Under the pieces are notes generated by a model. The model worked only from the letters and a program-made list of their open reading frames with translations. It did not search any database and was not told the DNA's origin. A program made the position numbers and the translations under genes. Positions 1 through 59,931 of a DNA stretch of 59,931 nt are shown piece after piece. This stretch comes from Magnetococcales bacterium (GTDB lineage Bacteria > Pseudomonadota > Magnetococcia > Magnetococcales > Magnetaquicoccaceae), in contig JAANAU010000021.1 in the NCBI GenBank assembly GCA_011089965.1, positions 1-59,931 of the forward strand, written 5' to 3'. How positions within the stretch are numbered: position 1 is the stretch's first letter; every line of letters begins with the position of its first letter.

Positions 1-168
1 AAATTTTATGGCACTACATTTAAAATCCAGGAATCTTACTTGATTAAATCTAATAAAATCAATATATTAGAAAAACGTAAAAATTTAAATCATTGGAAAT
101 GTGTTAAGAATGGGTTAAAGCCTTGTCAAAAAAAACGCTCCATTGCGCAAAAAAGGCATAAAAAATTC

Positions 169-209
169 TTGACTCTCTGCACTTGTTTGCGCATAATATG
201 CGCAACAAG
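169..209 (+). promoter_or_regulatory. hicAB promoter with palindromic operator
   Basis: TTGACT (169-174) and CATAAT (192-197) are separated by 17 nt, a good sigma-70 layout. The -10 lies inside a perfect palindrome, TTGCGCATA-A-TATGCGCAA (187-205), whose arms extend imperfectly to 182-209. HicB antitoxins with a DNA-binding C-terminus are known to autorepress through palindromes at their own promoter, so this is the likely operator. A further TTGCGCAA lies at 143-150. The binding assignment is inference. Confidence 0.6.
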
Positions 210-235
210 AACAACAGTAGTAGGAGCCAATGAAG

Positions 236-436
236 ATGGTCAAGAGCTTGAGCAGCCGGGAAGTGATCGAAGCCTTGAGGAAAGCAGGCTGGGAGCTTGA
301 TTCGATCAAGGGAGATCATCACCACTTCAAGCACCCGACCTTGCCGGGAAAGGTGACTGTACCGCATCCAAACAAGGACTTGCCTCTTCCGACCATTAAA
401 TCCATTGAAAAACAAGCCAATCAGAAAATCAGATAA
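236..436 (+). CDS. hicA: HicA family mRNA interferase toxin
   Basis: This 66-residue protein has the HicA (YcfA-like) dsRBD-like fold pattern: an S-S-R-E-V-I start, a GWEL strand, and the catalytic-His segment KGDHHHFKHP followed by VTVPHP. HicA cleaves mRNA independently of, or with, ribosomes and is held inactive by HicB. Of two in-frame ATGs (230, 236) the second is preferred because AGGAG at 222-226 lies 9 nt before it but only 3 nt before the first. hicB follows 12 nt downstream. Length and order (toxin first) are normal for the family, and the gene appears intact. Confidence 0.92.
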   Translation: MVKSLSSREVIEALRKAGWELDSIKGDHHHFKHPTLPGKVTVPHPNKDLPLPTIKSIEKQANQKIR

Positions 437-448
437 GGAGTTCTTACC

Positions 449-862
449 ATGAAAATCAGACACTATGCGGCGATTGCGCACCCTGGGAACGAAGGATTCG
501 GAGTGTACTTTCCGGATTTTCCTGGCTGCATCAGTTATGGCAATACGCTGCATGATGCGGCCATGCATGCGGAAGAGGCATTGAGCGGTCATGTCGAGTT
601 GATGGTCCGTGATGGAGATCCATTGCCGGATCCAACCCCGTTGGATCGGTTGGACGAGGTGGCATTTCCCCATGAAGACGATGACCCGCCGGAAGCGGCC
701 CGCTTCCTGGTCCGTGTGGAGATCCCGGCGCGTTGGATTCGCGTCAACCTCTCCATGGCGGAAAATCTGGTAGCGCAGATCGACCGGGCGGCCAAGCAGA
801 TCGGCATGAGCCGTTCTGGTTTTTTGGCAGAGGGTGCCAGACGCATGATGGCAGGGCAGTGA
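449..862 (+). CDS. hicB: HicB family antitoxin with C-terminal ribbon-helix-helix domain
   Basis: The product is 137 residues. The N-terminal partly degraded RNase H-like HicB domain shows YAAIAHPG...FGVYFPDFPGC and the A-x-x-A-x-x-AEEAL helix. The C-terminal roughly 45 residues (RVNLSMAENLVAQIDRAAK..GMSRSGFLAEGARRMM) form a ribbon-helix-helix of the CopG/HicB type, expected to bind the palindrome upstream of hicA and to neutralise HicA. AAGGAG precedes the ATG. Just after the stop the sequence switches to the antisense remnant of another gene, so this 3' end coincides with the edge of the inserted cassette. Confidence 0.92.
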   Translation: MKIRHYAAIAHPGNEGFGVYFPDFPGCISYGNTLHDAAMHAEEALSGHVELMVRDGDPLPDPTPLDRLDEVAFPHEDDDPPEAARFLVRVEIPARWIRVNLSMAENLVAQIDRAAKQIGMSRSGFLAEGARRMMAGQ

Positions 863-877
863 TATCGCATCTGCCAT

Positions 878-964
878 AGCCCTCCGGCCCGAAGCGCAGG
901 TGCTCATCTGGGCGGCCAGGTGGGCGGCATCCATCCAGTGCCGGTCCCAGGGAGGACGGGTCAT
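878..964 (-). pseudogene. Truncated dCMP deaminase (first about 28 codons only)
   Basis: The ATG (962-964) overlaps the TGA of the upstream ASCH-like gene as ATGA. The first 28 codons read like the N-terminus of phage/bacterial deoxycytidylate deaminases: MTRPPWDRHWM, AAHLAAQ, STCASGRR. The family would continue with VGAVIV and the HxE and PCxxC zinc motifs. Instead, after the arginines (881-886), the reading frame runs into the antisense of hicB. The zinc-binding core is therefore missing, and the gene was cut when hicAB joined this locus. Homology is judged from the N-terminal motif only. Confidence 0.7.
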
Positions 965-1590
965 GGCGTCACCCTCCGAAATTCGATCACCCACACCCAG
1001 GGGTTGACGTTCCAACCGTGGCCGCGCTTGGCGTTGATGGAGTCCCAAAGCCGTTGAAATTCATCTCTCCAAATACCGTGATACATGGTGCAAGTGCGGT
1101 CCGGGAGCATGACCCCTTCGGCTTTCGCGTCGGGATCGCTGATGTCCTGCAACCGCTCCACCCGGATATCGGTGATCTCCAGTGTGATGCGCGATGCCCA
1201 GCGAGGCATATGAATGCTGGGACGCCAAACCTTTCCGATGGCCCGATCAAAACTTGCGCGAAAGATCGCTGCGTCGTGATAATCATCTGGACGCAAGATT
1301 TGTTGCACCCCAACACTCCTGACGTAGGCAGTGCGCGGGACGATTGCAAATGTTTCCCGCACCCAGAGGCGATCTCCAGGTTTGCCGTATGGGCAAAAGG
1401 TTGCAAGTTGAGCGGCTGGCGTTTCTTTGTCCGACCATTCAATGAAGCACCTGTCTTTCCATTTCACACTGCCCGGCTCAAGTGAGTTGAAAGACGGTTG
1501 CGGCTTGATCACCCGCCGCGTCTGCGTCTTCCGTCCCTCCAGGATCGCCCTGACCATGGGACCGGAGAAAAGAATGGGATGCTCTTTCAC
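961..1590 (-). CDS. Phage-associated ASCH-like protein
   Basis: The product is 209 residues. The N-terminus (ILFSGPMVRAILEGRKTQTR) carries the G-x-K-x-x-T-x-R signature of ASCH-fold proteins, common in prophages and thought to bind RNA or modified nucleosides. LWVRETF and the C-terminal WVWVIEF are also typical of this phage group. A GTG start at 1590 is chosen because AAGGAGG lies 7 nt upstream. The GTG at 1596 is too close to it, and the ATG at 1632 would overlap the upstream gene widely. It lies 2 nt behind the 58-aa gene and overlaps the deaminase remnant by ATGA, so it is translationally coupled. The exact function is unknown. Confidence 0.75.
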   Translation of the reverse strand: MKEHPILFSGPMVRAILEGRKTQTRRVIKPQPSFNSLEPGSVKWKDRCFIEWSDKETPAAQLATFCPYGKPGDRLWVRETFAIVPRTAYVRSVGVQQILRPDDYHDAAIFRASFDRAIGKVWRPSIHMPRWASRITLEITDIRVERLQDISDPDAKAEGVMLPDRTCTMYHGIWRDEFQRLWDSINAKRGHGWNVNPWVWVIEFRRVTP

Positions 1591-1592
1591 TC

Positions 1593-1769
1593 TCACACCT
1601 CCTTGTCCCAATTGGCGATAACTTCCATGCATTCCTCGAAGGCCTCTACCATCGGCAATCCAATCAGCAGATGGGCAAGGAATGTTTCCACCAAACCATC
1701 GGCTTCGCCTTGATGGGCCTTTTCACGGATCATCGTAATAGCCTCCTTGGTATTCATTTGCTTCATCAT
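1593..1769 (-). CDS. Small hypothetical protein (58 aa) in phage-like operon
   Basis: The frame starts at ATG 1769 (MMKQMNTKEAI) and ends with TGA at 1593, giving 58 residues: an acidic, helical protein ending in ANWDKEV. The start overlaps the stop of the 115-aa gene as ATGA, and the stop sits 2 nt before the GTG of the ASCH-like gene. The latter's Shine-Dalgarno (AAGGAGG) is embedded in its last codons. This tight packing on both sides is the main support that it is real. No family was recognised. Confidence 0.65.
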   Translation of the reverse strand: MMKQMNTKEAITMIREKAHQGEADGLVETFLAHLLIGLPMVEAFEECMEVIANWDKEV

Positions 1770-2113
1770 GCCTCTAACTTCTTGTCGATCTCATCGCGCA
1801 CCCACTGACCGGAGGCATCAAAGGCGTCCTCGATGAAATCCATGGTCGATGGAAGATGCCGACGCAGATCGATCTTCGTTCCGGTCTGGCCGTAGGACAG
1901 CTCCAGCAACTCGTCCGTGATCGTCACCACCAGCTCGATATCGTGAGGCGATCCCTGGTCTTTGACGGCGAATCCGACCGTGATCATGGACCGGTCCTGC
2001 TTCAGACTTTTGGTGCGGGAGATGCCGACCGGGTAATCCTTGAATATGTCCTCCACGTCCGAGATCAGCCCGGACAAGGCGAAGGCGATGGTGGCGGCTA
2101 CTTGGTGGTGCAT
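1766..2113 (-). CDS. Hypothetical protein (115 aa) in phage-like operon
   Basis: It starts at ATG 2113 (MHHQVAATIAFALSG) with AGGAG 8 nt upstream, 16 nt inside the end of the 303-aa gene. Its own stop overlaps the next start as ATGA. The 115-residue product is mixed alpha/beta with a strand pair around VGFAVKDQG and IELVVTITDELLEL and an acidic C-terminal helix (FIEDAFDASGQWVRDEIDKKL). I do not recognise a family. Conserved packing between two coupled neighbours argues that it is expressed. Confidence 0.7.
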   Translation of the reverse strand: MHHQVAATIAFALSGLISDVEDIFKDYPVGISRTKSLKQDRSMITVGFAVKDQGSPHDIELVVTITDELLELSYGQTGTKIDLRRHLPSTMDFIEDAFDASGQWVRDEIDKKLEA

Positions 2114-3009
2114 GGTTTGGACTCCTGGTTGTTGATCGTGGTGACGGCCCCGTCTTGGACCCAATAGGCTGCGTCGAACTGACCGGCCACGGTTTGCGCA
2201 TAGTCGGTGCGGGCTGTCATGGAAACCAATGCCCGGACACCCAGCGCCCGCAGCATCCTGATCAGTCCCAGACGCCCCTTGCTGTCCAGGATGGAGGCAT
2301 TGGTATTGGCAACGTCAACGGGTGTGACCCCCAGGAAAGCGACAGCGGTCTCCTCGTTGGCATCATCCTGGATATCGCCACCGAAAGTTTCTTGATGAAT
2401 TTTCGAAATATGATCCAAGATTTCCTTGTCGGCATCGTCACCGATATCCATTTCCAACTGGCGCGGTCCCACATCCACTGGATTCACCTTGGAAAGGTAA
2501 CTCTCCGTGTCGAGCAGGATGAAGGCGACCGGACCACCGCCAGAGGCCATGCCGAAAGCGGCGCACGCCTCTGCCGAGCGACCGCAGGTGATGGTCGCGG
2601 TGATCTCATCCTTGATGGCCACCTGTTTCATCACCCCGGTGACGATCCTCCTCCCGTTGGCCGCAATGGTCTCGGTGGCCTGGGTGATCAGGTCTTGGGC
2701 CGACCACCGAAGGTTGTCCACGAGTGTCTGCCGGTCGGCAGCCGACATCGCGCCCCAGGGCCGTTCCATCTTTTTCATCTGATCGGTCATGGCCCTGGTG
2801 AAACGGTCCAGCATGCTGCCAGCCGTGGACAGCACCACGTCGGCGTCGTGCTGAATCTCTTCCTCGATCACCACCCCAGCCCCGATGATGGTGGGCATGG
2901 TCTCCGGCTGGGTCAGGATGGACCCCGGGTCAATATCGCCCGGCATCTCCTCTTCCAATTCCGGGTCAAGCGGCGGCGGTGGTGCTGCTGGTTTTTTGGG
3001 TCTTGCCAT
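2098..3009 (-). CDS. Hypothetical protein (303 aa) of phage-like element
   Basis: This is the largest gene of the leftward array. The N-terminus is Lys/Pro-rich (MARPKKPAAPPPPL) and acidic, suggesting a flexible linker, followed by a helical segment (residues about 60-130) and a mixed domain. It has no signal peptide or membrane segment. The C-terminal third has an alternating pattern (GLIRMLRALGVRALVSMTAR) that could be a Rossmann-like or nucleotide-binding half-domain, but no diagnostic motif is visible. AAGGAG lies 7-8 nt before the ATG. It overlaps the 115-aa gene by 16 nt. The function is not recognised. Confidence 0.75.
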   Translation of the reverse strand: MARPKKPAAPPPPLDPELEEEMPGDIDPGSILTQPETMPTIIGAGVVIEEEIQHDADVVLSTAGSMLDRFTRAMTDQMKKMERPWGAMSAADRQTLVDNLRWSAQDLITQATETIAANGRRIVTGVMKQVAIKDEITATITCGRSAEACAAFGMASGGGPVAFILLDTESYLSKVNPVDVGPRQLEMDIGDDADKEILDHISKIHQETFGGDIQDDANEETAVAFLGVTPVDVANTNASILDSKGRLGLIRMLRALGVRALVSMTARTDYAQTVAGQFDAAYWVQDGAVTTINNQESKPCTTK

Positions 3010-3031
3010 GGTGCTGCTCCTTGGTTTGAGA

Positions 3032-3208
3032 TTAAAAAATCCTGTCGTTGGACAAGTGGTGCGTCAGCATATGCCGAAAACTGGAACGGTATTTCCGCTT
3101 TTGCCAGCCACGAAAAATCAAAAGAGCGGTGATAATTGCTATCAGTATAGAGATGGCCAACATCATTCGGTTGAGAGGATCGGCAAGAAAACTGGAACAG
3201 ACAATCAT
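3032..3208 (-). CDS. Small single-pass membrane protein (58 aa)
   Basis: ATG 3208 is chosen because AAGGA lies 8 nt upstream; an upstream ATG at 3235 would overlap the previous gene. The product has one clear hydrophobic segment (MMLAISILIAIITALLIF) followed by a basic tail (RGWQKRKYRSSFRH), predicting N-out/C-in topology. It sits between the 75-aa and 303-aa genes of the operon. Small membrane proteins in phage early regions can be exclusion or lysis-related, but nothing specific supports either here. Confidence 0.5.
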   Translation of the reverse strand: MIVCSSFLADPLNRMMLAISILIAIITALLIFRGWQKRKYRSSFRHMLTHHLSNDRIF

Positions 3209-3221
3209 GGATATTTTCCTT

Positions 3222-3449
3222 TCAGCCATTACCAAGCGGATCTGGATTCAGATCAATCATGTCAGGGCGAGAGTTAACTTGTTGCAATACGAACCCCATC
3301 AATTCATCTGTGAAATCAATTATTGAGTCCACACTTAGTCGTCCATCAATGGCTGCCTGCCGAATGATCGCTAAAGCGTCTGAGACCAACATGGCGGACT
3401 CGTATTCCTCTTTGGTCGGGATGTGGTCTGGCTCTTCGTCGAAACTCAT
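3222..3449 (-). CDS. Hypothetical acidic protein (75 aa)
   Basis: It starts at ATG 3449 (MSFDEEPDHIPTKEEY) with AAGGGG upstream; an in-frame ATG further upstream lacks a good ribosome site. The protein is strongly acidic and largely helical, with no membrane segment and no motif recognised. It belongs to the same leftward array, 60 nt behind the 127-aa gene and 13 nt ahead of the small membrane protein. Confidence 0.6.
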   Translation of the reverse strand: MSFDEEPDHIPTKEEYESAMLVSDALAIIRQAAIDGRLSVDSIIDFTDELMGFVLQQVNSRPDMIDLNPDPLGNG

Positions 3450-3509
3450 TTTGGTATACCCCTTGCTTGTCAGGTTGCAGTCGTAATGCATCAATATTTC
3501 AAAAGTGAA

Positions 3510-3893
3510 TTATGTGGACTCTGAAAACTCGGTTTGGAACGTTCTGGATCCGTTATTTGGCGTCGAGCCGGAACTATCAGCTTGGTATTGGAGAAGAGGC
3601 CCTTGGCAATTACGGATCTCCGGATCTTGCTGCTGGAGATGTATATGCGCATGCAACAGGGCATTACGGATGGGACACTGCTCGCATGGATGCGCCTGAA
3701 TCTGTGTCAGGGTGGACGCAGGGGCCAGACCGGCGTTGATGGCCAGAAACTGAAAGATCGAATCGGCGAGCTGAAAGGCGTCCTGCACTGACAGCGGAAA
3801 CCGGTTCGGCTCTCCATCCACGGTGAACCCGATGATGATCTTGCCGTCGTTCACCCTGCTGACGGAGCGCCATGTGGCTGGTGGTATGATCAT
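3510..3893 (-). CDS. Hypothetical protein (127 aa) of phage-like operon
   Basis: ATG 3893 (MIIPPATWRSVSRV) has AAGAGGAG 6 nt upstream and is preferred over ATG 3914. The N-terminal half forms a probable beta sheet (IIIGFTVDGEPNRFPLSV), followed by an amphipathic helix (AFQLADSIFQFLAINAG). The rest is low-complexity, Gln/Ser-rich, with a CEQC pair. This compact sheet-plus-helix type resembles small phage proteins of unknown role. It lies 44 nt behind the AlpA-like gene. Confidence 0.6.
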   Translation of the reverse strand: MIIPPATWRSVSRVNDGKIIIGFTVDGEPNRFPLSVQDAFQLADSIFQFLAINAGLAPASTLTQIQAHPCEQCPIRNALLHAHIHLQQQDPEIRNCQGPLLQYQADSSGSTPNNGSRTFQTEFSEST

Positions 3894-3937
3894 ATCCGTC
3901 TCCTCTTGACCCATTGTTTTCCTTGCCTGGCCCCGTG

Positions 3938-4162
3938 TCAGGCCACCTGGGCGCTCTTCATGAGCGGTCCCCATTCACCAGCCATGAACATCTCCACATC
4001 GCAATCTGCCCACCGGGTGGAGCGATGCCCACGTATACGCGGGGCGGGGAATTGCCCATTCTTGACACGTTCCCAGACCCAGCTTTTGCTGAACCCAACC
4101 AACGCAGCTACCTGTTCAATAGTGAGCAGGCGGTTCGGTTTCGATTGAGAATTCAAATTCAT
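3938..4162 (-). CDS. AlpA/MerR-like helix-turn-helix protein (excisionase type)
   Basis: The product is 74 residues. The centre (LTIEQVAALVGFSKSWVWE, then RVKNGQFPAPRIRG) is the winged-HTH pattern of the AlpA/excisionase family (HTH_17-like), which regulates or accompanies integrase action in prophages and islands. The start at ATG 4162 has AGGAGG 7 nt upstream, and its ATGA overlaps the stop of the 37-aa gene. No integrase is present in the window, so its partner may lie beyond position 1 or be lost. Confidence 0.8.
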   Translation of the reverse strand: MNLNSQSKPNRLLTIEQVAALVGFSKSWVWERVKNGQFPAPRIRGHRSTRWADCDVEMFMAGEWGPLMKSAQVA

Positions 4163-4272
4163 TGCTTGGCCTCCTGACGAATGCATGCGTGAACCAGTTG
4201 CAGGTTCAAGCCGATATTGATCTCGATAGCCAGCAAAGTGGACTTAGCCAGGGCAACCTTGTCGGTCTTCAT
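4159..4272 (-). CDS. Mini-ORF (37 aa) paralogous to the C-terminus of the 110-aa gene
   Basis: It starts at ATG 4272, overlapping the previous stop as ATGA, and its own stop overlaps the AlpA-like start as ATGA. The 37 residues include LAKSTLLAIEINIGLNLQLV, which matches LAEATLRAIEINTGLDLTVL at the C-terminus of the 110-aa protein encoded about 300 nt upstream. The same operon therefore holds a stand-alone copy of that helix pair. The coupling on both sides and this internal homology make it likely to be translated. The function is unknown. Confidence 0.6.
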   Translation of the reverse strand: MKTDKVALAKSTLLAIEINIGLNLQLVHACIRQEAKQ

Positions 4273-4430
4273 GACCGCTCACCCTTCGGCCACCACCGCG
4301 CCGATCCAGCCGTATCCCTGGTCCTCACGACCGCCTGCTTGCGTTGTTCGTCTGGCATCGTTTCCAGCCAGAACCGGACGATCACGAAGCGGTTGCAGTG
4401 CTTGACGGTCTCGCTCTTGACGGTGTTCAT
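4269..4430 (-). CDS. Small basic hypothetical protein (53 aa)
   Basis: The frame runs from ATG 4430 (MNTVKSETVKHCNRFVIVRF) to TGA 4269, with its stop overlapping the next start as ATGA and its start 1 nt behind the 110-aa gene. The product is basic and Trp-rich near its end (ARWWPKGERS). No family is recognised. Gene packing is the support. Confidence 0.5.
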   Translation of the reverse strand: MNTVKSETVKHCNRFVIVRFWLETMPDEQRKQAVVRTRDTAGSARWWPKGERS

Positions 4431-4431
4431 C

Positions 4432-4764
4432 TCATCGCACCAATGCTTTCAGCACCGTTAAATCAAGCCCGGTGTTGATTTCGATGGCCCGCAACGTGGC
4501 TTCGGCCAGCAGCTTTTTGTCGATGCCCGGCAGGCGTTCGACGACATAGGCCGCCGATTTGATCGCCGCCACCATGTCACGCACCGACGATTGCACAGTC
4601 TTCGGCTTCATTTCGGCAGAAAGATTGGTGCCCTGGGAATCATCCGTGGTCGCAGTGCGGAGACATGCCGCCGCCAACTCCGTCCGCTTATCCTTATCAA
4701 TCAAACCTTCATCAAGCGCCTCAATAACCGCCGCAACGGCATTGGATATATTGATTTTTTTCAT
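4432..4764 (-). CDS. Hypothetical helical protein (110 aa) of phage-like operon
   Basis: ATG 4764 (MKKINISNAVAAVIEALDEG) overlaps the final TGA of the HTH pseudogene as ATGA and has AGGAGT upstream. The product is predicted to be all helical, without membrane segments. Its last 26 residues (LLAEATLRAIEINTGLDLTV region) recur as the separate 37-aa ORF at 4159-4272. No database family is recognised from sequence. It is the first intact gene of the leftward array. Confidence 0.7.
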   Translation of the reverse strand: MKKINISNAVAAVIEALDEGLIDKDKRTELAAACLRTATTDDSQGTNLSAEMKPKTVQSSVRDMVAAIKSAAYVVERLPGIDKKLLAEATLRAIEINTGLDLTVLKALVR

Positions 4765-4949
4765 TTTGACTCCTGTTCTCTGTTTTTTTTGTACCGTTCT
4801 ACTTCCTCTTAGGAGTAGACGATCGCGGTTGATCCATTCACCCGCTGCCAAGGCGGGCCAATCCCTTTGTTGCGCCAGTTGTGCAAAGTCCTTGGGTGGA
4901 CCTTCAGGATGGACGCGGCTATCGTCTGCGAAACCATGTCGTTATTCAT
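4761..4949 (-). pseudogene. Small HTH protein gene with in-frame TAA
   Basis: It opens at ATG 4949 (MNNDMVSQTIAASILKVHPR) and reads through a helix-turn-helix (RTLHNWRNKGIGPPWQRVNG, STAIVYS) typical of small Cro/excisionase-like regulators. TAA (4809-4811) then stops it after 46 codons. The same frame continues for 15 codons (EEVERYKKNREQESK) and ends in a TGA whose last bases form ATGA with the start of the 110-aa gene. That coupling, and the family's usual Y-x-R/E-E-V-E-x-Y ending, indicate that the full length was about 62 codons and the TAA is a nonsense change. A 46-aa product could still be made. Confidence 0.65.
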
Positions 4950-5063
4950 TTTTATTATCTCTTCATCTTGGCATACGGCTTGCTTTCATGTTTTCTGAAC
5001 GTGTGAATTTCGTGTTGGTGTCAAAAATATTTCATGCTAATTGAATTATCAAGGAAAAATTCA
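4950..5063. promoter_or_regulatory. Divergent control region between repressor and early operon
   Basis: This 114-nt AT-rich gap separates the leftward HTH gene from the rightward S24 repressor. This is the standard place for phage-type operators and divergent promoters. It contains a short inverted pair TTGA-ATTA-TCAA (5041-5052) just before the repressor's AAGGA. No convincing repeated operator half-sites could be fixed by eye, so only the role of the region is inferred. Confidence 0.4.
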
Positions 5064-5792
5064 ATGGAAGCTAAATTTTCTAAACCAGACCTTACAAGAA
5101 GATTTAATTTTATTTTAGATCAATACTTTGACGGCAAGGCAGCCAATCTTTTTAGGGCGTCCGGAGTGCCGCAAGCGAATCTGAGCGGGTACAAGGAAGG
5201 GAAAGAGCCGAATCTTGATGCGCTGACCAGAATAGCCCTGGCATGCAACGTCACTACAGACTGGCTCCTCACTGGCGAAGGTCCGATGCGCCGGGATGAT
5301 GCATCCCACCCCCCGGTAGACAGATCACTTGTTGCTCTGTCCGATCTGGATGTTGAAAATGAAAGTGCTAAAGCATACGCTTTGATTCCACGATATGATG
5401 TACATGCTTCCGCCGGTTATGGTGCCGTGGTCGGGGTTGAACGGATCATCGACCACATGGCTTTTCCGCTGGAGTGGCTGAAGGGAATCATGAAACTGGA
5501 TATTCAAAGAACGGCGATGATCTACGTCAACGGGGACAGCATGATTCCAACCCTGCATCCTGATGATGTGGTGTTGGTTGATATGCGTGAGCAAGATCGC
5601 GTGTCAGCGAATGCCGTCTATGTCATCCAGGTGGATGGGGATCTGTTTGTGAAACGATTGCAGAAAATGACCAACGGCAACGTTGTCGTGAAAAGCGACA
5701 ATCCGCATTACGATACAGAAACGATTTTGCCGGGAGAGATGGGTCGACTGAATGTTGTGGGAAAGGTCGTTTGGGCGGGGAGAAGGATGTAA
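5064..5792 (+). CDS. CI/LexA-like phage repressor with S24 peptidase domain
   Basis: The product is 242 residues from ATG 5064, with AAGGA 8 nt upstream. The N-terminal about 75 residues carry a helix-turn-helix (LTRRFNFILDQYF, NLFRASGVPQANLSGYKEGK, LDALTRIALACNV), ending in WLLTGEGP as in many bacterial CI repressors. The C-terminal half is a LexA/UmuD-type fold with catalytic Ser in NGDSMIPTL and Lys in FVKRLQK. An Ala-Gly pair in VHASAGYG sits where LexA-like proteins are cut, so RecA-stimulated autocleavage and SOS induction are plausible. It probably represses the divergent leftward operon. Confidence 0.88.
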   Translation: MEAKFSKPDLTRRFNFILDQYFDGKAANLFRASGVPQANLSGYKEGKEPNLDALTRIALACNVTTDWLLTGEGPMRRDDASHPPVDRSLVALSDLDVENESAKAYALIPRYDVHASAGYGAVVGVERIIDHMAFPLEWLKGIMKLDIQRTAMIYVNGDSMIPTLHPDDVVLVDMREQDRVSANAVYVIQVDGDLFVKRLQKMTNGNVVVKSDNPHYDTETILPGEMGRLNVVGKVVWAGRRM

Positions 5793-5846
5793 AAAAGATA
5801 ATAAAATGCTGCAAATTAACCGCGTAATCAAGGCCGGAGAACATCT

Positions 5847-6593
5847 TTGATCGAAGAAAATAAAAACGAGCAATACATTTGTCCGAACTGTAATGCAGGT
5901 ACGACGCAACGATACGAAGTTATTCACCAATCAAAAACTGTGCATACAGGGGTTGGCGTCGGCGGTGGTCATTTGGCTGTAGGCGTTGGTGTAAGTCAAA
6001 CACTGAACGGTCCAATGTTTTCCCCTCCACAAATGCCACCTTCTCCTTTTGCTATAGGCTGTGGTGCAACCATTATTTGTTTTATTACTTTAGCAGGCAC
6101 AATACCATCTGCAGGATTATTGTTTACGATATCTGCTATTTTTTGTGCCCTGGTCGTGGCGGCCGCAAAAGAATAATCAGAGAACGATAAAGAAAAATAC
6201 GAATATGCTATGAATGAATGGCGAAAAAAGATATTTTGTCACAGGTGCGGAGTTACTTTCACTCTGGATAATGCTCCACCACCAATTATTGGAATAAAAC
6301 CGTTTACTCAGAAAGAAAATATTGAAAGCAGTTCAGTAAAATATAAAGTTATTATTGTGTTTGACGCCGGAAAAGATAAAGAAAATGCGCTTCGGGCAGT
6401 CGAAAGAATCAAAGAACAAAAAATTAGACATTTTGCCATGTCGTTGATACAGAAAGATATCAATTTTATTATGAAGAACAATCTTGAATTTGCAGAAGCC
6501 AAAGCCATTATTGAAGAACTGAACCGTGATTTTATCAATTATCCTGAACTTGCTGAGGCTGGTATTTACGGAATCATTGAGCCAATTTGCTGA
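5847..6593 (+). pseudogene. Double zinc-ribbon membrane protein, interrupted by in-frame TAA
   Basis: A TTG start (5847) opens a frame with a zinc-ribbon knuckle (CPNCNAG), a glycine/valine-rich loop (VGVGGGHLAVGVGVSQ) and two hydrophobic segments (about residues 69-107). It stops at TAA 6174-6176. The same frame goes straight on (YEYAMNEWRKKIFCHRCGVTF), giving the second knuckle, FCHRCG, and then about 115 more residues to 6593. Proteins with ribbon, Gly-rich loop, TM and W-x-x-x-x-FxCxRCG in one chain are a known uncharacterised family, so the two halves were one gene. The extra C-terminal domain (KVIIVFDAG...AKAIIEELN) vaguely resembles the L7/L12 C-terminal fold; this is weak. Codon use is AT-rich. 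Confidence 0.65.
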
Positions 6594-6616
6594 ACTCAGT
6601 TTGAAGTGAGGCAGAA

Positions 6617-7042
6617 ATGTTCGATTATCCAGTTGAACTCGAAGTGGCAGAAGAGGGAGGGTTCATCGTCACCTTCCCGGATGTTCCGCCAGCCATCACG
6701 CAGGGGGAAGACGAACCGGACGCACTGACCCAGGCGGTTGACGCCTTGGAAACAGCACTGGATGGCTACATTGACTCCAGGATGCAAATTCCGGTTCCCT
6801 CATCAGCCAACGGGCGAAGGACCGTTTCCCCATCTCCGTTGTCCTGCGCAAAGCTGGCGATCCATCAGGCCATGCTGGAACGCGGAATCAGAAAATCTGA
6901 TCTTGCCCGCATGATGAAGTGCCACCTCCCACAGATAGACCGCCTGCTGGACCTGAAACATGCCTCAAAATTTGAACAGATCGAGGACGCCCTGGCGGCG
7001 CTTGGCAAGCGCATTTCTCTGAACGTCCTTGATGCCGCGTAA
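6617..7042 (+). CDS. Orphan HicB-like antitoxin with C-terminal HTH
   Basis: The product is 141 residues. The N-terminus (YPVELEVAEEGGFIVTFPDVP...) is a HicB domain. The C-terminus (LARMMKCHLPQIDRLLDLKH, FEQIEDALAALGKRISLNV) is an Xre-like helix-turn-helix common in HicB proteins of alphaproteobacteria. GAGG lies before the ATG at 6617. No hicA-like frame is found upstream or downstream, so it is a solitary antitoxin or a regulator recruited from one. A terminator hairpin follows about 200 nt downstream. Confidence 0.82.
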   Translation: MFDYPVELEVAEEGGFIVTFPDVPPAITQGEDEPDALTQAVDALETALDGYIDSRMQIPVPSSANGRRTVSPSPLSCAKLAIHQAMLERGIRKSDLARMMKCHLPQIDRLLDLKHASKFEQIEDALAALGKRISLNVLDAA

Positions 7043-7249
7043 AACCATGCGGAGGCTCATATCGGGAAGGGCGATGTTGCTTGAAAATAATCGGCGGGCG
7101 TCGAACCCGAGTATCTAGCCATGTTGACGGTACTAACAACGGTATAAAATCTTGACGGTATTTTATTTTATTATTTAACATCAACCAATTAAATATTGAT
7201 TTGGTGTCCGTACGCGACGCCATTTTTTCATCAGTTTTTCTTCGATTCC

Positions 7250-7275
7250 AAACCGCCCTTCCAGGCGGTTTTTTT
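7250..7275 (+). terminator. Rho-independent terminator
   Basis: AAACCGCC (7250-7257) pairs with GGCGGTTT (7264-7271) around a 6-nt loop, followed by a T run to 7275. It terminates rightward transcripts from the hicB-like gene; the preceding AT-rich tract and A-run also permit leftward use. Confidence 0.8.
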
Positions 7276-7301
7276 ATGCCTAAAAAGCCCAATATTTTCA
7301 A

Positions 7302-7490
7302 TCAGATAGCCGATATCGTTTCGATTTCCACTCGGTAGCCTTCGGACCAGAAGGAGTCGGAAACGCCCTCTTTTTTCTCCTCTCCGCCGGAATTCTCCAA
7401 AACCTGCGGACCAAACTTCTCCTGCTCTCTTTCAACATTTAACAGCACTTGCTTAAATTTAGCCAGTTCGACAACAAAAATGGTTGACAT
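7302..7490 (-). CDS. Possible small hypothetical protein (62 aa)
   Basis: An open frame from 7490 (MSTIFVVELAKFKQVLLNVE) to 7302 gives an acidic, possibly helical protein ending in VEIETISAI. No ribosome site is visible and no relatives are recognised. It sits in a region that otherwise looks non-coding, so it may be chance or a fragment. Confidence 0.2.
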   Translation of the reverse strand: MSTIFVVELAKFKQVLLNVEREQEKFGPQVLENSGGEEKKEGVSDSFWSEGYRVEIETISAI

Positions 7491-8022
7491 GTGAGACCGG
7501 TCACAAACCCAAACTTTATTAAAGAATAATTCAAGATATTAAAAATATGAGAGACATTCGCTCCGCGCACGGGTTGGTCTGTGTGCTGCTATGTTGCATG
7601 AGACCGGGACCACCAATAACTCCAACTCCACTTGCCGCCAACCGGAAAAACCCGACACAGCGCAACAGGGTGCGCCGGAAGCAAACGTCCAGAGGATGAC
7701 TCCTTCGGACTCTCGGCGCTCTCCATGTCACGAATGCGGCTCTGCGCCAGTGTTGGCCCTGAGTCAGCCCACGTTCGCGCCAGACCCTTCACTGGTATGG
7801 TTTGCGCGTTGAACCATGACGTGTGGCCAGTGGCCCACTGTGGAGAAAATCCGAAGTGCGTTTTTGAAAATCACGTTCTCGCAGGTGGAGTGAGCAAATT
7901 CTGGCAGTTTTGCTATTGACTTTCCCACCAAAGAGCATCATGTTAAAAATGTTTGGAATTGCAAATTGCTCACAAATGGTTGTAAAAATTTAACTTTTTT
8001 CGGCAAAAACAGGAAAATAAGT
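7491..8022. other. Intergenic stretch without recognisable gene
   Basis: Several short frames exist on both strands (for example 7591-7812), but they have no start signals, no recognisable motifs and mutually overlapping composition. TTGACT at 7916-7921 could be a -35 for the CheW-like gene; its -10 partner is poor. The stretch reads as accessory spacer or decayed sequence. Confidence 0.4.
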
Positions 8023-8514
8023 ATGCTCGTAAGCACATTCACCCTTGGAGATGTTTACCTGGGAATTAATATTCGCATGGTGCGAGAAATTAATCGTTCC
8101 GCAGAATGCACTCCGGTTCCCGGATCCCCTGATTACATCCGTGGGATGTTGAATATCCGAGGCAGGGTCATTACTTTGTTTGATATAAGAACTCGTTTAG
8201 GCTGGTCAAAACAGGATTCTGGTATAAACAGGTCAAAACAATATAACGTCATAATGAAAACGCGTGATGAGATTTCTAAAATTGACAGCAAACTCGCACT
8301 GACTCAATGTCCATGGGAAGACCCGGTAGGTCTGATAGTAGATCAACTTGGAGATGTGCTTGACATCCCGGATGATAACATTTTGCCTCCACCGGCCAAC
8401 CTGACAAGTGTTTCAGTCGATTTTATCCAAGGTGTGGTGACGTTTGAAAAAAACCTTCTTGTTGTTCTTGATATCGCAACAGTTCTGGGATTGAATACTC
8501 CATCTTCGGGTTGA
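8023..8514 (+). CDS. CheW-like chemotaxis coupling protein
   Basis: The product is 163 residues from ATG 8023 (MLVSTFTLGDVYLGINI). The CheW SH3-like fold is visible: VREINRSAECTPVPGSPDYIRGMLNIRGRVI has the conserved G-x-x-N-x-R-G-x-x-x segment, then TLFDIRTRLG, VGLIVDQLGDVLDIP and GVVTFEKNLLVVLDIATVL. CheW links methyl-accepting receptors to CheA. It stands alone, with no cheA or receptor in the window, so it may serve a distant pathway. The last residues (NTPSSG) abut the transposase fragment, so the extreme C-terminus may be altered. Confidence 0.85.
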   Translation: MLVSTFTLGDVYLGINIRMVREINRSAECTPVPGSPDYIRGMLNIRGRVITLFDIRTRLGWSKQDSGINRSKQYNVIMKTRDEISKIDSKLALTQCPWEDPVGLIVDQLGDVLDIPDDNILPPPANLTSVSVDFIQGVVTFEKNLLVVLDIATVLGLNTPSSG

Positions 8515-8945
8515 CCGCGATACGTGCGTCTTCCAGTTTGCGGTCCCTATTCATTTGGATCTCTGTATGCCTACCTGCAAGCCGATCCGCTGGCGTCACA
8601 TATCCGATGGCTGAATGCAGCCGGACGGTATTGTAATGCTCGACATACCGTTTCACCACTCGGCGGGCGTCATCCACGGTCAGAGGTGTTTCCGGGCGGA
8701 TACATTCCGACTTGATCGTCTTGTGCCAACGCTCGATTTTCCCGTTGCTCTGCGGATAGTACGGTGAAGTTCGAACATGGGTCATCCCAGATACCCGAAT
8801 GAACTCTTTGAAATCCCTGGCGATAAATTGCGGGCCATTATCTGAAATAATTCTTGGCTTTTCGTCGGGATACTTCTCATGCGCCCGTTGAATGATCACC
8901 TCGACATCCTGTTCGGTCATGGCCTCGCGAATCTTATAGCGCGTC
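8515..8945 (-). mobile_element. IS3-type transposase fragment (rve domain), truncated at both ends
   Basis: The leftward frame holds a DDE integrase core typical of IS3-family OrfB. It contains IREAMTEQDVEVIIQRA, then the second Asp in ISDNGPQF, GMTHVRTSPYYPQSNGKIER with the catalytic Glu, and VKRYVEHYNTVRLHSAIGYV. The first catalytic Asp and the N-terminal half are missing: upstream of about 8940 the frame loses similarity and meets the transporter's 3' end at 8991. Downstream of KLEDARIAV the frame runs into the antisense of the CheW-like gene. No terminal inverted repeats are visible. It is a dead remnant. Confidence 0.8.
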
Positions 8946-8990
8946 AATTTGATTTCCTGATAGGATAGATGCGCATGAGGCATGTCACGA

Positions 8991-10778
8991 TCAAAGATGA
9001 AAAGGCCAGATGCGTGGCACCATGAACAGAGTCACAATGCCGACCAGAAGTGACAGCAACGCCCCATAGCGGCCATAATCTCCAAAACGATATCCGCCCG
9101 GTCCTTGCACCATCAGGTTGACTTGATAGCCGATGGGGGTCAAGAATGAAGCCGATGCCCCCACCAAGACCACCACCGCGAACGGCAACGCCGATACCTC
9201 CAAATCCCTGGCCGTGGCCATGGCAATGGGAAACATCAGGACCGCCGTGGCGTTATTGGTGACAATCTGGGTCAACAGGGCCGTGACCGCATAGACCATG
9301 GCCAGTGAAATCCAGGGATCCTGCCGCACCACGTGGATCAGCAAAGCGGCCAGATATCGGGCTGCCCCCGTGGTTTCGAGGGCGATACCCAGGCTGAACG
9401 AAGCAGCGATCACCAGAAGTACCGGCCATTCGACCGCCCGTCGCGCCGTCCCACTGGAGACGCAACCGGACAAAAGCATCCCTCCCGCCGACAACAGAGC
9501 GGCCTCCAGGGTGGAGAGCCTGGTCAAGGTGGACATGAGTACGAAACAAAACAGAATCCCCAACGCCAACGGTGCCCGCCGATGTCTTACCGGGTGGTAA
9601 TGGTCGATGTGACGGATAAGCAAAAAATCCCGATTACAGCCGTATTGATCCAAAAAGGCAGGCGTGGTCTCCAACAGCAATTGGTCTCCGGGCCGCAGCA
9701 CCATATCCCCGATTTTTCCGGTCAATTTGCGTCCGTTACGGGCGATGGCCAGAATGGCGGCATGATAGATCGTGCGAAAACGCCCCTCCCGCACGCTGCG
9801 TCCCACCAATGGACAGGAATCGGAGATCACAGCTTCCACCAACACCCGTTGCAAATCCGGGGCATCGAGCTTGAAAATCTGGTCTGTCGCGGGCTTGAGG
9901 CCGGGCATGGCGCGCAGATCCGCCACAGAATCCACTCGACCGGTAAAGAGCAGGCGATCCTCCCCTTGCAGCCGTTCATCTGAGGAGACCGCCGGCAGCA
10001 GTACGTCACCACGTTGGATCTCCACCAGAAAGAGTCCGGGCAGATGGCGCAATCCGGCGTCGCGGATGGTTTTGCCTGCCAGGGGGCCGTGAAGTTCGAC
10101 AATCATTTCCACGGTATATTCCCGCACGTTGGCAAAGGACTCGGCGGCCAGATGGCGTCGGGGCAGAAAACGTGGTCCCATGAACAACACATACCCCAAT
10201 ACCGCCACGGTGAGAGGCAGGCCGACGGCCCCAATCTCCCATAACGAAAAACCCATGCCATACCCCCCGGAGAGCAGCAAGCCATGCACCACCAGATTGG
10301 TGCTCGAACCCACCAGCGTGCACAGTCCCGCAACCGTGGTTAAAAAGGCCAGAGGCATCATCAAGGCCGAAATGGGCAGTCGGTATCGGGCGGCCCAGGT
10401 GGTCAGGGCCGGAATGAACATGGCCACCACCGGCGTATTATTCAAAAACGGGGAGATGACCATGATGGGCAGGGCCAGCCGCAACAAGGCATGACGCAAG
10501 GAGCGGGGTTGCCCCAAAACGATCTCAGAAATCCAGCGTACCGCACCGGTCTCTTCCAATCCGGCCACCACCACATAAAGCACCCCGACAGTGACCATGC
10601 CTTCGTTGGCCAATCCGGCCAGAGCCTGTTTGGGGGTCAGCACACCAGCGATGAGTAAGAGGGTGACCCCGCCCAGCAACACCGCATCCGATGGGTGACG
10701 GTTGCGGGCCAGCAACAGCACGCACAACCCGATTACCCCCAAAGAAAACCATGCCTGCCAGATCATAGGTGTCAACAT
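8991..10778 (-). CDS. DASS/SLC13-type anion transporter with two RCK-C domains
   Basis: The 595-residue inner-membrane protein has hydrophobic helices at residues about 1-190, two soluble TrkA/RCK C-terminal-like domains (about 205-375), and a second membrane half (about 395-595). The paired hairpin motifs of the family are present: SPFLNNTPVVAMF in the first half and VTNNATAVLMFP in the second. Such proteins carry sulfate, dicarboxylates or related anions with Na+; the substrate cannot be read from sequence. The start at 10778 lacks a strong ribosome site. The gene stands alone between the IS fragment and the HU/IHF pseudogene. Confidence 0.85.
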   Translation of the reverse strand: MLTPMIWQAWFSLGVIGLCVLLLARNRHPSDAVLLGGVTLLLIAGVLTPKQALAGLANEGMVTVGVLYVVVAGLEETGAVRWISEIVLGQPRSLRHALLRLALPIMVISPFLNNTPVVAMFIPALTTWAARYRLPISALMMPLAFLTTVAGLCTLVGSSTNLVVHGLLLSGGYGMGFSLWEIGAVGLPLTVAVLGYVLFMGPRFLPRRHLAAESFANVREYTVEMIVELHGPLAGKTIRDAGLRHLPGLFLVEIQRGDVLLPAVSSDERLQGEDRLLFTGRVDSVADLRAMPGLKPATDQIFKLDAPDLQRVLVEAVISDSCPLVGRSVREGRFRTIYHAAILAIARNGRKLTGKIGDMVLRPGDQLLLETTPAFLDQYGCNRDFLLIRHIDHYHPVRHRRAPLALGILFCFVLMSTLTRLSTLEAALLSAGGMLLSGCVSSGTARRAVEWPVLLVIAASFSLGIALETTGAARYLAALLIHVVRQDPWISLAMVYAVTALLTQIVTNNATAVLMFPIAMATARDLEVSALPFAVVVLVGASASFLTPIGYQVNLMVQGPGGYRFGDYGRYGALLSLLVGIVTLFMVPRIWPFHL

Positions 10779-10824
10779 TCGTCGCCGAATACACTGGCGC
10801 GCCTTTCAAAAGCCTGCCATGTCT

Positions 10825-11222
10825 TCATCCGCATGTACCTGGCAAAACCGGTTTACTCCCTCTTTCGATACCAACGGCCCGGAACGTCACCACCTTGCGT
10901 GCCGTGATCTCGATGGGTTCACCGGTTTTCAGATTCCTTCCTGGCCGGGAATTCTTGCTGCGCACGGTGAACACTCCAATCCAAAGCCCGACAGCTTCAC
11001 GGACTCGCCCTTCTCCAGTTCTTGCACGATGGTCTCGAATATCCGTTCGACGAGCATGGCCAAACGCGGCAGGCTCAACGCTTTGGTGGGGTGGTCGGCA
11101 TTGTTCTGTCGGAGTTCACAGGAGCAGTTGCAGTGACAGACGTGGTCCGGTGAATTGGTGTGGACCACGCCTGCGTCGGCAAGGAATTGGTTGATGATAA
11201 CGTGCTGCAGAAATCGACTCAA
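10825..11222 (-). pseudogene. HU/IHF family DNA-binding protein, frameshifted
   Basis: The first part ends [20 protein letters not shown] then LSGFG, a classic HU/IHF helix-strand. The frame then goes out of phase. Two bases over, the rest of the fold follows: [20 protein letters not shown], then [13 protein letters not shown], with TGA at 10825. The break lies at TTGGATTGGA, a tandem duplication of TTGGA (about 10973-10982); removing one copy restores G-F-G-V-F-T. The N-terminal extension (Cys-rich, from a TTG at 11222 overlapping gapR's stop) looks degraded and lacks the usual KADL start. The intact product would bend DNA. Confidence 0.75.
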
Positions 11223-11497
11223 TGCATGCCGATGGCCTGGCGGTACAGGTCCACCATATTCTCCTGCTCCTCCAATGCCTCCCGCTCCATTTTCCGCATC
11301 TTGAGGATCTCCCTCATGATCTTGACGTCAAAGCCGTTGCTTTTGGCATCCAGGAACACCGCCTTGACATCCTCGGCGATCCCGGCCTTCTCCTCTTCCA
11401 AGCGTTCGATCCGTTCGAAGTACTGAATCAGAACGTCACCAGCGATGCCCTGATAGGTGGTGGGCTTGGAGGCGGGTTGAGCATGAGCTTGTGGCAT
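11219..11497 (-). CDS. gapR: GapR-like (DUF2312) nucleoid protein
   Basis: The product is 92 residues with the DUF2312 pattern: YFERIERLEEEKAGIAEDVK, AVFLDAKSNGFDVKIMREIL and a long C-terminal helix ending in DLYRQAIG. In Caulobacter, GapR forms tetrameric coiled-coil clamps on overtwisted DNA and supports replication. AAGGAGTGACTC precedes the ATG. Its N-terminus (MPQAHAQPASKPTTYQG) is a short variable tail. The HU/IHF pseudogene follows with overlap, so two nucleoid proteins were encoded together. The family is largely alphaproteobacterial, which helps place the organism. Confidence 0.88.
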   Translation of the reverse strand: MPQAHAQPASKPTTYQGIAGDVLIQYFERIERLEEEKAGIAEDVKAVFLDAKSNGFDVKIMREILKMRKMEREALEEQENMVDLYRQAIGMH

Positions 11498-11784
11498 GAG
11501 TCACTCCTTGATCTGGTTGAATCGGTTTGAAAATGTCAAAATGGACGGCAGAATGGGCCGATACGGAACTGCAAGCAAAAGGCGTGCCTCATACTCATTA
11601 ATCCAGATGACATCGGACAAAAACAGATGAATGGGGAGGTGGCATGGAACTCAATCCGATTTTCCGATGAGCCATTGGGTTGGACGTACACCAGAAGCAG
11701 GTTGGAGAATCCCTTAGGTTAAGAATAAGTTAAAGATAGACAGATCAACATCTTTCAGCTTGATCCAAACCGCAGACCGATAAC
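11498..11784. other. Intergenic region upstream of gapR
   Basis: About 290 nt with no convincing frame. It should hold the gapR promoter; TTAACTTATTC-like AT-rich sequence (11717-11735 reversed) is present, but no -35/-10 pair stands out. Confidence 0.4.
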
Positions 11785-11823
11785 GGAATGGGTCTGATCA
11801 AAAACTCCAATCAGACCCATTCC
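11785..11823 (-). terminator. Long hairpin downstream of htpG
   Basis: GGAATGGGTCTGAT (11785-11798) and its exact complement ATCAGACCCATTCC (11810-11823) form a 14-bp stem with an 11-nt loop, 10 nt past the htpG stop. There is no T tract after the stem on the minus strand, so it may act as a 3' stabiliser or need extra factors rather than being a textbook terminator. Confidence 0.6.
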
Positions 11824-11832
11824 GAGAGTATT

Positions 11833-13758
11833 CTAACGGGTCAACAACAATCCATTCAACCGCCGCACAAAATCGGCAGGATCCTCCAACTGCCCGCCCT
11901 CACTCAACAGAGCCTGCGCAAAGAGCACATGGGCCAAATCGTCGAAACGTTGTTCATCACTCTCACCTTTCAACCGGATCATCAATGGGTGGGTGGGATT
12001 GAGTTCCAAGGTACGTTTGGTGGTCGGGGTTTTCTGTCCGGCCTCACGCAAGATGCGCTCCATGGAGGCACTCATATCATACTCACCGCTGACCAGACAG
12101 GAAGGTGAATCGGTCAAGCGATTGGTCACACGCACCTCCCTGACCAGATCTCCCAACCCCTTCTGCACCCGTTCGGTCAACTCCTTGAACGCATCCTGCT
12201 GCTGCTCCAACTCCTTCTTGTCCGCCTCATCCTCCAACTCGCCCAGATCCAGACCACCCTTGGCCACGGATTGCAACGGCTTGCCGTCAAACTCATGCAG
12301 ATGGGTCACCAGCCACTCATCCACCCGGTCAGACATCAACAATACCTCAATCCCCTTCTTGCGGAAGATCTCCAGATGCGGATGGTGCCGGGCAGCATCC
12401 AACGACTCACCCGTGACATAATAGATCGCCTTCTGCTTCTCCCGCATCCGGCCCACATATGCCTCCAAAGAGACATCCTGCACCTTCGAATCGGTATGGG
12501 TACTGGAAAAACGCAACAGTTTGGCGACCCGCTCGCGATTGGCAAAATCCTCGATCACCCCTTCCTTGATCACCACACCAAAAGTATCCCAAAACTGTTG
12601 ATATTTCTCGCCATCGTTCTTGACCATCTCTTCCAACAAGGAGAAGACCTTGCCCACCATCCCCTTTTTGATCGCATCCACCGCTGGATTTTTCTGCAAG
12701 ATCTCACGCGAAACATTCAAGGGGAGATCCGCAGAGTCCACAATACCGCGCACAAAGCGCAAATAACGGGGCATCAGATCTTCCGCCCCCTCCATGATGA
12801 AGACCCGTCGCACATAGAGCTTCACCCCATGCTTGCGATCCCGATCCCACAGATCAAACGGCGCACGCTTGGGCAGATACAACAGGACGGTATATTCATA
12901 TTTCCCTTCCAGACGGGCATGAATGTGGGCCAAAGGCTCCTCGAAATCATGTCCGACATGCTTGTAAAACTCCTTGTACTCCTCGTCGCTGATCTCCGAC
13001 TTGGCACGGGTCCACAGCGCCGATGCCTTGTTGACCGTCTCCCACTCCGGACTCTTGACTTCCTGCTCCTCTTTCTCTGTCTCCGTATCGTCCTCGCCGG
13101 TATAACCAGCCGACTTCAACATCATAATCGGCCAAGGCACATGATCGGAAAACTTGCGCACCGTGGACCGAACACGCCAATCGTCCAGAAACTCTTTCTC
13201 TTCTTCCTTCAAATGCAGAATGACATCCGTACCGCGCGTCTCCCGGGTCACGCGCTCCAGGGTATACTCCCCATCGCCCACCGACTCCCAACGAACGCCG
13301 TCACTGGCCGGACTGCCAGCCTTGCGGGTCACCAGCGTCACCTGATCCGCCACAATGAAAGCCGAATAAAAACCAACCCCAAACTGCCCGATCAGATTGG
13401 CATCCTTGGCCTGATCCGCCTGCAAGGATTGCAGAAACTCCTTGGTGCCCGACTTGGCAATGGTGCCGATATTGCTGGCCACCTCCTCCAGAGACATGCC
13501 GATCCCGTTGTCTGAGATCGTCAGGGTATTGGCTTCCTTGTCAAAGGTGATGCGAATGGCAATCTCCGCATCCCCTTCATACAACCCGTCGTCGGCAATC
13601 GCCGCAAAACGGAGTTTGTCCGCAGCATCCGAAGCGTTGGAAATCAACTCCCGCAAAAAAATTTCCTTGTTGCTGTACAGGGAGTGAATCATCAGATCCA
13701 GCAGTTGTCGGACCTCGGTCTGAAACGCACGGGTCTGTTTGCCTTCCGACGTGCTCAT
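11833..13758 (-). CDS. htpG: Chaperone protein HtpG (Hsp90)
   Basis: The product is 641 residues, full length for bacterial Hsp90. The N-terminal GHKL ATPase has ELISNASDAADKLR, ISDNGIGMSLEEV and GQFGVGFYSAFIV. The middle domain has the catalytic-Arg loop region (LPLNVSREILQ), and a C-terminal dimerisation domain follows. The protein is a cytosolic ATP-dependent chaperone acting late in folding. It is transcribed alone, with a possible heat-shock promoter at 13852-13881 and a hairpin after the stop. The starting ATG follows an AGGAG-like AACTCC complement at 13766-13773. Confidence 0.97.
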   Translation of the reverse strand: MSTSEGKQTRAFQTEVRQLLDLMIHSLYSNKEIFLRELISNASDAADKLRFAAIADDGLYEGDAEIAIRITFDKEANTLTISDNGIGMSLEEVASNIGTIAKSGTKEFLQSLQADQAKDANLIGQFGVGFYSAFIVADQVTLVTRKAGSPASDGVRWESVGDGEYTLERVTRETRGTDVILHLKEEEKEFLDDWRVRSTVRKFSDHVPWPIMMLKSAGYTGEDDTETEKEEQEVKSPEWETVNKASALWTRAKSEISDEEYKEFYKHVGHDFEEPLAHIHARLEGKYEYTVLLYLPKRAPFDLWDRDRKHGVKLYVRRVFIMEGAEDLMPRYLRFVRGIVDSADLPLNVSREILQKNPAVDAIKKGMVGKVFSLLEEMVKNDGEKYQQFWDTFGVVIKEGVIEDFANRERVAKLLRFSSTHTDSKVQDVSLEAYVGRMREKQKAIYYVTGESLDAARHHPHLEIFRKKGIEVLLMSDRVDEWLVTHLHEFDGKPLQSVAKGGLDLGELEDEADKKELEQQQDAFKELTERVQKGLGDLVREVRVTNRLTDSPSCLVSGEYDMSASMERILREAGQKTPTTKRTLELNPTHPLMIRLKGESDEQRFDDLAHVLFAQALLSEGGQLEDPADFVRRLNGLLLTR

Positions 13759-13851
13759 GTTGCCAACTCCTTTTTTTTCTTGAATCTTACGGGTGTTTGG
13801 TGTGTGCCGGACCGGACGGCCCCGGACCAGAATGGGTGCAAATTCCGCCTA

Positions 13852-13881
13852 CATATGGGACTCATCCCCACCCGGCGCAAG
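13852..13881 (-). promoter_or_regulatory. Possible sigma-32-type promoter of htpG
   Basis: On the minus strand CTTGCGC (13881-13875) and CCCATATG (13859-13852) are 15 nt apart. This resembles the heat-shock consensus CTTGAAA / CCCATnT with an acceptable spacer, about 90 nt before the htpG start. The -35 match is partial, so this is tentative. Confidence 0.35.
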
Positions 13882-13994
13882 GGGGGTGGAACGATTTTTT
13901 TCCGGTCTGATTTACGGAAATGGTTTTGTTTTCCCATCGGATGGCTTAATCTTTGGAAGGAAAAACCCCTTCCCGATGAGAAAGCGTTCCAACC

Positions 13995-14402
13995 ATGCCA
14001 CTTGTCAAATCCATTCCCTTGTTTGCCTTCATGCTGGCCATTCTCAACAGCCTGATCTTTCTGCAACCCACCCATCCGGAAATCAGTGCCCAAACCAAAC
14101 TGCTGACCTTGCCGTTGACTTCGGGTGCCATTCTGACCTTTACGATCAGCGACATCCTGATCCTGACCGGTGTGGTCATACTCTATATCGAAATCTTCAA
14201 GGCCACCCGTTCCGGGACCGAATCGATTGTCGATCACCTGTTCTCCATGGTGGTCTTTGTCGCATTCCTGATTGAATTTCTCATTTTTCGACCTGCCGGA
14301 ACCAATCTGTTTCTGACCATGACGCTCATGTCCTTTCTGGATGTAGTGGCTGGATTCACCGTGACCATCTCCACCTCGCGACGCGACATCGGCAGATCCT
14401 GA
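13995..14402 (+). CDS. Four-helix integral membrane protein, unknown function
   Basis: The product is 135 residues with about four hydrophobic segments (residues 5-23, 36-64, 80-100 and 104-122), suggesting an inner-membrane protein with both ends in the cytoplasm. MPLVKSIPLFAFMLAILNSL could be an uncleaved anchor. No catalytic or binding motif is recognised. It is divergent from htpG, separated by 236 nt. The C-terminus (TSRRDIGRS) is basic, fitting a cytosolic tail. Confidence 0.7.
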   Translation: MPLVKSIPLFAFMLAILNSLIFLQPTHPEISAQTKLLTLPLTSGAILTFTISDILILTGVVILYIEIFKATRSGTESIVDHLFSMVVFVAFLIEFLIFRPAGTNLFLTMTLMSFLDVVAGFTVTISTSRRDIGRS

Positions 14403-14625
14403 AGGAGTTGCCTCATGGCCAAGGCGCAACGCGGTCCCGATCCAACCACCTGTTGGCACTGTTTGGTTGAATGAACGGGCAGACACACCCCATAATGCAC
14501 TTCTGAAATGTTTTGCCAGTCGCGAGTAGGAGTGGCAAAAAGCCCTCGGCAACATGATCCGGCATGGCATGAATCGAATCTCTTTTGAATTCAACTGGAT
14601 TCTCTCTGGAATCAGGAGGGTGCGC

Positions 14626-15003
14626 ATGAAAGGATCTGCCAAGACCATGGAACCGGTTGGCTGGACACCAGAGGCCGTGATGAACCTGGGACGCCGCATG
14701 TGGTTCAAGGCCATGCTGAACCATATGCCGGAAGAAGAGCCGTTCAAGATCCCCCGCAATGCGGAGATCTGGCATCGTGCTGAAACCAGAGGCATCGAAA
14801 AAGGCATCGAAAAAGGCATCGAAAAAGGACGCACCCTTGGAGAAGCCAAACTCATCCTGCGTCAGTTGACCAAACGGTTTGGGCCATTGCCTGAGTCAAT
14901 CCAGCACCAAATCCTTCAGGCCAACTCCGAAACCCTGGATCGCTGGGGAGAACGGCTGCTGGATGCCAAATCTCTGAAGGAGGTTTTTCACCATGAGACA
15001 TGA
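14626..15003 (+). CDS. DUF4351/Rpn-type C-terminal fragment
   Basis: The product is 125 residues from ATG 14626 with AGGAGGG 5 nt upstream. It consists of a short N-terminal stretch, three GIEK repeats and a DUF4351-like tail (LGEAKLILRQLTKRFGPLPE, IQHQILQANSETLDRWGERL). These tails normally end Rpn-family PD-(D/E)XK proteins of about 300 residues; the nuclease domain is absent here. The repeats are encoded by three near-identical 12-bp units (ggcatcgaaaaa, about 14792-14827). It may be a decayed Rpn gene or a stand-alone regulator. Its end overlaps the thioesterase start by 11 nt. Confidence 0.65.
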   Translation: MKGSAKTMEPVGWTPEAVMNLGRRMWFKAMLNHMPEEEPFKIPRNAEIWHRAETRGIEKGIEKGIEKGRTLGEAKLILRQLTKRFGPLPESIQHQILQANSETLDRWGERLLDAKSLKEVFHHET

Positions 15004-15442
15004 ATTGCCTGTCGGCACCAGCGCCGAGTTGATCCATCTGGTCACCGGCCATGACTCGGCCATCCAGTTGCGCATGGGATCAGGAGATGATTTTCCCGAT
15101 GTCCTGGCCACATCCCGGATGATCGGCCTCATGGAGTTGACCGCAGCCCGTCTGATGCGCCCCGTATTGCACCACGGGGAGTTGTCCGTAGGGGTGCGCG
15201 TGGATGTCGTCCATCTGGCCGCCACCCCGCTTTATGAAAAAATTCGCATCCAGGCCACCTTTCTGGGACTCGAAGGCAAACTCTATCGGTTCCAGGTCGA
15301 ACTGTTCGATCAGGGGGGCAAAGTGGGAGAAGGAACCCATCTCCGGGCGGTGGTGCGGCCTGACCGCCTGGTGGAGAGCGCACAAAGACGAATTGCTGCC
15401 GGTCAACCCGACACCACGGAATCTGCACGAGATGGATCCTGA
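14993..15442 (+). CDS. FlK-like hotdog-fold thioesterase
   Basis: The product is 149 residues. The pattern DVLATSRMIGLMELTAARLM, LSVGVRVDVVHLAATP, then FQVELFDQGGKVGEGTHLRA matches the fluoroacetyl-CoA-thioesterase-like hotdog family. Members hydrolyse acyl-CoA or related thioesters; the T-x-x-x-x-LME helix and GEGTH strand are the usual active-site surroundings. AAGGAGG lies 9 nt before ATG 14993, inside the preceding gene, so translation may be coupled. The 3' end overlaps the convergent polyferredoxin gene by 40 nt. The substrate is unknown. Confidence 0.8.
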   Translation: MRHELPVGTSAELIHLVTGHDSAIQLRMGSGDDFPDVLATSRMIGLMELTAARLMRPVLHHGELSVGVRVDVVHLAATPLYEKIRIQATFLGLEGKLYRFQVELFDQGGKVGEGTHLRAVVRPDRLVESAQRRIAAGQPDTTESARDGS

Positions 15443-16971
15443 ATGACCGCCTGCTGATGCAGCAGCATGCGATTGTCGCGGGAACGGGTCTCGCCCACGG
15501 AGGTCACCCGAATGGCGGCCAGATCCGCTACCGGGCATTTGTTCTCACAGATTCCGCAGCCAATACAAAGGTCCGGCTGCACAAACGGACGCTTTAACGC
15601 AACCTGACGACCATCCCGCCCTTTGACCATCACCATCTCATACCAGATGGCCTTGGGCGAAGTGGGACAGGTCTCTTCGCAGACGATGCAGGGCACATCC
15701 ATGGACCAGGGCAAACAGCGTCCCCGATCAAAAAAAGCGGTCCCCAACCGAATCGGCTGGGTGAATGGTGGCGCGCCGACCTTTTCAGCCACTGTGACCG
15801 GACGAATCGCTGCCGTGGGACAGACCTGTCCACACAGCACGCAATGGTGTTCACAATACCCGATCCCATTCATCAGGATCGGGGTCCACAATCCCTCAAA
15901 GCCGGACTCCAGCAAAGCCGGTTGCAAGACATTGGTGGGACAGATGCGCATGCACAACCCACATTTAATGCAGCGGGCCAAAAACTGTGGCTCGGGCAGT
16001 GAACCCGGTGGACGGATCACCTCCGGGGCTGGGGCCGTGCGTACGGACAACGAGCTTTTGGTCACCGGCACAGCCACCACAGCGGCCAGGGCACTCTCCA
16101 CCACCCGCCGCCGGTTGATGTCCAAAGGCCGTCCAATCGAACTGCGCTCTCTGGCCAAGCCATAATGCAATGCCTGAGTGCCACACGCCTCGATACAGTT
16201 CATACACAGATGACACTCGGTGACCCGCACGGCACCATCCGGATCGGCTGCGCCCTGACAGGCTTTCAAACACTGCTTGCACTGGTTGCAGGCATCCACG
16301 TCGCGCCGGATGCGCAATACAGACCATTGGGAACACCAACCCAATAAAGCACCCAACGGACACAAAGCCCGACACCAGAAACGGGTGATGAACCGATTGG
16401 CCAACAGGATCAACAACAAAATCCCGCCAATCAAGACTCCTCCCTGAAAAACCGGTGCATTGGTATAAAACCATCCGCCCGCAACATGATCGACAGCCGG
16501 CAAAAACGATAACGAAAAAGAACGATAGATCAAGGCAATCGGATCCAGGAGGCCGATCTGCAAGGAACCAAACGCCGCAAAGACCAACATCACCACCAAC
16601 AGATAATATTTCAACCGATAGAGCGGTCGATAACGGTTCTCTTCCCAGGCTTCCACGGCCCGCCGCCGATGCCACAGATGACTGACAGCCTGATTCAGTA
16701 TCCCCAACGGACAGATCCACGAACAGAAAAAACGCCCCAAAAACAATGTGGGAATCAAGATCACCAGGGCAAAGGCCAACCCCTGATACAAGGTATGACT
16801 GGTCAACACACCCGCCAGGGCGGTCAGAGGGTCCAGTTGCAACAACAGCTCAACGTCATACCCTTGCAGCCGTCCAAACCCGGCACTCCACAGAAAAAAA
16901 ACAAACAATCCCACAAAAAACACCGCATAGACCCGTCTGACGCCGCGCAAGCCACTCATACCCTGCTCCAT
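15403..16971 (-). CDS. NapH/MauN-like membrane polyferredoxin
   Basis: The product is 522 residues. The N-terminal half has about five membrane helices carrying the two CxxxCP motifs of NapH-like proteins (FCSWICPLG and WCRALCPLG). It is followed by several 4Fe-4S motifs: CNQCKQCLKAC, CHLCMNCIEAC, CIKCGLCMRICP, CVLCGQVCP, CIVCEETCP and CIGCGICENKCP. It probably moves electrons from the membrane quinone or cytoplasm towards exported partners. The ATG (16969-16971) shares a base with the TAA of the DUF362 gene. It is the last gene of a four-gene redox operon. Convergent overlap with the thioesterase gene is 40 nt. Confidence 0.88.
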   Translation of the reverse strand: MEQGMSGLRGVRRVYAVFFVGLFVFFLWSAGFGRLQGYDVELLLQLDPLTALAGVLTSHTLYQGLAFALVILIPTLFLGRFFCSWICPLGILNQAVSHLWHRRRAVEAWEENRYRPLYRLKYYLLVVMLVFAAFGSLQIGLLDPIALIYRSFSLSFLPAVDHVAGGWFYTNAPVFQGGVLIGGILLLILLANRFITRFWCRALCPLGALLGWCSQWSVLRIRRDVDACNQCKQCLKACQGAADPDGAVRVTECHLCMNCIEACGTQALHYGLARERSSIGRPLDINRRRVVESALAAVVAVPVTKSSLSVRTAPAPEVIRPPGSLPEPQFLARCIKCGLCMRICPTNVLQPALLESGFEGLWTPILMNGIGYCEHHCVLCGQVCPTAAIRPVTVAEKVGAPPFTQPIRLGTAFFDRGRCLPWSMDVPCIVCEETCPTSPKAIWYEMVMVKGRDGRQVALKRPFVQPDLCIGCGICENKCPVADLAAIRVTSVGETRSRDNRMLLHQQAVIQDPSRADSVVSG

Positions 16972-17954
16972 TATCCGAGCTGAATATCCACGGGGTGCAG
17001 GTCACGCCAAGCCACCCTGCCCAGACCACGTTGTTCGGCCAGCGCCAGAAAAGGGACAGCCTCCGGAGTCAAATCGAGAAACTGAAGACAATAACTGTCC
17101 AGAGCCACTTCATCACGGGCGGCAATAATGGTCTCGGCACGCACCACATCCGCCGGATTACCGCCAGTTGGACCATTGCGCTTCAACACGCGGGTGGCAT
17201 CCATGATGGTCAGGGTTGGCCGCACTGCCGCTGCCAGATCGACAATCGAGGCATGAATCGCCTGATGCAGACGATTGCGCTGACCGCCAATCACCCCATA
17301 CCAGTTCTTCATGGCCAGGGTGCAGCCTGAGAGCGAGTGATGTTTGACAATGGGCAGATTGATCACCTTGTCCACCTCGTGGAAGAAACGGGCCACGGGC
17401 CAAACCTGCAACACCTTGCCCCCCATATCCGTGGCGATGAAATCCTCCTGACCCGGCAGACGCACCTCCCCTCCGGCAGACACAGCAGCCTGCTCGATCC
17501 CGGAGCGCGCAAAACAGCGACGTGGATCATTCAACGAGACATCCGTCACCCACACCGATTTGGCCCCTGCGACGCGACAGAGCCGCACCATCGCCTCCAC
17601 CAACTCCGGACCGGTATTGGCCGCCTGCTCGGGCTGACGATCCCAGCCGACATTCGGTTTCAACAACACCCGGTCTCCACGGCGAATGAAGCGGCCCATG
17701 CCCCCGAGTTTATCCACTGCTGCCTGCACCATCGCATCCACGCGACGGCCACGCACCACGACCAGATCCGGATGCAACGGATCATCGGCCACACGGAAAT
17801 CCCGCAACCGTTGCGGCACCACCACCGACTGACGGATCGGCTCGTCACTGTAGAGCAGATACCCGCCAATCCCCAGACCGGCTGCCACCCCGGAGAGTCC
17901 AGCCACCCGGCTCAGGAACTCCCGCCGTCCCAGGAGCGGTTCGGTCTGATCCAT
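16971..17954 (-). CDS. Tat-exported DUF362 protein
   Basis: The product is 327 residues from ATG 17954; an alternative ATG at 17981 has AGGAG 10 nt upstream. The Tat-like leader is GRREFLSRVAGLSGVAAGLG. The DUF362 core shows LLKPNVGWDRQPEQAANTGP, KSVWVTDVSLN and VINLPIVKHHSLSGCTLAMK, with NWYGVIG. DUF362 proteins are often tied to Fe-S proteins, but the reaction is unknown. No cluster motif of its own is present. Its 5' part overlaps the DUF6599-like gene by about 110 nt, unusually long, and its stop touches the polyferredoxin start. Confidence 0.85.
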   Translation of the reverse strand: MDQTEPLLGRREFLSRVAGLSGVAAGLGIGGYLLYSDEPIRQSVVVPQRLRDFRVADDPLHPDLVVVRGRRVDAMVQAAVDKLGGMGRFIRRGDRVLLKPNVGWDRQPEQAANTGPELVEAMVRLCRVAGAKSVWVTDVSLNDPRRCFARSGIEQAAVSAGGEVRLPGQEDFIATDMGGKVLQVWPVARFFHEVDKVINLPIVKHHSLSGCTLAMKNWYGVIGGQRNRLHQAIHASIVDLAAAVRPTLTIMDATRVLKRNGPTGGNPADVVRAETIIAARDEVALDSYCLQFLDLTPEAVPFLALAEQRGLGRVAWRDLHPVDIQLG

Positions 17955-18927
17955 GCGCTCCGTTGTCCTTTTTCTGATCATGTGCGACAAACTCCTGCAA
18001 CGGACCCCACGCCACATCCAACGGCAACCCAAAAACCCCCAACAAACGCTCCCCCACGCGCAGAAAAAACCACTCCCCCTCGTACGGGTCGCGCACCAGA
18101 AATATCGCCAAATCCGCCCGTTCCACCCGTTCCACCGGGATCTCCTCTTTCCGGAGGAACTCCAGCAAACGCCCTTCCAACTCCTGACTCTGCGTTGCAG
18201 ATCCCATCACCTGGAAAACCGGAACGATCTGCTCTCCGATCCGAAAGGAACGCTCTACCACCTGATTCAAAAACGCCACGCCGCGATATTTCTCCTTGAT
18301 GAATTTCGTGGCGACCACCGGTCCGAACGCCGGAAAGGCAAACACCTCAACAGACCCCTTGTTCCCCTGACCCATGGTCTGGGCCAATTCTTTTCCCATG
18401 GCCAACAGTGGAACATCCGGGACAAACCCGGTCAATTTGACATAATACGGTCCCACGATAAATCGCAGACCACCGGGTTCGGCCAACCCCATATCCCCAA
18501 TGGCCACCTCCTGCCCGCCATCCCCGCTTTCACCAGTCAGAACCCCAAAGGCAAACAGCGGCCTGGTCATATCAAAAACATCCACCACCACCCGTGGACG
18601 GGATGCCTCCGCAGCCAGACCGTATTCACCGGCAAGCAATTCGCCAAAGCCAGCCGACAGATAATATTCGGCATGACCATTGACATAATCGTGCAAATTC
18701 TCTTTTGTGAACCGTTTCAGCTCCCCCAACCGCACCAACCCGGCCATCTGTTCCGGAAAAAACCGCATGACCGGTGAGAGCCGCGCGGCAGCGTTCTTGA
18801 AATCGAGCAGGCCCGGATCATAACGCTGGCCATCGACATGAATGGCCAGCGCCAACAGCGGCAGCAAAGCCAGCAACCCGCTGCGCACCCAGCGCGCACC
18901 AGAACGACTGACCGGTTTGGTCTCCAT
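17845..18927 (-). CDS. DUF6599-like exported protein
   Basis: ATG 18927 follows the aldo/keto reductase stop by one base. The 360 residues open with a signal sequence or anchor (RSGLLALLPLLALAIHVDG), then FTKENLHDYVNGHAEYYLSA and VVVDVFDMTRPLFAFGVLTG, as in DUF6599 proteins. Further conserved-looking parts are GPYYVKLTGFVPD and YRGVAFLNQVVERSF. The last about 45 residues (after VAHDQKKDNGAHG) lie in a different frame over the DUF362 leader and look non-conserved, so the ancestral stop may have been earlier. It is predicted periplasmic; its role is unknown, presumably in the same redox pathway. Confidence 0.78.
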   Translation of the reverse strand: METKPVSRSGARWVRSGLLALLPLLALAIHVDGQRYDPGLLDFKNAAARLSPVMRFFPEQMAGLVRLGELKRFTKENLHDYVNGHAEYYLSAGFGELLAGEYGLAAEASRPRVVVDVFDMTRPLFAFGVLTGESGDGGQEVAIGDMGLAEPGGLRFIVGPYYVKLTGFVPDVPLLAMGKELAQTMGQGNKGSVEVFAFPAFGPVVATKFIKEKYRGVAFLNQVVERSFRIGEQIVPVFQVMGSATQSQELEGRLLEFLRKEEIPVERVERADLAIFLVRDPYEGEWFFLRVGERLLGVFGLPLDVAWGPLQEFVAHDQKKDNGAHGSDRTAPGTAGVPEPGGWTLRGGSRSGDWRVSALQ

Positions 18928-18928
18928 G

Positions 18929-20155
18929 TCAGGAAACCGACTCCAGAGAAAGGGTGCGATGGGCTGCCTGCAATTTGACACGGACCGCCAAACCATACGG
19001 ACAGGCACGATCACAGGCCGCATCGGAACAATCTGCGCACATGGCGGCATTGGGTTGCATGGAGGCATACGCCTGCATGGCCCGTTTCTCATCCTTGTAA
19101 TCCTCGAAATACATCTGATGACGCAGAATCGAGGCAATATCGATCCCTTGCCCACAAGCCTCCAGACACGCTCCACACCCGGTCCGGCAATACTCGGCAC
19201 CATGCATGGCCGCATACTGATCCAGCGCCCGCTGATCCAAGGCCGTCAAAGGCTGACCTGAGGCCGGCAGATAGAGATCCAGATCCTGGGCAGCCTGGAT
19301 GGTGATCACCAGACCGCTGATTTCGGTATGGGACAAAGCCCATTTAAAGGCAGCCTGTTCAAACTGGCCTGGATCGAACTTCATATCCCCCTCTTTGGCC
19401 CCGGCCAACACCTTCATGGCCACAACCCCCACTCCACGCGCCTTGGCCTCCTGGAGCACCTCCGGGACTTTGGGAAATTTCATGAAATTGAAGGCAGGCA
19501 TGATGTAATCAAAATGACCGGAGCGCACGGCCTCCAGCATCAACGGTTCCATGTGGTTGGGACCATGGGAAGAAGCGGCCAGAAAACGCACTTTGCCTTC
19601 TTTTTTCAAGCGCGCGGTGGCTGCCAGCATTTCCGGATCAAGCAACCGCTTTTTTTCCAGTTCCAGGTCGGTGAGTTCCCCCAGGGCATGGACAAAAACC
19701 GCATCCAGATAATCGGTCCCCAACCGTTTGAGGCTGTTGTCCACTGCGGCCACATAATCGGCCTCGGTGGATCCCAGTTGCAGATGGCTTTTGCCGGCCT
19801 GATAGCTCTTGGGCTGGCAATATTTTGAGGCGATATGGAGTTTGTCGCGCCCTTTGAACTTGCGCAATGCCTCGCCGATATGGTCCTCGCTCGGCCCATA
19901 ATCGGGAGCAGTATCGATATAGTTCATCCCCCGGTCCAATGCGCGCAACACCAGGGAGGCCGAAGTGAGACGACCGGCTCCAAAGGAAATATCGCTCATC
20001 TGGATTCCGGTCTTGCCCAGGGGTCGATAGGCACGCACCCGGGCCTTGTCCGCACCGCCCCCCCCTTCCTGACCTGCCTGCGCTGCGCCACCAACCACCG
20101 GCACGGCTCCCACTGCCACCAGTGCAGCCGACTGAATGAAACTCCTGCGTCTCAT
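18929..20155 (-). CDS. Tat-exported aldo/keto reductase with ferredoxin tail
   Basis: The product is 408 residues from ATG 20155, with GGGAGG 7 nt upstream. The twin-arginine leader MRRRSFIQSAALVAVGAVPV ends near AAQA. The aldo/keto reductase barrel has LGKTGIQMSDISFG, DRGMNYIDTAPDYG with the catalytic Asp/Tyr, Lys in IASKYCQ and His in VFVHALG. The C-terminus binds Fe-S clusters: CRTGCGACLEACGQGI and CADCSDAACDRACPYG. Export of a nicotinamide-type enzyme fold is unusual; the periplasm lacks NAD(P)H, so electrons may come via the clusters. It is the first gene of the operon, divergent from the response-regulator gene. Confidence 0.88.
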   Translation of the reverse strand: MRRRSFIQSAALVAVGAVPVVGGAAQAGQEGGGGADKARVRAYRPLGKTGIQMSDISFGAGRLTSASLVLRALDRGMNYIDTAPDYGPSEDHIGEALRKFKGRDKLHIASKYCQPKSYQAGKSHLQLGSTEADYVAAVDNSLKRLGTDYLDAVFVHALGELTDLELEKKRLLDPEMLAATARLKKEGKVRFLAASSHGPNHMEPLMLEAVRSGHFDYIMPAFNFMKFPKVPEVLQEAKARGVGVVAMKVLAGAKEGDMKFDPGQFEQAAFKWALSHTEISGLVITIQAAQDLDLYLPASGQPLTALDQRALDQYAAMHGAEYCRTGCGACLEACGQGIDIASILRHQMYFEDYKDEKRAMQAYASMQPNAAMCADCSDAACDRACPYGLAVRVKLQAAHRTLSLESVS

Positions 20156-20333
20156 GGCCCAAACCTCCCTGGCACTGTTATGAATCATACCCCCCTGAAG
20201 GGATAGTTTCCCTCAAACCAACCGAATTTGTCCATATCTTGCATGCATTCCTACTGGCCAATAGTGCGCAATCGTGTTACAATATTGCCAGATTTGCATA
20301 AACGTTCGCTTACTGTCCCAGGCACAAAACACC

Positions 20334-21242
20334 ATGGAAACGCATTCGACCATTTTAGTAGTGGATGACGACCTCATCAATCGCCAGATCCTGGTCTCCA
20401 ATCTGGAAGATGTCGATTATCGGGTCCATACGGCCAATGACGGTGCCGCAGCCTGGAAACAACTGCAAAGCCATCCCCAGACCTATGCAGCGGTACTTCT
20501 GGATCGCATCATGCCCCACATGGATGGAATGGAGGTTCTCAAAAGGATCAAGGCCCACCCGGTTCTGCAAGGGATTCCGGTGATCATGCAGACCTCGATG
20601 TCTTCGGAGGTGGATACCCTGGATGGGATTCAGGCCGGAGCTTTCTATTATCTGACCAAACCGTTTGACCGCCGGACCCTGCTGGCCATCATCCGGGCGG
20701 CAGTGGACGACTATCACCGCCACAACGCCTTGCGGGCTGCGGTCCAGCAATCCCAGGATGCCATGGCCATGCTCTGGGACGGAGAGTTCCGCCTGCGTAC
20801 CATTCAGGAGGCCAAAGCTCTGGCCGCATCTTTGGCCAACATCTGCCCGGATCCGGATCAGGTGGTGATGGGGCTGTCAGAGTTGCTCATCAATGCCGTG
20901 GAACACGGCAATCTGGGGATCACCTACGCAGAAAAATCCCGGGCCATGACCACGTTCGATGGCTGGGATCTGCTGGTGGAGGAGCGCCTGGCCCTGCCGG
21001 AGAACAGCCACAAATGGGTCCATCTGTACATCGAACGCCCGCCAGGAGAGATCCGTTTCCGCATCGTGGATCAGGGACCAGGTTTCGATTGGCGTCCCTT
21101 TGAGACCTTGAGTCCCGAACGGGCCTTTGACACCCATGGACGTGGCATTGCCATGGCCAAGATGTACAGTTTTTCCTCGCTGGAATTTCAGGGCACGGGC
21201 AACGAAGTGATCGGCACCATCCAACTGCCTCAGGCCGAATAA
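20334..21242 (+). CDS. Response regulator fused to a HATPase (anti-sigma-kinase-like) domain
   Basis: The product is 302 residues from ATG 20334. The receiver domain (residues about 5-125) has the acidic pair VVDDD, the phospho-acceptor Asp in LLDRIMP, Thr/Ser in MQTSMSS and Lys in LTKPFD. A linker helix is followed by a GHKL ATPase domain with N-box LSELLINAVEHGN, G1 DQGPGFDW and G2 HGRGIAMAKM. No His phosphorylation (DHp) helix is present, so it resembles RsbW/SpoIIAB-type serine kinases switched by the receiver. Targets would be an anti-sigma-antagonist, none of which is in the window. The 3' end overlaps metF by 13 nt. Confidence 0.85.
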   Translation: METHSTILVVDDDLINRQILVSNLEDVDYRVHTANDGAAAWKQLQSHPQTYAAVLLDRIMPHMDGMEVLKRIKAHPVLQGIPVIMQTSMSSEVDTLDGIQAGAFYYLTKPFDRRTLLAIIRAAVDDYHRHNALRAAVQQSQDAMAMLWDGEFRLRTIQEAKALAASLANICPDPDQVVMGLSELLINAVEHGNLGITYAEKSRAMTTFDGWDLLVEERLALPENSHKWVHLYIERPPGEIRFRIVDQGPGFDWRPFETLSPERAFDTHGRGIAMAKMYSFSSLEFQGTGNEVIGTIQLPQAE

Positions 21243-22138
21243 AACTCCGATCCCAGTTCACGTAGAATCCTCGGGACCGCGCCCGACTGGTTGAGCGTAA
21301 AAAAGTGCAGCCCCGGGGCACCGCGCCGCAACAGATCCCGACACTGTTCCACGGCCAGTTCCACGCCGGTTTGCAGCATCCGTTCCGGATCATCCCGGAT
21401 CTCTTCATAGCGGGCAGTCAGCCAGCCAGGCAGTGCAGACCCGCACAATTCCGACAACCGTTTGATCTGTTTGTAATCGGTCACAGGCATGATCCCGGGA
21501 TAGATCGGCACCTGCACCCCCTGTTTTCTACAGGAAGCCACAAAACGAAAATACACTTCGTTCTCAAAGAAAAACTGCGTCACGGCAAAATCGGCCCCGG
21601 CTTCCACCTTGCGTTGAAAATGGCATTGATCCCGCACCAGATCCGAAGTTTCCGGGTGCCCTTCCGGATAGGCAGCCACACCCAAACGAAAATCAGGAAA
21701 AGATTCACGAATGAAGGCCACAAAAGGCTCGGCATAACGAAAAGCTCCCCGTTCCAAGGCTCCGGGAGGCTCCCCACGGGGTGGATCCCCCCGCAACGCC
21801 AAAACCGCAGGAATGCCACACTCCTGATAAAAACGCAACATGTCCGTCAAGGTGGCACGGCTGGCACCCACACAGGTCAGATGGGCCACGGTATACAAAC
21901 CGGTGCGTTCATGGACCTGCCTGACCAGCTCACCACTGCCCGCCTGGCGACTTCCGCCCGCTCCACAGGTGATGGAGACAAAATCCGGCTGATAGGGGAT
22001 CAAGGCTTCCAACGTATTCCAGAACAGCCTCTCCCCTTCCGGCTGACGAGGTGGAAAAAATTCAAACGAAAGTGCCGGACGCCCCACCTGTCCGGCATGC
22101 TGTTCCCGAGACGTTGTCATCGTTGACACCACTCCCAT
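21230..22138 (-). CDS. metF: Methylenetetrahydrofolate reductase
   Basis: The product is 302 residues from ATG 22138 (AGGAG 6 nt upstream); E. coli MetF has 296. The FAD-binding TIM barrel is recognised by LSFEFFPPRQPEGE, VSITCGAGGS, VAHLTCVGA, LALRGDPPRG and DFAVTQFFFENEVYFRF, with PGIMPVTDY near the folate site. It reduces 5,10-methylene-THF to 5-methyl-THF for methionine synthesis. It lies 32 nt behind the Cys-rich exported protein gene, so the two may share a transcript. Nothing is missing. Confidence 0.96.
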   Translation of the reverse strand: MGVVSTMTTSREQHAGQVGRPALSFEFFPPRQPEGERLFWNTLEALIPYQPDFVSITCGAGGSRQAGSGELVRQVHERTGLYTVAHLTCVGASRATLTDMLRFYQECGIPAVLALRGDPPRGEPPGALERGAFRYAEPFVAFIRESFPDFRLGVAAYPEGHPETSDLVRDQCHFQRKVEAGADFAVTQFFFENEVYFRFVASCRKQGVQVPIYPGIMPVTDYKQIKRLSELCGSALPGWLTARYEEIRDDPERMLQTGVELAVEQCRDLLRRGAPGLHFFTLNQSGAVPRILRELGSEFYSA

Positions 22139-22170
22139 CTCCACTCCTGAAGCTTCTGACGTTCCAGCCA

Positions 22171-22581
22171 TCAATGCACATGTGCCGGAGGGGTTTGCTG
22201 ACCTGAAGGCGCGCTTCCGTTCCCGGTTGAACCGCCCATGGATTGCGCACATTGCATGGCCGAATTGCATGCCTGCTGCTGGTTTTGACAACAGGCGTGT
22301 CCACCCTCAACCATCCGACCACACCCCTTGCCTGTTCCCATGGACGACAGATCACACTTTTTTTGTTTTTGTTTGCAACATGCCTGACAACAACCGGCTC
22401 CAGGCATGGGCGTATCGACTGCCTGGTCTGCCGCAGCAGGCTGCCCGGTCACGGAGACGGACTGAGTCACTTCGGACAAGACCGTCTCAGCCGCCATGGC
22501 CGCACCACCTGTCATCCACACCAACAACCAAACCACCCCAAACACCCTACAGAGGGTTGCCCAACCCGACCGCTCTTTCAT
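22171..22581 (-). CDS. Cys-rich exported small protein
   Basis: The product is 136 residues from ATG 22581, preceded by GGGGAGA. The signal peptide (VFGVVWLLVWMTGGAAMA, cut near AMA-AE) is followed by a Ser/Thr/Pro-rich stretch and a core with ten cysteines, three as CC pairs: GAGCCQACCKQ, KKCDL, KGCGR, HACCQNQ, QACNSAMQC. The tail is Gly/Ser-rich and ends in PPAHVH. Such density suggests metal binding or multiple disulfides in the periplasm. No family is recognised. Position directly ahead of metF is notable. An ATG at 22605 is an alternative start. Confidence 0.7.
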   Translation of the reverse strand: MKERSGWATLCRVFGVVWLLVWMTGGAAMAAETVLSEVTQSVSVTGQPAAADQAVDTPMPGAGCCQACCKQKQKKCDLSSMGTGKGCGRMVEGGHACCQNQQQACNSAMQCAQSMGGSTGNGSAPSGQQTPPAHVH

Positions 22582-22675
22582 TCTTCTCCCCCAATCCTCA
22601 TCCATGCCAATCGGACTTCCGAGGGGGACGGATCCATCCGACCGTCCCTCGGTTCCCCTCAACCCAGACGTTGGA

Positions 22676-23101
22676 TCACTTTGCCGGCGCTTTGGTATTT
22701 GCTTCTGCTGATGGTCCACTCTCCTTCTGCGCCAGTTTACGAATAATGGCGGCATTCCGCTCGGCAAGCTGATCCATCTGTTCATTCACCTTGCGCAACA
22801 AGGCGGTATTGCGCTCCGAAAGCTGCGCATCCCGTTCTGTGGTCATGCGCAACAAAGCAGCCTGCCGGTCGGAGAGCTGACGCATCTGTTCCGTGGTTTT
22901 GCGCAGCAAAGCGGCATTGCGTTCGGAGAGTTGATCCAACTTCTCCTCCATCTGCTTTTCCAACCGGGAGATCCGCTTTTCCAACTGATCCAGGCGTGCA
23001 TCCCGTTCCGGGGCCGATGGTTTGACAACCGGTTTTTCCTTGGCCTTGGCCTTACTGGCCTTGGCTTTCTCTTTCGATTTTGCTCGATCTTTTGGTGCCA
23101 T
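22676..23101 (-). CDS. Coiled-coil protein with four 18-residue repeats
   Basis: The product is 141 residues from ATG 23101 with GGAGGAGG upstream. Residues 4-27 are Lys/Ala-rich (KAKASKAKAKEK), a possible nucleic-acid or membrane-surface tail. Residues 33-56 start a coiled coil (LDQLEKRISRLEKQMEEKL). Then four copies of an 18-residue unit follow (57-74, 75-92, 93-110, 111-125), each like QLSERNAALLRKTTEQMR. An 18-residue period equals one heptad plus one hendecad. There is no signal peptide. The function is unknown; it may be structural. It lies between the HDOD and Cys-rich genes. Confidence 0.75.
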   Translation of the reverse strand: MAPKDRAKSKEKAKASKAKAKEKPVVKPSAPERDARLDQLEKRISRLEKQMEEKLDQLSERNAALLRKTTEQMRQLSDRQAALLRMTTERDAQLSERNTALLRKVNEQMDQLAERNAAIIRKLAQKESGPSAEANTKAPAK

Positions 23102-23199
23102 CTCCTCCTCCAATCATTTGGGGTTTGGTCGTGCGAACGGTCATACTTCCACGAAATACGGCCTACAAAGAAGATTGAATCACAAGGGATGCAATCCAA

Positions 23200-24108
23200 T
23201 CAAGCCTTGACAGAACCGCCGGCATCCATGCCCGAGCGCAACTGCTCCAATACCGGGATCTCCAACCCGAAAAATGCCGCGATCCGCCCATCAACCACGT
23301 TCCAGGTTCGCATGGCTTCACCACTGCAAACGGCTGCGGACAGATACAGAATGGCACGCAATACGAGAGCATACCGCTCCCGCACCCGCACGCCGGGACG
23401 GTTGAAGTCGTCCAGCCGGTGATGGACACGCACCATGTGACACAACGTTTCTGGCATCTGCCAATAACGCATCATGAGATAACCTGCCAGACAATGATTG
23501 GTTCCAAAACGCGCATTTTCTGCATCCACGAGATCCAGCTCTCCCGACTCATCGGTTTGACGACAGAAATTGGCATAATCCGGAAAACCGCGCAGCATGG
23601 CAATCAGACCGCAATCGTGCAACAGACCGATGGCATAGGCTTCATCCGGAGCAACCGCAGGCAGATAACCATTGCGACAATAGGGAGAAACTTCAGGTAG
23701 TTGTTGTGCCAATCGTTCGGCCCGTCTGGCCGCATCGACAGCCCGCAACCGCAAGGTCTGCACCGGCCCATCCCGACTCACCAGGGTTGCGCTCAAAAAC
23801 TGCTCGGAGACTATTGCACGCACCCGATCAAATCCCAACAAGGTTGCTGCCCCATCGATGGAGATCACCTGGCGTTTCCACCCCTTCAGCCGCGTATTGG
23901 CAGCCTGCAACAGCGCAGAGGAGAGCGCCATGTCGGTTCGGATCAACCCGGTCACGACCAGAGGATCCGGGGCAAAGCCGGATTGCGCGCGCATCACCTC
24001 CAGCAACACATCCGGACGCGATGGCATGGACAGATCGCCCAGCAAGGAGTCGGCCCGTGCCAGACGTTTTTTTTCGACCTTTTTCTCTCCGGCAATCATG
24101 ACCGGCAT
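23200..24108 (-). CDS. HDOD-domain protein
   Basis: The product is about 302 residues from ATG 24108 (GGAGGG just upstream); ATG 24123 or 24099 are alternatives. The HDOD domain runs over residues about 25-230: LLGDLSMPSRPDVLLEVM, a helix with IRTDMALSSALLQAAN, ISIDGAATLLGFDRVRAIVS, and YAIGLLHDCGLIAMLRGFPD retaining an HDC pair. HDOD proteins are HD-phosphohydrolase relatives lacking a full metal site and are linked to signalling. No receiver or GGDEF partner domain is attached. Terminal residues AGGSVKA are unremarkable. Confidence 0.8.
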   Translation of the reverse strand: MPVMIAGEKKVEKKRLARADSLLGDLSMPSRPDVLLEVMRAQSGFAPDPLVVTGLIRTDMALSSALLQAANTRLKGWKRQVISIDGAATLLGFDRVRAIVSEQFLSATLVSRDGPVQTLRLRAVDAARRAERLAQQLPEVSPYCRNGYLPAVAPDEAYAIGLLHDCGLIAMLRGFPDYANFCRQTDESGELDLVDAENARFGTNHCLAGYLMMRYWQMPETLCHMVRVHHRLDDFNRPGVRVRERYALVLRAILYLSAAVCSGEAMRTWNVVDGRIAAFFGLEIPVLEQLRSGMDAGGSVKA

Positions 24109-24275
24109 CACCCTCCACGGCATGTTTTGGCTAAGTACACCAGCATAAACGCAATGCCTCCAAAAAGCCATGCCTGAATCATTCTGGCCGCAAGCCGACT
24201 CTTTGACAAGCCGTTTTCCGGCAAATGGAACAGACAAAACTTAATTCATAAACTGTTCCCCAAAAAATCTCAACC

Positions 24276-24304
24276 AAAAGCCGGAGAGCACTGCACTCTC
24301 CGGC
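24276..24304 (-). terminator. Rho-independent terminator after rubrerythrin-like gene
   Basis: On the minus strand GCCGGAGAG (24304-24296) pairs with CTCTCCGGC (24288-24280) around a 7-nt loop and is followed by TTTTGG. It sits 52 nt past the rubrerythrin-like stop. Confidence 0.75.
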
Positions 24305-24355
24305 CCCACTCCCCCAAAAGATTTTTCTCCAGCTCCAATATTTGCACCCGGGACA

Positions 24356-24838
24356 TTACAAACCAGGGCGATCCTCGGCATCCATATCCATGGAACGCAA
24401 ATGCTTGGTCAGCATGCTGGCATGGGTCTTCTCCTGGCGGACCAACTCCAGACAATAGGACTTGACCTCCAGATCGACCACCTCATCGGCCAGTTTGGTA
24501 TAGGTCTGCACAGCCCGTTCTTCAGACTCAATGGCCAAACGCAACACGGCGTGAGCATCACCATTTTCAATCGTTGCCAGAACCTCACCCGCAATGACCG
24601 GATCCGTGGAACTCTCCAACTCTTTCAGATACGCAGCCATATCCAACCCTTCGCTGCACGGGGTGTTTTTCAACTTGTCCACAAGTTCATTGGCATGATC
24701 ATCTTCCATGCCGCCCAGTTCGATAAACAGCATTCTGGCTTCATCATCTTTGGTCATTTCAGCCGCCTTGGTAAAAAAGGCGGAGGCGTAGATTTCATTA
24801 CGCAATGCCTGCTTGATGAGATCGGTAACTGTTTCCAT
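24356..24838 (-). CDS. Rubrerythrin-like ferritin-fold protein
   Basis: The product is 160 residues from ATG 24838, with AAGGAG upstream. Four helices carry the di-iron ligands in order: ALRNEIYASAFF, then GGMEDDHANEL (E-x-x-H), AIESEERAVQTYTKL and LVRQEKTHASML (E-x-x-H). The rubredoxin-like Cys4 domain of full rubrerythrins is absent, so it is a short erythrin/DUF2202-like type. It is likely a cytosolic di-iron protein for peroxide or iron handling. It is transcribed alone, with a terminator behind it, and lies divergent to amrS. Confidence 0.85.
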   Translation of the reverse strand: METVTDLIKQALRNEIYASAFFTKAAEMTKDDEARMLFIELGGMEDDHANELVDKLKNTPCSEGLDMAAYLKELESSTDPVIAGEVLATIENGDAHAVLRLAIESEERAVQTYTKLADEVVDLEVKSYCLELVRQEKTHASMLTKHLRSMDMDAEDRPGL

Positions 24839-24991
24839 GAATGACTCCTTTGACCGAAAAGATAGTCTTTGGGCACCGCCGGGACACTCCCGCAACGGTT
24901 CGTCCTTCATTAAGGCACAGATCGGATATGAATTCAATGCTTCCTCCGGTATGATGGTTTTGGTCCACTCACTCTCTGTTGGAGAACAACC

Positions 24992-26062
24992 ATGACCCCA
25001 GCCCGTTATTGGCGTCTTCTTGATTCAGGAAAACTGGTCTGCGAACTCTGTCCGCGCCGCTGCGAACTGAACGATGGACAGAGGGGATTCTGTTTTGTAC
25101 GGGCACGACAGGGGGAACAACTGGTGTTGACCACGTATGGACGTTCCAGCGGATTCTGCGTGGATCCTATCGAGAAAAAACCCCTGAATCACTACCATCC
25201 CGGCACTTCGGTTCTGTCATTTGGCACGGCAGGGTGCAATCTGGCCTGCAAATTCTGCCAGAATTGGGATATCAGCAAATCCCGTCATATGGAACGGATC
25301 GCCGATTACGCCTCGCCCGAGGCCATTGCCTTGGCTGCCAGGCAACACGGTTGCCACAGCGTGGCCTACACCTACAATGATCCGGTGATCTTTGCCGAGT
25401 ATGCCGTGGATACGGCCAGCGCCTGCCGGGAGTTGGGAGTGGAATCCGTGGCCGTGACTGCCGGATACATGGAGCTGGAGCCTGCGGCCTGGTTCTTTTC
25501 CCACATGGACGCAGCCAATGTGGATCTGAAATCCTTTTCCGAGACCTTCTACCGCAAACTGACCGGCGGCCATCTGCAACCGGTTCTGGAACTGTTGCAA
25601 TATCTGGCGTGTGAAACCCAGGTGTGGGTGGAGTTGACCACGTTATTGATTCCGGATTGCAATGATTCGGAGGCCGAATTGCAGGCTTTGACCCAGTGGG
25701 TCGTCACCGAAATGGGATCAGATGTCCCGATCCACTTTACGGCGTTTCATCCAGACTGGCAGATGCGCGATCTGCCGCGCACCCCGACCGAGACCTTGTT
25801 GCGTGCCCGGGCGATAGCCCTGGCCAATGGGATGAAATTCGCCTATGTAGGCAATGTCCAGGATGGACACGGTGGCAGCACCTGGTGTCCGGGATGCGGT
25901 CAACTGCTGATCGAGCGGTACGGTTACACCCTGAGACAGTGGGCGTTGACCCCGGATGGCCGTTGCCGTGTCTGTGCCATGCCGATTCCTGGCCGGTTTG
26001 CGGGGGCACCCGGCGGATGGGGCGCACGCCGATTACCGGTTCAAATCGCTCCACACCTCTGA
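24992..26062 (+). CDS. amrS: AmmeMemoRadiSam-system radical SAM enzyme
   Basis: The product is 356 residues. An N-terminal four-Cys knuckle (LVCELCPRRCELNDGQRGFC) and the radical SAM motif CNLACKFCQNWDIS define the AmrS family. Further marks are VAYTYNDPVIFAEY, ANVDLKSFSETFY and HFTAFHPDW. A C-terminal Zn-like knuckle CPGCG...CRVCAMP follows. Partners AMMECR1 (AmrA) and Memo (AmrB) are not in the window. The reaction is unresolved in the literature as I know it. ATG 24992 follows GGAGAACAACC. Confidence 0.9.
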   Translation: MTPARYWRLLDSGKLVCELCPRRCELNDGQRGFCFVRARQGEQLVLTTYGRSSGFCVDPIEKKPLNHYHPGTSVLSFGTAGCNLACKFCQNWDISKSRHMERIADYASPEAIALAARQHGCHSVAYTYNDPVIFAEYAVDTASACRELGVESVAVTAGYMELEPAAWFFSHMDAANVDLKSFSETFYRKLTGGHLQPVLELLQYLACETQVWVELTTLLIPDCNDSEAELQALTQWVVTEMGSDVPIHFTAFHPDWQMRDLPRTPTETLLRARAIALANGMKFAYVGNVQDGHGGSTWCPGCGQLLIERYGYTLRQWALTPDGRCRVCAMPIPGRFAGAPGGWGARRLPVQIAPHL

Positions 26063-26090
26063 CCCGATCCGCGGGCAAACATGGCGACAG

Positions 26091-27425
26091 TCATGATACG
26101 GGCGGCTTAAAATCTTTAAAAAAGCTTGCGAAATCAGGAATTTCAGGAGCTTTTGGCGGTGCAATGCGCAGCGCAAACCACAACGCATACAATGACATGG
26201 CACCGATCACCATCAAACCGCCCCCCCCCACACGCACCAACAGATCCGACCCGGTGACAACCGCTGCCACCAAAACCACCACACTGCCGACAACCACCCA
26301 CACCTGACCATTGACGATTCTCAGCGGCGACAGATCATCCATCATGGGGATTTCCACCAGACCCGCCAGATTGCTGAAACGGTGGAACCACACCAAAAAG
26401 GGAATGATCTTGTGCAGCATACCGATCATCACCGGAGTGACCCAACCGAGCACAAAAAGAATTCCAAACAGATAACGTCCCTCCACCCAGTCGTTGCCAG
26501 ACCAACTGGCCAGCAACAGCAAGGCCAGCACGGCACAGGCATAACCAAACAGCCACAAACGCAGAGTGGCATCGACCAGACGGCGTTTCCTCTGACGCAT
26601 CATCTGACGGATTTCAACCGCATACCAGAAGAGTGCCGCAATCCCCGGCAAAGCGGCAGCCAGGGCGTGCCAGGGGTGATCCACTCCGGATATCCACAGC
26701 ATGACCGGTACGGCACCCAATGCCAAGGCAAGTCCGGTCAGGATGCGCGGCGCGCTCCGGACCGGAAAGGGTGGAGTCATATAAAACATCGGCAACACCT
26801 GGAAAGATACGCCGATGATCAACACCCCCATGGTCCCGATCAATCCCCAGAGAAGATGGATGGCCACCAGAATGCGACGGTCAAAGTCGATGAATCCACC
26901 AGCATGTTCTCCCAGAAACAACGCGCCCAGCAACAAGGTGCCCACAAAGGCCAGCATGGCCAGACGCATGCCATGGACAGTCGGATGTTTGGCTGGGGCC
27001 TTGACCAAAGCCACACCAATGGGTACAACAAAGGCGACTCCCGCCACTAACAAGAATCCCAAGGCGATCCACAGCAGCGTCGGCAGCACCGGATCGTGAC
27101 TCAACCCGAAAAAAAACAGCCCCACCCCCAGGGTGAGCAGACCATGCACCCAGGGCACCAGGCCTGGCCAGGGGACCGGAATGCCTGCCAACACCGGGAT
27201 CATCTGGATCATGGCACCACACACCACCATAAACATCCATCCCAAGAGGATCAAATGGAGGGTTGCCACTGTCAAAGGGAACAAAGGGGCGAGCAGCAGT
27301 TCCTCTCCCTGAAGCAGCAGCACTGCTCCGGCCAACATCAGAAAGAGCGGTCCCGTACCAAAAAAGCGGAACGGCAGATGCAAAGGAGGGGCCTGGTCAA
27401 TGCGCAATCCAACAGTAGGCAACAT
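26091..27425 (-). CDS. 12-TM heme-copper oxidase subunit I/NnrS-like membrane protein
   Basis: The product is about 444 residues with roughly twelve hydrophobic helices. His-containing helices LHLILLGWMFMVV, HLLWGLIGTMGVL and MLHKIIPFLVWFHRFSN resemble those of subunit I-like and NnrS-like proteins that bind haem, and GAMIQMIPVLAGIPV is a typical loop. There is no obvious copper-site His-His pair. NnrS-type proteins protect against nitric oxide. The start is uncertain; ATG 27425 is chosen, and 27503 is possible, but that would place the frame over the FNR box. It is divergent from the hemerythrin gene, with which it shares the 182-nt control region. Confidence 0.72.
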   Translation of the reverse strand: MLPTVGLRIDQAPPLHLPFRFFGTGPLFLMLAGAVLLLQGEELLLAPLFPLTVATLHLILLGWMFMVVCGAMIQMIPVLAGIPVPWPGLVPWVHGLLTLGVGLFFFGLSHDPVLPTLLWIALGFLLVAGVAFVVPIGVALVKAPAKHPTVHGMRLAMLAFVGTLLLGALFLGEHAGGFIDFDRRILVAIHLLWGLIGTMGVLIIGVSFQVLPMFYMTPPFPVRSAPRILTGLALALGAVPVMLWISGVDHPWHALAAALPGIAALFWYAVEIRQMMRQRKRRLVDATLRLWLFGYACAVLALLLLASWSGNDWVEGRYLFGILFVLGWVTPVMIGMLHKIIPFLVWFHRFSNLAGLVEIPMMDDLSPLRIVNGQVWVVVGSVVVLVAAVVTGSDLLVRVGGGGLMVIGAMSLYALWFALRIAPPKAPEIPDFASFFKDFKPPVS

Positions 27426-27494
27426 GGTAACGAAATCTTTTTTGGGAATGAGGTGAACGAAACCAACACTTTTTTTGATCCACAGCCATGCGAA

Positions 27495-27536
27495 TTGATG
27501 CATATCAAGGCATTCAAATATACACCCGCATTATCT
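27495..27536 (+). promoter_or_regulatory. FNR/DNR box and class II promoter
   Basis: TTGAT-GCAT-ATCAA (27495-27508) is a perfect FNR/DNR/ANR palindrome centred at 27501.5. TTATCT (27531-27536) fits a -10; with a start at about 27543 the box is centred at -41.5, the classical activation position. The hemerythrin gene begins 65 nt further on. The box may also affect the leftward membrane-protein gene. Binding is inferred from the motif. Confidence 0.72.
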
Positions 27537-27607
27537 TGGATGCACGTGGCATGCATACATGATGGTCACAGTGACCCTTTGGAACATCTCTATCACAAGG
27601 ACACGAT

Positions 27608-28276
27608 ATGAACAATACGGTTTTGGATCTGACAGGGTTGAATCCGGCAGCTCGGGAAGAACGTTTGACCTCTGCCTTTGCACAACTTCTGGCCGGTGCC
27701 TCTCTGGAGGCAGGCAGCGATCACGATCCTTCTGACCTGCTGACCGCTTTTCAGAGTCGCTTTTGGGGCAGTTACGACTGGCATCCGCTGGAGAACGGTC
27801 CCCCTGCCTGGCGCTTTGTCCTGCACCGTGTGGCCCAGGCTGGTCCGCGCGGGATTGGGGCCTTCATGACCTTTGATCATGATCGGTGTGACGAACTGTA
27901 CGCCGCTTTGGAAAATGCCGCCCACGCCGGTGATCTGGAGACGACCCGTTCTTTATTCGGAGCCTTTGAGACCGGCATGACCCACCACTTCAACATGGAA
28001 GAGCAACGGTTTTTCCCAGCCTTTGAACAGGCGACCGGCATGACCCAGGGACCGACCACGGTGATGCGCATGGAGCATCGACAGATGCTCGGGGTGATCG
28101 CGCAGATGAAACAGGCGCTCCAGCAGAACGATACCGCAGCCGTGGCACGCGCGGGCAGCACACTGATGGTTTTGATGCGGCAACACAACATCAAAGAAGA
28201 ACAGATGCTTTATCCCATGGGGGACATGCATCTTGGGGATGTGCAGCCTTTGTTGAAGAGCATGCAGGCCCTCTGA
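27608..28276 (+). CDS. DUF2249-hemerythrin fusion protein
   Basis: The product is 222 residues. The N-terminal about 70 residues follow DUF2249 (VLDLTGLNPAAREERLTSAF, then YDWHPLENGPPAWRFVLHRV). The C-terminal about 145 residues form a hemerythrin-like four-helix bundle with ligands in MTFDHDRCDELY, FETGMTHHFNMEEQRFFPAF, MRMEHRQMLGVI and MRQHNIKEEQMLYPMGD. Di-iron HHE proteins of this layout are linked to NO stress and Fe-S repair. The promoter carries a perfect FNR-type box, so expression under low oxygen or NO is expected. An ATG with AAGGACACGAT upstream begins it. Confidence 0.88.
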   Translation: MNNTVLDLTGLNPAAREERLTSAFAQLLAGASLEAGSDHDPSDLLTAFQSRFWGSYDWHPLENGPPAWRFVLHRVAQAGPRGIGAFMTFDHDRCDELYAALENAAHAGDLETTRSLFGAFETGMTHHFNMEEQRFFPAFEQATGMTQGPTTVMRMEHRQMLGVIAQMKQALQQNDTAAVARAGSTLMVLMRQHNIKEEQMLYPMGDMHLGDVQPLLKSMQAL

Positions 28277-28288
28277 CCCTTGAACTAC

Positions 28289-28312
28289 CGCGTCCAGCCG
28301 ACACTGGACGCG
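28289..28312. terminator. Hairpin between convergent genes
   Basis: CGCGTCCAG (28289-28297) and CTGGACGCG (28304-28312) make a 9-bp stem with a 6-nt loop in the 61-nt gap between the hemerythrin and RR-MBL stops. There is no T run on either side, so it would be a weak or bidirectional terminator. Confidence 0.5.
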
Positions 28313-28337
28313 GGATACATTGTATCACCGACCTCAC

Positions 28338-29570
28338 TCAAATCCGGAAACAGGCACCTTCGGCTGGGGCCAGGCAGAGGAGTGAGGGATGGACGGCCTG
28401 AAGCATCGCGGTCGCAGCGCGCTCTTTGGCAGCAATGGCGGCATCATCCTGATCCGGATCGTGATGGAACAGATGCAACGCCTTGACCTGGGCCTGATGG
28501 GCCAACGCCACCACTGCCGAGATGGACGAATGGCCCCAATGGATGCGACTGGTATACTCTTTGTCCGTATAGGTGGCATCGATGATCAAGACATCCGTAC
28601 CACGCACGAACTCTGCCAGTTTACTCACATAATGAGCACTGTAATAGGCACTCTCTTTGGGATAGAGTTCATTGTCGGTGATATAACAAACAGAGCGATC
28701 CCGATACTCGACCCGGTAACCCAAACAGTTGCCCGGATGGTTCAAGAGCATGGTGCGCATGAGGATGCGATCTGAAATCGAAAAAACCTCCTCATGGAGG
28801 TTGCGGAAATAGACACGGGCCGCGAATTCACTGATCTTGATCGGAAAATAGACCCCGTCCATCTGGGCTGCGATCAACTCGCGCATATCGATGTCCCCAT
28901 GGGAGGCCCCGCAGATCTCGAATTCATTCCCCTGCTGATACAGGGGTCGAAAAAACGGCAAGGCATTGATATGATCCCAATGGGGATGAGAGATAAAAAT
29001 CTTGGCCTCCTGACGTACACGCTTCTGGGCCACCAGGTGATCGGAGAGCCGTTTGATCCCGCTGCCTGCATCGAAGATCAACAGCTCACCCCGTGGAAAC
29101 TCCAGGGTAACACAAGAGGTATTGCCCCCATAGTGCAGCGCCTTGGTTCCAGAGACCGGCAACGTTCCGCGTACCCCCCAATAACGCAACACGATGGCAT
29201 CGGCGATGATCTCCTGAAGGACGGCCACAAAGGTAGCCGGATCGACCGGTTTGACCAGATAGCCATCCACTCCAAAGGCATACGCCCGTTCCCGGTCATA
29301 GTCAAACTGCTTGCCCGAGACAATGACCACCTTCAAGTTGCTCAAGCGTGGATCGCTGCGCAGTTTCTGGAGCAAGGCCATGCCATCCAGACCCGGCATC
29401 ATGATGTCCAGAATCACGCAATCCACCGGCTGCTCCAAAAGCAGCTCCAATGCCTGAGTACTCGACGTGGTCGCAATGACCCGATGGCCTGCCCCTTCCA
29501 AAAGCCCGCCCTGGAACTGAATGGCGAACGGGTCATCATCCACCATGAAAAAGGTCAATGGTTTGGACAT
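28338..29570 (-). CDS. Response regulator fused to metallo-beta-lactamase-fold hydrolase
   Basis: The product is 410 residues from ATG 29570, with AAGGAG 6 nt upstream. The receiver domain (residues about 5-120) has FMVDDDPFA, phospho-Asp in ILDIMMPGLDG, Ser in VIVSGK and Lys in LVKPVD. The MBL domain (about 130-410) begins RYWGVRGTLPVSG and LHYGGNTSCV, as in class II-PDE-like MBL proteins. Its metal motif is SHPHWDHI (HxHxDH), with later ligands in LNHPGNCLG, ITDNELYP and LFHHDPDQDD. Phosphorylation probably gates a phosphodiesterase or ribonuclease-like activity. No DNA-binding output is present. It follows an 81-aa gene by 63 nt. Confidence 0.88.
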   Translation of the reverse strand: MSKPLTFFMVDDDPFAIQFQGGLLEGAGHRVIATTSSTQALELLLEQPVDCVILDIMMPGLDGMALLQKLRSDPRLSNLKVVIVSGKQFDYDRERAYAFGVDGYLVKPVDPATFVAVLQEIIADAIVLRYWGVRGTLPVSGTKALHYGGNTSCVTLEFPRGELLIFDAGSGIKRLSDHLVAQKRVRQEAKIFISHPHWDHINALPFFRPLYQQGNEFEICGASHGDIDMRELIAAQMDGVYFPIKISEFAARVYFRNLHEEVFSISDRILMRTMLLNHPGNCLGYRVEYRDRSVCYITDNELYPKESAYYSAHYVSKLAEFVRGTDVLIIDATYTDKEYTSRIHWGHSSISAVVALAHQAQVKALHLFHHDPDQDDAAIAAKERAATAMLQAVHPSLLCLAPAEGACFRI

Positions 29571-29633
29571 GCGCACTCCTTATCGTTTCCGTGGTTGCCT
29601 GACCAGAAACCCAAGGTGCGCCTGGCCAAGTCG

Positions 29634-29879
29634 TTACGCCATGATCCGTTCCAATGGCAGGGTGCGCACCCGGTCCACATTCGGGGCCGAAGCGCGGCGG
29701 CGCACTCCATCCGCCCGCCTGCCCCCTCTCCAGAGGGATTCAGGCGTGATATCCAATACCACGACTCCCAGGGCCGGGTCCAGTTGCTCCAGCCTGGCAA
29801 GCAACTCGGTTTTGCGCTGCTGATCCATCAGCAAGCCACGCACTCTTCTTCCGTCAAACAACTCCACAACGTACTTCAT
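29634..29879 (-). CDS. Hypothetical protein (81 aa)
   Basis: ATG 29879 (MKYVVELFDGRRVRGLLMDQ) has GGAGG 6 nt upstream. The N-terminal half resembles a small beta-hairpin domain, and the C-terminal half is Arg-rich (WRGGRRADGVRRRASAPN). It lies 63 nt ahead of the RR-MBL gene and may be co-transcribed. No family is recognised. Confidence 0.55.
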   Translation of the reverse strand: MKYVVELFDGRRVRGLLMDQQRKTELLARLEQLDPALGVVVLDITPESLWRGGRRADGVRRRASAPNVDRVRTLPLERIMA

Positions 29880-29964
29880 GGTCAACCTCCACCACCACGC
29901 ACAAAGGCCAATCAGACAATCCAGCCCTTAGCTTGATGCATGTTCCATGCCAAATACTGTGGAG

Positions 29965-31764
29965 CTATTGACCAAACAACTGCTTAAAATAGTCCGGTTT
30001 CATATAATCAGGATAATGAGAAACCGGATAAAAATCCGCCAACTGGTTCTTGCCACGGTTCACATGCCAACCGAGCATGCCATCCGCACCCGGCGAAACG
30101 GCAAAAATGTTCTTCGGTGACCAGACTGCCCAATGCTGCTGATTCCGATGAACAAACAACGCCATCCGCTCCTCACCGCGCATCGCATCATACCAACGAA
30201 TCGTCCCATCCGCCAAGGCGGTCACCACCCACTGCGCATTATCCGTCACATTGACAGCCCACACCGCACCAGGCGTGGCCACCTTCCAGCGCAACTCCCC
30301 ACTCCGGGTATACAGCCGCACATAGTGAGAACTGCCCAACACAAAATAACGTTCCTTCGGATCCAAGGCCACGGCCAAGGCCTGCTCACGCTCTTGCAAG
30401 GGCAACTCCACTCCATTAAGACGCAACGCATCTCCTTCTCCTCCACCCGTCACCCGTATCCCGGCAGAGGAGATTTTTGGGGCATGCAATTCAACGCCTG
30501 CACCACCCGCACTGCTCAACAACAACTTGTCCACCGTGAAACGGACCCGCTGCTGACCAGACCCATCCAGATCAAATTCCACAACACGACCACGCTTGGA
30601 TACCAGCAAACGCTGCGCTGCTCCCTGAAAGTTGGCCGCACTCCGTTCGTGCATGAACACGCTGAACCCCTGACCATCCAACACACCCAAAGCCGGTTCG
30701 GCAGATGCAAAGGCAATCCCACCCTCTGGCAATGGCACAATCTGCATCACATGACCACGCCCAGCCGCAACATCCACATAATCCCCGCGCCCCTGACCAT
30801 CCGACAGGCCGGATTGGCTCCACCACCGCATCTGATGACGCCCCTTGTCCCGATATCCGCCTCCGGCATACAGAGTCTGTCCATCCAGAGACCAGGCCAC
30901 CACCCATAAGTTGTCCGAAACCCCTGTCACATCCGGCAGGTAGCTCAACGTCAAATCCTCACCCGAAAGCACAGCCACCGCCGGACGATCCCGGAAACCC
31001 ACCGCGATGCGACTGCCATCCGGCGCAAACGCCACACCATGCGGCTTGCTCCCTTTGGCCAACTGCATGCTCTTGCGCAGCCGGAAATTGCCATCATACA
31101 ACCGCACCACACCATCATATGCCGAGGTCACCATGCGGCCATCCGGGGCAAAATCGACCCAGTTGGCCGGAACATCATACCGTTCGCTGACAAAAACCTG
31201 TGTACCTGTCGGAATACTGAACACCCGTACTCCGGCCTTGTCCGCAAACACTGCCGCCAAAAACGCTCCATTCGGTGAAAAATCCAAATGGGTCACAGCC
31301 TCAGGCAGATTGACAATCCTGCGCCTCACCTCCCCGCCGCGCACATCGATCAAATAAATGCAATACTGATCTTCCCACTCCACACAGGTTTGTCCGGAAA
31401 CCGCCACTGTGCGTCCATCCGGTGAAAAGGCCACGGCATACAACGCCCCTTCCTGCGTCCAACCAATCGGCACCCGCATGGTCAGTTGAAGCTTGCCATC
31501 CCCCCGGGACCATATGCGTAATGTTTTATCGTCCGAGACCGACAACACGTACTGTCCTGCCGGATCCGTGGCAATCCGTCGAATCAGCGCCGTGTGCATC
31601 CCACTGTCCACGCGCAACATCGGTCCGGTCCAAGGGATTCTCTCATCCGCCCAAAGATCCAGACCAACCAGGCCGCATACGAGCAACCCCAACCACTGGA
31701 GATAACGCCCACTCCATCGCCACCAGGCACTCAACCGATTATCGATGGTATACGCTTTTTTCAT
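29965..31764 (-). CDS. WD40-repeat exported or anchored protein
   Basis: The product is 599 residues with an N-terminal hydrophobic segment (YLQWLGLLVCGLVGLDLWA) acting as signal or anchor. It has at least six WD40-type blades, for example IATDPAGQYVLSVSDDKTLR-IW, AVAFSPDGRTVAVSG, HLDFSPNGAFLAAVF, WVDFAPDGRMVTSAYDGVVR and GVAFAPDGSRIAVGF. The C-terminus (SPGADGMLGWHVNRGKNQ, ADFYPVSHY) is the sequence that normally links WD40 repeats to a caspase-like (C14) domain in bacterial proteins. Here the protein ends about 20 residues later with no protease. It may be a scaffold. It is monocistronic. Confidence 0.82.
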   Translation of the reverse strand: MKKAYTIDNRLSAWWRWSGRYLQWLGLLVCGLVGLDLWADERIPWTGPMLRVDSGMHTALIRRIATDPAGQYVLSVSDDKTLRIWSRGDGKLQLTMRVPIGWTQEGALYAVAFSPDGRTVAVSGQTCVEWEDQYCIYLIDVRGGEVRRRIVNLPEAVTHLDFSPNGAFLAAVFADKAGVRVFSIPTGTQVFVSERYDVPANWVDFAPDGRMVTSAYDGVVRLYDGNFRLRKSMQLAKGSKPHGVAFAPDGSRIAVGFRDRPAVAVLSGEDLTLSYLPDVTGVSDNLWVVAWSLDGQTLYAGGGYRDKGRHQMRWWSQSGLSDGQGRGDYVDVAAGRGHVMQIVPLPEGGIAFASAEPALGVLDGQGFSVFMHERSAANFQGAAQRLLVSKRGRVVEFDLDGSGQQRVRFTVDKLLLSSAGGAGVELHAPKISSAGIRVTGGGEGDALRLNGVELPLQEREQALAVALDPKERYFVLGSSHYVRLYTRSGELRWKVATPGAVWAVNVTDNAQWVVTALADGTIRWYDAMRGEERMALFVHRNQQHWAVWSPKNIFAVSPGADGMLGWHVNRGKNQLADFYPVSHYPDYMKPDYFKQLFGQ

Positions 31765-31868
31765 GGCAATTAAACGAAATCCAGATTATTGTAAGCGCCG
31801 TTTGGATGAGACGATCATCCACATTCTCTCATACGTTTTGACATCTCGTCGTTTTCCGGAGATGAAGC

Positions 31869-32186
31869 ATGGATCTGAAACTCTTTGGTGCCGATCTCAC
31901 CCATCTGGATCACCACTCGCTGGAAAAAATCACCCATATCGCGGCCCAGGCACGCCGTTCGCTGTTGATCGGCATTGCCTCCATCCGGAATACCGAAGAA
32001 ACCACGCATCCGGAATCGGCAGCCCTTGAAACCAGTCACATGGTGGCCCAACTCGGACGCCTGACCTTGATGTGGGATGAGATCCACCACCGCGCCAGCC
32101 GTCTGTTGACCGATGAATGGAGCCAACCGGAAGAGGAAGAGTGGTCCACCGGATCCCACAAACCCCAATCCATTACGCTGCATTGA
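31869..32186 (+). CDS. Hypothetical protein (105 aa)
   Basis: ATG 31869 follows CGGAGATGAAGC. The product is soluble, rich in Glu/His and predicted mostly helical (LDHHSLEKITHIAAQARRSL, AALETSHMVAQLGRLTLMWD). There is no motif or membrane segment. It faces the WD40 gene (divergent, 104 nt) and overlaps the exonuclease gene at the 3' end by 14 nt. Confidence 0.6.
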   Translation: MDLKLFGADLTHLDHHSLEKITHIAAQARRSLLIGIASIRNTEETTHPESAALETSHMVAQLGRLTLMWDEIHHRASRLLTDEWSQPEEEEWSTGSHKPQSITLH

Positions 32187-32847
32187 CTCCTGACCCCTGG
32201 TCAGACCGCAACTCCTCCGGTCTGACCAGGGGAGGCAGAACTCCCCGATCACACATCGTCAAATAGATCTCACGACTGATCCAGGCATCCGTGGCCGCAT
32301 AAACCAATTGGAATTTTTTCAGTTCCGGATTATCCCAATTGGAACACTGGGCACGCTTGGAAATCCGCATGCCGAACAGATTGGCTGCCAAACCCCGCAA
32401 CCCCTGACTGGCAATCGAGGTGCGACGCGCCACATCGCCCACATCAAGGAATCCCTTGGGATCAAAGGGAAACAGGGATTGCAATGCGCGTACATCATAG
32501 TCGAGTCCCACGCCGACCTTGCGACATTTGGGGTCACTCAATAACGCCGCCAACCCGACAAACCGCTCCATGGCCCGCAATTGAAACAAATAGACCGTAT
32601 CCGCGCCCGCCAGTTGCAACAAGGCCGGAAAATAGTTCTCACCCTTGCGAAAAGAGGGACGGGTCTCGGTATCAAAACCCAATACCGACTCACGGGCCAG
32701 AACAGCCACCGCCTCTTCGGCTTCGGCATCGGTACGCAGCAATTGAATGGGACCATTCCAACGCTTGACCGGGAGTTGATTGACCTCCTCGCGGGAGAGC
32801 TTGCGGGTCCACTCCTGGGGCACCTTCAAACAAACAGCACTATTCAT
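32173..32847 (-). CDS. RNase D-like 3'-5' exonuclease
   Basis: The product is 224 residues. DEDDy-type exonuclease motifs are seen: Exo I LGFDTETRPSF (D-x-E), Exo II VGLDYDVRALQ, and Exo III region YAATDAWISREIY (Y-x-x-x-D). QLAGADTVYLFQL is the central strand. The HRDC domains of full RNase D are absent, so it belongs to the short single-domain group acting on RNA or DNA 3' ends. The ATG overlaps the PAS-GGDEF-EAL stop as ATGA. The last 20 codons contain a stable hairpin. Confidence 0.88.
   Translation of the reverse strand: MNSAVCLKVPQEWTRKLSREEVNQLPVKRWNGPIQLLRTDAEAEEAVAVLARESVLGFDTETRPSFRKGENYFPALLQLAGADTVYLFQLRAMERFVGLAALLSDPKCRKVGVGLDYDVRALQSLFPFDPKGFLDVGDVARRTSIASQGLRGLAANLFGMRISKRAQCSNWDNPELKKFQLVYAATDAWISREIYLTMCDRGVLPPLVRPEELRSDQGSGVNAA
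32194..32232. terminator. Hairpin inside the 3' end of the exonuclease gene
   Basis: CCCCTGGTCAGACC (32194-32207) and GGTCTGACCAGGGG (32219-32232) form a perfect 14-bp stem with an 11-nt loop. It begins 8 nt past the stop of the rightward 105-aa gene and lies within the last 20 codons of the leftward exonuclease gene. It would terminate or stabilise the rightward transcript; it has no T run. Confidence 0.55.
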
Positions 32848-34643
32848 TCCTCTTCCTTGGTGGGCAAAGTGGCCCCACGACGCAACAGGGCGGTAAACTC
32901 TTCAGCAGAAGTCGGTGCGCTGAACAGATACCCCTGCATTTCGTTACAGTGCAACCGGCGCATGATGTCCAACTGCGCCGTGGTTTCCAATCCTTCCACA
33001 ATCACGGTCTGATCCAGACTATGCGCCATGGCAATGATGGCGCTGACAATGGCCGCATCACCGGCATTGTTCTCGATGGAACGCACGAATGAGCGATCAA
33101 TCTTCAGAGTTTTAAAAGGAAAATGGCGCAATTGACTCAACGAGGAGTAACCCGTACCAAAATCATCGATGGAGAGTTTGACTCCCAAGGCACTGATCCT
33201 GTTGAGCACTTCCACGGTCTTTTGCACATCCTCCATGATGGCGCTCTCGGTGATCTCCAGATCCAGACAGCTGGGATCAATCCCGGTCTCTTCCAGACAG
33301 GACTGCACGATCTTCACGAGATCCTGACGCTGAAACTGCAAAGCCGACAGATTCACCCCCACGCGGATCATGGGCAATCCCATCTCCCCCCAGCTGGCCA
33401 ATTGCCGACACGCGGTCCGCAACACCCATTCGCCAATCGGCAGGATCAATCCGGTCTCCTCGGCCACTGGAATGAACTCCATCGGGGAGACTAGACCGCG
33501 CTCCGGATGATTCCAACGCACCAGCGCCTCAGCCCCGACCACGCGACCGCTCTTGAGATCCACCTGCGGTTGATAATAGAGCAGCAACTGACCACGATCC
33601 ACGGCGTAACGCAGACTGTTTTCAATGGCAAACCGCCGCCGGGCAGTCTCGGTCATTTCTTGCGAGAAGAATTGATAATTGTTTCTGCCTTTGCGTTTGG
33701 CATGGGAGAGAGCCGTAGCGGAATTCTTCATCAGCAGGGCAGGATCCTGCCCATCCTGAGGCGAAATGGTGATGCCCATGGCTGCCGAGAGTCGAATCTC
33801 CGTCCCATCAACATCAATCGGGGCCTCAAGCAGTTCATAGAGCTTGCGCGCCACCACCCCCACATTGCGTACGGCGGAAGAGACATCATCGATATCGGCC
33901 AACAACAGGGCAAACTCATCCGCCCCGATCCGGGCCACGCTGTCACTGGTCCGCAGACATTTGGCCAGACGGTGTGCCACCTCACGCAACGCCTCATCGC
34001 CCTTCTCGCGTCCCAACGAATCGTTGACCAGGGTGAAATTGTCCAGATCCATAAAAATCAGACCAACGGCAAATTTGCGACGTGCCGCCTGAGACAACGT
34101 CTGGCGCAAACGATCCTTGAACAGTGCCAAGGTGGGCAGACCGGTCAATGGATCCCAGTTGGCCTCCGGTTCCAGAGCCTGTTCCGCCAGCCGGGCAGAC
34201 CGCCCCTGCCTGGCCACCTGTACGACCAAAAGACGCACACTCCCTTGCTCAGGCAATACCGCCATCACCTTGATCGAAAAAGGCACGACCCCGCCCCGTT
34301 TCATGGGAATGGTCACGTTTCCCAGCCAGTAACCCCGATGCCACAACGCATCATGGATCACCTGCAACTGATCGCGGGCTGCGGGATCATTCAAAAAACG
34401 ATTGACATGCCGTCCTTGGACCTCACGACCTGCATAGCCGGTCAACAAAGTGAACGCCTCATTGGACTTGCGGATGATCCCGCGATGATCCATCAACAGG
34501 ACGCCATCTTCGCTGTTCTCCAACAGAATCTTGAGCAGCCTGGCTTCCTGACGCGCATAAGCCTGGGTATCGGGCAGGCGTTTGATGCCAGTCGGGTCGA
34601 TCATGGTCATCGATTCCAGTTCCTCGTCATGAACCGTTGGCAA
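32844..34643 (-). CDS. PAS-GGDEF-EAL c-di-GMP signalling protein
   Basis: The product is 599 residues. A PAS domain (about 35-150; ILLENSEDGVLLMDHRGIIR) is followed by a GGDEF domain (about 165-320) with degenerate active site RIGADEFALLL (GADEF rather than GGDEF) and MDLDNFTLVND. A complete EAL domain (about 340-595) carries EALVRWNHPERG, NLSALQF, LEITESAIM, DDFGTGYSS, LKIDRSFV and EGLETTAQ. It is probably a c-di-GMP phosphodiesterase; cyclase activity is doubtful. There are no membrane helices. The start may be ATG 34643 or the ATG 13 codons later. It is coupled to the exonuclease downstream. Confidence 0.9.
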   Translation of the reverse strand: MPTVHDEELESMTMIDPTGIKRLPDTQAYARQEARLLKILLENSEDGVLLMDHRGIIRKSNEAFTLLTGYAGREVQGRHVNRFLNDPAARDQLQVIHDALWHRGYWLGNVTIPMKRGGVVPFSIKVMAVLPEQGSVRLLVVQVARQGRSARLAEQALEPEANWDPLTGLPTLALFKDRLRQTLSQAARRKFAVGLIFMDLDNFTLVNDSLGREKGDEALREVAHRLAKCLRTSDSVARIGADEFALLLADIDDVSSAVRNVGVVARKLYELLEAPIDVDGTEIRLSAAMGITISPQDGQDPALLMKNSATALSHAKRKGRNNYQFFSQEMTETARRRFAIENSLRYAVDRGQLLLYYQPQVDLKSGRVVGAEALVRWNHPERGLVSPMEFIPVAEETGLILPIGEWVLRTACRQLASWGEMGLPMIRVGVNLSALQFQRQDLVKIVQSCLEETGIDPSCLDLEITESAIMEDVQKTVEVLNRISALGVKLSIDDFGTGYSSLSQLRHFPFKTLKIDRSFVRSIENNAGDAAIVSAIIAMAHSLDQTVIVEGLETTAQLDIMRRLHCNEMQGYLFSAPTSAEEFTALLRRGATLPTKEEE

Positions 34644-34694
34644 TCCACTTCAGCAAGCATACCACAACCCATCCGCAAAAGAAATTCTCCGATA

Positions 34695-36056
34695 TCAATC
34701 CTCTCCATTGGTCTGCGATCCGGGGGAAAGCGTAGAAACAAACAATCTCCCGATAAAACGCGGATGCAACGTACGCAGAAAGATCTCCACATAGGTGGCA
34801 CTTCCCGTAAAAGTATCCCACAACACCCGACTCATATCACGCCTTTCCCCGCGCATGGCTGCTTCGCTGCGTACCATGCGCACCATGCCGCGACGCAGAA
34901 ACAACCATTTCTGGTACAACAAGGTGATCAGAAAAATCAGGGTGCCCACCCGGTTGTCCCGGGCAATCCCCCGGACCACCGGGGCATAACGCCGCCGGAA
35001 ATCATTCGCCGACACCCCATAAAACAGGGCAGTCACCACCCCGGCCTTGGCCGTCATATAAGCGGCACCAATCCCATCCTTGTACAACCGGGAGATGGCC
35101 ACATCCCCCACCAATACCACCCGATCTCCATACGGATTGAGCGCCGCACCCATATTCAAACGCGGTCCGCATTGACACGCCTGCCCCATGCCACAGCGCA
35201 CCTTTTCACCGATACTCCAGTTCAGATCCGGCGGAAAACAGCTGCGGGTGGCAGGATCGCGCATGAACCGTTCGGCCAGCTCCTTGTCGATCTCATCTCC
35301 CAACAGGCACACCGTAGCATATTCGACCTTTGGAATGACAGCTGCAAACTTCAGTTTCGGAATGTCCAACAAAAAAATATGCATGGAGTTGCCCAGATAT
35401 TTCTGTACCGTCTCCACGCCCAAATAGATCTCCGATACAAAACCACGCTTCACCGGGGGGGGCTGAAAGGCGATCCCCAACTCCTCGAACAACCTGGTGG
35501 CCCCGGAGTTGACGCCAATGGCACCAATGAGCAGATCATACCGTTCGATGCCCTGTTGGCTGCATCCGACCAACGGTCGTCCATCCGCATCCAAAGCCAA
35601 CTCCGTCACCCGATACGGCAGGATCCGGGCACCCCGCTCCCGGGCCATCTCCAACAGATGCCCGTCAAAACTGACCCACTTCTGCTCCCCTTCCGGGGCA
35701 CGCGGACCTCCACCCCGATAGACCGTGGCAATGCGCAACTCATCCACCGGGGTGGCAATGGCGACCGGTGGCAGATCCGTGGTATGCAACACATAGGAGT
35801 CGATCCCACGCTGCACCACCTCGGGGGGCAGATTGATCCCTTCAGCGGCCAGGGTCTGCACCAGCGATTCGGAAACCACACCGGCGCACATGTTGCACCC
35901 GGCAGGACCAAACCGGGAGAAATCCCGCGGCTCATACAGATCCACCTGGAGCCGCAACCCCACACGATCCGAAAGTTCCAACAAAAAATAGGCCGCCAGC
36001 GCACCGGCTGGTCCACCACCGACTACCGCCACTCGGGATTGATCGGCCAGTTTCAT
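34695..36056 (-). CDS. Geranylgeranyl-reductase-like FAD oxidoreductase
   Basis: The product is 453 residues. The Rossmann start VAVVGGGPAGALAAYFL, the FAD-binding GDVAISRLYKDGIGAAYMTA (third motif) and the Cys-containing loop AGCNMCAGVVSESL identify the GGR/FixC-like flavoprotein family. Members reduce polyprenyl chains or act as quinone-linked dehydrogenases. The C-terminal about 100 residues are hydrophobic and basic (IFLITLLYQKWLFLRRGMVR), indicating membrane association. It lies 6 nt behind the cNMP-GGDEF gene and 51 nt before the PAS-GGDEF-EAL gene, so it is co-transcribed with c-di-GMP-type proteins. Its substrate is unknown. Confidence 0.82.
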   Translation of the reverse strand: MKLADQSRVAVVGGGPAGALAAYFLLELSDRVGLRLQVDLYEPRDFSRFGPAGCNMCAGVVSESLVQTLAAEGINLPPEVVQRGIDSYVLHTTDLPPVAIATPVDELRIATVYRGGGPRAPEGEQKWVSFDGHLLEMARERGARILPYRVTELALDADGRPLVGCSQQGIERYDLLIGAIGVNSGATRLFEELGIAFQPPPVKRGFVSEIYLGVETVQKYLGNSMHIFLLDIPKLKFAAVIPKVEYATVCLLGDEIDKELAERFMRDPATRSCFPPDLNWSIGEKVRCGMGQACQCGPRLNMGAALNPYGDRVVLVGDVAISRLYKDGIGAAYMTAKAGVVTALFYGVSANDFRRRYAPVVRGIARDNRVGTLIFLITLLYQKWLFLRRGMVRMVRSEAAMRGERRDMSRVLWDTFTGSATYVEIFLRTLHPRFIGRLFVSTLSPGSQTNGED

Positions 36057-36062
36057 GGCTGC

Positions 36063-36953
36063 TCACCGTTCGGTTGGCACCCGTTCCAAACCCGGTTCGG
36101 CCAGAATCACCCGATTACCGCCACGGGTGCTCCCGCGCATCAGGGCACGATAGGCTGCCTGATTGAGTGTAATCGATTGCTGATGCTCCGGAAAAATGGC
36201 CACTCCACAGGTCAGGGTGGCAGAAAATTCCCGGCCTGCTGCGGAAAAGCTCTGTGAGGCAAAGACCGCGCGCACCTTTTCACACACATGGACTGCGGAC
36301 GAGCCATCGGCCTCATACAACAATACTCCGAACCGATCTGCCCCAAACCGGCCTGCCACATCGGTACGCCGTACATGTTCCCGCACCACTTCAGCCAAAC
36401 GCCGCGATACCGCCTCACCCGCTGCCTCACCCCACTGCTCGACCAGGCTGACATGATTGTCCACCACCAGAATCGCAAACGCCATGGTTTGCCGGAGGCG
36501 TCTGGCCCGTCTGATCTCAATCTCCAAAAAAGTGGCCAGATCGATATAGCTGGTAAAACCGCTGACCGGACAGGTCTCCATCTCCTGGGCATGGTCGCGC
36601 ATCAACTCGTGATCCTGATCGTGAATGCGCTGCGCCAGTTTGCGGATCAGCCGGAACGCCATGGAGGGATCCTGATGCAACCGACTCAGAAAGGTCTTTT
36701 CATCCAATTGCAGGGCACGCACTTCGGTCACGGCCCGGGCCGTGGCAATGCGCGCCTTTTCGGCAAACAACGAAATCTCTCCGAAAATATCCCCATCTTT
36801 CAAGGAGTTCAGGTGCCGAGGCCCAAACTCCGACTCCATGACGATCTCCACGCGACCCTTTTGGATCACGTACATGCAACGGGCCGGTTCACCCTGCCGG
36901 AAAATCACCTCTCCAGGCTGAAACCGGGTTCCAAGTTCCCGACCACCCTTCAT
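36063..36953 (-). CDS. Cyclic-nucleotide-binding protein with degenerate GGDEF domain
   Basis: The product is 296 residues from ATG 36953 with GGAG 5 nt upstream. The N-terminal cNMP-binding/CRP-like jelly roll (about 1-125) shows FQPGEVIFRQGEPARCMYVI, GDIFGEISLFAEKARIATAR, then a long helix. The C-terminal domain (about 150-285) has the GGDEF fold, but the signature is RFGADRFGVLL and the metal-site region is altered (AILVVDNHVSLVEQ), so it is almost certainly not a cyclase. It may sense a nucleotide and interact through the dead GGDEF domain. It sits between glnB and the flavoprotein gene. Confidence 0.85.
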   Translation of the reverse strand: MKGGRELGTRFQPGEVIFRQGEPARCMYVIQKGRVEIVMESEFGPRHLNSLKDGDIFGEISLFAEKARIATARAVTEVRALQLDEKTFLSRLHQDPSMAFRLIRKLAQRIHDQDHELMRDHAQEMETCPVSGFTSYIDLATFLEIEIRRARRLRQTMAFAILVVDNHVSLVEQWGEAAGEAVSRRLAEVVREHVRRTDVAGRFGADRFGVLLYEADGSSAVHVCEKVRAVFASQSFSAAGREFSATLTCGVAIFPEHQQSITLNQAAYRALMRGSTRGGNRVILAEPGLERVPTER

Positions 36954-36989
36954 GAAGTCTCCAGGACAATGATCTCAGAATCCGTTTCC

Positions 36990-39019
<2,030 letters not shown>

Positions 39020-39044
39020 CGGACTTTTGGCGGTATGATGGCTG

Positions 39045-40289
39045 TCAGTTTCGGACACGATCCCCGGCATCCTTATCCAGTTCAAAGGCCTGGTGCAAGG
39101 CACGCACGGCCAACTCCATGTATTTTTCGTCGATCACCACCGAGATTTTGATCTCTGAGGTGGAGATCATGCGGATGTTGATGCCGTCTGCACTCAAGGC
39201 TTTGAACATCCGTTGCGCCACCCCGGAATGGGAACGCATGCCCACCCCCACCACCGAAACCTTGGCAATATCCGGATCACCCTGCAAATCCCTGGCACCC
39301 AAGGCAGCCACCGGCTCCTTGAGTACGGTCATGGCCTGCTTGTAATCCCCTTTGGCCACGGTAAAGGTGACATCGGTCTCGCCACTGGAAGCGGAGATGT
39401 TCTGCACGATCATATCGACATTGATATTGGCATCCGCCAGGGTGCCGAAGATCGCCGCGGCAATACCGGGCCGGTCGGGCACACCCAAGACGGTAATCTT
39501 GGCTTCATCCCGGTTGAATGCAATGGCAGAGACCACGACTTGTTCCATGAGATCATCCTCTTTGGTCAACAGAGTTCCTGTTCCTTCCTCCAGGGAAGAG
39601 AGCACCCGGACTGGCACCTGATATTTCATGGCCAGCTCCACCGAACGGGTTTGCAACACCTTGGCCCCGAGGGAAGCCATTTCCAGCATCTCTTCGTGGG
39701 AGATGCGTTCCAGTTTACGGGCCTTGGGCACCACACGCGGATCAGTGGTATAGACCCCGTCCACATCGGTATAGATGTCGCAAAAATCGGCGTTCAAGGC
39801 CGCAGCCAGGGCCACAGCCGAAGTATCCGAACCACCCCGCCCCAGCGTGGTGACGGCATTCTGGTCATCGATCCCCTGGAATCCGGCCACCACCACGATG
39901 CGTCCTTCGTCCAGATCACGCAGGATGTTATCGGCTTCGACATTCAGGATACGCGCCTTGGCATGCACGCTGTCGGTCACAAAACGGACCTGCCACCCCT
40001 GGTACGAACGGGCCGGAACACCCAGGGATTCAATGGCGATGGCCAACAGGCCGATGGAGACCTGTTCGCCGGTAGACACCACCACGTCATATTCACGCTG
40101 ACTGTAGGTGCCGCCGGAAAGTTCCTCGACCAGGGCCACCAGGCGGTTGGTCTCGCCAGACATGGCAGAGACCGTCACCACCACCCGGTTTCCGGCACGA
40201 TGGGCTGCGACCGCACGCGCGGCCACGTTGCGGATCCTCTGGAGCGTACCCACCGAGGTTCCGCCATATTTTTGTACAATCAAACTCAC
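39045..40289 (-). CDS. lysC: Aspartate kinase
   Basis: The product is 414 residues from GTG 40289 (VSLIVQKYGGTSVG); the upstream extension reads like non-coding DNA. Kinase motifs: KYGGTSVG, VTVSAMSGETNRLV, STGEQVS, FQGIDDQNAVTTLGRGGSD and SDTSAVALAAAL. Two C-terminal ACT domains (about 265-410) suggest feedback by lysine or threonine. It makes aspartyl phosphate, the first step to Lys/Thr/Met. It lies 28 nt behind the pcm-like gene; its stop is overlapped by possible cimA starts. Confidence 0.95.
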   Translation of the reverse strand: MSLIVQKYGGTSVGTLQRIRNVAARAVAAHRAGNRVVVTVSAMSGETNRLVALVEELSGGTYSQREYDVVVSTGEQVSIGLLAIAIESLGVPARSYQGWQVRFVTDSVHAKARILNVEADNILRDLDEGRIVVVAGFQGIDDQNAVTTLGRGGSDTSAVALAAALNADFCDIYTDVDGVYTTDPRVVPKARKLERISHEEMLEMASLGAKVLQTRSVELAMKYQVPVRVLSSLEEGTGTLLTKEDDLMEQVVVSAIAFNRDEAKITVLGVPDRPGIAAAIFGTLADANINVDMIVQNISASSGETDVTFTVAKGDYKQAMTVLKEPVAALGARDLQGDPDIAKVSVVGVGMRSHSGVAQRMFKALSADGINIRMISTSEIKISVVIDEKYMELAVRALHQAFELDKDAGDRVRN

Positions 40290-40317
40290 GGTCGTCTCAT
40301 CCCGATAAATGTTGCCA

Positions 40318-40962
40318 CTACAAACGGAATCCACCCGACTCGCCGAATCCGGGCAAGACCGGTGCCACCGTCTCATACAGGGTCACCTGACGGACAGGAA
40401 TGCCCGACACACGCACAGCGCGCATGGTCACATCCCCGCTCTGTCCGACGATCCCCACCAATACGCCATCCGGCTGCAACTGTCCGATGAGTTTGTTCGG
40501 CAGTTCTGCCACAGCGCCACAGATCAGGATGGCATCGAAACGTCCGGCATCAGTCCACCCATCGGCCATGGGAGCCACACGCCACTGAACCCGCGCCGGA
40601 TCGGTCAGACGGGCACCGCGTGCAGCCAGATCCGCATCCGACTCCACGGCAAACACCTCCATGCCCATGGCGCTCAGCACCGCACACTCATAACCGCTGC
40701 CAGCTCCCACCACCAGTACCCGATCCCCGGCGGTCAGATCCAGCTCTTGAATCATCCAGCCGGTCTGCACCGGGGTCAGGGAGCGGCGTCCGCCATCGTC
40801 CCACAACACCGGATGATCCGAATAGGCGAACTCCCGATGCGCGGAGGTGGTATAATCCTCCCTGGGAATCCGCAACAACCCCTCCAGCAACGCCTGGTTT
40901 TGCACCATATTCGGCACTGCCTGGGATTTGACCATATTGACGCGCGCCTCGGTAAAATCCAT
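40318..40962 (-). CDS. Protein-L-isoaspartate methyltransferase family protein
   Basis: The product is 214 residues from ATG 40962 (MDFTEARVNMVKSQAVPNMV), with GAGG 9 nt upstream. PCMT features: an N-terminal helix with NMVQNQALLEGLLRIPRE, then DDGGRRSLTPVQTGWMIQEL, the SAM loop VLVVGAGSGYECAVLSAMG and ESDADLAARGARL. The group next to TolC or cell-wall genes in alphaproteobacteria is divergent from true Pcm and often lacks proof of isoaspartate activity. It lies between murU and lysC. Confidence 0.85.
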   Translation of the reverse strand: MDFTEARVNMVKSQAVPNMVQNQALLEGLLRIPREDYTTSAHREFAYSDHPVLWDDGGRRSLTPVQTGWMIQELDLTAGDRVLVVGAGSGYECAVLSAMGMEVFAVESDADLAARGARLTDPARVQWRVAPMADGWTDAGRFDAILICGAVAELPNKLIGQLQPDGVLVGIVGQSGDVTMRAVRVSGIPVRQVTLYETVAPVLPGFGESGGFRL

Positions 40963-40994
40963 TGCTTCATTCCTCACCTGGTTGATCCATCCAT

Positions 40995-41714
40995 TCACCC
41001 TTGATCCTTATATGCCAACCCTGCCCCGATTGCAAACCGGTTTTTCCATGCCAACCGGGCCTCAGACAGTCGTTCCGGAGTCCCGATATCGGCCCAGAAT
41101 CCGCGCATCACCACCCCGCACAGCCGTCCGCGTTGGATGGCATCGTCATAAAAACGATTGAGCGAAAACGGCTCCACCGGATAGTCCCGCAAGGCAGCTG
41201 GATGCAACAGTTGCAACCCCGAATAGATCCAGCCCGGCGCACTGCCACAGGCGCGCTGCAACCGGCTGGTCACAGGATCCACGACAAAATCACCGCACCC
41301 CGAATCCGCAACCGGCACCAGACCCAACAGGCCATCCATCCGCTCCGGATCAAAAGCAGCCAGCATGGGGTGCAGATCCATATCCCAGGCCACATCCCCG
41401 TTGATCACCAGAAACGGCTCAGTGCCCAACAGGCCCAAGGCCTGACACACCCCGCCACCCGTTTCCAGCAACACCGTCTCATGGGACCAGCGTACCGTCA
41501 ATCCAAAAGCATGCCCATCCCCGACATGTGCGACGATCTGTTCGGCCAGGTGATGGACATTGATCACCACCTGCCCAATCCCCAGGGCTGCCAGGGCCAG
41601 CAGCGTATGATCCAGCAACGGTCGTCCACCCATATCCACCAAAGGCTTGGGCAGGGTATCGGTGAGAGGACGCAGCCGCTTGCCATAACCTGCGGCCAGG
41701 ATCATGGCCTGCAT
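40995..41714 (-). CDS. murU: N-acetylmuramate-1-phosphate uridylyltransferase
   Basis: The product is 239 residues from ATG 41714 (GGAGAGGG 5 nt upstream). The nucleotidyltransferase fold shows MILAAGYGKRLRPLTDTLPK, PLLDHTLLALAALGI, VINVHHLAEQI, ETGGGVCQAL, FLVINGDVAWDMDL and FWADIGTPERL. Immediately following amgK, it converts MurNAc-alpha-1-P and UTP to UDP-MurNAc, bypassing de novo MurA/B in the muropeptide-recycling shunt known from Pseudomonas and Caulobacter. The 5' end overlaps the amgK stop region with 13 nt between them. Confidence 0.9.
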   Translation of the reverse strand: MQAMILAAGYGKRLRPLTDTLPKPLVDMGGRPLLDHTLLALAALGIGQVVINVHHLAEQIVAHVGDGHAFGLTVRWSHETVLLETGGGVCQALGLLGTEPFLVINGDVAWDMDLHPMLAAFDPERMDGLLGLVPVADSGCGDFVVDPVTSRLQRACGSAPGWIYSGLQLLHPAALRDYPVEPFSLNRFYDDAIQRGRLCGVVMRGFWADIGTPERLSEARLAWKNRFAIGAGLAYKDQG

Positions 41715-41727
41715 GACGCCCTCTCCA

Positions 41728-42726
41728 TCACTCCGGTGCATACCGATGGATCAAGGCAGAGAGATCGGCCAATTCGGGATAATCGGACAAGGCCGCGCGC
41801 ACATAACCCATGGTGCGTGGAATATCGTTCAAATATCCATGCTTGCCATCCCGCAACGACAGCCGTCCAAAGATGCCGACCGCCTTCAGATTGCGTTGGA
41901 TCCCCATCCAGCCCAGATCCGTACAAAAGGTGTTCCAATCCACCGCATACCGGGCGCGAATGGCAGGTGCCTGCCACCAGCGTTCCATGACCTGTTCGCG
42001 AAAAGGTCGCTCCCAGGCCACATAGCAATCCCGCAACAGGCTGGCCAGATCATAGGTGATCGGCCCCATGACCGCATCCTGGAAATCGATCACCCCCACC
42101 TGACCCTGACGCCACATCAGATTGCGGCTGTGATAGTCCCGGTGGACCAGGGTCCAGGGTTGACGCAGCACCCCGTCCAGCAGACGATGAAAGGCAGCGT
42201 CAAAGGCCAGACGATCTTCCGGGACAATGGGGGTGCGACAAATCCCCTCAATGTACCAATCGGTGAACAGGGCCAACTCCCGCCGCAGCATCGCACGATC
42301 AAACGGACGATGATGCGCAATGCAACTCCCATCGACCGGGGTGGCCTGCAAGGCGATCAGGGTATCGACGGCAATCCGATACAGAGTCTGCGCATCCTCC
42401 CCGGCCTCCAACGCCTTCAGATAGGTGAGATCCCCGAAATCTTCCAGCAGCACATATCCCAGATCCAGCCGTTCGGCCAGCACCTCCGGTGCCCCAACCC
42501 CGTGGCTGCGCAAAAACCGGGCAATATCCAGAAACGGGTGTGAATCCTCCTTGTCAGGGGGGGCATCCATCAGGATCCAGCTTTCCCGACCCTTCTCCAC
42601 CCGGAAATAGCGCCGGAACGAGGCATCCCCAGCCACCTGGGTGAGTGTCACCCCGCCTCCCAGCACCTCTTCCACAAACTCCCGGGCCGTCTCAGCCACC
42701 TGACCCGCGCTGCTGTACAAAGTCAT
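41728..42726 (-). CDS. amgK: Anomeric MurNAc/GlcNAc kinase
   Basis: The product is 332 residues. The APH-like kinase fold has GDASFRRYFRVEKG, VLLEDFGDLTYL, LVHRDYHSRNLMW with catalytic Asp, and IDFQDAVMGPITYDLASLL with the Mg-binding Asp. Order tsaE-amgK-murU matches alphaproteobacterial clusters. It phosphorylates MurNAc at C1 for cell-wall recycling and can give fosfomycin tolerance. The ATG lies 35 nt inside the tsaE 3' end. Confidence 0.92.
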   Translation of the reverse strand: MTLYSSAGQVAETAREFVEEVLGGGVTLTQVAGDASFRRYFRVEKGRESWILMDAPPDKEDSHPFLDIARFLRSHGVGAPEVLAERLDLGYVLLEDFGDLTYLKALEAGEDAQTLYRIAVDTLIALQATPVDGSCIAHHRPFDRAMLRRELALFTDWYIEGICRTPIVPEDRLAFDAAFHRLLDGVLRQPWTLVHRDYHSRNLMWRQGQVGVIDFQDAVMGPITYDLASLLRDCYVAWERPFREQVMERWWQAPAIRARYAVDWNTFCTDLGWMGIQRNLKAVGIFGRLSLRDGKHGYLNDIPRTMGYVRAALSDYPELADLSALIHRYAPE

Positions 42727-43198
42727 GCAAACAATCCCGACTCAAAGGTTCTTCAGCTCTCAGGGTGATGCGCCGCCACTGAGGATCGGCGACCCGATCC
42801 TCCAGACGCACGGTCAGCATACTCCCGAAACGTTGGCCAACCCCCTGCTCCGGCCATTCCACCAACACCACACCTGCACCATCCACATACTCTTCGATGC
42901 CGACCAGATCCAACTCTTCCGGATCGGCAATGCGATACAGATCAAAATGGGCTGCCGGCAGACGCCCTTCCGGATAGGGGTTCACCAGGGTGAAAGTGGG
43001 ACTGGTGATACTCCCCGCCTCCACGCCCAATCCCCGCAACACCCCCCGGGCAAAAACACTTTTTCCGCACCCCAGATCCCCGGACAACAACACCGCAACA
43101 CCGGGTTGTAAAAAACGGGCCAACGCTCTTCCCAACGCCTCGGTCTGTTGTTCCGAGGTGGTTTCCGTACTCCAAACCACCGACGGTCCGCCAGTCAC
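42692..43198 (-). CDS. tsaE: tRNA threonylcarbamoyladenosine synthesis ATPase TsaE
   Basis: The product is 168 residues from GTG 43198, one base after the CBS gene stop. P-loop: LLSGDLGCGKSVFARGVLRG. Others: ITSPTFTLVNPYPEG, HFDLYRIADPEELDLVGIEE and VVLVEWPEQG. TsaE is the ATPase of the TsaBDE complex making t6A37 in tRNA. It overlaps amgK by 35 nt. Length is slightly above the family's about 150. Confidence 0.94.
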   Translation of the reverse strand: MTGGPSVVWSTETTSEQQTEALGRALARFLQPGVAVLLSGDLGCGKSVFARGVLRGLGVEAGSITSPTFTLVNPYPEGRLPAAHFDLYRIADPEELDLVGIEEYVDGAGVVLVEWPEQGVGQRFGSMLTVRLEDRVADPQWRRITLRAEEPLSRDCLHDFVQQRGSGG

Positions 43199-43199
43199 A

Positions 43200-43655
43200 T
43201 CAGGCCACCCCTTCCGCCAACATGCCACGGATCACGTCACGCTTGCCGATGATCCCCACCAGCTCATCACCGCGCAAAACCGGCAGCAGCGAAACATGAC
43301 GATCACTGATCAAGGTGGCCACTTCGGCCAGATCGGTCTCTTCGTCCACAGCTTCCAGTTCCGTGGTCATGATCTCTTCGGCAGTAGAGGCGGCCATGCG
43401 GCGCAGATCCTCTTCATAGCGGCGTTCCCCGGCAATGGGGATCACCGCATCCAGAATGGTGATCAAGGTCGGCGGATGGATCAACTTGACCCGCGCCAGA
43501 AGATCCTCCTCGGTCACCATGCCCAGCAGACGCCCCTCTTCAACGATGGGCACCCCGCCGATCCGCTTCTCGGTCAAAAGCCGCGCCAGATCCCGCACCG
43601 GCATCTCCGGCGGTGCCGTGATCACCTCGCTGATCATGATCTCTTTGGCCTTCAT
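43200..43655 (-). CDS. CBS-domain pair protein
   Basis: The product is 151 residues from ATG 43655 (GGGAGAG 7 nt upstream). It consists of two CBS motifs only: MKAKEIMISEVITAPPEMPV, with LLTEKRIGGVPIVEEGRLLG, and EEIMTTELEAVDEETDLAEV with LPVLRGDELVGIIGKRDVIR. CBS pairs bind adenosine nucleotides and regulate partners. With no attached domain, its target is unknown; position before tsaE is the only hint. Confidence 0.88.
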   Translation of the reverse strand: MKAKEIMISEVITAPPEMPVRDLARLLTEKRIGGVPIVEEGRLLGMVTEEDLLARVKLIHPPTLITILDAVIPIAGERRYEEDLRRMAASTAEEIMTTELEAVDEETDLAEVATLISDRHVSLLPVLRGDELVGIIGKRDVIRGMLAEGVA

Positions 43656-43712
43656 GGCAGTCTCTCCCTTTTCCCAATTGTCGAGCATACACGAATTCCA
43701 GAGGGTTCCATA

Positions 43713-44900
43713 TTACTCTGGACCAGCAGGCATGGGCAATGGTTTCCTGGAAGCAGGCGGACATACCCAACGTTCCTCCATCACCTCGCGCAACAAGGCC
43801 AACTCCAACGCCACCACCCGATCCAAAGAAAACGTGGCCAAGGCATAGGCACGGGCATTGCGACCCAAACGACCACGCAACTCATGATCCGCCAGCAACC
43901 GTACAACAGCCGCCCGCATCCCGGCCGCATCCCCGGGACACAACAATCCGGTCTCCTCATGCCGGATCACCTCACGCACCCCAGGGGCATCCGCACGACC
44001 GATCACCGCCATGCCACACGCCATGGCCTCCAGCAACGCCTTGGGATGACCCTCATAATCCGATGCCAGGACAAACAGATCCGCACCGTTCATCCACTCC
44101 GGCAATACGCCATGAGGCTGCACCCCAGGCAGGGATAAACGCACGCCATGTGCATTGGCAAAATCAGTCACTTCTCCACGCAGCGGACCATCCCCGATCA
44201 TCACCACCTCAACCGGAACCCCGACTGCCGCCTCCAACAACAACAGCGGCGCTTTCTGATGATCCAACCGCCCGACACTCAACACCCGCACCCCGGCCCC
44301 GGGCTGCCCCCCAACCCGGGGCGCAAACCGCCCGGTATCCACATAATTGGGAATCACCCGCACCCGCTCCGCAGCCACCCCATGCTCACCCACAGCCACC
44401 TCAGCCATGGCTGCCGTGGTCACCACCACCCGATCCGCACCACGAAAAATCCGCCGCTCCTGTTCCAAAGCACGCATCGCCTCCTGCGAGGCATCACCAA
44501 AACGACGCCTGGCAAAATCAGACCGCAAATATCCACACCGGGCAATAAACGGTTTTCCAAACCTCCTGGCCAAGGCCAACGGGGTCTCGGCACCCGCCAC
44601 CTGATTGCTCTTGAACACCACCTTGCCCCTCTTCCAAGAGGTCGGCATCCATGCCAGCCAACGCCAATACCAGGGATCAGACAACTTCCAACGGTTGCAG
44701 GCAATCGCAATCCCCGGCAACCGCTCCCGATACGCCAGATCACGACCGTCCCCATAGGTGACAAAAGAGACCCTCTGCCCATGCGCACTCAAGGCACGAT
44801 ACAAGGCCGTCTCCCGCTCCAGCATGCCCAACCGCTCCCACTCGGTCAACGACAGACCGGCGGTGAAAAACAAGGTCAAACCCACCTGCTCCAACTCCAT
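43713..44900 (-). CDS. GT4-type glycosyltransferase
   Basis: The product is 395 residues from ATG 44900 (GGAGGGGAGC upstream). The GT-B fold C-terminal half has VLSVGRLDHQKAPLLLLEA, VVMIGDGPLRGEV and LFVLASDYEGHPKALLEAMA, then GVREVIRHEETGLLCPGD, with the E-x7-E donor-site motif. The N-terminal half lacks a typical GGxxxH start but has KSNQVAGAETPLALARRFGK. It is likely involved in envelope polysaccharide. It is the first gene of the long leftward run and divergent from a B12-binding radical SAM gene. Confidence 0.87.
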   Translation of the reverse strand: MELEQVGLTLFFTAGLSLTEWERLGMLERETALYRALSAHGQRVSFVTYGDGRDLAYRERLPGIAIACNRWKLSDPWYWRWLAWMPTSWKRGKVVFKSNQVAGAETPLALARRFGKPFIARCGYLRSDFARRRFGDASQEAMRALEQERRIFRGADRVVVTTAAMAEVAVGEHGVAAERVRVIPNYVDTGRFAPRVGGQPGAGVRVLSVGRLDHQKAPLLLLEAAVGVPVEVVMIGDGPLRGEVTDFANAHGVRLSLPGVQPHGVLPEWMNGADLFVLASDYEGHPKALLEAMACGMAVIGRADAPGVREVIRHEETGLLCPGDAAGMRAAVVRLLADHELRGRLGRNARAYALATFSLDRVVALELALLREVMEERWVCPPASRKPLPMPAGPE

Positions 44901-44966
44901 GCTCCCCTCCATCCACAGGTGCAACCACTGGACATGCCACCCATCTTTGCACTACTCTTTGATGCC

Positions 44967-46493
44967 ATGAACCCGCATCGTCTCCTGCTCATCGAGCCAC
45001 CCTTCTACCGACTCTATCACGATCAGAACTGCCTGATCCGCTTTCCTCTGGGTCTGGGCTATCTGGCAGGCGCGGTCCTGCAACAGACCACCTGGTCGGT
45101 ACGCATCCTCAACGCCGATTTCAATATCCAAGGATGCGCATCCTTCGACGATGCATTCATATTGGATACGGGTTTTCGCAACTACCAACACACCCTGCGC
45201 AATCCTGACGCCCGGATCTGGGAAGAGGTGGCCCAGACCATCCGTGAGGTCGCACCCACGGTCGTTGGCATCAGTGCCAAGACCCAGAATTTCGCCTCAG
45301 CCAAACGTGTGGCCGCCATCGTCAAAGGAATCGACCCCAACATCCTGGTGATCCTCGGTGGTCCCCATGTCACCATGGCCGGACCCGAGGTGCTCGACAC
45401 CACTCCGGAAATCGATCTGGCCGTCCTGGGAGAAGGGGAAGAGACCCTGGTGGAGCTGTTGCACCAAATCGAACACCAGCACCCGCTGACCGATGTACCA
45501 GGCATTCTGTTGCGCAATGCCGGTCAGATCCACCGCACCCCGCAACGCCCGTTTGCCCCTGATCTCGATGCCATGCCCTTCCCGGCAGATGTGGCCGAAA
45601 AAACCCTCCTCCACTACGAACGGTTTCCCAAAACTGCGTTCCGTTACATCTTTGCCACCCGGGGCTGTCCGTACACCTGCACGTTTTGCGGCTCCATGGC
45701 CATGTGGGGACGCAAGGTGCGCTTCCGCTCCGTGACCAACGTGGTGGCCGAAGTCCAGAAATTGCAACAACGCGGCATCCGCAACATCCATTTCGACGAC
45801 GATACCTTCGGCGTCAAAAAAAGCCATCTCCTCACTCTCTGTGCCGCCCTGGAACAGGAGTGTCCGGGATTGCAGTTCTCTTGCGAAACCTCGGTCAACC
45901 TGATCGACCCGGAAACCGTCACCGCCTTGCGCAAGGCCGGCTGCGTCATCATGCTGTTGGGGGTGGAATCCGGGGATGAAGGCATGCTTAAAGAAATCAA
46001 AAAGAACATCACAGTGCCACAAATCACCAAAGCCGTGACCTTATTGCGCCGTCATGGCGGACCCTATCTGCGCATTCATGCCTTTTTCATGGTGGGCTTC
46101 CCGGAAGAGACCGAAGCCACCATGCGCGCCACCATGCGCTTTATGACCACCCTGGCCGTGGATCAGGTGATCCTCAGCATCTTCACCCCCTATCCCGGCC
46201 TGCCGCTGTTCGAGCAGTGCCAGAAACTGGGGCTGATCGGGGACTCCTTTGATCACGAACGATTCAACCATCAAAGCCCGGAAAACTGCTTCACCGCCCG
46301 CATCCCGGTTGCCCGTTTCCGTGAACTGGTGGTCGAGGCCACCCGCATCACCGCACAACGCAACCGCCCCCGCTGGTGGCACCCGCTGCGCCTGTTCTGG
46401 CGCCGACTGGTCTGGAGTCTACGCACGACCGGAATCACGAATCTGGTGCGCCAACGATTACATCAGCTTTACTCACAATCTGTACAACGCTGA
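44967..46493 (+). CDS. B12-binding-domain radical SAM protein
   Basis: The product is 508 residues from ATG 44967; the frame is open far upstream, but that part is antisense to the glycosyltransferase. The N-terminal B12-binding-like domain (about 60-160) has VVGISAKTQNFASAKRVAAI and VILGGPHVTMAGPEVL, without the DxHxxG cobalt ligand, so cobalamin binding is uncertain. The radical SAM core has ATRGCPYTCTFCGS, RNIHFDDDTFGVKK, QFSCETSVNLI and LGVESGDEGMLKEIKKNIT. The C-terminus is basic. It resembles BchE/HpnJ-type enzymes of lipid or cell-envelope modification; the substrate is unknown. Confidence 0.86.
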   Translation: MNPHRLLLIEPPFYRLYHDQNCLIRFPLGLGYLAGAVLQQTTWSVRILNADFNIQGCASFDDAFILDTGFRNYQHTLRNPDARIWEEVAQTIREVAPTVVGISAKTQNFASAKRVAAIVKGIDPNILVILGGPHVTMAGPEVLDTTPEIDLAVLGEGEETLVELLHQIEHQHPLTDVPGILLRNAGQIHRTPQRPFAPDLDAMPFPADVAEKTLLHYERFPKTAFRYIFATRGCPYTCTFCGSMAMWGRKVRFRSVTNVVAEVQKLQQRGIRNIHFDDDTFGVKKSHLLTLCAALEQECPGLQFSCETSVNLIDPETVTALRKAGCVIMLLGVESGDEGMLKEIKKNITVPQITKAVTLLRRHGGPYLRIHAFFMVGFPEETEATMRATMRFMTTLAVDQVILSIFTPYPGLPLFEQCQKLGLIGDSFDHERFNHQSPENCFTARIPVARFRELVVEATRITAQRNRPRWWHPLRLFWRRLVWSLRTTGITNLVRQRLHQLYSQSVQR

Positions 46494-46522
46494 TCGAATC
46501 TGCTGGCACCGTCCGCTCACCC

Positions 46523-48082
46523 TCACTGCGCCACTGCGGTGGCCCGCATCTCACGAATGACCGTCACCCGGATCTGTCCCGGATAGGTCATCTCGTTCTC
46601 CAGACGGCTGGCAATCTCACTGGCCAAGGTCATGGCCCCCTCATCCTTGACCCGATCATAGGCCACCATGACACGCAACTCCCGCCCGGCCTGAATGGCA
46701 AACGCCTTCTCCACGCCGGGAAACTCCATGGCCACACTCTCCAGTTGCTCCAGACGCTTGATGTAGGTCTCCACATTCTCACGCCGCGCCCCGGGACGGG
46801 CCGCAGACAAGGCATCCGCCGCATTGATCAATGGCCCGTACACCGAAATCGGCTCAATGTCAAAATGGTGCGACCAAATGGCATTCACAACCAAAGGATG
46901 TTCTTTATATTTTTTGGCATATTGACCGCCGATCACCGCATGCGACCCCTGCACTTCGTGATCCACAGCCTTGCCAATATCGTGCAACAACCCACAGCGC
47001 CGCGCCATGTTGAAATCCAATCCCAACTCTTCGGCCATCATCCCGGCAAAACGGGCCACCTCCACCGAATGGGACAACACGTTCTGGGTATACGAAGTGC
47101 GGAATTTCAACGTGCCCACCAGTTTGACCAGATCCGGATGGATCCCGGTCAACCCCAACTCGAAAATCGCCCGTTCCCCTGCCTCGCGGATCTCGTTGTT
47201 GACACTCTTTTCCGCCTTCTTGACCACACTCTCGATGCGCGCCGGATGGATGCGACCATCGGTGATCAACTCCTCCAAAGCCTGACGCGCCACCTGACGC
47301 CGCACTGGATTGAACCCGGAGATCACCACAGCTTCCGGCGTGTCATCGATGATCAGATCACACCCTGTCGCCGCCTCCAGAGCACGGATGTTGCGACCCT
47401 CCCGTCCGATGATCCGTCCCTTCATCTCCTCCGAGGTGATCGCCACCACCGTGACCGTGCGATCCACCACAAATTCCCCTGCCAGACGCTGAATCGCCGA
47501 TCCCATGATCTCCTGGGCCTTGCGATCCGCATTCTCGCGCGCCTCCTCCTCGGACCGCTTCATGAAATTCGCAGCTTCGCGCCGTACCTGCTCTTGCAAC
47601 CCCTCCATCAGTTGCGCCCTGGCCTGCTCGGCCGTCAGACCCGCCACCTCCTCCAAACGTTGGGCCGCTGCCTCTTCCTGTTTCTGACACGCCTCCTTGC
47701 GTTGCTCCAGGGTGCGCACATCCTGCTCCACCTGATTGCGCCGCCGATCCACCTCACGTTCCCGCTGGTCCAGCTGGTCAAACTTGCGATCCAGTTGCTC
47801 CTCACGCTTGTCAAACCGCTGCTTCAGACGTTCCAACTCCTCCTGTCGGCCTCGATACTGCTCTTTCAACTGCTCTTCGATCCGCAACCGCTCTGAGGTG
47901 GCCAACAACTTGGCTTCGCGCTCCGCAACCTCGCTCTTCTCTTCGGCAGCGCGCATCATCAGGCGCATCTGCTCTTCCCGCTCCTGAAACGCCCGATCCT
48001 GCTGACCCCGCCACTGCTGCATCAAAAACCAATACAACCCGGCACCCAGTGCCAAACCCAACAACAACATCAAAATTTCCAT
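46523..48082 (-). CDS. rny: Ribonuclease Y
   Basis: The product is 519 residues, the usual length. Parts in order: an N-terminal membrane helix ([18 protein letters not shown]), a long charged coiled coil (about 25-200), a KH domain ([19 protein letters not shown], then [15 protein letters not shown]), and an HD phosphohydrolase domain with [17 protein letters not shown] and [11 protein letters not shown]. RNase Y starts mRNA decay at the membrane. The gene points away from the fau-zapA block, 62 nt behind fau. Confidence 0.97.
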
Positions 48083-48144
48083 TGCCCAACAAACCTTTCA
48101 AGGTTTGCCAACGCCCCATGAGCGCCCGGCAAAACCCACTGGAG

Positions 48145-48738
48145 TCAACCACAAGCGTGCCGACAACTCCATACCCCGCATTCGGTCACGACCCATTCCA
48201 TGGGCACATCGTGTCCTTCGCAAGGCAAAGAGGGCACTTCTTGAAAAGAGTACGCCAAACCCACACGGATCACGGATCCCGGCTGCCCGCTGCGTGCGGC
48301 CAAGGCGCGATCAAAATAACCGCCCCCAAACCCCAAACGGTTGCCAAAACGGTCAAACCCGATCAAAGGCTGACACACCAGATCCAAATCGAAAATCTCA
48401 TGCTTCTGAGCAACCGCTTCAGGCACCGGGATTCCATATGGTCCCCTGTGCAACGGCTCTTGAGCATGACAGACAACATAATGCATGGAACGGCTGACTG
48501 GATCCACATACGGCACGAAGACAACTTGACCAAGCCGCTCGGCTGCGTGGAAAAGAGAGGTGGGATCTACTTCATGATCAATGGGAAAGTACAAGCCGAT
48601 CCGGCGCGCCTCCCGATAGAAAGAGGCTTCCAAAAGATGGTTGACCACTGCCAGCGACAGCTCAACAACACGCTGACCGCTCAACGCCTGGCGCGCTGCG
48701 CGCAAACGTTGTCGCAAACTGGCTTTGGTCTCCGCCAT
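48145..48738 (-). CDS. fau: 5-formyltetrahydrofolate cyclo-ligase
   Basis: The product is 197 residues. Family motifs: ASLRQRLRAARQAL, RRIGLYFPIDHEVDP, VFVPYVDPVSRSMHYV, HRGPYGIPVPE and LIGFDRFGNRLGFGGGYFDR (ATP site). The enzyme returns 5-formyl-THF to the active folate pool. It follows the 6S RNA gene by 23 nt, as in many proteobacteria where fau (ygfA) is expressed with ssrS. Confidence 0.94.
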   Translation of the reverse strand: MAETKASLRQRLRAARQALSGQRVVELSLAVVNHLLEASFYREARRIGLYFPIDHEVDPTSLFHAAERLGQVVFVPYVDPVSRSMHYVVCHAQEPLHRGPYGIPVPEAVAQKHEIFDLDLVCQPLIGFDRFGNRLGFGGGYFDRALAARSGQPGSVIRVGLAYSFQEVPSLPCEGHDVPMEWVVTECGVWSCRHACG

Positions 48739-48761
48739 GCCGGAATCTCGTACACGCCATG

Positions 48762-48954
48762 CATGCCATAGCCCCCGCCTGTGCCGTGGGATCGCACTCT
48801 CTGAACCCGTATGTTAAGGTGGATCCATGAATAACTGTTTTTGCGAACCCCGCATGGAGGTGGCAGCGGCAGTCAGGGCACGGCTCCCAGGTTCATAAGT
48901 TATCGGCTCAGGAGGTTGGTCTCCTCACGAACACCGCAGGGGTGGTTGGGCATG
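48762..48954 (-). ncRNA. ssrS: 6S RNA
   Basis: The minus strand contains CTCCTGAGCCGATAACTTAT, matching the CCUGAGCCGAUA signature of the E. coli 6S 5' side, and on the 3' side CACCTTAACATACGGGTTCA. The ends can pair: CATGCC (48954-48949) with GGCATG (48767-48762), and inside CCCC with GGGG, giving about 193 nt. The position between zapA and fau is the conserved proteobacterial location. It binds sigma-70 RNA polymerase as an open-promoter mimic. Exact ends are estimated. Confidence 0.85.
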
Positions 48955-48959
48955 TTGGT

Positions 48960-49244
48960 TCATCCCTGGAGCAGGCGATCACTTTGGGCAATCATCCCGC
49001 TGATCTTTGCTTGCGCGACTTCCGTTTGCTTGGCCGTCTGGCGTTGGTGCTGCTTGAAATCATCTGCGATCTTCAAGGCTGCCATGATGGCCACCCGATC
49101 ACCTGTGATGATTTGCGACTCCTGCGACACCTGGGCCATCACCTCATTGACATACTGGGCCAGCTCGCGGACATACTCTCCGCTGGCCTGGGATTTCAAC
49201 TTGAAAACCTGACCACGAATGCGAACTTCAAAGGTCTCAGCCAT
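48960..49244 (-). CDS. zapA: Cell division protein ZapA
   Basis: The product is 94 residues: an N-terminal strand pair (FEVRIRGQVFKLKS), YVRELAQYVNEVMAQVS, and the helix GDRVAIMAALKIADDFKQH ending in a coiled coil. ZapA bundles FtsZ filaments. The stop is 5 nt from the 6S RNA 5' end, so 6S may be processed from the zapA transcript. A ZapB-like gene lies 36 nt upstream. Confidence 0.93.
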   Translation of the reverse strand: MAETFEVRIRGQVFKLKSQASGEYVRELAQYVNEVMAQVSQESQIITGDRVAIMAALKIADDFKQHQRQTAKQTEVAQAKISGMIAQSDRLLQG

Positions 49245-49280
49245 GGTTCCCAGGTCCGGAAGGGGCGCGAACGCCTCTCT

Positions 49281-49556
49281 TTATGAGTCCAAATCTTCGT
49301 ATCGGCTCAACAACCCCTCGATCTTGGCAATAACCCCGGCCTTCTCCTGCTCCAGGCCATCCCGCTGCTCCTGAAGCTGCAAGACCTGGGTCTCCAGATC
49401 CGAGATCATCCCTTTCTGCTCGGCAACCTGATCTTTCAGCCCGGCGATCTGTTCGCGCTGCTCGCGAATGGTTTTGGCCATCTCGTTCCAACGTTGCTCC
49501 AGGCCAGACAGCGAGGCGGCCAGCTTGTCGTCGTGATCCAGCGTTGATCCATTCAT
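49281..49556 (-). CDS. ZapB-like coiled-coil protein
   Basis: The product is 91 residues from ATG 49556 (MNGSTLDHDDKLAASLSGLE); the upstream frame is rejected because it overlaps gltD's 3' end. Nearly all of it is one coiled coil (EMAKTIREQREQIAGLKDQV, VLQLQEQRDGLEQEKAGVIA), ending KIEGLLSRYEDLDS, as in the TIGR02449 group found next to zapA. It probably acts with ZapA at the division site. It is 36 nt upstream of zapA. Confidence 0.82.
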   Translation of the reverse strand: MNGSTLDHDDKLAASLSGLEQRWNEMAKTIREQREQIAGLKDQVAEQKGMISDLETQVLQLQEQRDGLEQEKAGVIAKIEGLLSRYEDLDS

Positions 49557-49644
49557 GTTGTCTGTCCCGAGTCCCTTCTGGTTGTCCAATACCGACACGA
49601 TTGCACTACTTACGAGTAGATAGTAAAGCCCACCCCTCTGTCTG

Positions 49645-51111
49645 TCAAGGATGACCAACGGTCGTACGCGCCAAAACCGATTCCCCGCCCCGCAACCAGC
49701 CATCCACCGCCACAGCCGCACGCCTTCCGCCATCAATGGCCTTGAGTACCAACGATTGACCGGTGGCCATGTCTCCGGCTGCAAAGATGCCGGGTTGACT
49801 GGTCATGAAGTTGGCATTGACCGAAACATTGCCCCGACCATCCAAAGCCACCCCCAACCCCTCCAACAGTCCTTTTCTGACCGGATGCAGAAAACCCATG
49901 GCCAGCAACACCAGCTCTGCCTCCAGAAAGAACTCGGATCCGGCAATCTCGCGCATGGTCGGACGCCCGCCCCCCTCCTGTTCCACCCACTGAAGCCGAA
50001 CACAGTGAACACCACGCACGCACCCATCCGGTCCGCCCACAAAAGAGCGGGTCAGAATGCTCCAGAGCCGTTCACACCCCTCCAGATGAGAGGTGGAAGT
50101 ACGCAACACATTGGGCCACATCGGCCACGGGGTCTCGGGCGCACGTTCCTTGGGGGGCCTGGGCAGAAGCTCGATCTGGGTCACGCTGACCGCCCCCTGA
50201 CGTATGGCGCTCCCCACACAGTCCGCACCCGTATCACCACCCCCGATCACCACCACCCGTTTGCCCTCTGCCCAGATCCTCTCCTCGGCAGGAATGGGGG
50301 TTCCAAACACCCGACGGTTCTGCTGGGTCAGATAGTCCATGGCAAAATGGACCCCGGTCAACTCCCGTCCAGGAACAGGCAGATCGCGCGGCTGCTCCGC
50401 ACCGCCCGTCAACAGGATGGCCTCAAAGTCTGCCCGCAACGCATCCACCGGGTAATCCACCCCCACATGAACCCCGGTGCGAATGGTCAACCCCTCTGCC
50501 TCCATCTGGGCCAGACGGCGATCAATCACCTCTTTTTCCAATTTGAAATCCGGAATCCCGAAACGCAACAGCCCACCTGCCCGCTCGTTCTTCTCGAACA
50601 GGGTCACGGCATGACCGGCCCGGGTCAACTGCTGGGCTGCCGCCATGCCGGCAGGTCCGGAACCGATCACCGCCACCCGCTTGCCGGTCCGCTCGCTCGG
50701 CAGCAGAGGCTGAATCAAACCGCGCGCAAACCCCTCCTCGACCACGGTGCGTTCGATTTCACGAATGGTCACCGGATCGCGATTGATCCCAACCACACAA
50801 GCCGCTTCGCACAAGGCCGGACAGACCCGGCCCGTGAACTCCGGAAAGTTGTTGGTGCGGTGCAGCGTCTGAACCGCCTCCTCCCAACGCCCCCGATAGA
50901 CCCAATCGTTCCAGGAAGGAATCAGATTGTGCAAGGAGCAGCCATTGTGACAAAACGGAATGCCGCAATCCATACACCGGGAAGCCTGGTCACGCAGCTT
51001 GTCTTCCGGGAACTCCTGATACAGCTCACGCCAATCGCGAATCCGCACGGCCACCGCACGCGGGCGGGGCGTCTCGCGTTCCACTTCCATGAACCCCTTG
51101 ATCTTACCCAT
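49645..51111 (-). CDS. gltD: Glutamate synthase (NADPH) small subunit
   Basis: The product is 488 residues from ATG 51111, whose first codons overlap the gltB stop by 8 nt. The N-terminal Fe-S domain has CMDCGIPFCHNGC and CPALCEAACV. Two nucleotide-binding folds follow: VAVIGSGPAGMAAAQQL (FAD) and VVVIGGGDTGADCVGSAIR (NADPH). C-terminal GIFAAGDMATGQSLV closes the FAD site. It passes electrons from NADPH to GltB. It is co-transcribed with gltB. Confidence 0.96.
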   Translation of the reverse strand: MGKIKGFMEVERETPRPRAVAVRIRDWRELYQEFPEDKLRDQASRCMDCGIPFCHNGCSLHNLIPSWNDWVYRGRWEEAVQTLHRTNNFPEFTGRVCPALCEAACVVGINRDPVTIREIERTVVEEGFARGLIQPLLPSERTGKRVAVIGSGPAGMAAAQQLTRAGHAVTLFEKNERAGGLLRFGIPDFKLEKEVIDRRLAQMEAEGLTIRTGVHVGVDYPVDALRADFEAILLTGGAEQPRDLPVPGRELTGVHFAMDYLTQQNRRVFGTPIPAEERIWAEGKRVVVIGGGDTGADCVGSAIRQGAVSVTQIELLPRPPKERAPETPWPMWPNVLRTSTSHLEGCERLWSILTRSFVGGPDGCVRGVHCVRLQWVEQEGGGRPTMREIAGSEFFLEAELVLLAMGFLHPVRKGLLEGLGVALDGRGNVSVNANFMTSQPGIFAAGDMATGQSLVLKAIDGGRRAAVAVDGWLRGGESVLARTTVGHP

Positions 51112-54100
51112 TGGCCGCTTGCTCCCGTTTCTTCTGTTCATCCAGCACGCGCCGATATTCATGGGGCATCACCTTGACAAACCGCTTCAGGGCAGCCTCC
51201 CAATCGTTCAGCAACCGCGCGGCCACCGGACTGTCCGTATACCGCGCATGCTCTTCCACCAGATTCTTGAGCCGGGCCTGGTCCTCTTCATCCACCACCG
51301 GCTCCAATGCGACCATGGCGGCATTGCACAAGGTGGAAAACTGCTTCTCGTCATCCAGGACATAGGCAATGCCACCACTCATGCCCGCCGCAAAATTCCG
51401 ACCTGTCCCGCCCAGCACCACCACCACGCCGCCGGTCATATACTCGCAACCATGATCCCCAACCCCTTCCACCACTGCCTTGGCCCCGGAGTTGCGAACC
51501 GCAAACCGCTCACCCACCACCCCGCGCATGAACGCCTCGCCCCCTGTGGCCCCATACAACAGGGTATTGCCGGCAATGATGTTCTCTTCGGCCTTGAGCG
51601 TCGAACGGGGATGAGGACGAATCACGATGCGACCACCCGACATCCCCTTGCCCACATAGTCATTGGCCGCCCCATCCAGGAACAACGACACCCCCTGCAC
51701 GTTGAACGCCCCAAAACTCTGTCCCGCCACCCCCTCGAAGTAACACTTGATGGTCCCGCGCGGCAAAGCCTGCAATCCAAACCGTCGGGAGATCTCCCCA
51801 CCCAGCATGGCACCCACCGCACGATCCGTGTTCTGAATCGGCAGGCGGATCTCAATGGGACGCAAACTCTCAAAGGCACGCTCGGCCAGATCCAGCAGTT
51901 GATGATCCAACACCTTGTCAATGCCATGATCCTGGGCCTGCACACAGCGGGTTGCCACATTTGCCGGGGCCTCGGGCATCTTGAGCAGATCGGAAAAATC
52001 CAACCCCTTGGCCTTCCAGTGGGAGATGGCTTCGTGCACCACCAGGTGATTCGACTGCCCGATCATCTCATCCAGACTGCGGAATCCCATCTGGGCCATG
52101 ATCTCACGCGCTTCGTTGGCCACAAAATGGAAATAATTGACCAGATGTTGCGCCCGACCGGTAAACTTCTTGCGCAACTCCAACTCCTGGGTGGCCACCC
52201 CCACGGGACAGGTGTCCAGATGACACTTGCGCATCATCACACACCCCATCACCACCAAAGGCGCTGTAGAAAAACCAAACTCCTCAGCCCCGAGCAATGC
52301 TGCCACCACCACATCCCGTCCGGTACGCAACTGCCCATCGGTCTGAAGCCGCACCCGCCCCCGCAAATCGTTCAACACCAGGGTCTGCTGGGTCTCGGCC
52401 AACCCCAACTCCCAAGGGGCACCCGCATGCTTGATGGAACTGAGCGGACTGGCACCGGTACCGCCATCGCCTCCGGAGATCAGGATCATGTCCGCATGCC
52501 CCTTGGCCACACCGGCTGCCACGGTCCCCACCCCGACCTCCGACACCAGCTTGACCGACACCCGCGCCCGTGGATTGACATTCTTCAGATCAAAGATCAG
52601 CTGCGCCAGATCCTCGATGGAGTAGATGTCATGATGGGGCGGCGGACTGATCAGTGAGACTCCTGGCGTGGTATTGCGAATGCGCGCAATGGTCTCGGTG
52701 ACCTTGTGACCCGGCAGTTGCCCGCCCTCGCCCGGTTTGGCTCCCTGGGCGATCTTGATCTGCATCTCGTCGGCATTGGCCAGATAGTGGCTCGACACCC
52801 CGAATCGACCGGCAGCCACCTGCTTGATGGCGCTGCGGGCAAAGTCGCCATTGGGACGCGGTTCGTAACGCTCCGGATCCTCCCCTCCCTCACCGGTATT
52901 GGAACGCCCCCCCAACCGGTTCATGGCAATGGCCAAGGTCTCATGGGCCTCCTTGGAGATGGAACCAAACGACATGGCACCGGTGACAAACCGCTTGACA
53001 ATCTCCGAGGCCGGCTCCACCGCGCTCAACGGCAACGGCTCCTCGGCCTTCTTCCAGGAGAACAGACCGCGCAAGGTGCAATGGGCACGATCCTGCGCAT
53101 TGATCAGCCGAGCAAACTCCTTGTACAGACAATAATCATCCTCCCGTGTCGCCTGTTGCAGTTTGGAGATGGTCTCCGGGGTCCACATGTGGCGCTCGCC
53201 ATCGTGCCGGAATTTGTACTCCCCACCCACATCCAGACTCTCCAGCAGGGCAACATTCCCCATATAGGCCCGTTTGTGCCGCTCCAGGGTTTCGCGGGCG
53301 ATCTCCTGAATCCCCACCCCGTCCAAACGGGAGAAGGTTCCAGTGAAATAACGTTTCAGGAACAACCGGTTCAATCCGATGGCTTCAAAGATCTGCGCCC
53401 CGCAATAGCTGCGCAAGGTGGAGATGCCCATCTTGGAGAAAATCTTCAGCATCCCCTTGCCCAGGGCCTTGATGTAGTTGTACCGCACCCCGGCCACCCC
53501 CTTTTCCGAGGTCACCAGCCCGCGTGCATGCAACTCCTCCAACGACTCAAAGGCAAGATAAGGATTGATCGCTCCGGCACCATAACCCACCAGCAAGGCA
53601 AAATGCATCACCTCCCGCGCTTCGCCGGTTTCGATCAGGATGCTGGCCTGACCACGGGTGCCGGAGTTGATCAGATGATGATGCACCCCGGAAACTGCCA
53701 GCAAAGCCGGAATCGGTGCCATTTTCGGTCCCACCCCACGGTCGCTCAGGATGATCAGGCTCACCCCTTCGATCAAGGCAGCAGAGACCTGCCCGAACAG
53801 CCGGGTCAAGGCACTCTTCATCCCGTCCACCCCCTCATCCACGGGGAACAGCGTGGAAAAGGTCCGTGCTTTCAAAGATGGACGATCCACAGCGCGCAGG
53901 CTCTCCAGCTCGGCATTGGTCAGGAGCGGCTGCTCCAGCCAGATGCGCGCCATCTGTTCGGCAGACTCCTCCAGAAGATTGCCCGCCGGTCCCAGATAGG
54001 TGAACAGACTCATGACCAGCTCTTCGCGAATCGGATCAATGGCCGGATTGGTCACCTGGGCAAAAAGCTGCTTGAAATAATTATACAACAACACCGGACG

Positions 54101-55639
54101 ATCCGAGAGCACGGCCAAAGCCGCATCGTTGCCCATGGAGCCGATGGGTTCCTGCCCCTCCGCAGCCATGGGGGCCAGAATGACCGACAGATCCTCTTCG
54201 GTATAGCCAAAGATCTTCTGACGGATGCGCAACGGGGTCTCTTCCACGGCTTCGGCACCACCAGGGGGCAGTTTGGCCAGCGGGGTCAACTGCTCCTGGA
54301 TCCATTGACGGTAGGGCTGCCGGGCCACCATGCTCTCTTTGATTTCGGCATCGTCGATGATCCGGCCCTCTTGCAGGTCGATCACGAACATGCGCCCCGG
54401 CTGCAAACGACCCAGCCTGACCTCTTCTTCCGGCGGAAAGGTGATGGTTCCGGCTTCCGAGGCCATGACACACAGCCCGCTCTTGGTCACCAGATAACGG
54501 GCCGGACGCAAACCGTTGCGATCCAGGGTGGCACCGATGTAACGACCATCGGTAAAGGCCACGGCTGCCGGACCATCCCAGGGTTCCATCATGGCACCAT
54601 GATACTGATAGAATGCCTTGCGATCCTCATCCATGTGACGATGATTCTCCCAGGCCTCCGGGATCATCATCATCATGGCATGGGGCAGAGAACGCCCACT
54701 GATCACCAGAAACTCCAAAGCACGATCAAAACTGGCCGAATCCGACAACCCTTCCGGAACCAAGGGGAACAGTTTTTTGAGATCGTCGCCAAACACCTCG
54801 GAAGAGAGGGCCGCTTCCCGGGCACGCATCCAGTTGATGTTGCCACGCAACGTATTGATCTCGCCGTTGTGGCAGATCATGCGGAAGGGATGCGCCAATC
54901 CCCAGGTTGGAAAGGTATTGGTGGAATAACGTTGATGCACCATGGCAAAGGCCGACACCAAAGCCGGATCAGCCAGATCCGTATAATAGGCCCGTACCTG
55001 ATCGGCCAGGAACATCCCCTTGTACACCAGAGTGCGCGCAGACAAGCTGCTGATGTAAAAGGCTTTGACCTCATCCTGCCCGAAATCCCTGACCGCATTC
55101 TCCACCCGACGCCGGATGATGTAGAGCTTGCGTTCAAACCACATGGGATCCGCATGATCCGGACGGTTGCGCACGCCGATAAAGGCTTGACGAATCACCG
55201 GTTCCGACCCTTTGGCCGTATAACCGATGCGGGCCTGTCGGCTGACAGGCACCGTACGCCACCCCAGGAACAGTTGCCCCTCTTCGGCGGTCATCTGCTC
55301 GACCACCCGTTGACAGGAGGCCATGAGATCCTTGTCCTTGGGCAAAAAGATCATGCCCACGCCATAATCCCCTTCCGGGGGCAGCGGGAGCTTGAGTTTG
55401 GCCTGAGCGCGCAGAAAGGCGTCCGGGATCTGGATCATGATGCCAGCCCCGTCGCCGGTGAGCGGATCAGATCCCGCTGCCCCGCGATGGGTCAGGTTGA
55501 CCAGCACACTCAATCCCATGCGCACCACATCGTGCGTCTTTTTGCCATCGATCCGGGCGACAAAACCGACGCCACAGGCGTCATGTTCCAGTGCTGGATC
55601 GTACAGCCCCTGTTTGGCGGGCAGACCGTAATTGGCCAT
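51104..55639 (-). CDS. gltB: Glutamate synthase large subunit
   Basis: The product is 1511 residues from ATG 55639 (MANYGLPAKQGLYDPALEHD). Cys-22 in HDACGVGFVA becomes the N-terminal nucleophile of the glutaminase after propeptide removal. Later parts: the FMN/2-oxoglutarate synthase domain (HHDIYSIEDLAQLIFDLKNV, SGGDGGTGASPLSSIKHAG), the 3Fe-4S loop CHLDTCPVGVATQ, and the C-terminal GXGXG beta-helix (GNTLLYGATGGEAFMRG). With GltD it makes two glutamates from glutamine and 2-oxoglutarate. AAGGAAAC lies before the start. Confidence 0.98.
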   Translation of the reverse strand: MANYGLPAKQGLYDPALEHDACGVGFVARIDGKKTHDVVRMGLSVLVNLTHRGAAGSDPLTGDGAGIMIQIPDAFLRAQAKLKLPLPPEGDYGVGMIFLPKDKDLMASCQRVVEQMTAEEGQLFLGWRTVPVSRQARIGYTAKGSEPVIRQAFIGVRNRPDHADPMWFERKLYIIRRRVENAVRDFGQDEVKAFYISSLSARTLVYKGMFLADQVRAYYTDLADPALVSAFAMVHQRYSTNTFPTWGLAHPFRMICHNGEINTLRGNINWMRAREAALSSEVFGDDLKKLFPLVPEGLSDSASFDRALEFLVISGRSLPHAMMMMIPEAWENHRHMDEDRKAFYQYHGAMMEPWDGPAAVAFTDGRYIGATLDRNGLRPARYLVTKSGLCVMASEAGTITFPPEEEVRLGRLQPGRMFVIDLQEGRIIDDAEIKESMVARQPYRQWIQEQLTPLAKLPPGGAEAVEETPLRIRQKIFGYTEEDLSVILAPMAAEGQEPIGSMGNDAALAVLSDRPVLLYNYFKQLFAQVTNPAIDPIREELVMSLFTYLGPAGNLLEESAEQMARIWLEQPLLTNAELESLRAVDRPSLKARTFSTLFPVDEGVDGMKSALTRLFGQVSAALIEGVSLIILSDRGVGPKMAPIPALLAVSGVHHHLINSGTRGQASILIETGEAREVMHFALLVGYGAGAINPYLAFESLEELHARGLVTSEKGVAGVRYNYIKALGKGMLKIFSKMGISTLRSYCGAQIFEAIGLNRLFLKRYFTGTFSRLDGVGIQEIARETLERHKRAYMGNVALLESLDVGGEYKFRHDGERHMWTPETISKLQQATREDDYCLYKEFARLINAQDRAHCTLRGLFSWKKAEEPLPLSAVEPASEIVKRFVTGAMSFGSISKEAHETLAIAMNRLGGRSNTGEGGEDPERYEPRPNGDFARSAIKQVAAGRFGVSSHYLANADEMQIKIAQGAKPGEGGQLPGHKVTETIARIRNTTPGVSLISPPPHHDIYSIEDLAQLIFDLKNVNPRARVSVKLVSEVGVGTVAAGVAKGHADMILISGGDGGTGASPLSSIKHAGAPWELGLAETQQTLVLNDLRGRVRLQTDGQLRTGRDVVVAALLGAEEFGFSTAPLVVMGCVMMRKCHLDTCPVGVATQELELRKKFTGRAQHLVNYFHFVANEAREIMAQMGFRSLDEMIGQSNHLVVHEAISHWKAKGLDFSDLLKMPEAPANVATRCVQAQDHGIDKVLDHQLLDLAERAFESLRPIEIRLPIQNTDRAVGAMLGGEISRRFGLQALPRGTIKCYFEGVAGQSFGAFNVQGVSLFLDGAANDYVGKGMSGGRIVIRPHPRSTLKAEENIIAGNTLLYGATGGEAFMRGVVGERFAVRNSGAKAVVEGVGDHGCEYMTGGVVVVLGGTGRNFAAGMSGGIAYVLDDEKQFSTLCNAAMVALEPVVDEEDQARLKNLVEEHARYTDSPVAARLLNDWEAALKRFVKVMPHEYRRVLDEQKKREQAANG

Positions 55640-55858
55640 GATGTTTCCTTCGTTGATGTCGAGACCCGTGGTTTCGCAACCATTCGCAATCCTGAAAAGG
55701 GATCTTTGCAACAAATCCGTCTTTCAGGTTAACAAATTGCCACCAGATCCGTCAACCGCGCCTTATGCACGGACATCGTCCCCCTTGACAACACGGCGCG
55801 CGCTCTGGTTTCTGATGCAGTCAAAGATCCATTTTCCACCTGAACCGGAGATGCGACC

Positions 55859-56284
55859 ATGACCCCAGTCACCTTGGGCCGCTGTTGGATTGGCCGTCTT
55901 GCCCATGGCAGCGATCTTTTGGAGAGCCTGAACGCTCTGTGCCGCACCCACGCAATCCGCCTGGGCCGGATCGAGGGATTGGGAGCCGTGCAAAGGGCCT
56001 GCCTGGGTTTTTATGACCAACAGAGCCAACAATATACCTTCCTGGAGCGGAACGAGGAGCTGGAAATCACCCAACTGACGGGCAATGTCTCCCTGAAAGA
56101 TGGTATGCCATTCGTGCATCTGCACATCACCCTGGCCGACCGGAGCGGACAGGCCTGGGGTGGTCATGTGGCACCAGGCACCATACTGTTTGCGGCAGAG
56201 GTGATCATTCAGGAACTGGTGGGTGCCGAGTTGCAACGGGGGTGGGATGAGACCACGGGTCTGCCCCTGTGGAACACCCCTTGA
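55859..56284 (+). CDS. PPC (DUF296) domain protein
   Basis: The product is 141 residues. The PPC fold appears as LGRCWIGRLAHGSDLLESL, LGRIEGLGAVQRACLGFYD and the conserved strand FVHLHITLADRSGQAWGGHV with GTILFAAEVII. The H-x-H pair in the trimer interface binds metal in relatives. Stand-alone bacterial PPC proteins have unknown function; the domain is AT-hook-linked in plants. Divergent from gltB; thpR follows with 5-nt spacing. Confidence 0.85.
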   Translation: MTPVTLGRCWIGRLAHGSDLLESLNALCRTHAIRLGRIEGLGAVQRACLGFYDQQSQQYTFLERNEELEITQLTGNVSLKDGMPFVHLHITLADRSGQAWGGHVAPGTILFAAEVIIQELVGAELQRGWDETTGLPLWNTP

Positions 56285-56289
56285 ACCGG

Positions 56290-56877
56290 ATGGAGCACCA
56301 GAGCGCATCTGCCCGGCTGTTCATCGCCTGCACGCCACCTTTGGCCGTGCGACAACAACTGGCGGTTCTGCTGCATGACGCGCCGCTGCCTGCCGGATGG
56401 CGTTGTCTGGAGCCTGACGGGTGGCATGTGACGCTGCGCTTTTTGGGGGATGTGGCGGTGGCGGGCATTCCAGAACTGACCGCCACCCTCACCCGCTTGA
56501 CCCGGGATCATCCAGTCATGACCGTGCAGCTGACCGGCTGGGGTGCCTTTCCCACGCATGGACGCGCCCGTGTACTCTGGATCGGGGTGCAAGAGATTGG
56601 TTCCAATGCCCTGCACAAGCTGGCCCGGCAACTCGCCCTGCTGCCCCCGCCCGCCGATCCACGCCCGTTCCACCCCCATCTCACCCTGGCCCGGACCAGA
56701 CATGCAACCGATCTGACGCCCACCCTGCCCAACCTCCCGGAATTCTCGGCAGAGTGGGAAATCACCGAACTCCACCTCATCCGCTCCTTTCTCAGGCCGG
56801 ATGGGGCAGGGTATGCATGCATCCACTCCACGGGTCTGATCTGCCCATACAAACCTGCCCAGCAAATGTCGTCATGA
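56290..56877 (+). CDS. thpR: RNA 2',3'-cyclic phosphodiesterase
   Basis: The product is about 195 residues from ATG 56290; 56269 is an alternative. Two H-x-T/L-x motifs of the 2H phosphoesterase family are present: WHVTLRFLGDV and FHPHLTLARTRHA. RLFIACTPPLAVRQQLA is the typical start (R-x-F-I/V-A). It opens 2',3'-cyclic phosphate RNA ends to 2'-phosphate. It follows the PPC gene closely, probably in one transcript. Confidence 0.93.
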   Translation: MEHQSASARLFIACTPPLAVRQQLAVLLHDAPLPAGWRCLEPDGWHVTLRFLGDVAVAGIPELTATLTRLTRDHPVMTVQLTGWGAFPTHGRARVLWIGVQEIGSNALHKLARQLALLPPPADPRPFHPHLTLARTRHATDLTPTLPNLPEFSAEWEITELHLIRSFLRPDGAGYACIHSTGLICPYKPAQQMSS

Positions 56878-56883
56878 CACCCA

Positions 56884-57306
56884 TCACCCCTCTCCGATCA
56901 GATACCCCACCACCTGCCGCGTGTGTGGCATCTGACGATGCTCACAGAGGAAAATACCCTGCCAGGTGCCCAACACCAGACGCCCCTGCACCACGGGAAT
57001 GGCGAGGGAGACGCCGGAGAGGGTGGCGCGGATGTGGGCTGGCATGTCGTCCGGACCTTCATCCACGTGCCGATACCAGGAGGCCCCTTCAGGCACCAGA
57101 CGCTTCAAGAATTCCGCCAGATCGCGCAATACATCCGGATCGGCATTCTCTTGAATGGTCAAGCCCGCCGATGTGTGACGACAAAACAGAGTCACCTGTC
57201 CCAGACTCACCCCCTCGGCTTGCAGCCAACGCACCACGTCACTGGTGATCTCATAAAATCCCTGTCCGCGCGTGCGCACGGTGAAAGTGGTATGACTCTG
57301 TCGCAT
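56884..57306 (-). CDS. YjbQ family protein (UPF0047)
   Basis: The product is 140 residues from ATG 57306 with AGGAG 6 nt upstream. The conserved features are VTLFCRHTSAGLTIQENADP, YRHVDEGPDDMPAHIRATLS and LGTWQGIFLCEHRQM. These trimeric proteins bind metal with the His/Glu residues shown and have been reported to have thiamin-phosphate-synthase side activity; the true role is uncertain. It is convergent with thpR. Confidence 0.9.
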   Translation of the reverse strand: MRQSHTTFTVRTRGQGFYEITSDVVRWLQAEGVSLGQVTLFCRHTSAGLTIQENADPDVLRDLAEFLKRLVPEGASWYRHVDEGPDDMPAHIRATLSGVSLAIPVVQGRLVLGTWQGIFLCEHRQMPHTRQVVGYLIGEG

Positions 57307-57414
57307 GCCCAACTCCTGCCTGACCTTGGAAATTCCCAGCCGATTGGCTATCCTGTCACCCACTGGATTCGCCCGATTCACAACCCCGGATACCTCCCAG
57401 GCTCACTGGTGCCC

Positions 57415-58485
57415 ATGAAGATCCTGATCGTCCTGCTCAAACACCTGGGGGACACCCTGCTCTGCACCCCGACCCTGGCCGCATTGCGACAAAGATTTCC
57501 CGATGCCCGGATCGATGTCGTGGTGCGCACCGGTTGCAGCGCTCTCCTGCAACACAACCCGGATCTGACCCATCTGGTGGAGATCGCCTCCATGGACCCG
57601 GAACAACGCAACTGGCGCAACGCACTCCGGGAATGGCACCAACTGCTCCATACCGTCTTGTGCCAACGCTACGACTACGCCTTTGATCTGTCGGATTCCG
57701 ACCGCTCCAAACTGATCCTGCTGCTCAGTTGTGCCCGGGTGCGCGCCATGAATGCCTGGAACCAGCCCCCATCCTGGAAACACAAACTCTTGAACCGCCT
57801 GGCAACCTACCCGTGGCTGAATGCCCACCAGGTGGAACGGAACTACTACACAGTGTTCGAGGTGATTGCACCCGGCACAACCCTCCCGCCTCCCGGGCCG
57901 CTGGTGATGCATCAAGCTGCGGATCTCAGCCGCATACGCGCCCTGCTGCCAGACATCGATTGGAACCAACCCTATGCCGTGATCCACCCCACCAGCCGCT
58001 GGCGCTTCAAACAGTGGCTCCCGGAACACTGGGGCACCCTGATCCACTGGTTGCAAAACGAACTGGGATGGCAGGTGATCCTCTCCTCTGGTCCGGCCAG
58101 CGTCGAACAGGAGGAGATCCGAACCATTCTGGCTCATTGTCAGACCCGACCTGCCCTCTTGTCCGGCGGATTGAGTTTTCCGGAGCTGGCGCGTTTGTTC
58201 GGAATGAGCCGCCTGTTTCTGGGGGTGGATACCATGGCCATGCACCTGGCCGCATCCGTCCAGGTGCCGATTGTGGCCCTGTTCGGTCCCAGTCATGAAT
58301 CGATCTGGCGGCCCTGGGGATGTCATCACGCCCTGATCGCCGGAGCCTGCCGCTGCAAACAGAACCGCTCCATCACCTGTGATAAAAGCCGTCCCTTTCC
58401 CTGCATGGCCAGCATCACCCCACATGAGGTGCAAAACCAGGCGCTCACCCTGTTGCACGCCACTCCCAGCCCGCCTTCCCGCTGA
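57415..58485 (+). CDS. GT9 heptosyltransferase-like glycosyltransferase
   Basis: The product is 356 residues from ATG 57415 (MKILIVLLKHLGDTLLCTPT). The GT9 signatures are KHLGDTLLCTPTLAALRQ at the N-terminus and FLGVDTMAMHLAASVQVP, IVALFGPSHESIWRPWG in the C-terminal half, with a Cys-rich tail (GACRCKQNRSITCDKSRPFPC). It most resembles the RfaQ/heptosyltransferase III type that acts on the LPS inner core. An upstream open frame from 56923 is antisense to the YjbQ-like gene. The methyltransferase gene follows at 5 nt. Confidence 0.88.
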   Translation: MKILIVLLKHLGDTLLCTPTLAALRQRFPDARIDVVVRTGCSALLQHNPDLTHLVEIASMDPEQRNWRNALREWHQLLHTVLCQRYDYAFDLSDSDRSKLILLLSCARVRAMNAWNQPPSWKHKLLNRLATYPWLNAHQVERNYYTVFEVIAPGTTLPPPGPLVMHQAADLSRIRALLPDIDWNQPYAVIHPTSRWRFKQWLPEHWGTLIHWLQNELGWQVILSSGPASVEQEEIRTILAHCQTRPALLSGGLSFPELARLFGMSRLFLGVDTMAMHLAASVQVPIVALFGPSHESIWRPWGCHHALIAGACRCKQNRSITCDKSRPFPCMASITPHEVQNQALTLLHATPSPPSR

Positions 58486-58490
58486 CGACC

Positions 58491-59435
58491 ATGCACGCAC
58501 GCACCCTCTGCCCCATCTGTCAGACCCAGACCGCCCCCCTCTTCACCTGGCCCTATGCCGCCCCGGAACTGGCCTGGGTGGCCACCCGCTTCCCGACCCT
58601 GGCCCCCACCCTCTCCCGGCATGATTTCACCATAAGAGGCTGCACAGGCTGCCAACTGCTGTTCCAGGAGTTGACCCCGGACCTGGATGAACTCCTGAGC
58701 ATCTACGGCACCCATGCCGCCATGCAGACCGGCAGCCAGCAGGCCATAGAACACGAGATCTCCCACCAGAAGCTCCACTGGTTTGCCCATCTCACCGAAG
58801 AGATTCTGGTCATGCGCCAACTGCTCGCCTCCCCCGCACCCAAAGTGCTCGACTTCGGGGCCAATTGGGGCAAATGGGCCAGCATGGCCCTGGCATTCGG
58901 TTGCCAGGTCCATGCCGTGGAACTCAATCCTGCTGCCGCTGCCTTTTGCGCCGGTCGCGGCATCCGCATGCTCCATGAACACGAATTGTCAGACCACCGG
59001 TTTGATTTCATCCATTGCGATCAGGTGGTGGAACATCTAGCCGCACCATTGACGCTGCTGCGCACCCTTGCAGGCTGCCTGCATGACCACGGCTACTTGA
59101 TGATCTCAACCCCCCAGGACCAGACCCTGCCTGACAAGCTGCAACAGAGTCACACCGCACGCCACGGTGCCCTCCTCAACCCGACCGACCTGGATTCCCT
59201 GGATCCTTTGGTCCATCTCAATCTGTTCACCAACCACGCCTTGCGGGCACTGGGCCACCAGGCCGGGCTGCACCCGGTGCGCCTGCCCTTCTGGAAATGG
59301 ATGGGAGCAGGGCAACTCTGGAATCTGCCACGCCAGCTCAATCGCAATCTGGTGGTTCCAAAAAAACGTTTTCTGATGCAAGGCACCTATCTGTGGTTTC
59401 AGAAACACATTACAACAGGTTCATGCCAAAGATGA
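58491..59435 (+). CDS. Class I SAM-dependent methyltransferase with N-terminal zinc ribbon
   Basis: The product is 314 residues. The N-terminus has a Cys4 ribbon: CPICQTQ near residue 7 and CTGCQLLFQEL near residue 51. A SAM-binding fold follows: KVLDFGANWGKWASMALAFG, HAVELNPAAAAFCAGRGI and DFIHCDQVVEHLAAPL, as in methyltransferases of sugar or surface-polysaccharide synthesis. It is 5 nt behind the GT9 gene, so it may modify the same glycan. The 3' end overlaps rsgA by 15 nt. Confidence 0.87.
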   Translation: MHARTLCPICQTQTAPLFTWPYAAPELAWVATRFPTLAPTLSRHDFTIRGCTGCQLLFQELTPDLDELLSIYGTHAAMQTGSQQAIEHEISHQKLHWFAHLTEEILVMRQLLASPAPKVLDFGANWGKWASMALAFGCQVHAVELNPAAAAFCAGRGIRMLHEHELSDHRFDFIHCDQVVEHLAAPLTLLRTLAGCLHDHGYLMISTPQDQTLPDKLQQSHTARHGALLNPTDLDSLDPLVHLNLFTNHALRALGHQAGLHPVRLPFWKWMGAGQLWNLPRQLNRNLVVPKKRFLMQGTYLWFQKHITTGSCQR

Positions 59436-59931
59436 GAACGGATTTTTCGCCGACACAGACTCCATGATGCGCAACAGGCTGCCCAAACGCTCCCCCGCGA
59501 CATCTCCCCGTTCCACCGCCGCACGCAAGGCACAGCCCGGATCCTGGCGATGTCGGCAATCGGAAAAACGGCACTGCCCAACCCAAGGGACCATATCGCG
59601 AAACAAGCCGGGCACCTCTTCACGGGTCACTCCGTGCAGCCCGAACTCCCGCACCCCGGGAGAGTCGATCAACGCCCCCCCACACACCATCCGGTACAAC
59701 CGCGCCGTGGTGGTGGCATGGCGTCCCTGTCCGGAAGGTTCATGGATGGCAGCCGTTTTAAGAGTGGCTTCCGGAATCCAACAGTTGATCAGCGAGGATT
59801 TGCCCACCCCGGACTCGCCAACCACCACCGAGGTCAACCCGGCCAAAGCCTCTTCCAGAGGTGCCAACCCCACGCCCAACAGGGCAGAAACCCGAAACAA
59901 AGCATATCCCATGCGTCGATAGGGAGAGATC
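59421..59931 (-). CDS. rsgA: Ribosome small-subunit-dependent GTPase RsgA (5' end outside window)
   Basis: Only the C-terminal about 169 residues are present; the frame continues off the right edge (ISPYRRMGYALFRVSA). The circularly permuted GTPase is recognised by the P-loop VVVGESGVGKSSLIN, switch-like GRHATTTARLYRM and G3 LIDSPGVREFGL. The zinc domain is CRFSDCRHRQDPGCALRAAV. RsgA helps mature the 30S subunit. Convergent with the methyltransferase gene. Confidence 0.95.
   Translation of the reverse strand, partial: ISPYRRMGYALFRVSALLGVGLAPLEEALAGLTSVVVGESGVGKSSLINCWIPEATLKTAAIHEPSGQGRHATTTARLYRMVCGGALIDSPGVREFGLHGVTREEVPGLFRDMVPWVGQCRFSDCRHRQDPGCALRAAVERGDVAGERLGSLLRIMESVSAKNPFSSLA

Follow-up and report, generated by a model that had tools for sequence, protein, structure and literature searches.

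A candidate nickel-pincer nucleotide protein of the DUF362 family is encoded with a NapH-NapG fusion polyferredoxin in a predicted exported redox operon of Magnetococcales

Four ORFs, all on the minus strand, occupy positions 15403-20155 of the window, by which we mean the whole 59,931-nucleotide stretch of Magnetococcales DNA that was analysed (Table 1). A sequence-only reading had named the products as an aldo/keto reductase (AKR), a DUF6599 protein, a DUF362 protein and a polyferredoxin, and Pfam and NCBIfam matches bear out all four families. That reading also described the genes as 1 nucleotide apart or overlapping. This is correct for the AKR and DUF6599 genes, which are separated by 1 nucleotide, and for the DUF362 and polyferredoxin genes, which overlap by 1 nucleotide (TAATG), but the DUF6599 and DUF362 genes share an overlap of 137 nucleotides, since the DUF6599 reading frame continues past its conserved domain without a stop codon.

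Table 1. Genes of the four-gene operon, in order of transcription
Protein	Length	Features	Position	Strand	Match
Aldo/keto reductase (AKR)	408 aa	Tat-type leader; C-terminal 8-Cys ferredoxin-like tail	18929..20155	-	PF00248, E 7.4e-27
DUF6599 protein	360 aa	N-terminal membrane anchor; predicted extracytoplasmic domain	17845..18927	-	PF20244, E 1.5e-19
DUF362 protein	336 aa	Tat-type leader; predicted LarA fold	16971..17981	-	PF04015, E 4e-53
NapH-NapG fusion polyferredoxin	522 aa		15403..16971	-	TIGR02163, E 4e-25; PRK09476 (NapG), E 8e-27

The operon was proposed to encode an exported redox system, and the twin-arginine motifs at the start of the AKR (MRRRSFIQ) and of DUF362 (GRREFLSRV, whose R19-R20 is invariant in 62 homologues) are consistent with such export. 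The AKR scores 94.6 bits on PF00248 (cut-off 24), with a match confined to positions 21-194 of the 291 in the profile. The unmatched C-terminal third of the model usually holds part of the NAD(P) contact. In two Gemmatimonadota paralogues (locus L112), by comparison, the PF00248 match stops just short of the model's end. Among 14 AKR orthologues, the RRxF leader, the tetrad D81/Y86/K111/H156 and eight cysteines of the tail (323, 327, 330, 334, 373, 376, 381 and 385) are invariant. The Fer4 match in this Cys-rich, ferredoxin-like tail is only sub-threshold. AKRs with ferredoxin tails (PF00248 plus Fer4-like) have the same TIM-barrel family, catalytic tetrad and Cys-rich tail; the operon AKR differs from them in its additional Tat-type leader and in a Pfam match that ends before the C-terminal third.

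DUF6599 starts with a hydrophobic helix that lacks an RR pair, in keeping with the signal or anchor predicted earlier for the second protein. Its structural model has a mean pLDDT of 86.6, with low confidence in the C-terminal tail past the conserved domain, and a fold search of this model against the PDB gave no match with E<0.001. DUF6599, apparently without a cofactor, has an anchor only, and twin-arginine motifs are carried by DUF362 and the AKR.

Synteny of all four genes holds in 18 of 20 Magnetococcales loci, more than chance would give. One of the four was unmatched within the fetched stretch in L036 (AKR) and in L039 (polyferredoxin), and a contig labelled Candidatus Magnetominusculus (L099) was left out as probable Magnetococcales contamination. 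DUF6599 is present in 43 of the 48 Magnetococcales genomes and in none of 350 genomes sampled from the rest of the phylum. When species genomes were scanned with a DUF362 alignment, 80 loci were recovered, with the labels Magnetococcales, Nitrospirota, Gammaproteobacteria, Acidobacteria, Zixibacteria, Nitrospinota, Ignavibacterium/Bacteroidetes, Gemmatimonadota, Myxococcales and other Deltaproteobacteria. Co-occurrence of the four families is therefore not confined to the lineage in which it was noticed, a point on which the original proposal had been made to depend: all four are also found together in Nitrospirota, in one gammaproteobacterial MAG, and in some Acidobacteriota and Gemmatimonadota. 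The pair formed by DUF362 and the polyferredoxin spans about ten phyla and occurs in 81 of 84 clustered loci, nearly always side by side, and in the scan loci DUF6599 often adjoins it. Outside Magnetococcales, the AKR is present in a minority of loci (about half of those in Nitrospirota, one gammaproteobacterial locus, some acidobacterial loci and both from Gemmatimonadota). DUF362 and the NapH-NapG fusion (NapHG) thus form the conserved core, to which the AKR does not belong.

Two further candidates for a place in this core were rejected. AmmeMemoRadiSam genes adjoin the operon in a Zixibacteria locus and in the window, and were considered as a functional partner, but they occur in only 6 of the 84 clustered loci. 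In some Zixibacteria and Acidobacteria (L101 and L127), the DUF362/NapHG pair is followed by a membrane protein gene; this gene is too restricted, and its product in L101 has no Pfam or NCBIfam match.

The polyferredoxin had been described as a NapH-like membrane protein with many 4Fe-4S clusters. It does have a NapH-type part and many Fer4 matches, and it also matches NapG-type ferredoxins; it is best read, from its sequence, as a NapH-NapG fusion. Hydropathy predicts four transmembrane segments in the NapH part, which carries two CxxCxxCxxxC motifs. This part is followed by RRR and a hydrophobic stretch, NRRRVVESALAAVVAVP, and then by a NapG-like part with about four more cluster motifs; R288/R289 and the Cys motifs are invariant in 13 orthologues. 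This layout suggests that the NapG-like C-terminal half might cross the membrane by the Tat pathway after insertion of the NapH half. NapGH and MauMN quinol dehydrogenase modules likewise combine a NapH-type membrane ferredoxin with a NapG-type ferredoxin carrying a Tat-type leader. In contrast to these modules, the operon protein is a single polypeptide with an internal RR signal, it scores below the curated cut-offs (88.7 of 213 on TIGR02163 and 94 of 269 on PRK09476), and its operon lacks a nitrate reductase partner.

DUF362 scores 180.9 bits on PF04015 (cut-off 24), and PDB sequence searches gave no convincing relative for it or for DUF6599. An AlphaFold2 model built from 62 homologues has a mean pLDDT of 93.8 and is predicted to have the fold of LarA, the lactate racemase. 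All 17 Foldseek matches of this model to the PDB with E<0.001 are LarA-type proteins (lactate racemase, malate racemase and other enzymes of the nickel-pincer nucleotide, NPN), with E-values of 4.3e-6 to 8e-5 over roughly 240-300 columns, in superpositions that are loose (TM-scores of 0.37-0.48, large rmsd and 11-14% identity). DUF362 and DUF2088/LarA belong to the same Pfam clan, CL0471 (PMC11770544).

When the exported DUF362 set and LarA were compared as profiles, PIVKHHSLSGCTLAMK aligned with GFIEPHLFAGYSGGRK (E 0.0034), which places H215 opposite the second catalytic histidine of LarA and K225 opposite the NPN lysine, by position only. With a wider DUF362 set that includes leaderless proteins, the alignment extends over 155 columns (E 1.8e-4); in controls, the best E-values were 0.066 for column-shuffled LarA (30 trials) and 0.049 for other families. 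The residue mapping comes from local alignments only, as global hhalign yielded no usable full-length map. R19, R20, K108, N110, H215, K225 and N226 are conserved in 62 of 62 DUF362 proteins and H239 in 60 of 62, and the spacing of 10 between H215 and K225 is the same as in LarA. In LarA_Ip, the second catalytic histidine is His173, the NPN lysine is Lys183, and the nickel ligand is His199, 16 residues past the lysine (PMC12611868). H239 lies 14 residues past K225, compared with these 16, and is probably the counterpart of the nickel ligand. Leaderless DUF362 proteins have a WH about 15 residues past the lysine, and cytosolic members have the same KTH-x9-KN...WH pattern in this stretch.

For LarA's first catalytic histidine, the DUF362 alignment offers no evident equivalent. 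The region where it would be expected contains Ser/Asn (S149 and N151), in a stretch that is not reliably aligned; one of the two catalytic histidines is also absent in some LarA homologues (PMC12611868). Against Lar_N (PF09861), the window protein has no match at E<=1. Several other DUF362 proteins match Lar_N at the H215-K225 stretch, and one leaderless relative does so at the cut-off (22.9 to 23.6 bits versus 23.3). Without a Lar_N match, the window protein is outside the LarA Pfam family as defined, yet it probably works like LarA. It resembles the LarA superfamily (DUF2088, PF09861) in predicted fold, clan, the positions and identical spacing of the cofactor lysine and second histidine, a histidine near the nickel-ligand position, and a genomic link to larB, larC and larE; it differs in belonging to a separate Pfam family, in being shorter, and in having a Tat-type leader and a membrane Fe-S partner.

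The genomic link to the NPN pathway is found in several lineages. The genes larC-larB-larE directly follow the polyferredoxin gene in four Magnetococcales genomes (L041, L045, L046 and L165), and in two more (L166 and L167) larE comes after the operon with larB and larC adjoining. In a gammaproteobacterial MAG (L088), larC follows the operon and larE/larB are located a few kb further, and in two acidobacterial MAGs (L100 and L110) larE-larC-larB lie upstream of the polyferredoxin gene. In the genome from which the window derives, LarB, LarC and LarE exceed their curated NCBIfam cut-offs, with larBC and larE on a different contig from the operon; DUF362 is present there in a single copy, and there is no LarA.

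LarC is found in 41 of 48 Magnetococcales genomes and LarE over the cut-off in 40 of 48; both are lacking in the 13 genomes taken from elsewhere in the phylum, and LarA is absent from all 61 genomes of this combined set. Among 50 genomes with this DUF362, 44 have LarC, and LarA is missing from at least 20 of these 44. The 296 Nitrospirota genomes divide into 176 with both LarC and DUF362, 70 with LarC only, 5 with DUF362 only and 45 with neither, corresponding to an odds ratio of 22.6 in which phylogeny and genome completeness are uncontrolled; LarA is present in only 23 of these genomes. Two control genomes, those of C. glutamicum and M. jannaschii, contain LarC but lack both LarA and DUF362. 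Because LarC occurs without DUF362 in 70 Nitrospirota, and without LarA as well in these two controls, other NPN users must exist, and DUF362 is not the whole answer.

Such genomes, which carry LarC without DUF362 or LarA, are compatible with another reading, in which DUF362 is a LarA scaffold with a different nucleotide-like cofactor or none, is a partner of NapHG in binding or electron transfer, and is linked to larBCE through some other NPN user. The low identity between DUF362 and LarA and the apparent lack of the first catalytic histidine point the same way. However, the lysine and its two flanking histidines have been kept while most other positions changed, larBCE adjoin the operon in three groups (Magnetococcales, Gammaproteobacteria and Acidobacteriota), and the window's own genome offers one DUF362 and no LarA, and we regard this alternative as unlikely.

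The reading that we favor, and consider somewhat probable, is that DUF362 is an NPN enzyme, exported by Tat, for which the NapHG fusion provides the route of electron exchange with the quinone pool; the exported AKR would be its partner. In the proposed scheme, LarB, LarE and LarC would make NPN in the cytoplasm, where it would be loaded on folded DUF362, covalently at K225 and with H239 as the probable nickel ligand. Since NPN originates in the cytoplasm, folding and cofactor loading of a periplasmic NPN enzyme have to come before its export. The Tat system works in this way, and holo-DUF362 would be exported by this route. In the periplasm, NPN might take a hydride from, or give one to, a hydroxy-acid- or alcohol-like substrate, and the NapHG fusion could link the NPN site to quinones by electron transfer in either direction. 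The AKR probably would perform a paired carbonyl/alcohol step, and DUF6599 might act as an anchored assembly or substrate-binding partner. Each of these elements, from NPN binding and export to the substrate, the direction of electron flow and the roles of the AKR and DUF6599, is inferred.

Characterized LarA homologues catalyze isomerizations that are net-neutral (PMC7583248, PMC11770544), and DUF362 might accordingly be an exported racemase or epimerase without net redox chemistry, with NapHG only maintaining the redox state of its cofactor or of the AKR Fe-S clusters. This seems improbable to us, as one of the two catalytic histidines is apparently missing and an Fe-S partner with about six motifs is nearly always encoded alongside DUF362. 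The retention of the second histidine (H215), the lack of an evident counterpart of the first, and the presence of an electron-transfer fusion as partner together make net quinone-linked redox chemistry likelier than racemization.

The view originally taken of the operon, that the exported AKR is the main enzyme and is fed electrons across the membrane by the polyferredoxin, with DUF362 and DUF6599 as accessories, is more improbable still: it accounts for the invariant tetrad and tail cysteines and for the unmatched C-terminal third of the AKR model, but most DUF362 plus NapHG loci have no AKR nearby, and the larBCE linkage points to DUF362. The accompanying statement that export puts cytosolic NAD(P)H out of reach of the AKR was too strong. 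Tat substrates cross the membrane already folded, and glucose-fructose oxidoreductase leaves the cytoplasm with its NADP tightly bound.

In approximately 15% of surveyed genomes, larB, larC and larE are present and larA is missing, and an NPN protein other than LarA is expected in such organisms, for example in cyanobacteria (PMC11796402). More tentatively than for the operon itself, we suggest that DUF362 could be the NPN user in many larBCE-positive, larA-negative genomes, and that its exported, NapHG-linked branch could use NPN as a periplasmic net-redox coenzyme that passes hydride-derived electrons to the quinone pool. Counting against DUF362 in this role is the expectation that the cyanobacterial NPN protein has a fold distinct from that of LarA (PMC11796402). 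The operon and its larBCE-linked relatives nevertheless provide a concrete candidate family for this puzzle, with specific residues that make the proposal testable. If it is true, the role of NPN extends beyond hidden-redox catalysis in racemases: the cofactor also leaves the cytoplasm on folded proteins and is connected with electron transport in the membrane, and a widespread domain of unknown function can be assigned a cofactor. The literature searched, which did not extend to subscription papers or preprints, does not name DUF362 as an NPN user and, apart from placing it in one clan with LarA, proposes no cofactor for it, COG2006 being uninformative; it also yielded no mention of DUF6599.

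The Npun_F2552 family (NF052623), named from Nostoc punctiforme, belongs to the same DUF362 superfamily. The window DUF362 differs from it in scoring 90 bits against a cut-off of 500. A Nitrospirota relative without a twin-arginine leader (L200) scores 274 bits on NF052623 and also matches Lar_N.

DUF362 proteins without an evident leader are encoded in Nitrospirota (loci L200 and L203-L218), and share the pattern KTH-x9-KN...WH, whose spacing is nearly equal to that of the cofactor site of the lactate racemase LarA. The L200 protein matches three models: DUF362, Lar_N and the Npun_F2552 family. In two acidobacterial loci, L132 and L142, a second DUF362, ~25% identical, adjoins a NapH-NapG (NapHG) fusion. 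These two appear to be the sequences in which Pro replaces H239, the probable counterpart of a LarA nickel ligand. In a Gemmatimonadota MAG (L112:1-9164), the cluster is expanded around a single NapHG fusion: DUF362 and DUF6599 are each encoded twice, and there are three aldo/keto reductase frames.

An operon whose closest counterparts are those of Magnetococcales (DUF362 72% identical) lies on a contig filed as Candidatus Magnetominusculus xianensis, of the Nitrospirota (L099, LNQR01000111.1), and probably reflects contamination or very recent transfer.

Of 84 loci in the neighbour clustering, 6 have genes related to AmmeMemoRadiSam close to the DUF362 pair. In a Zixibacteria MAG (L101), the DUF362-NapHG pair adjoins genes for a Memo-AMMECR1 fusion that bears a signal and for an AmmeMemoRadiSam radical SAM enzyme whose leader, MDRRMFIR, is twin-arginine-like; together they are apparently an exported AmmeMemoRadiSam system. 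The window's radical SAM gene lies ~5 kb from the operon. The window also carries a 6S RNA.

Features in the window and in related loci (coordinates within each)
Feature	Location	Strand	Model, score
AmmeMemoRadiSam radical SAM enzyme	window 24992-26062	+	TIGR04337, 596 bits
AmmeMemoRadiSam radical SAM enzyme	L101:5363-6556	-	
Memo-AMMECR1 fusion	L101:7401-9011	+	
Second DUF362	L132:3614-4666		
Second DUF362	L142:3553-4677		
DUF362 without evident leader	L200:2305-3333		
6S RNA	window 48768-48945	-	RF00013, 75 bits
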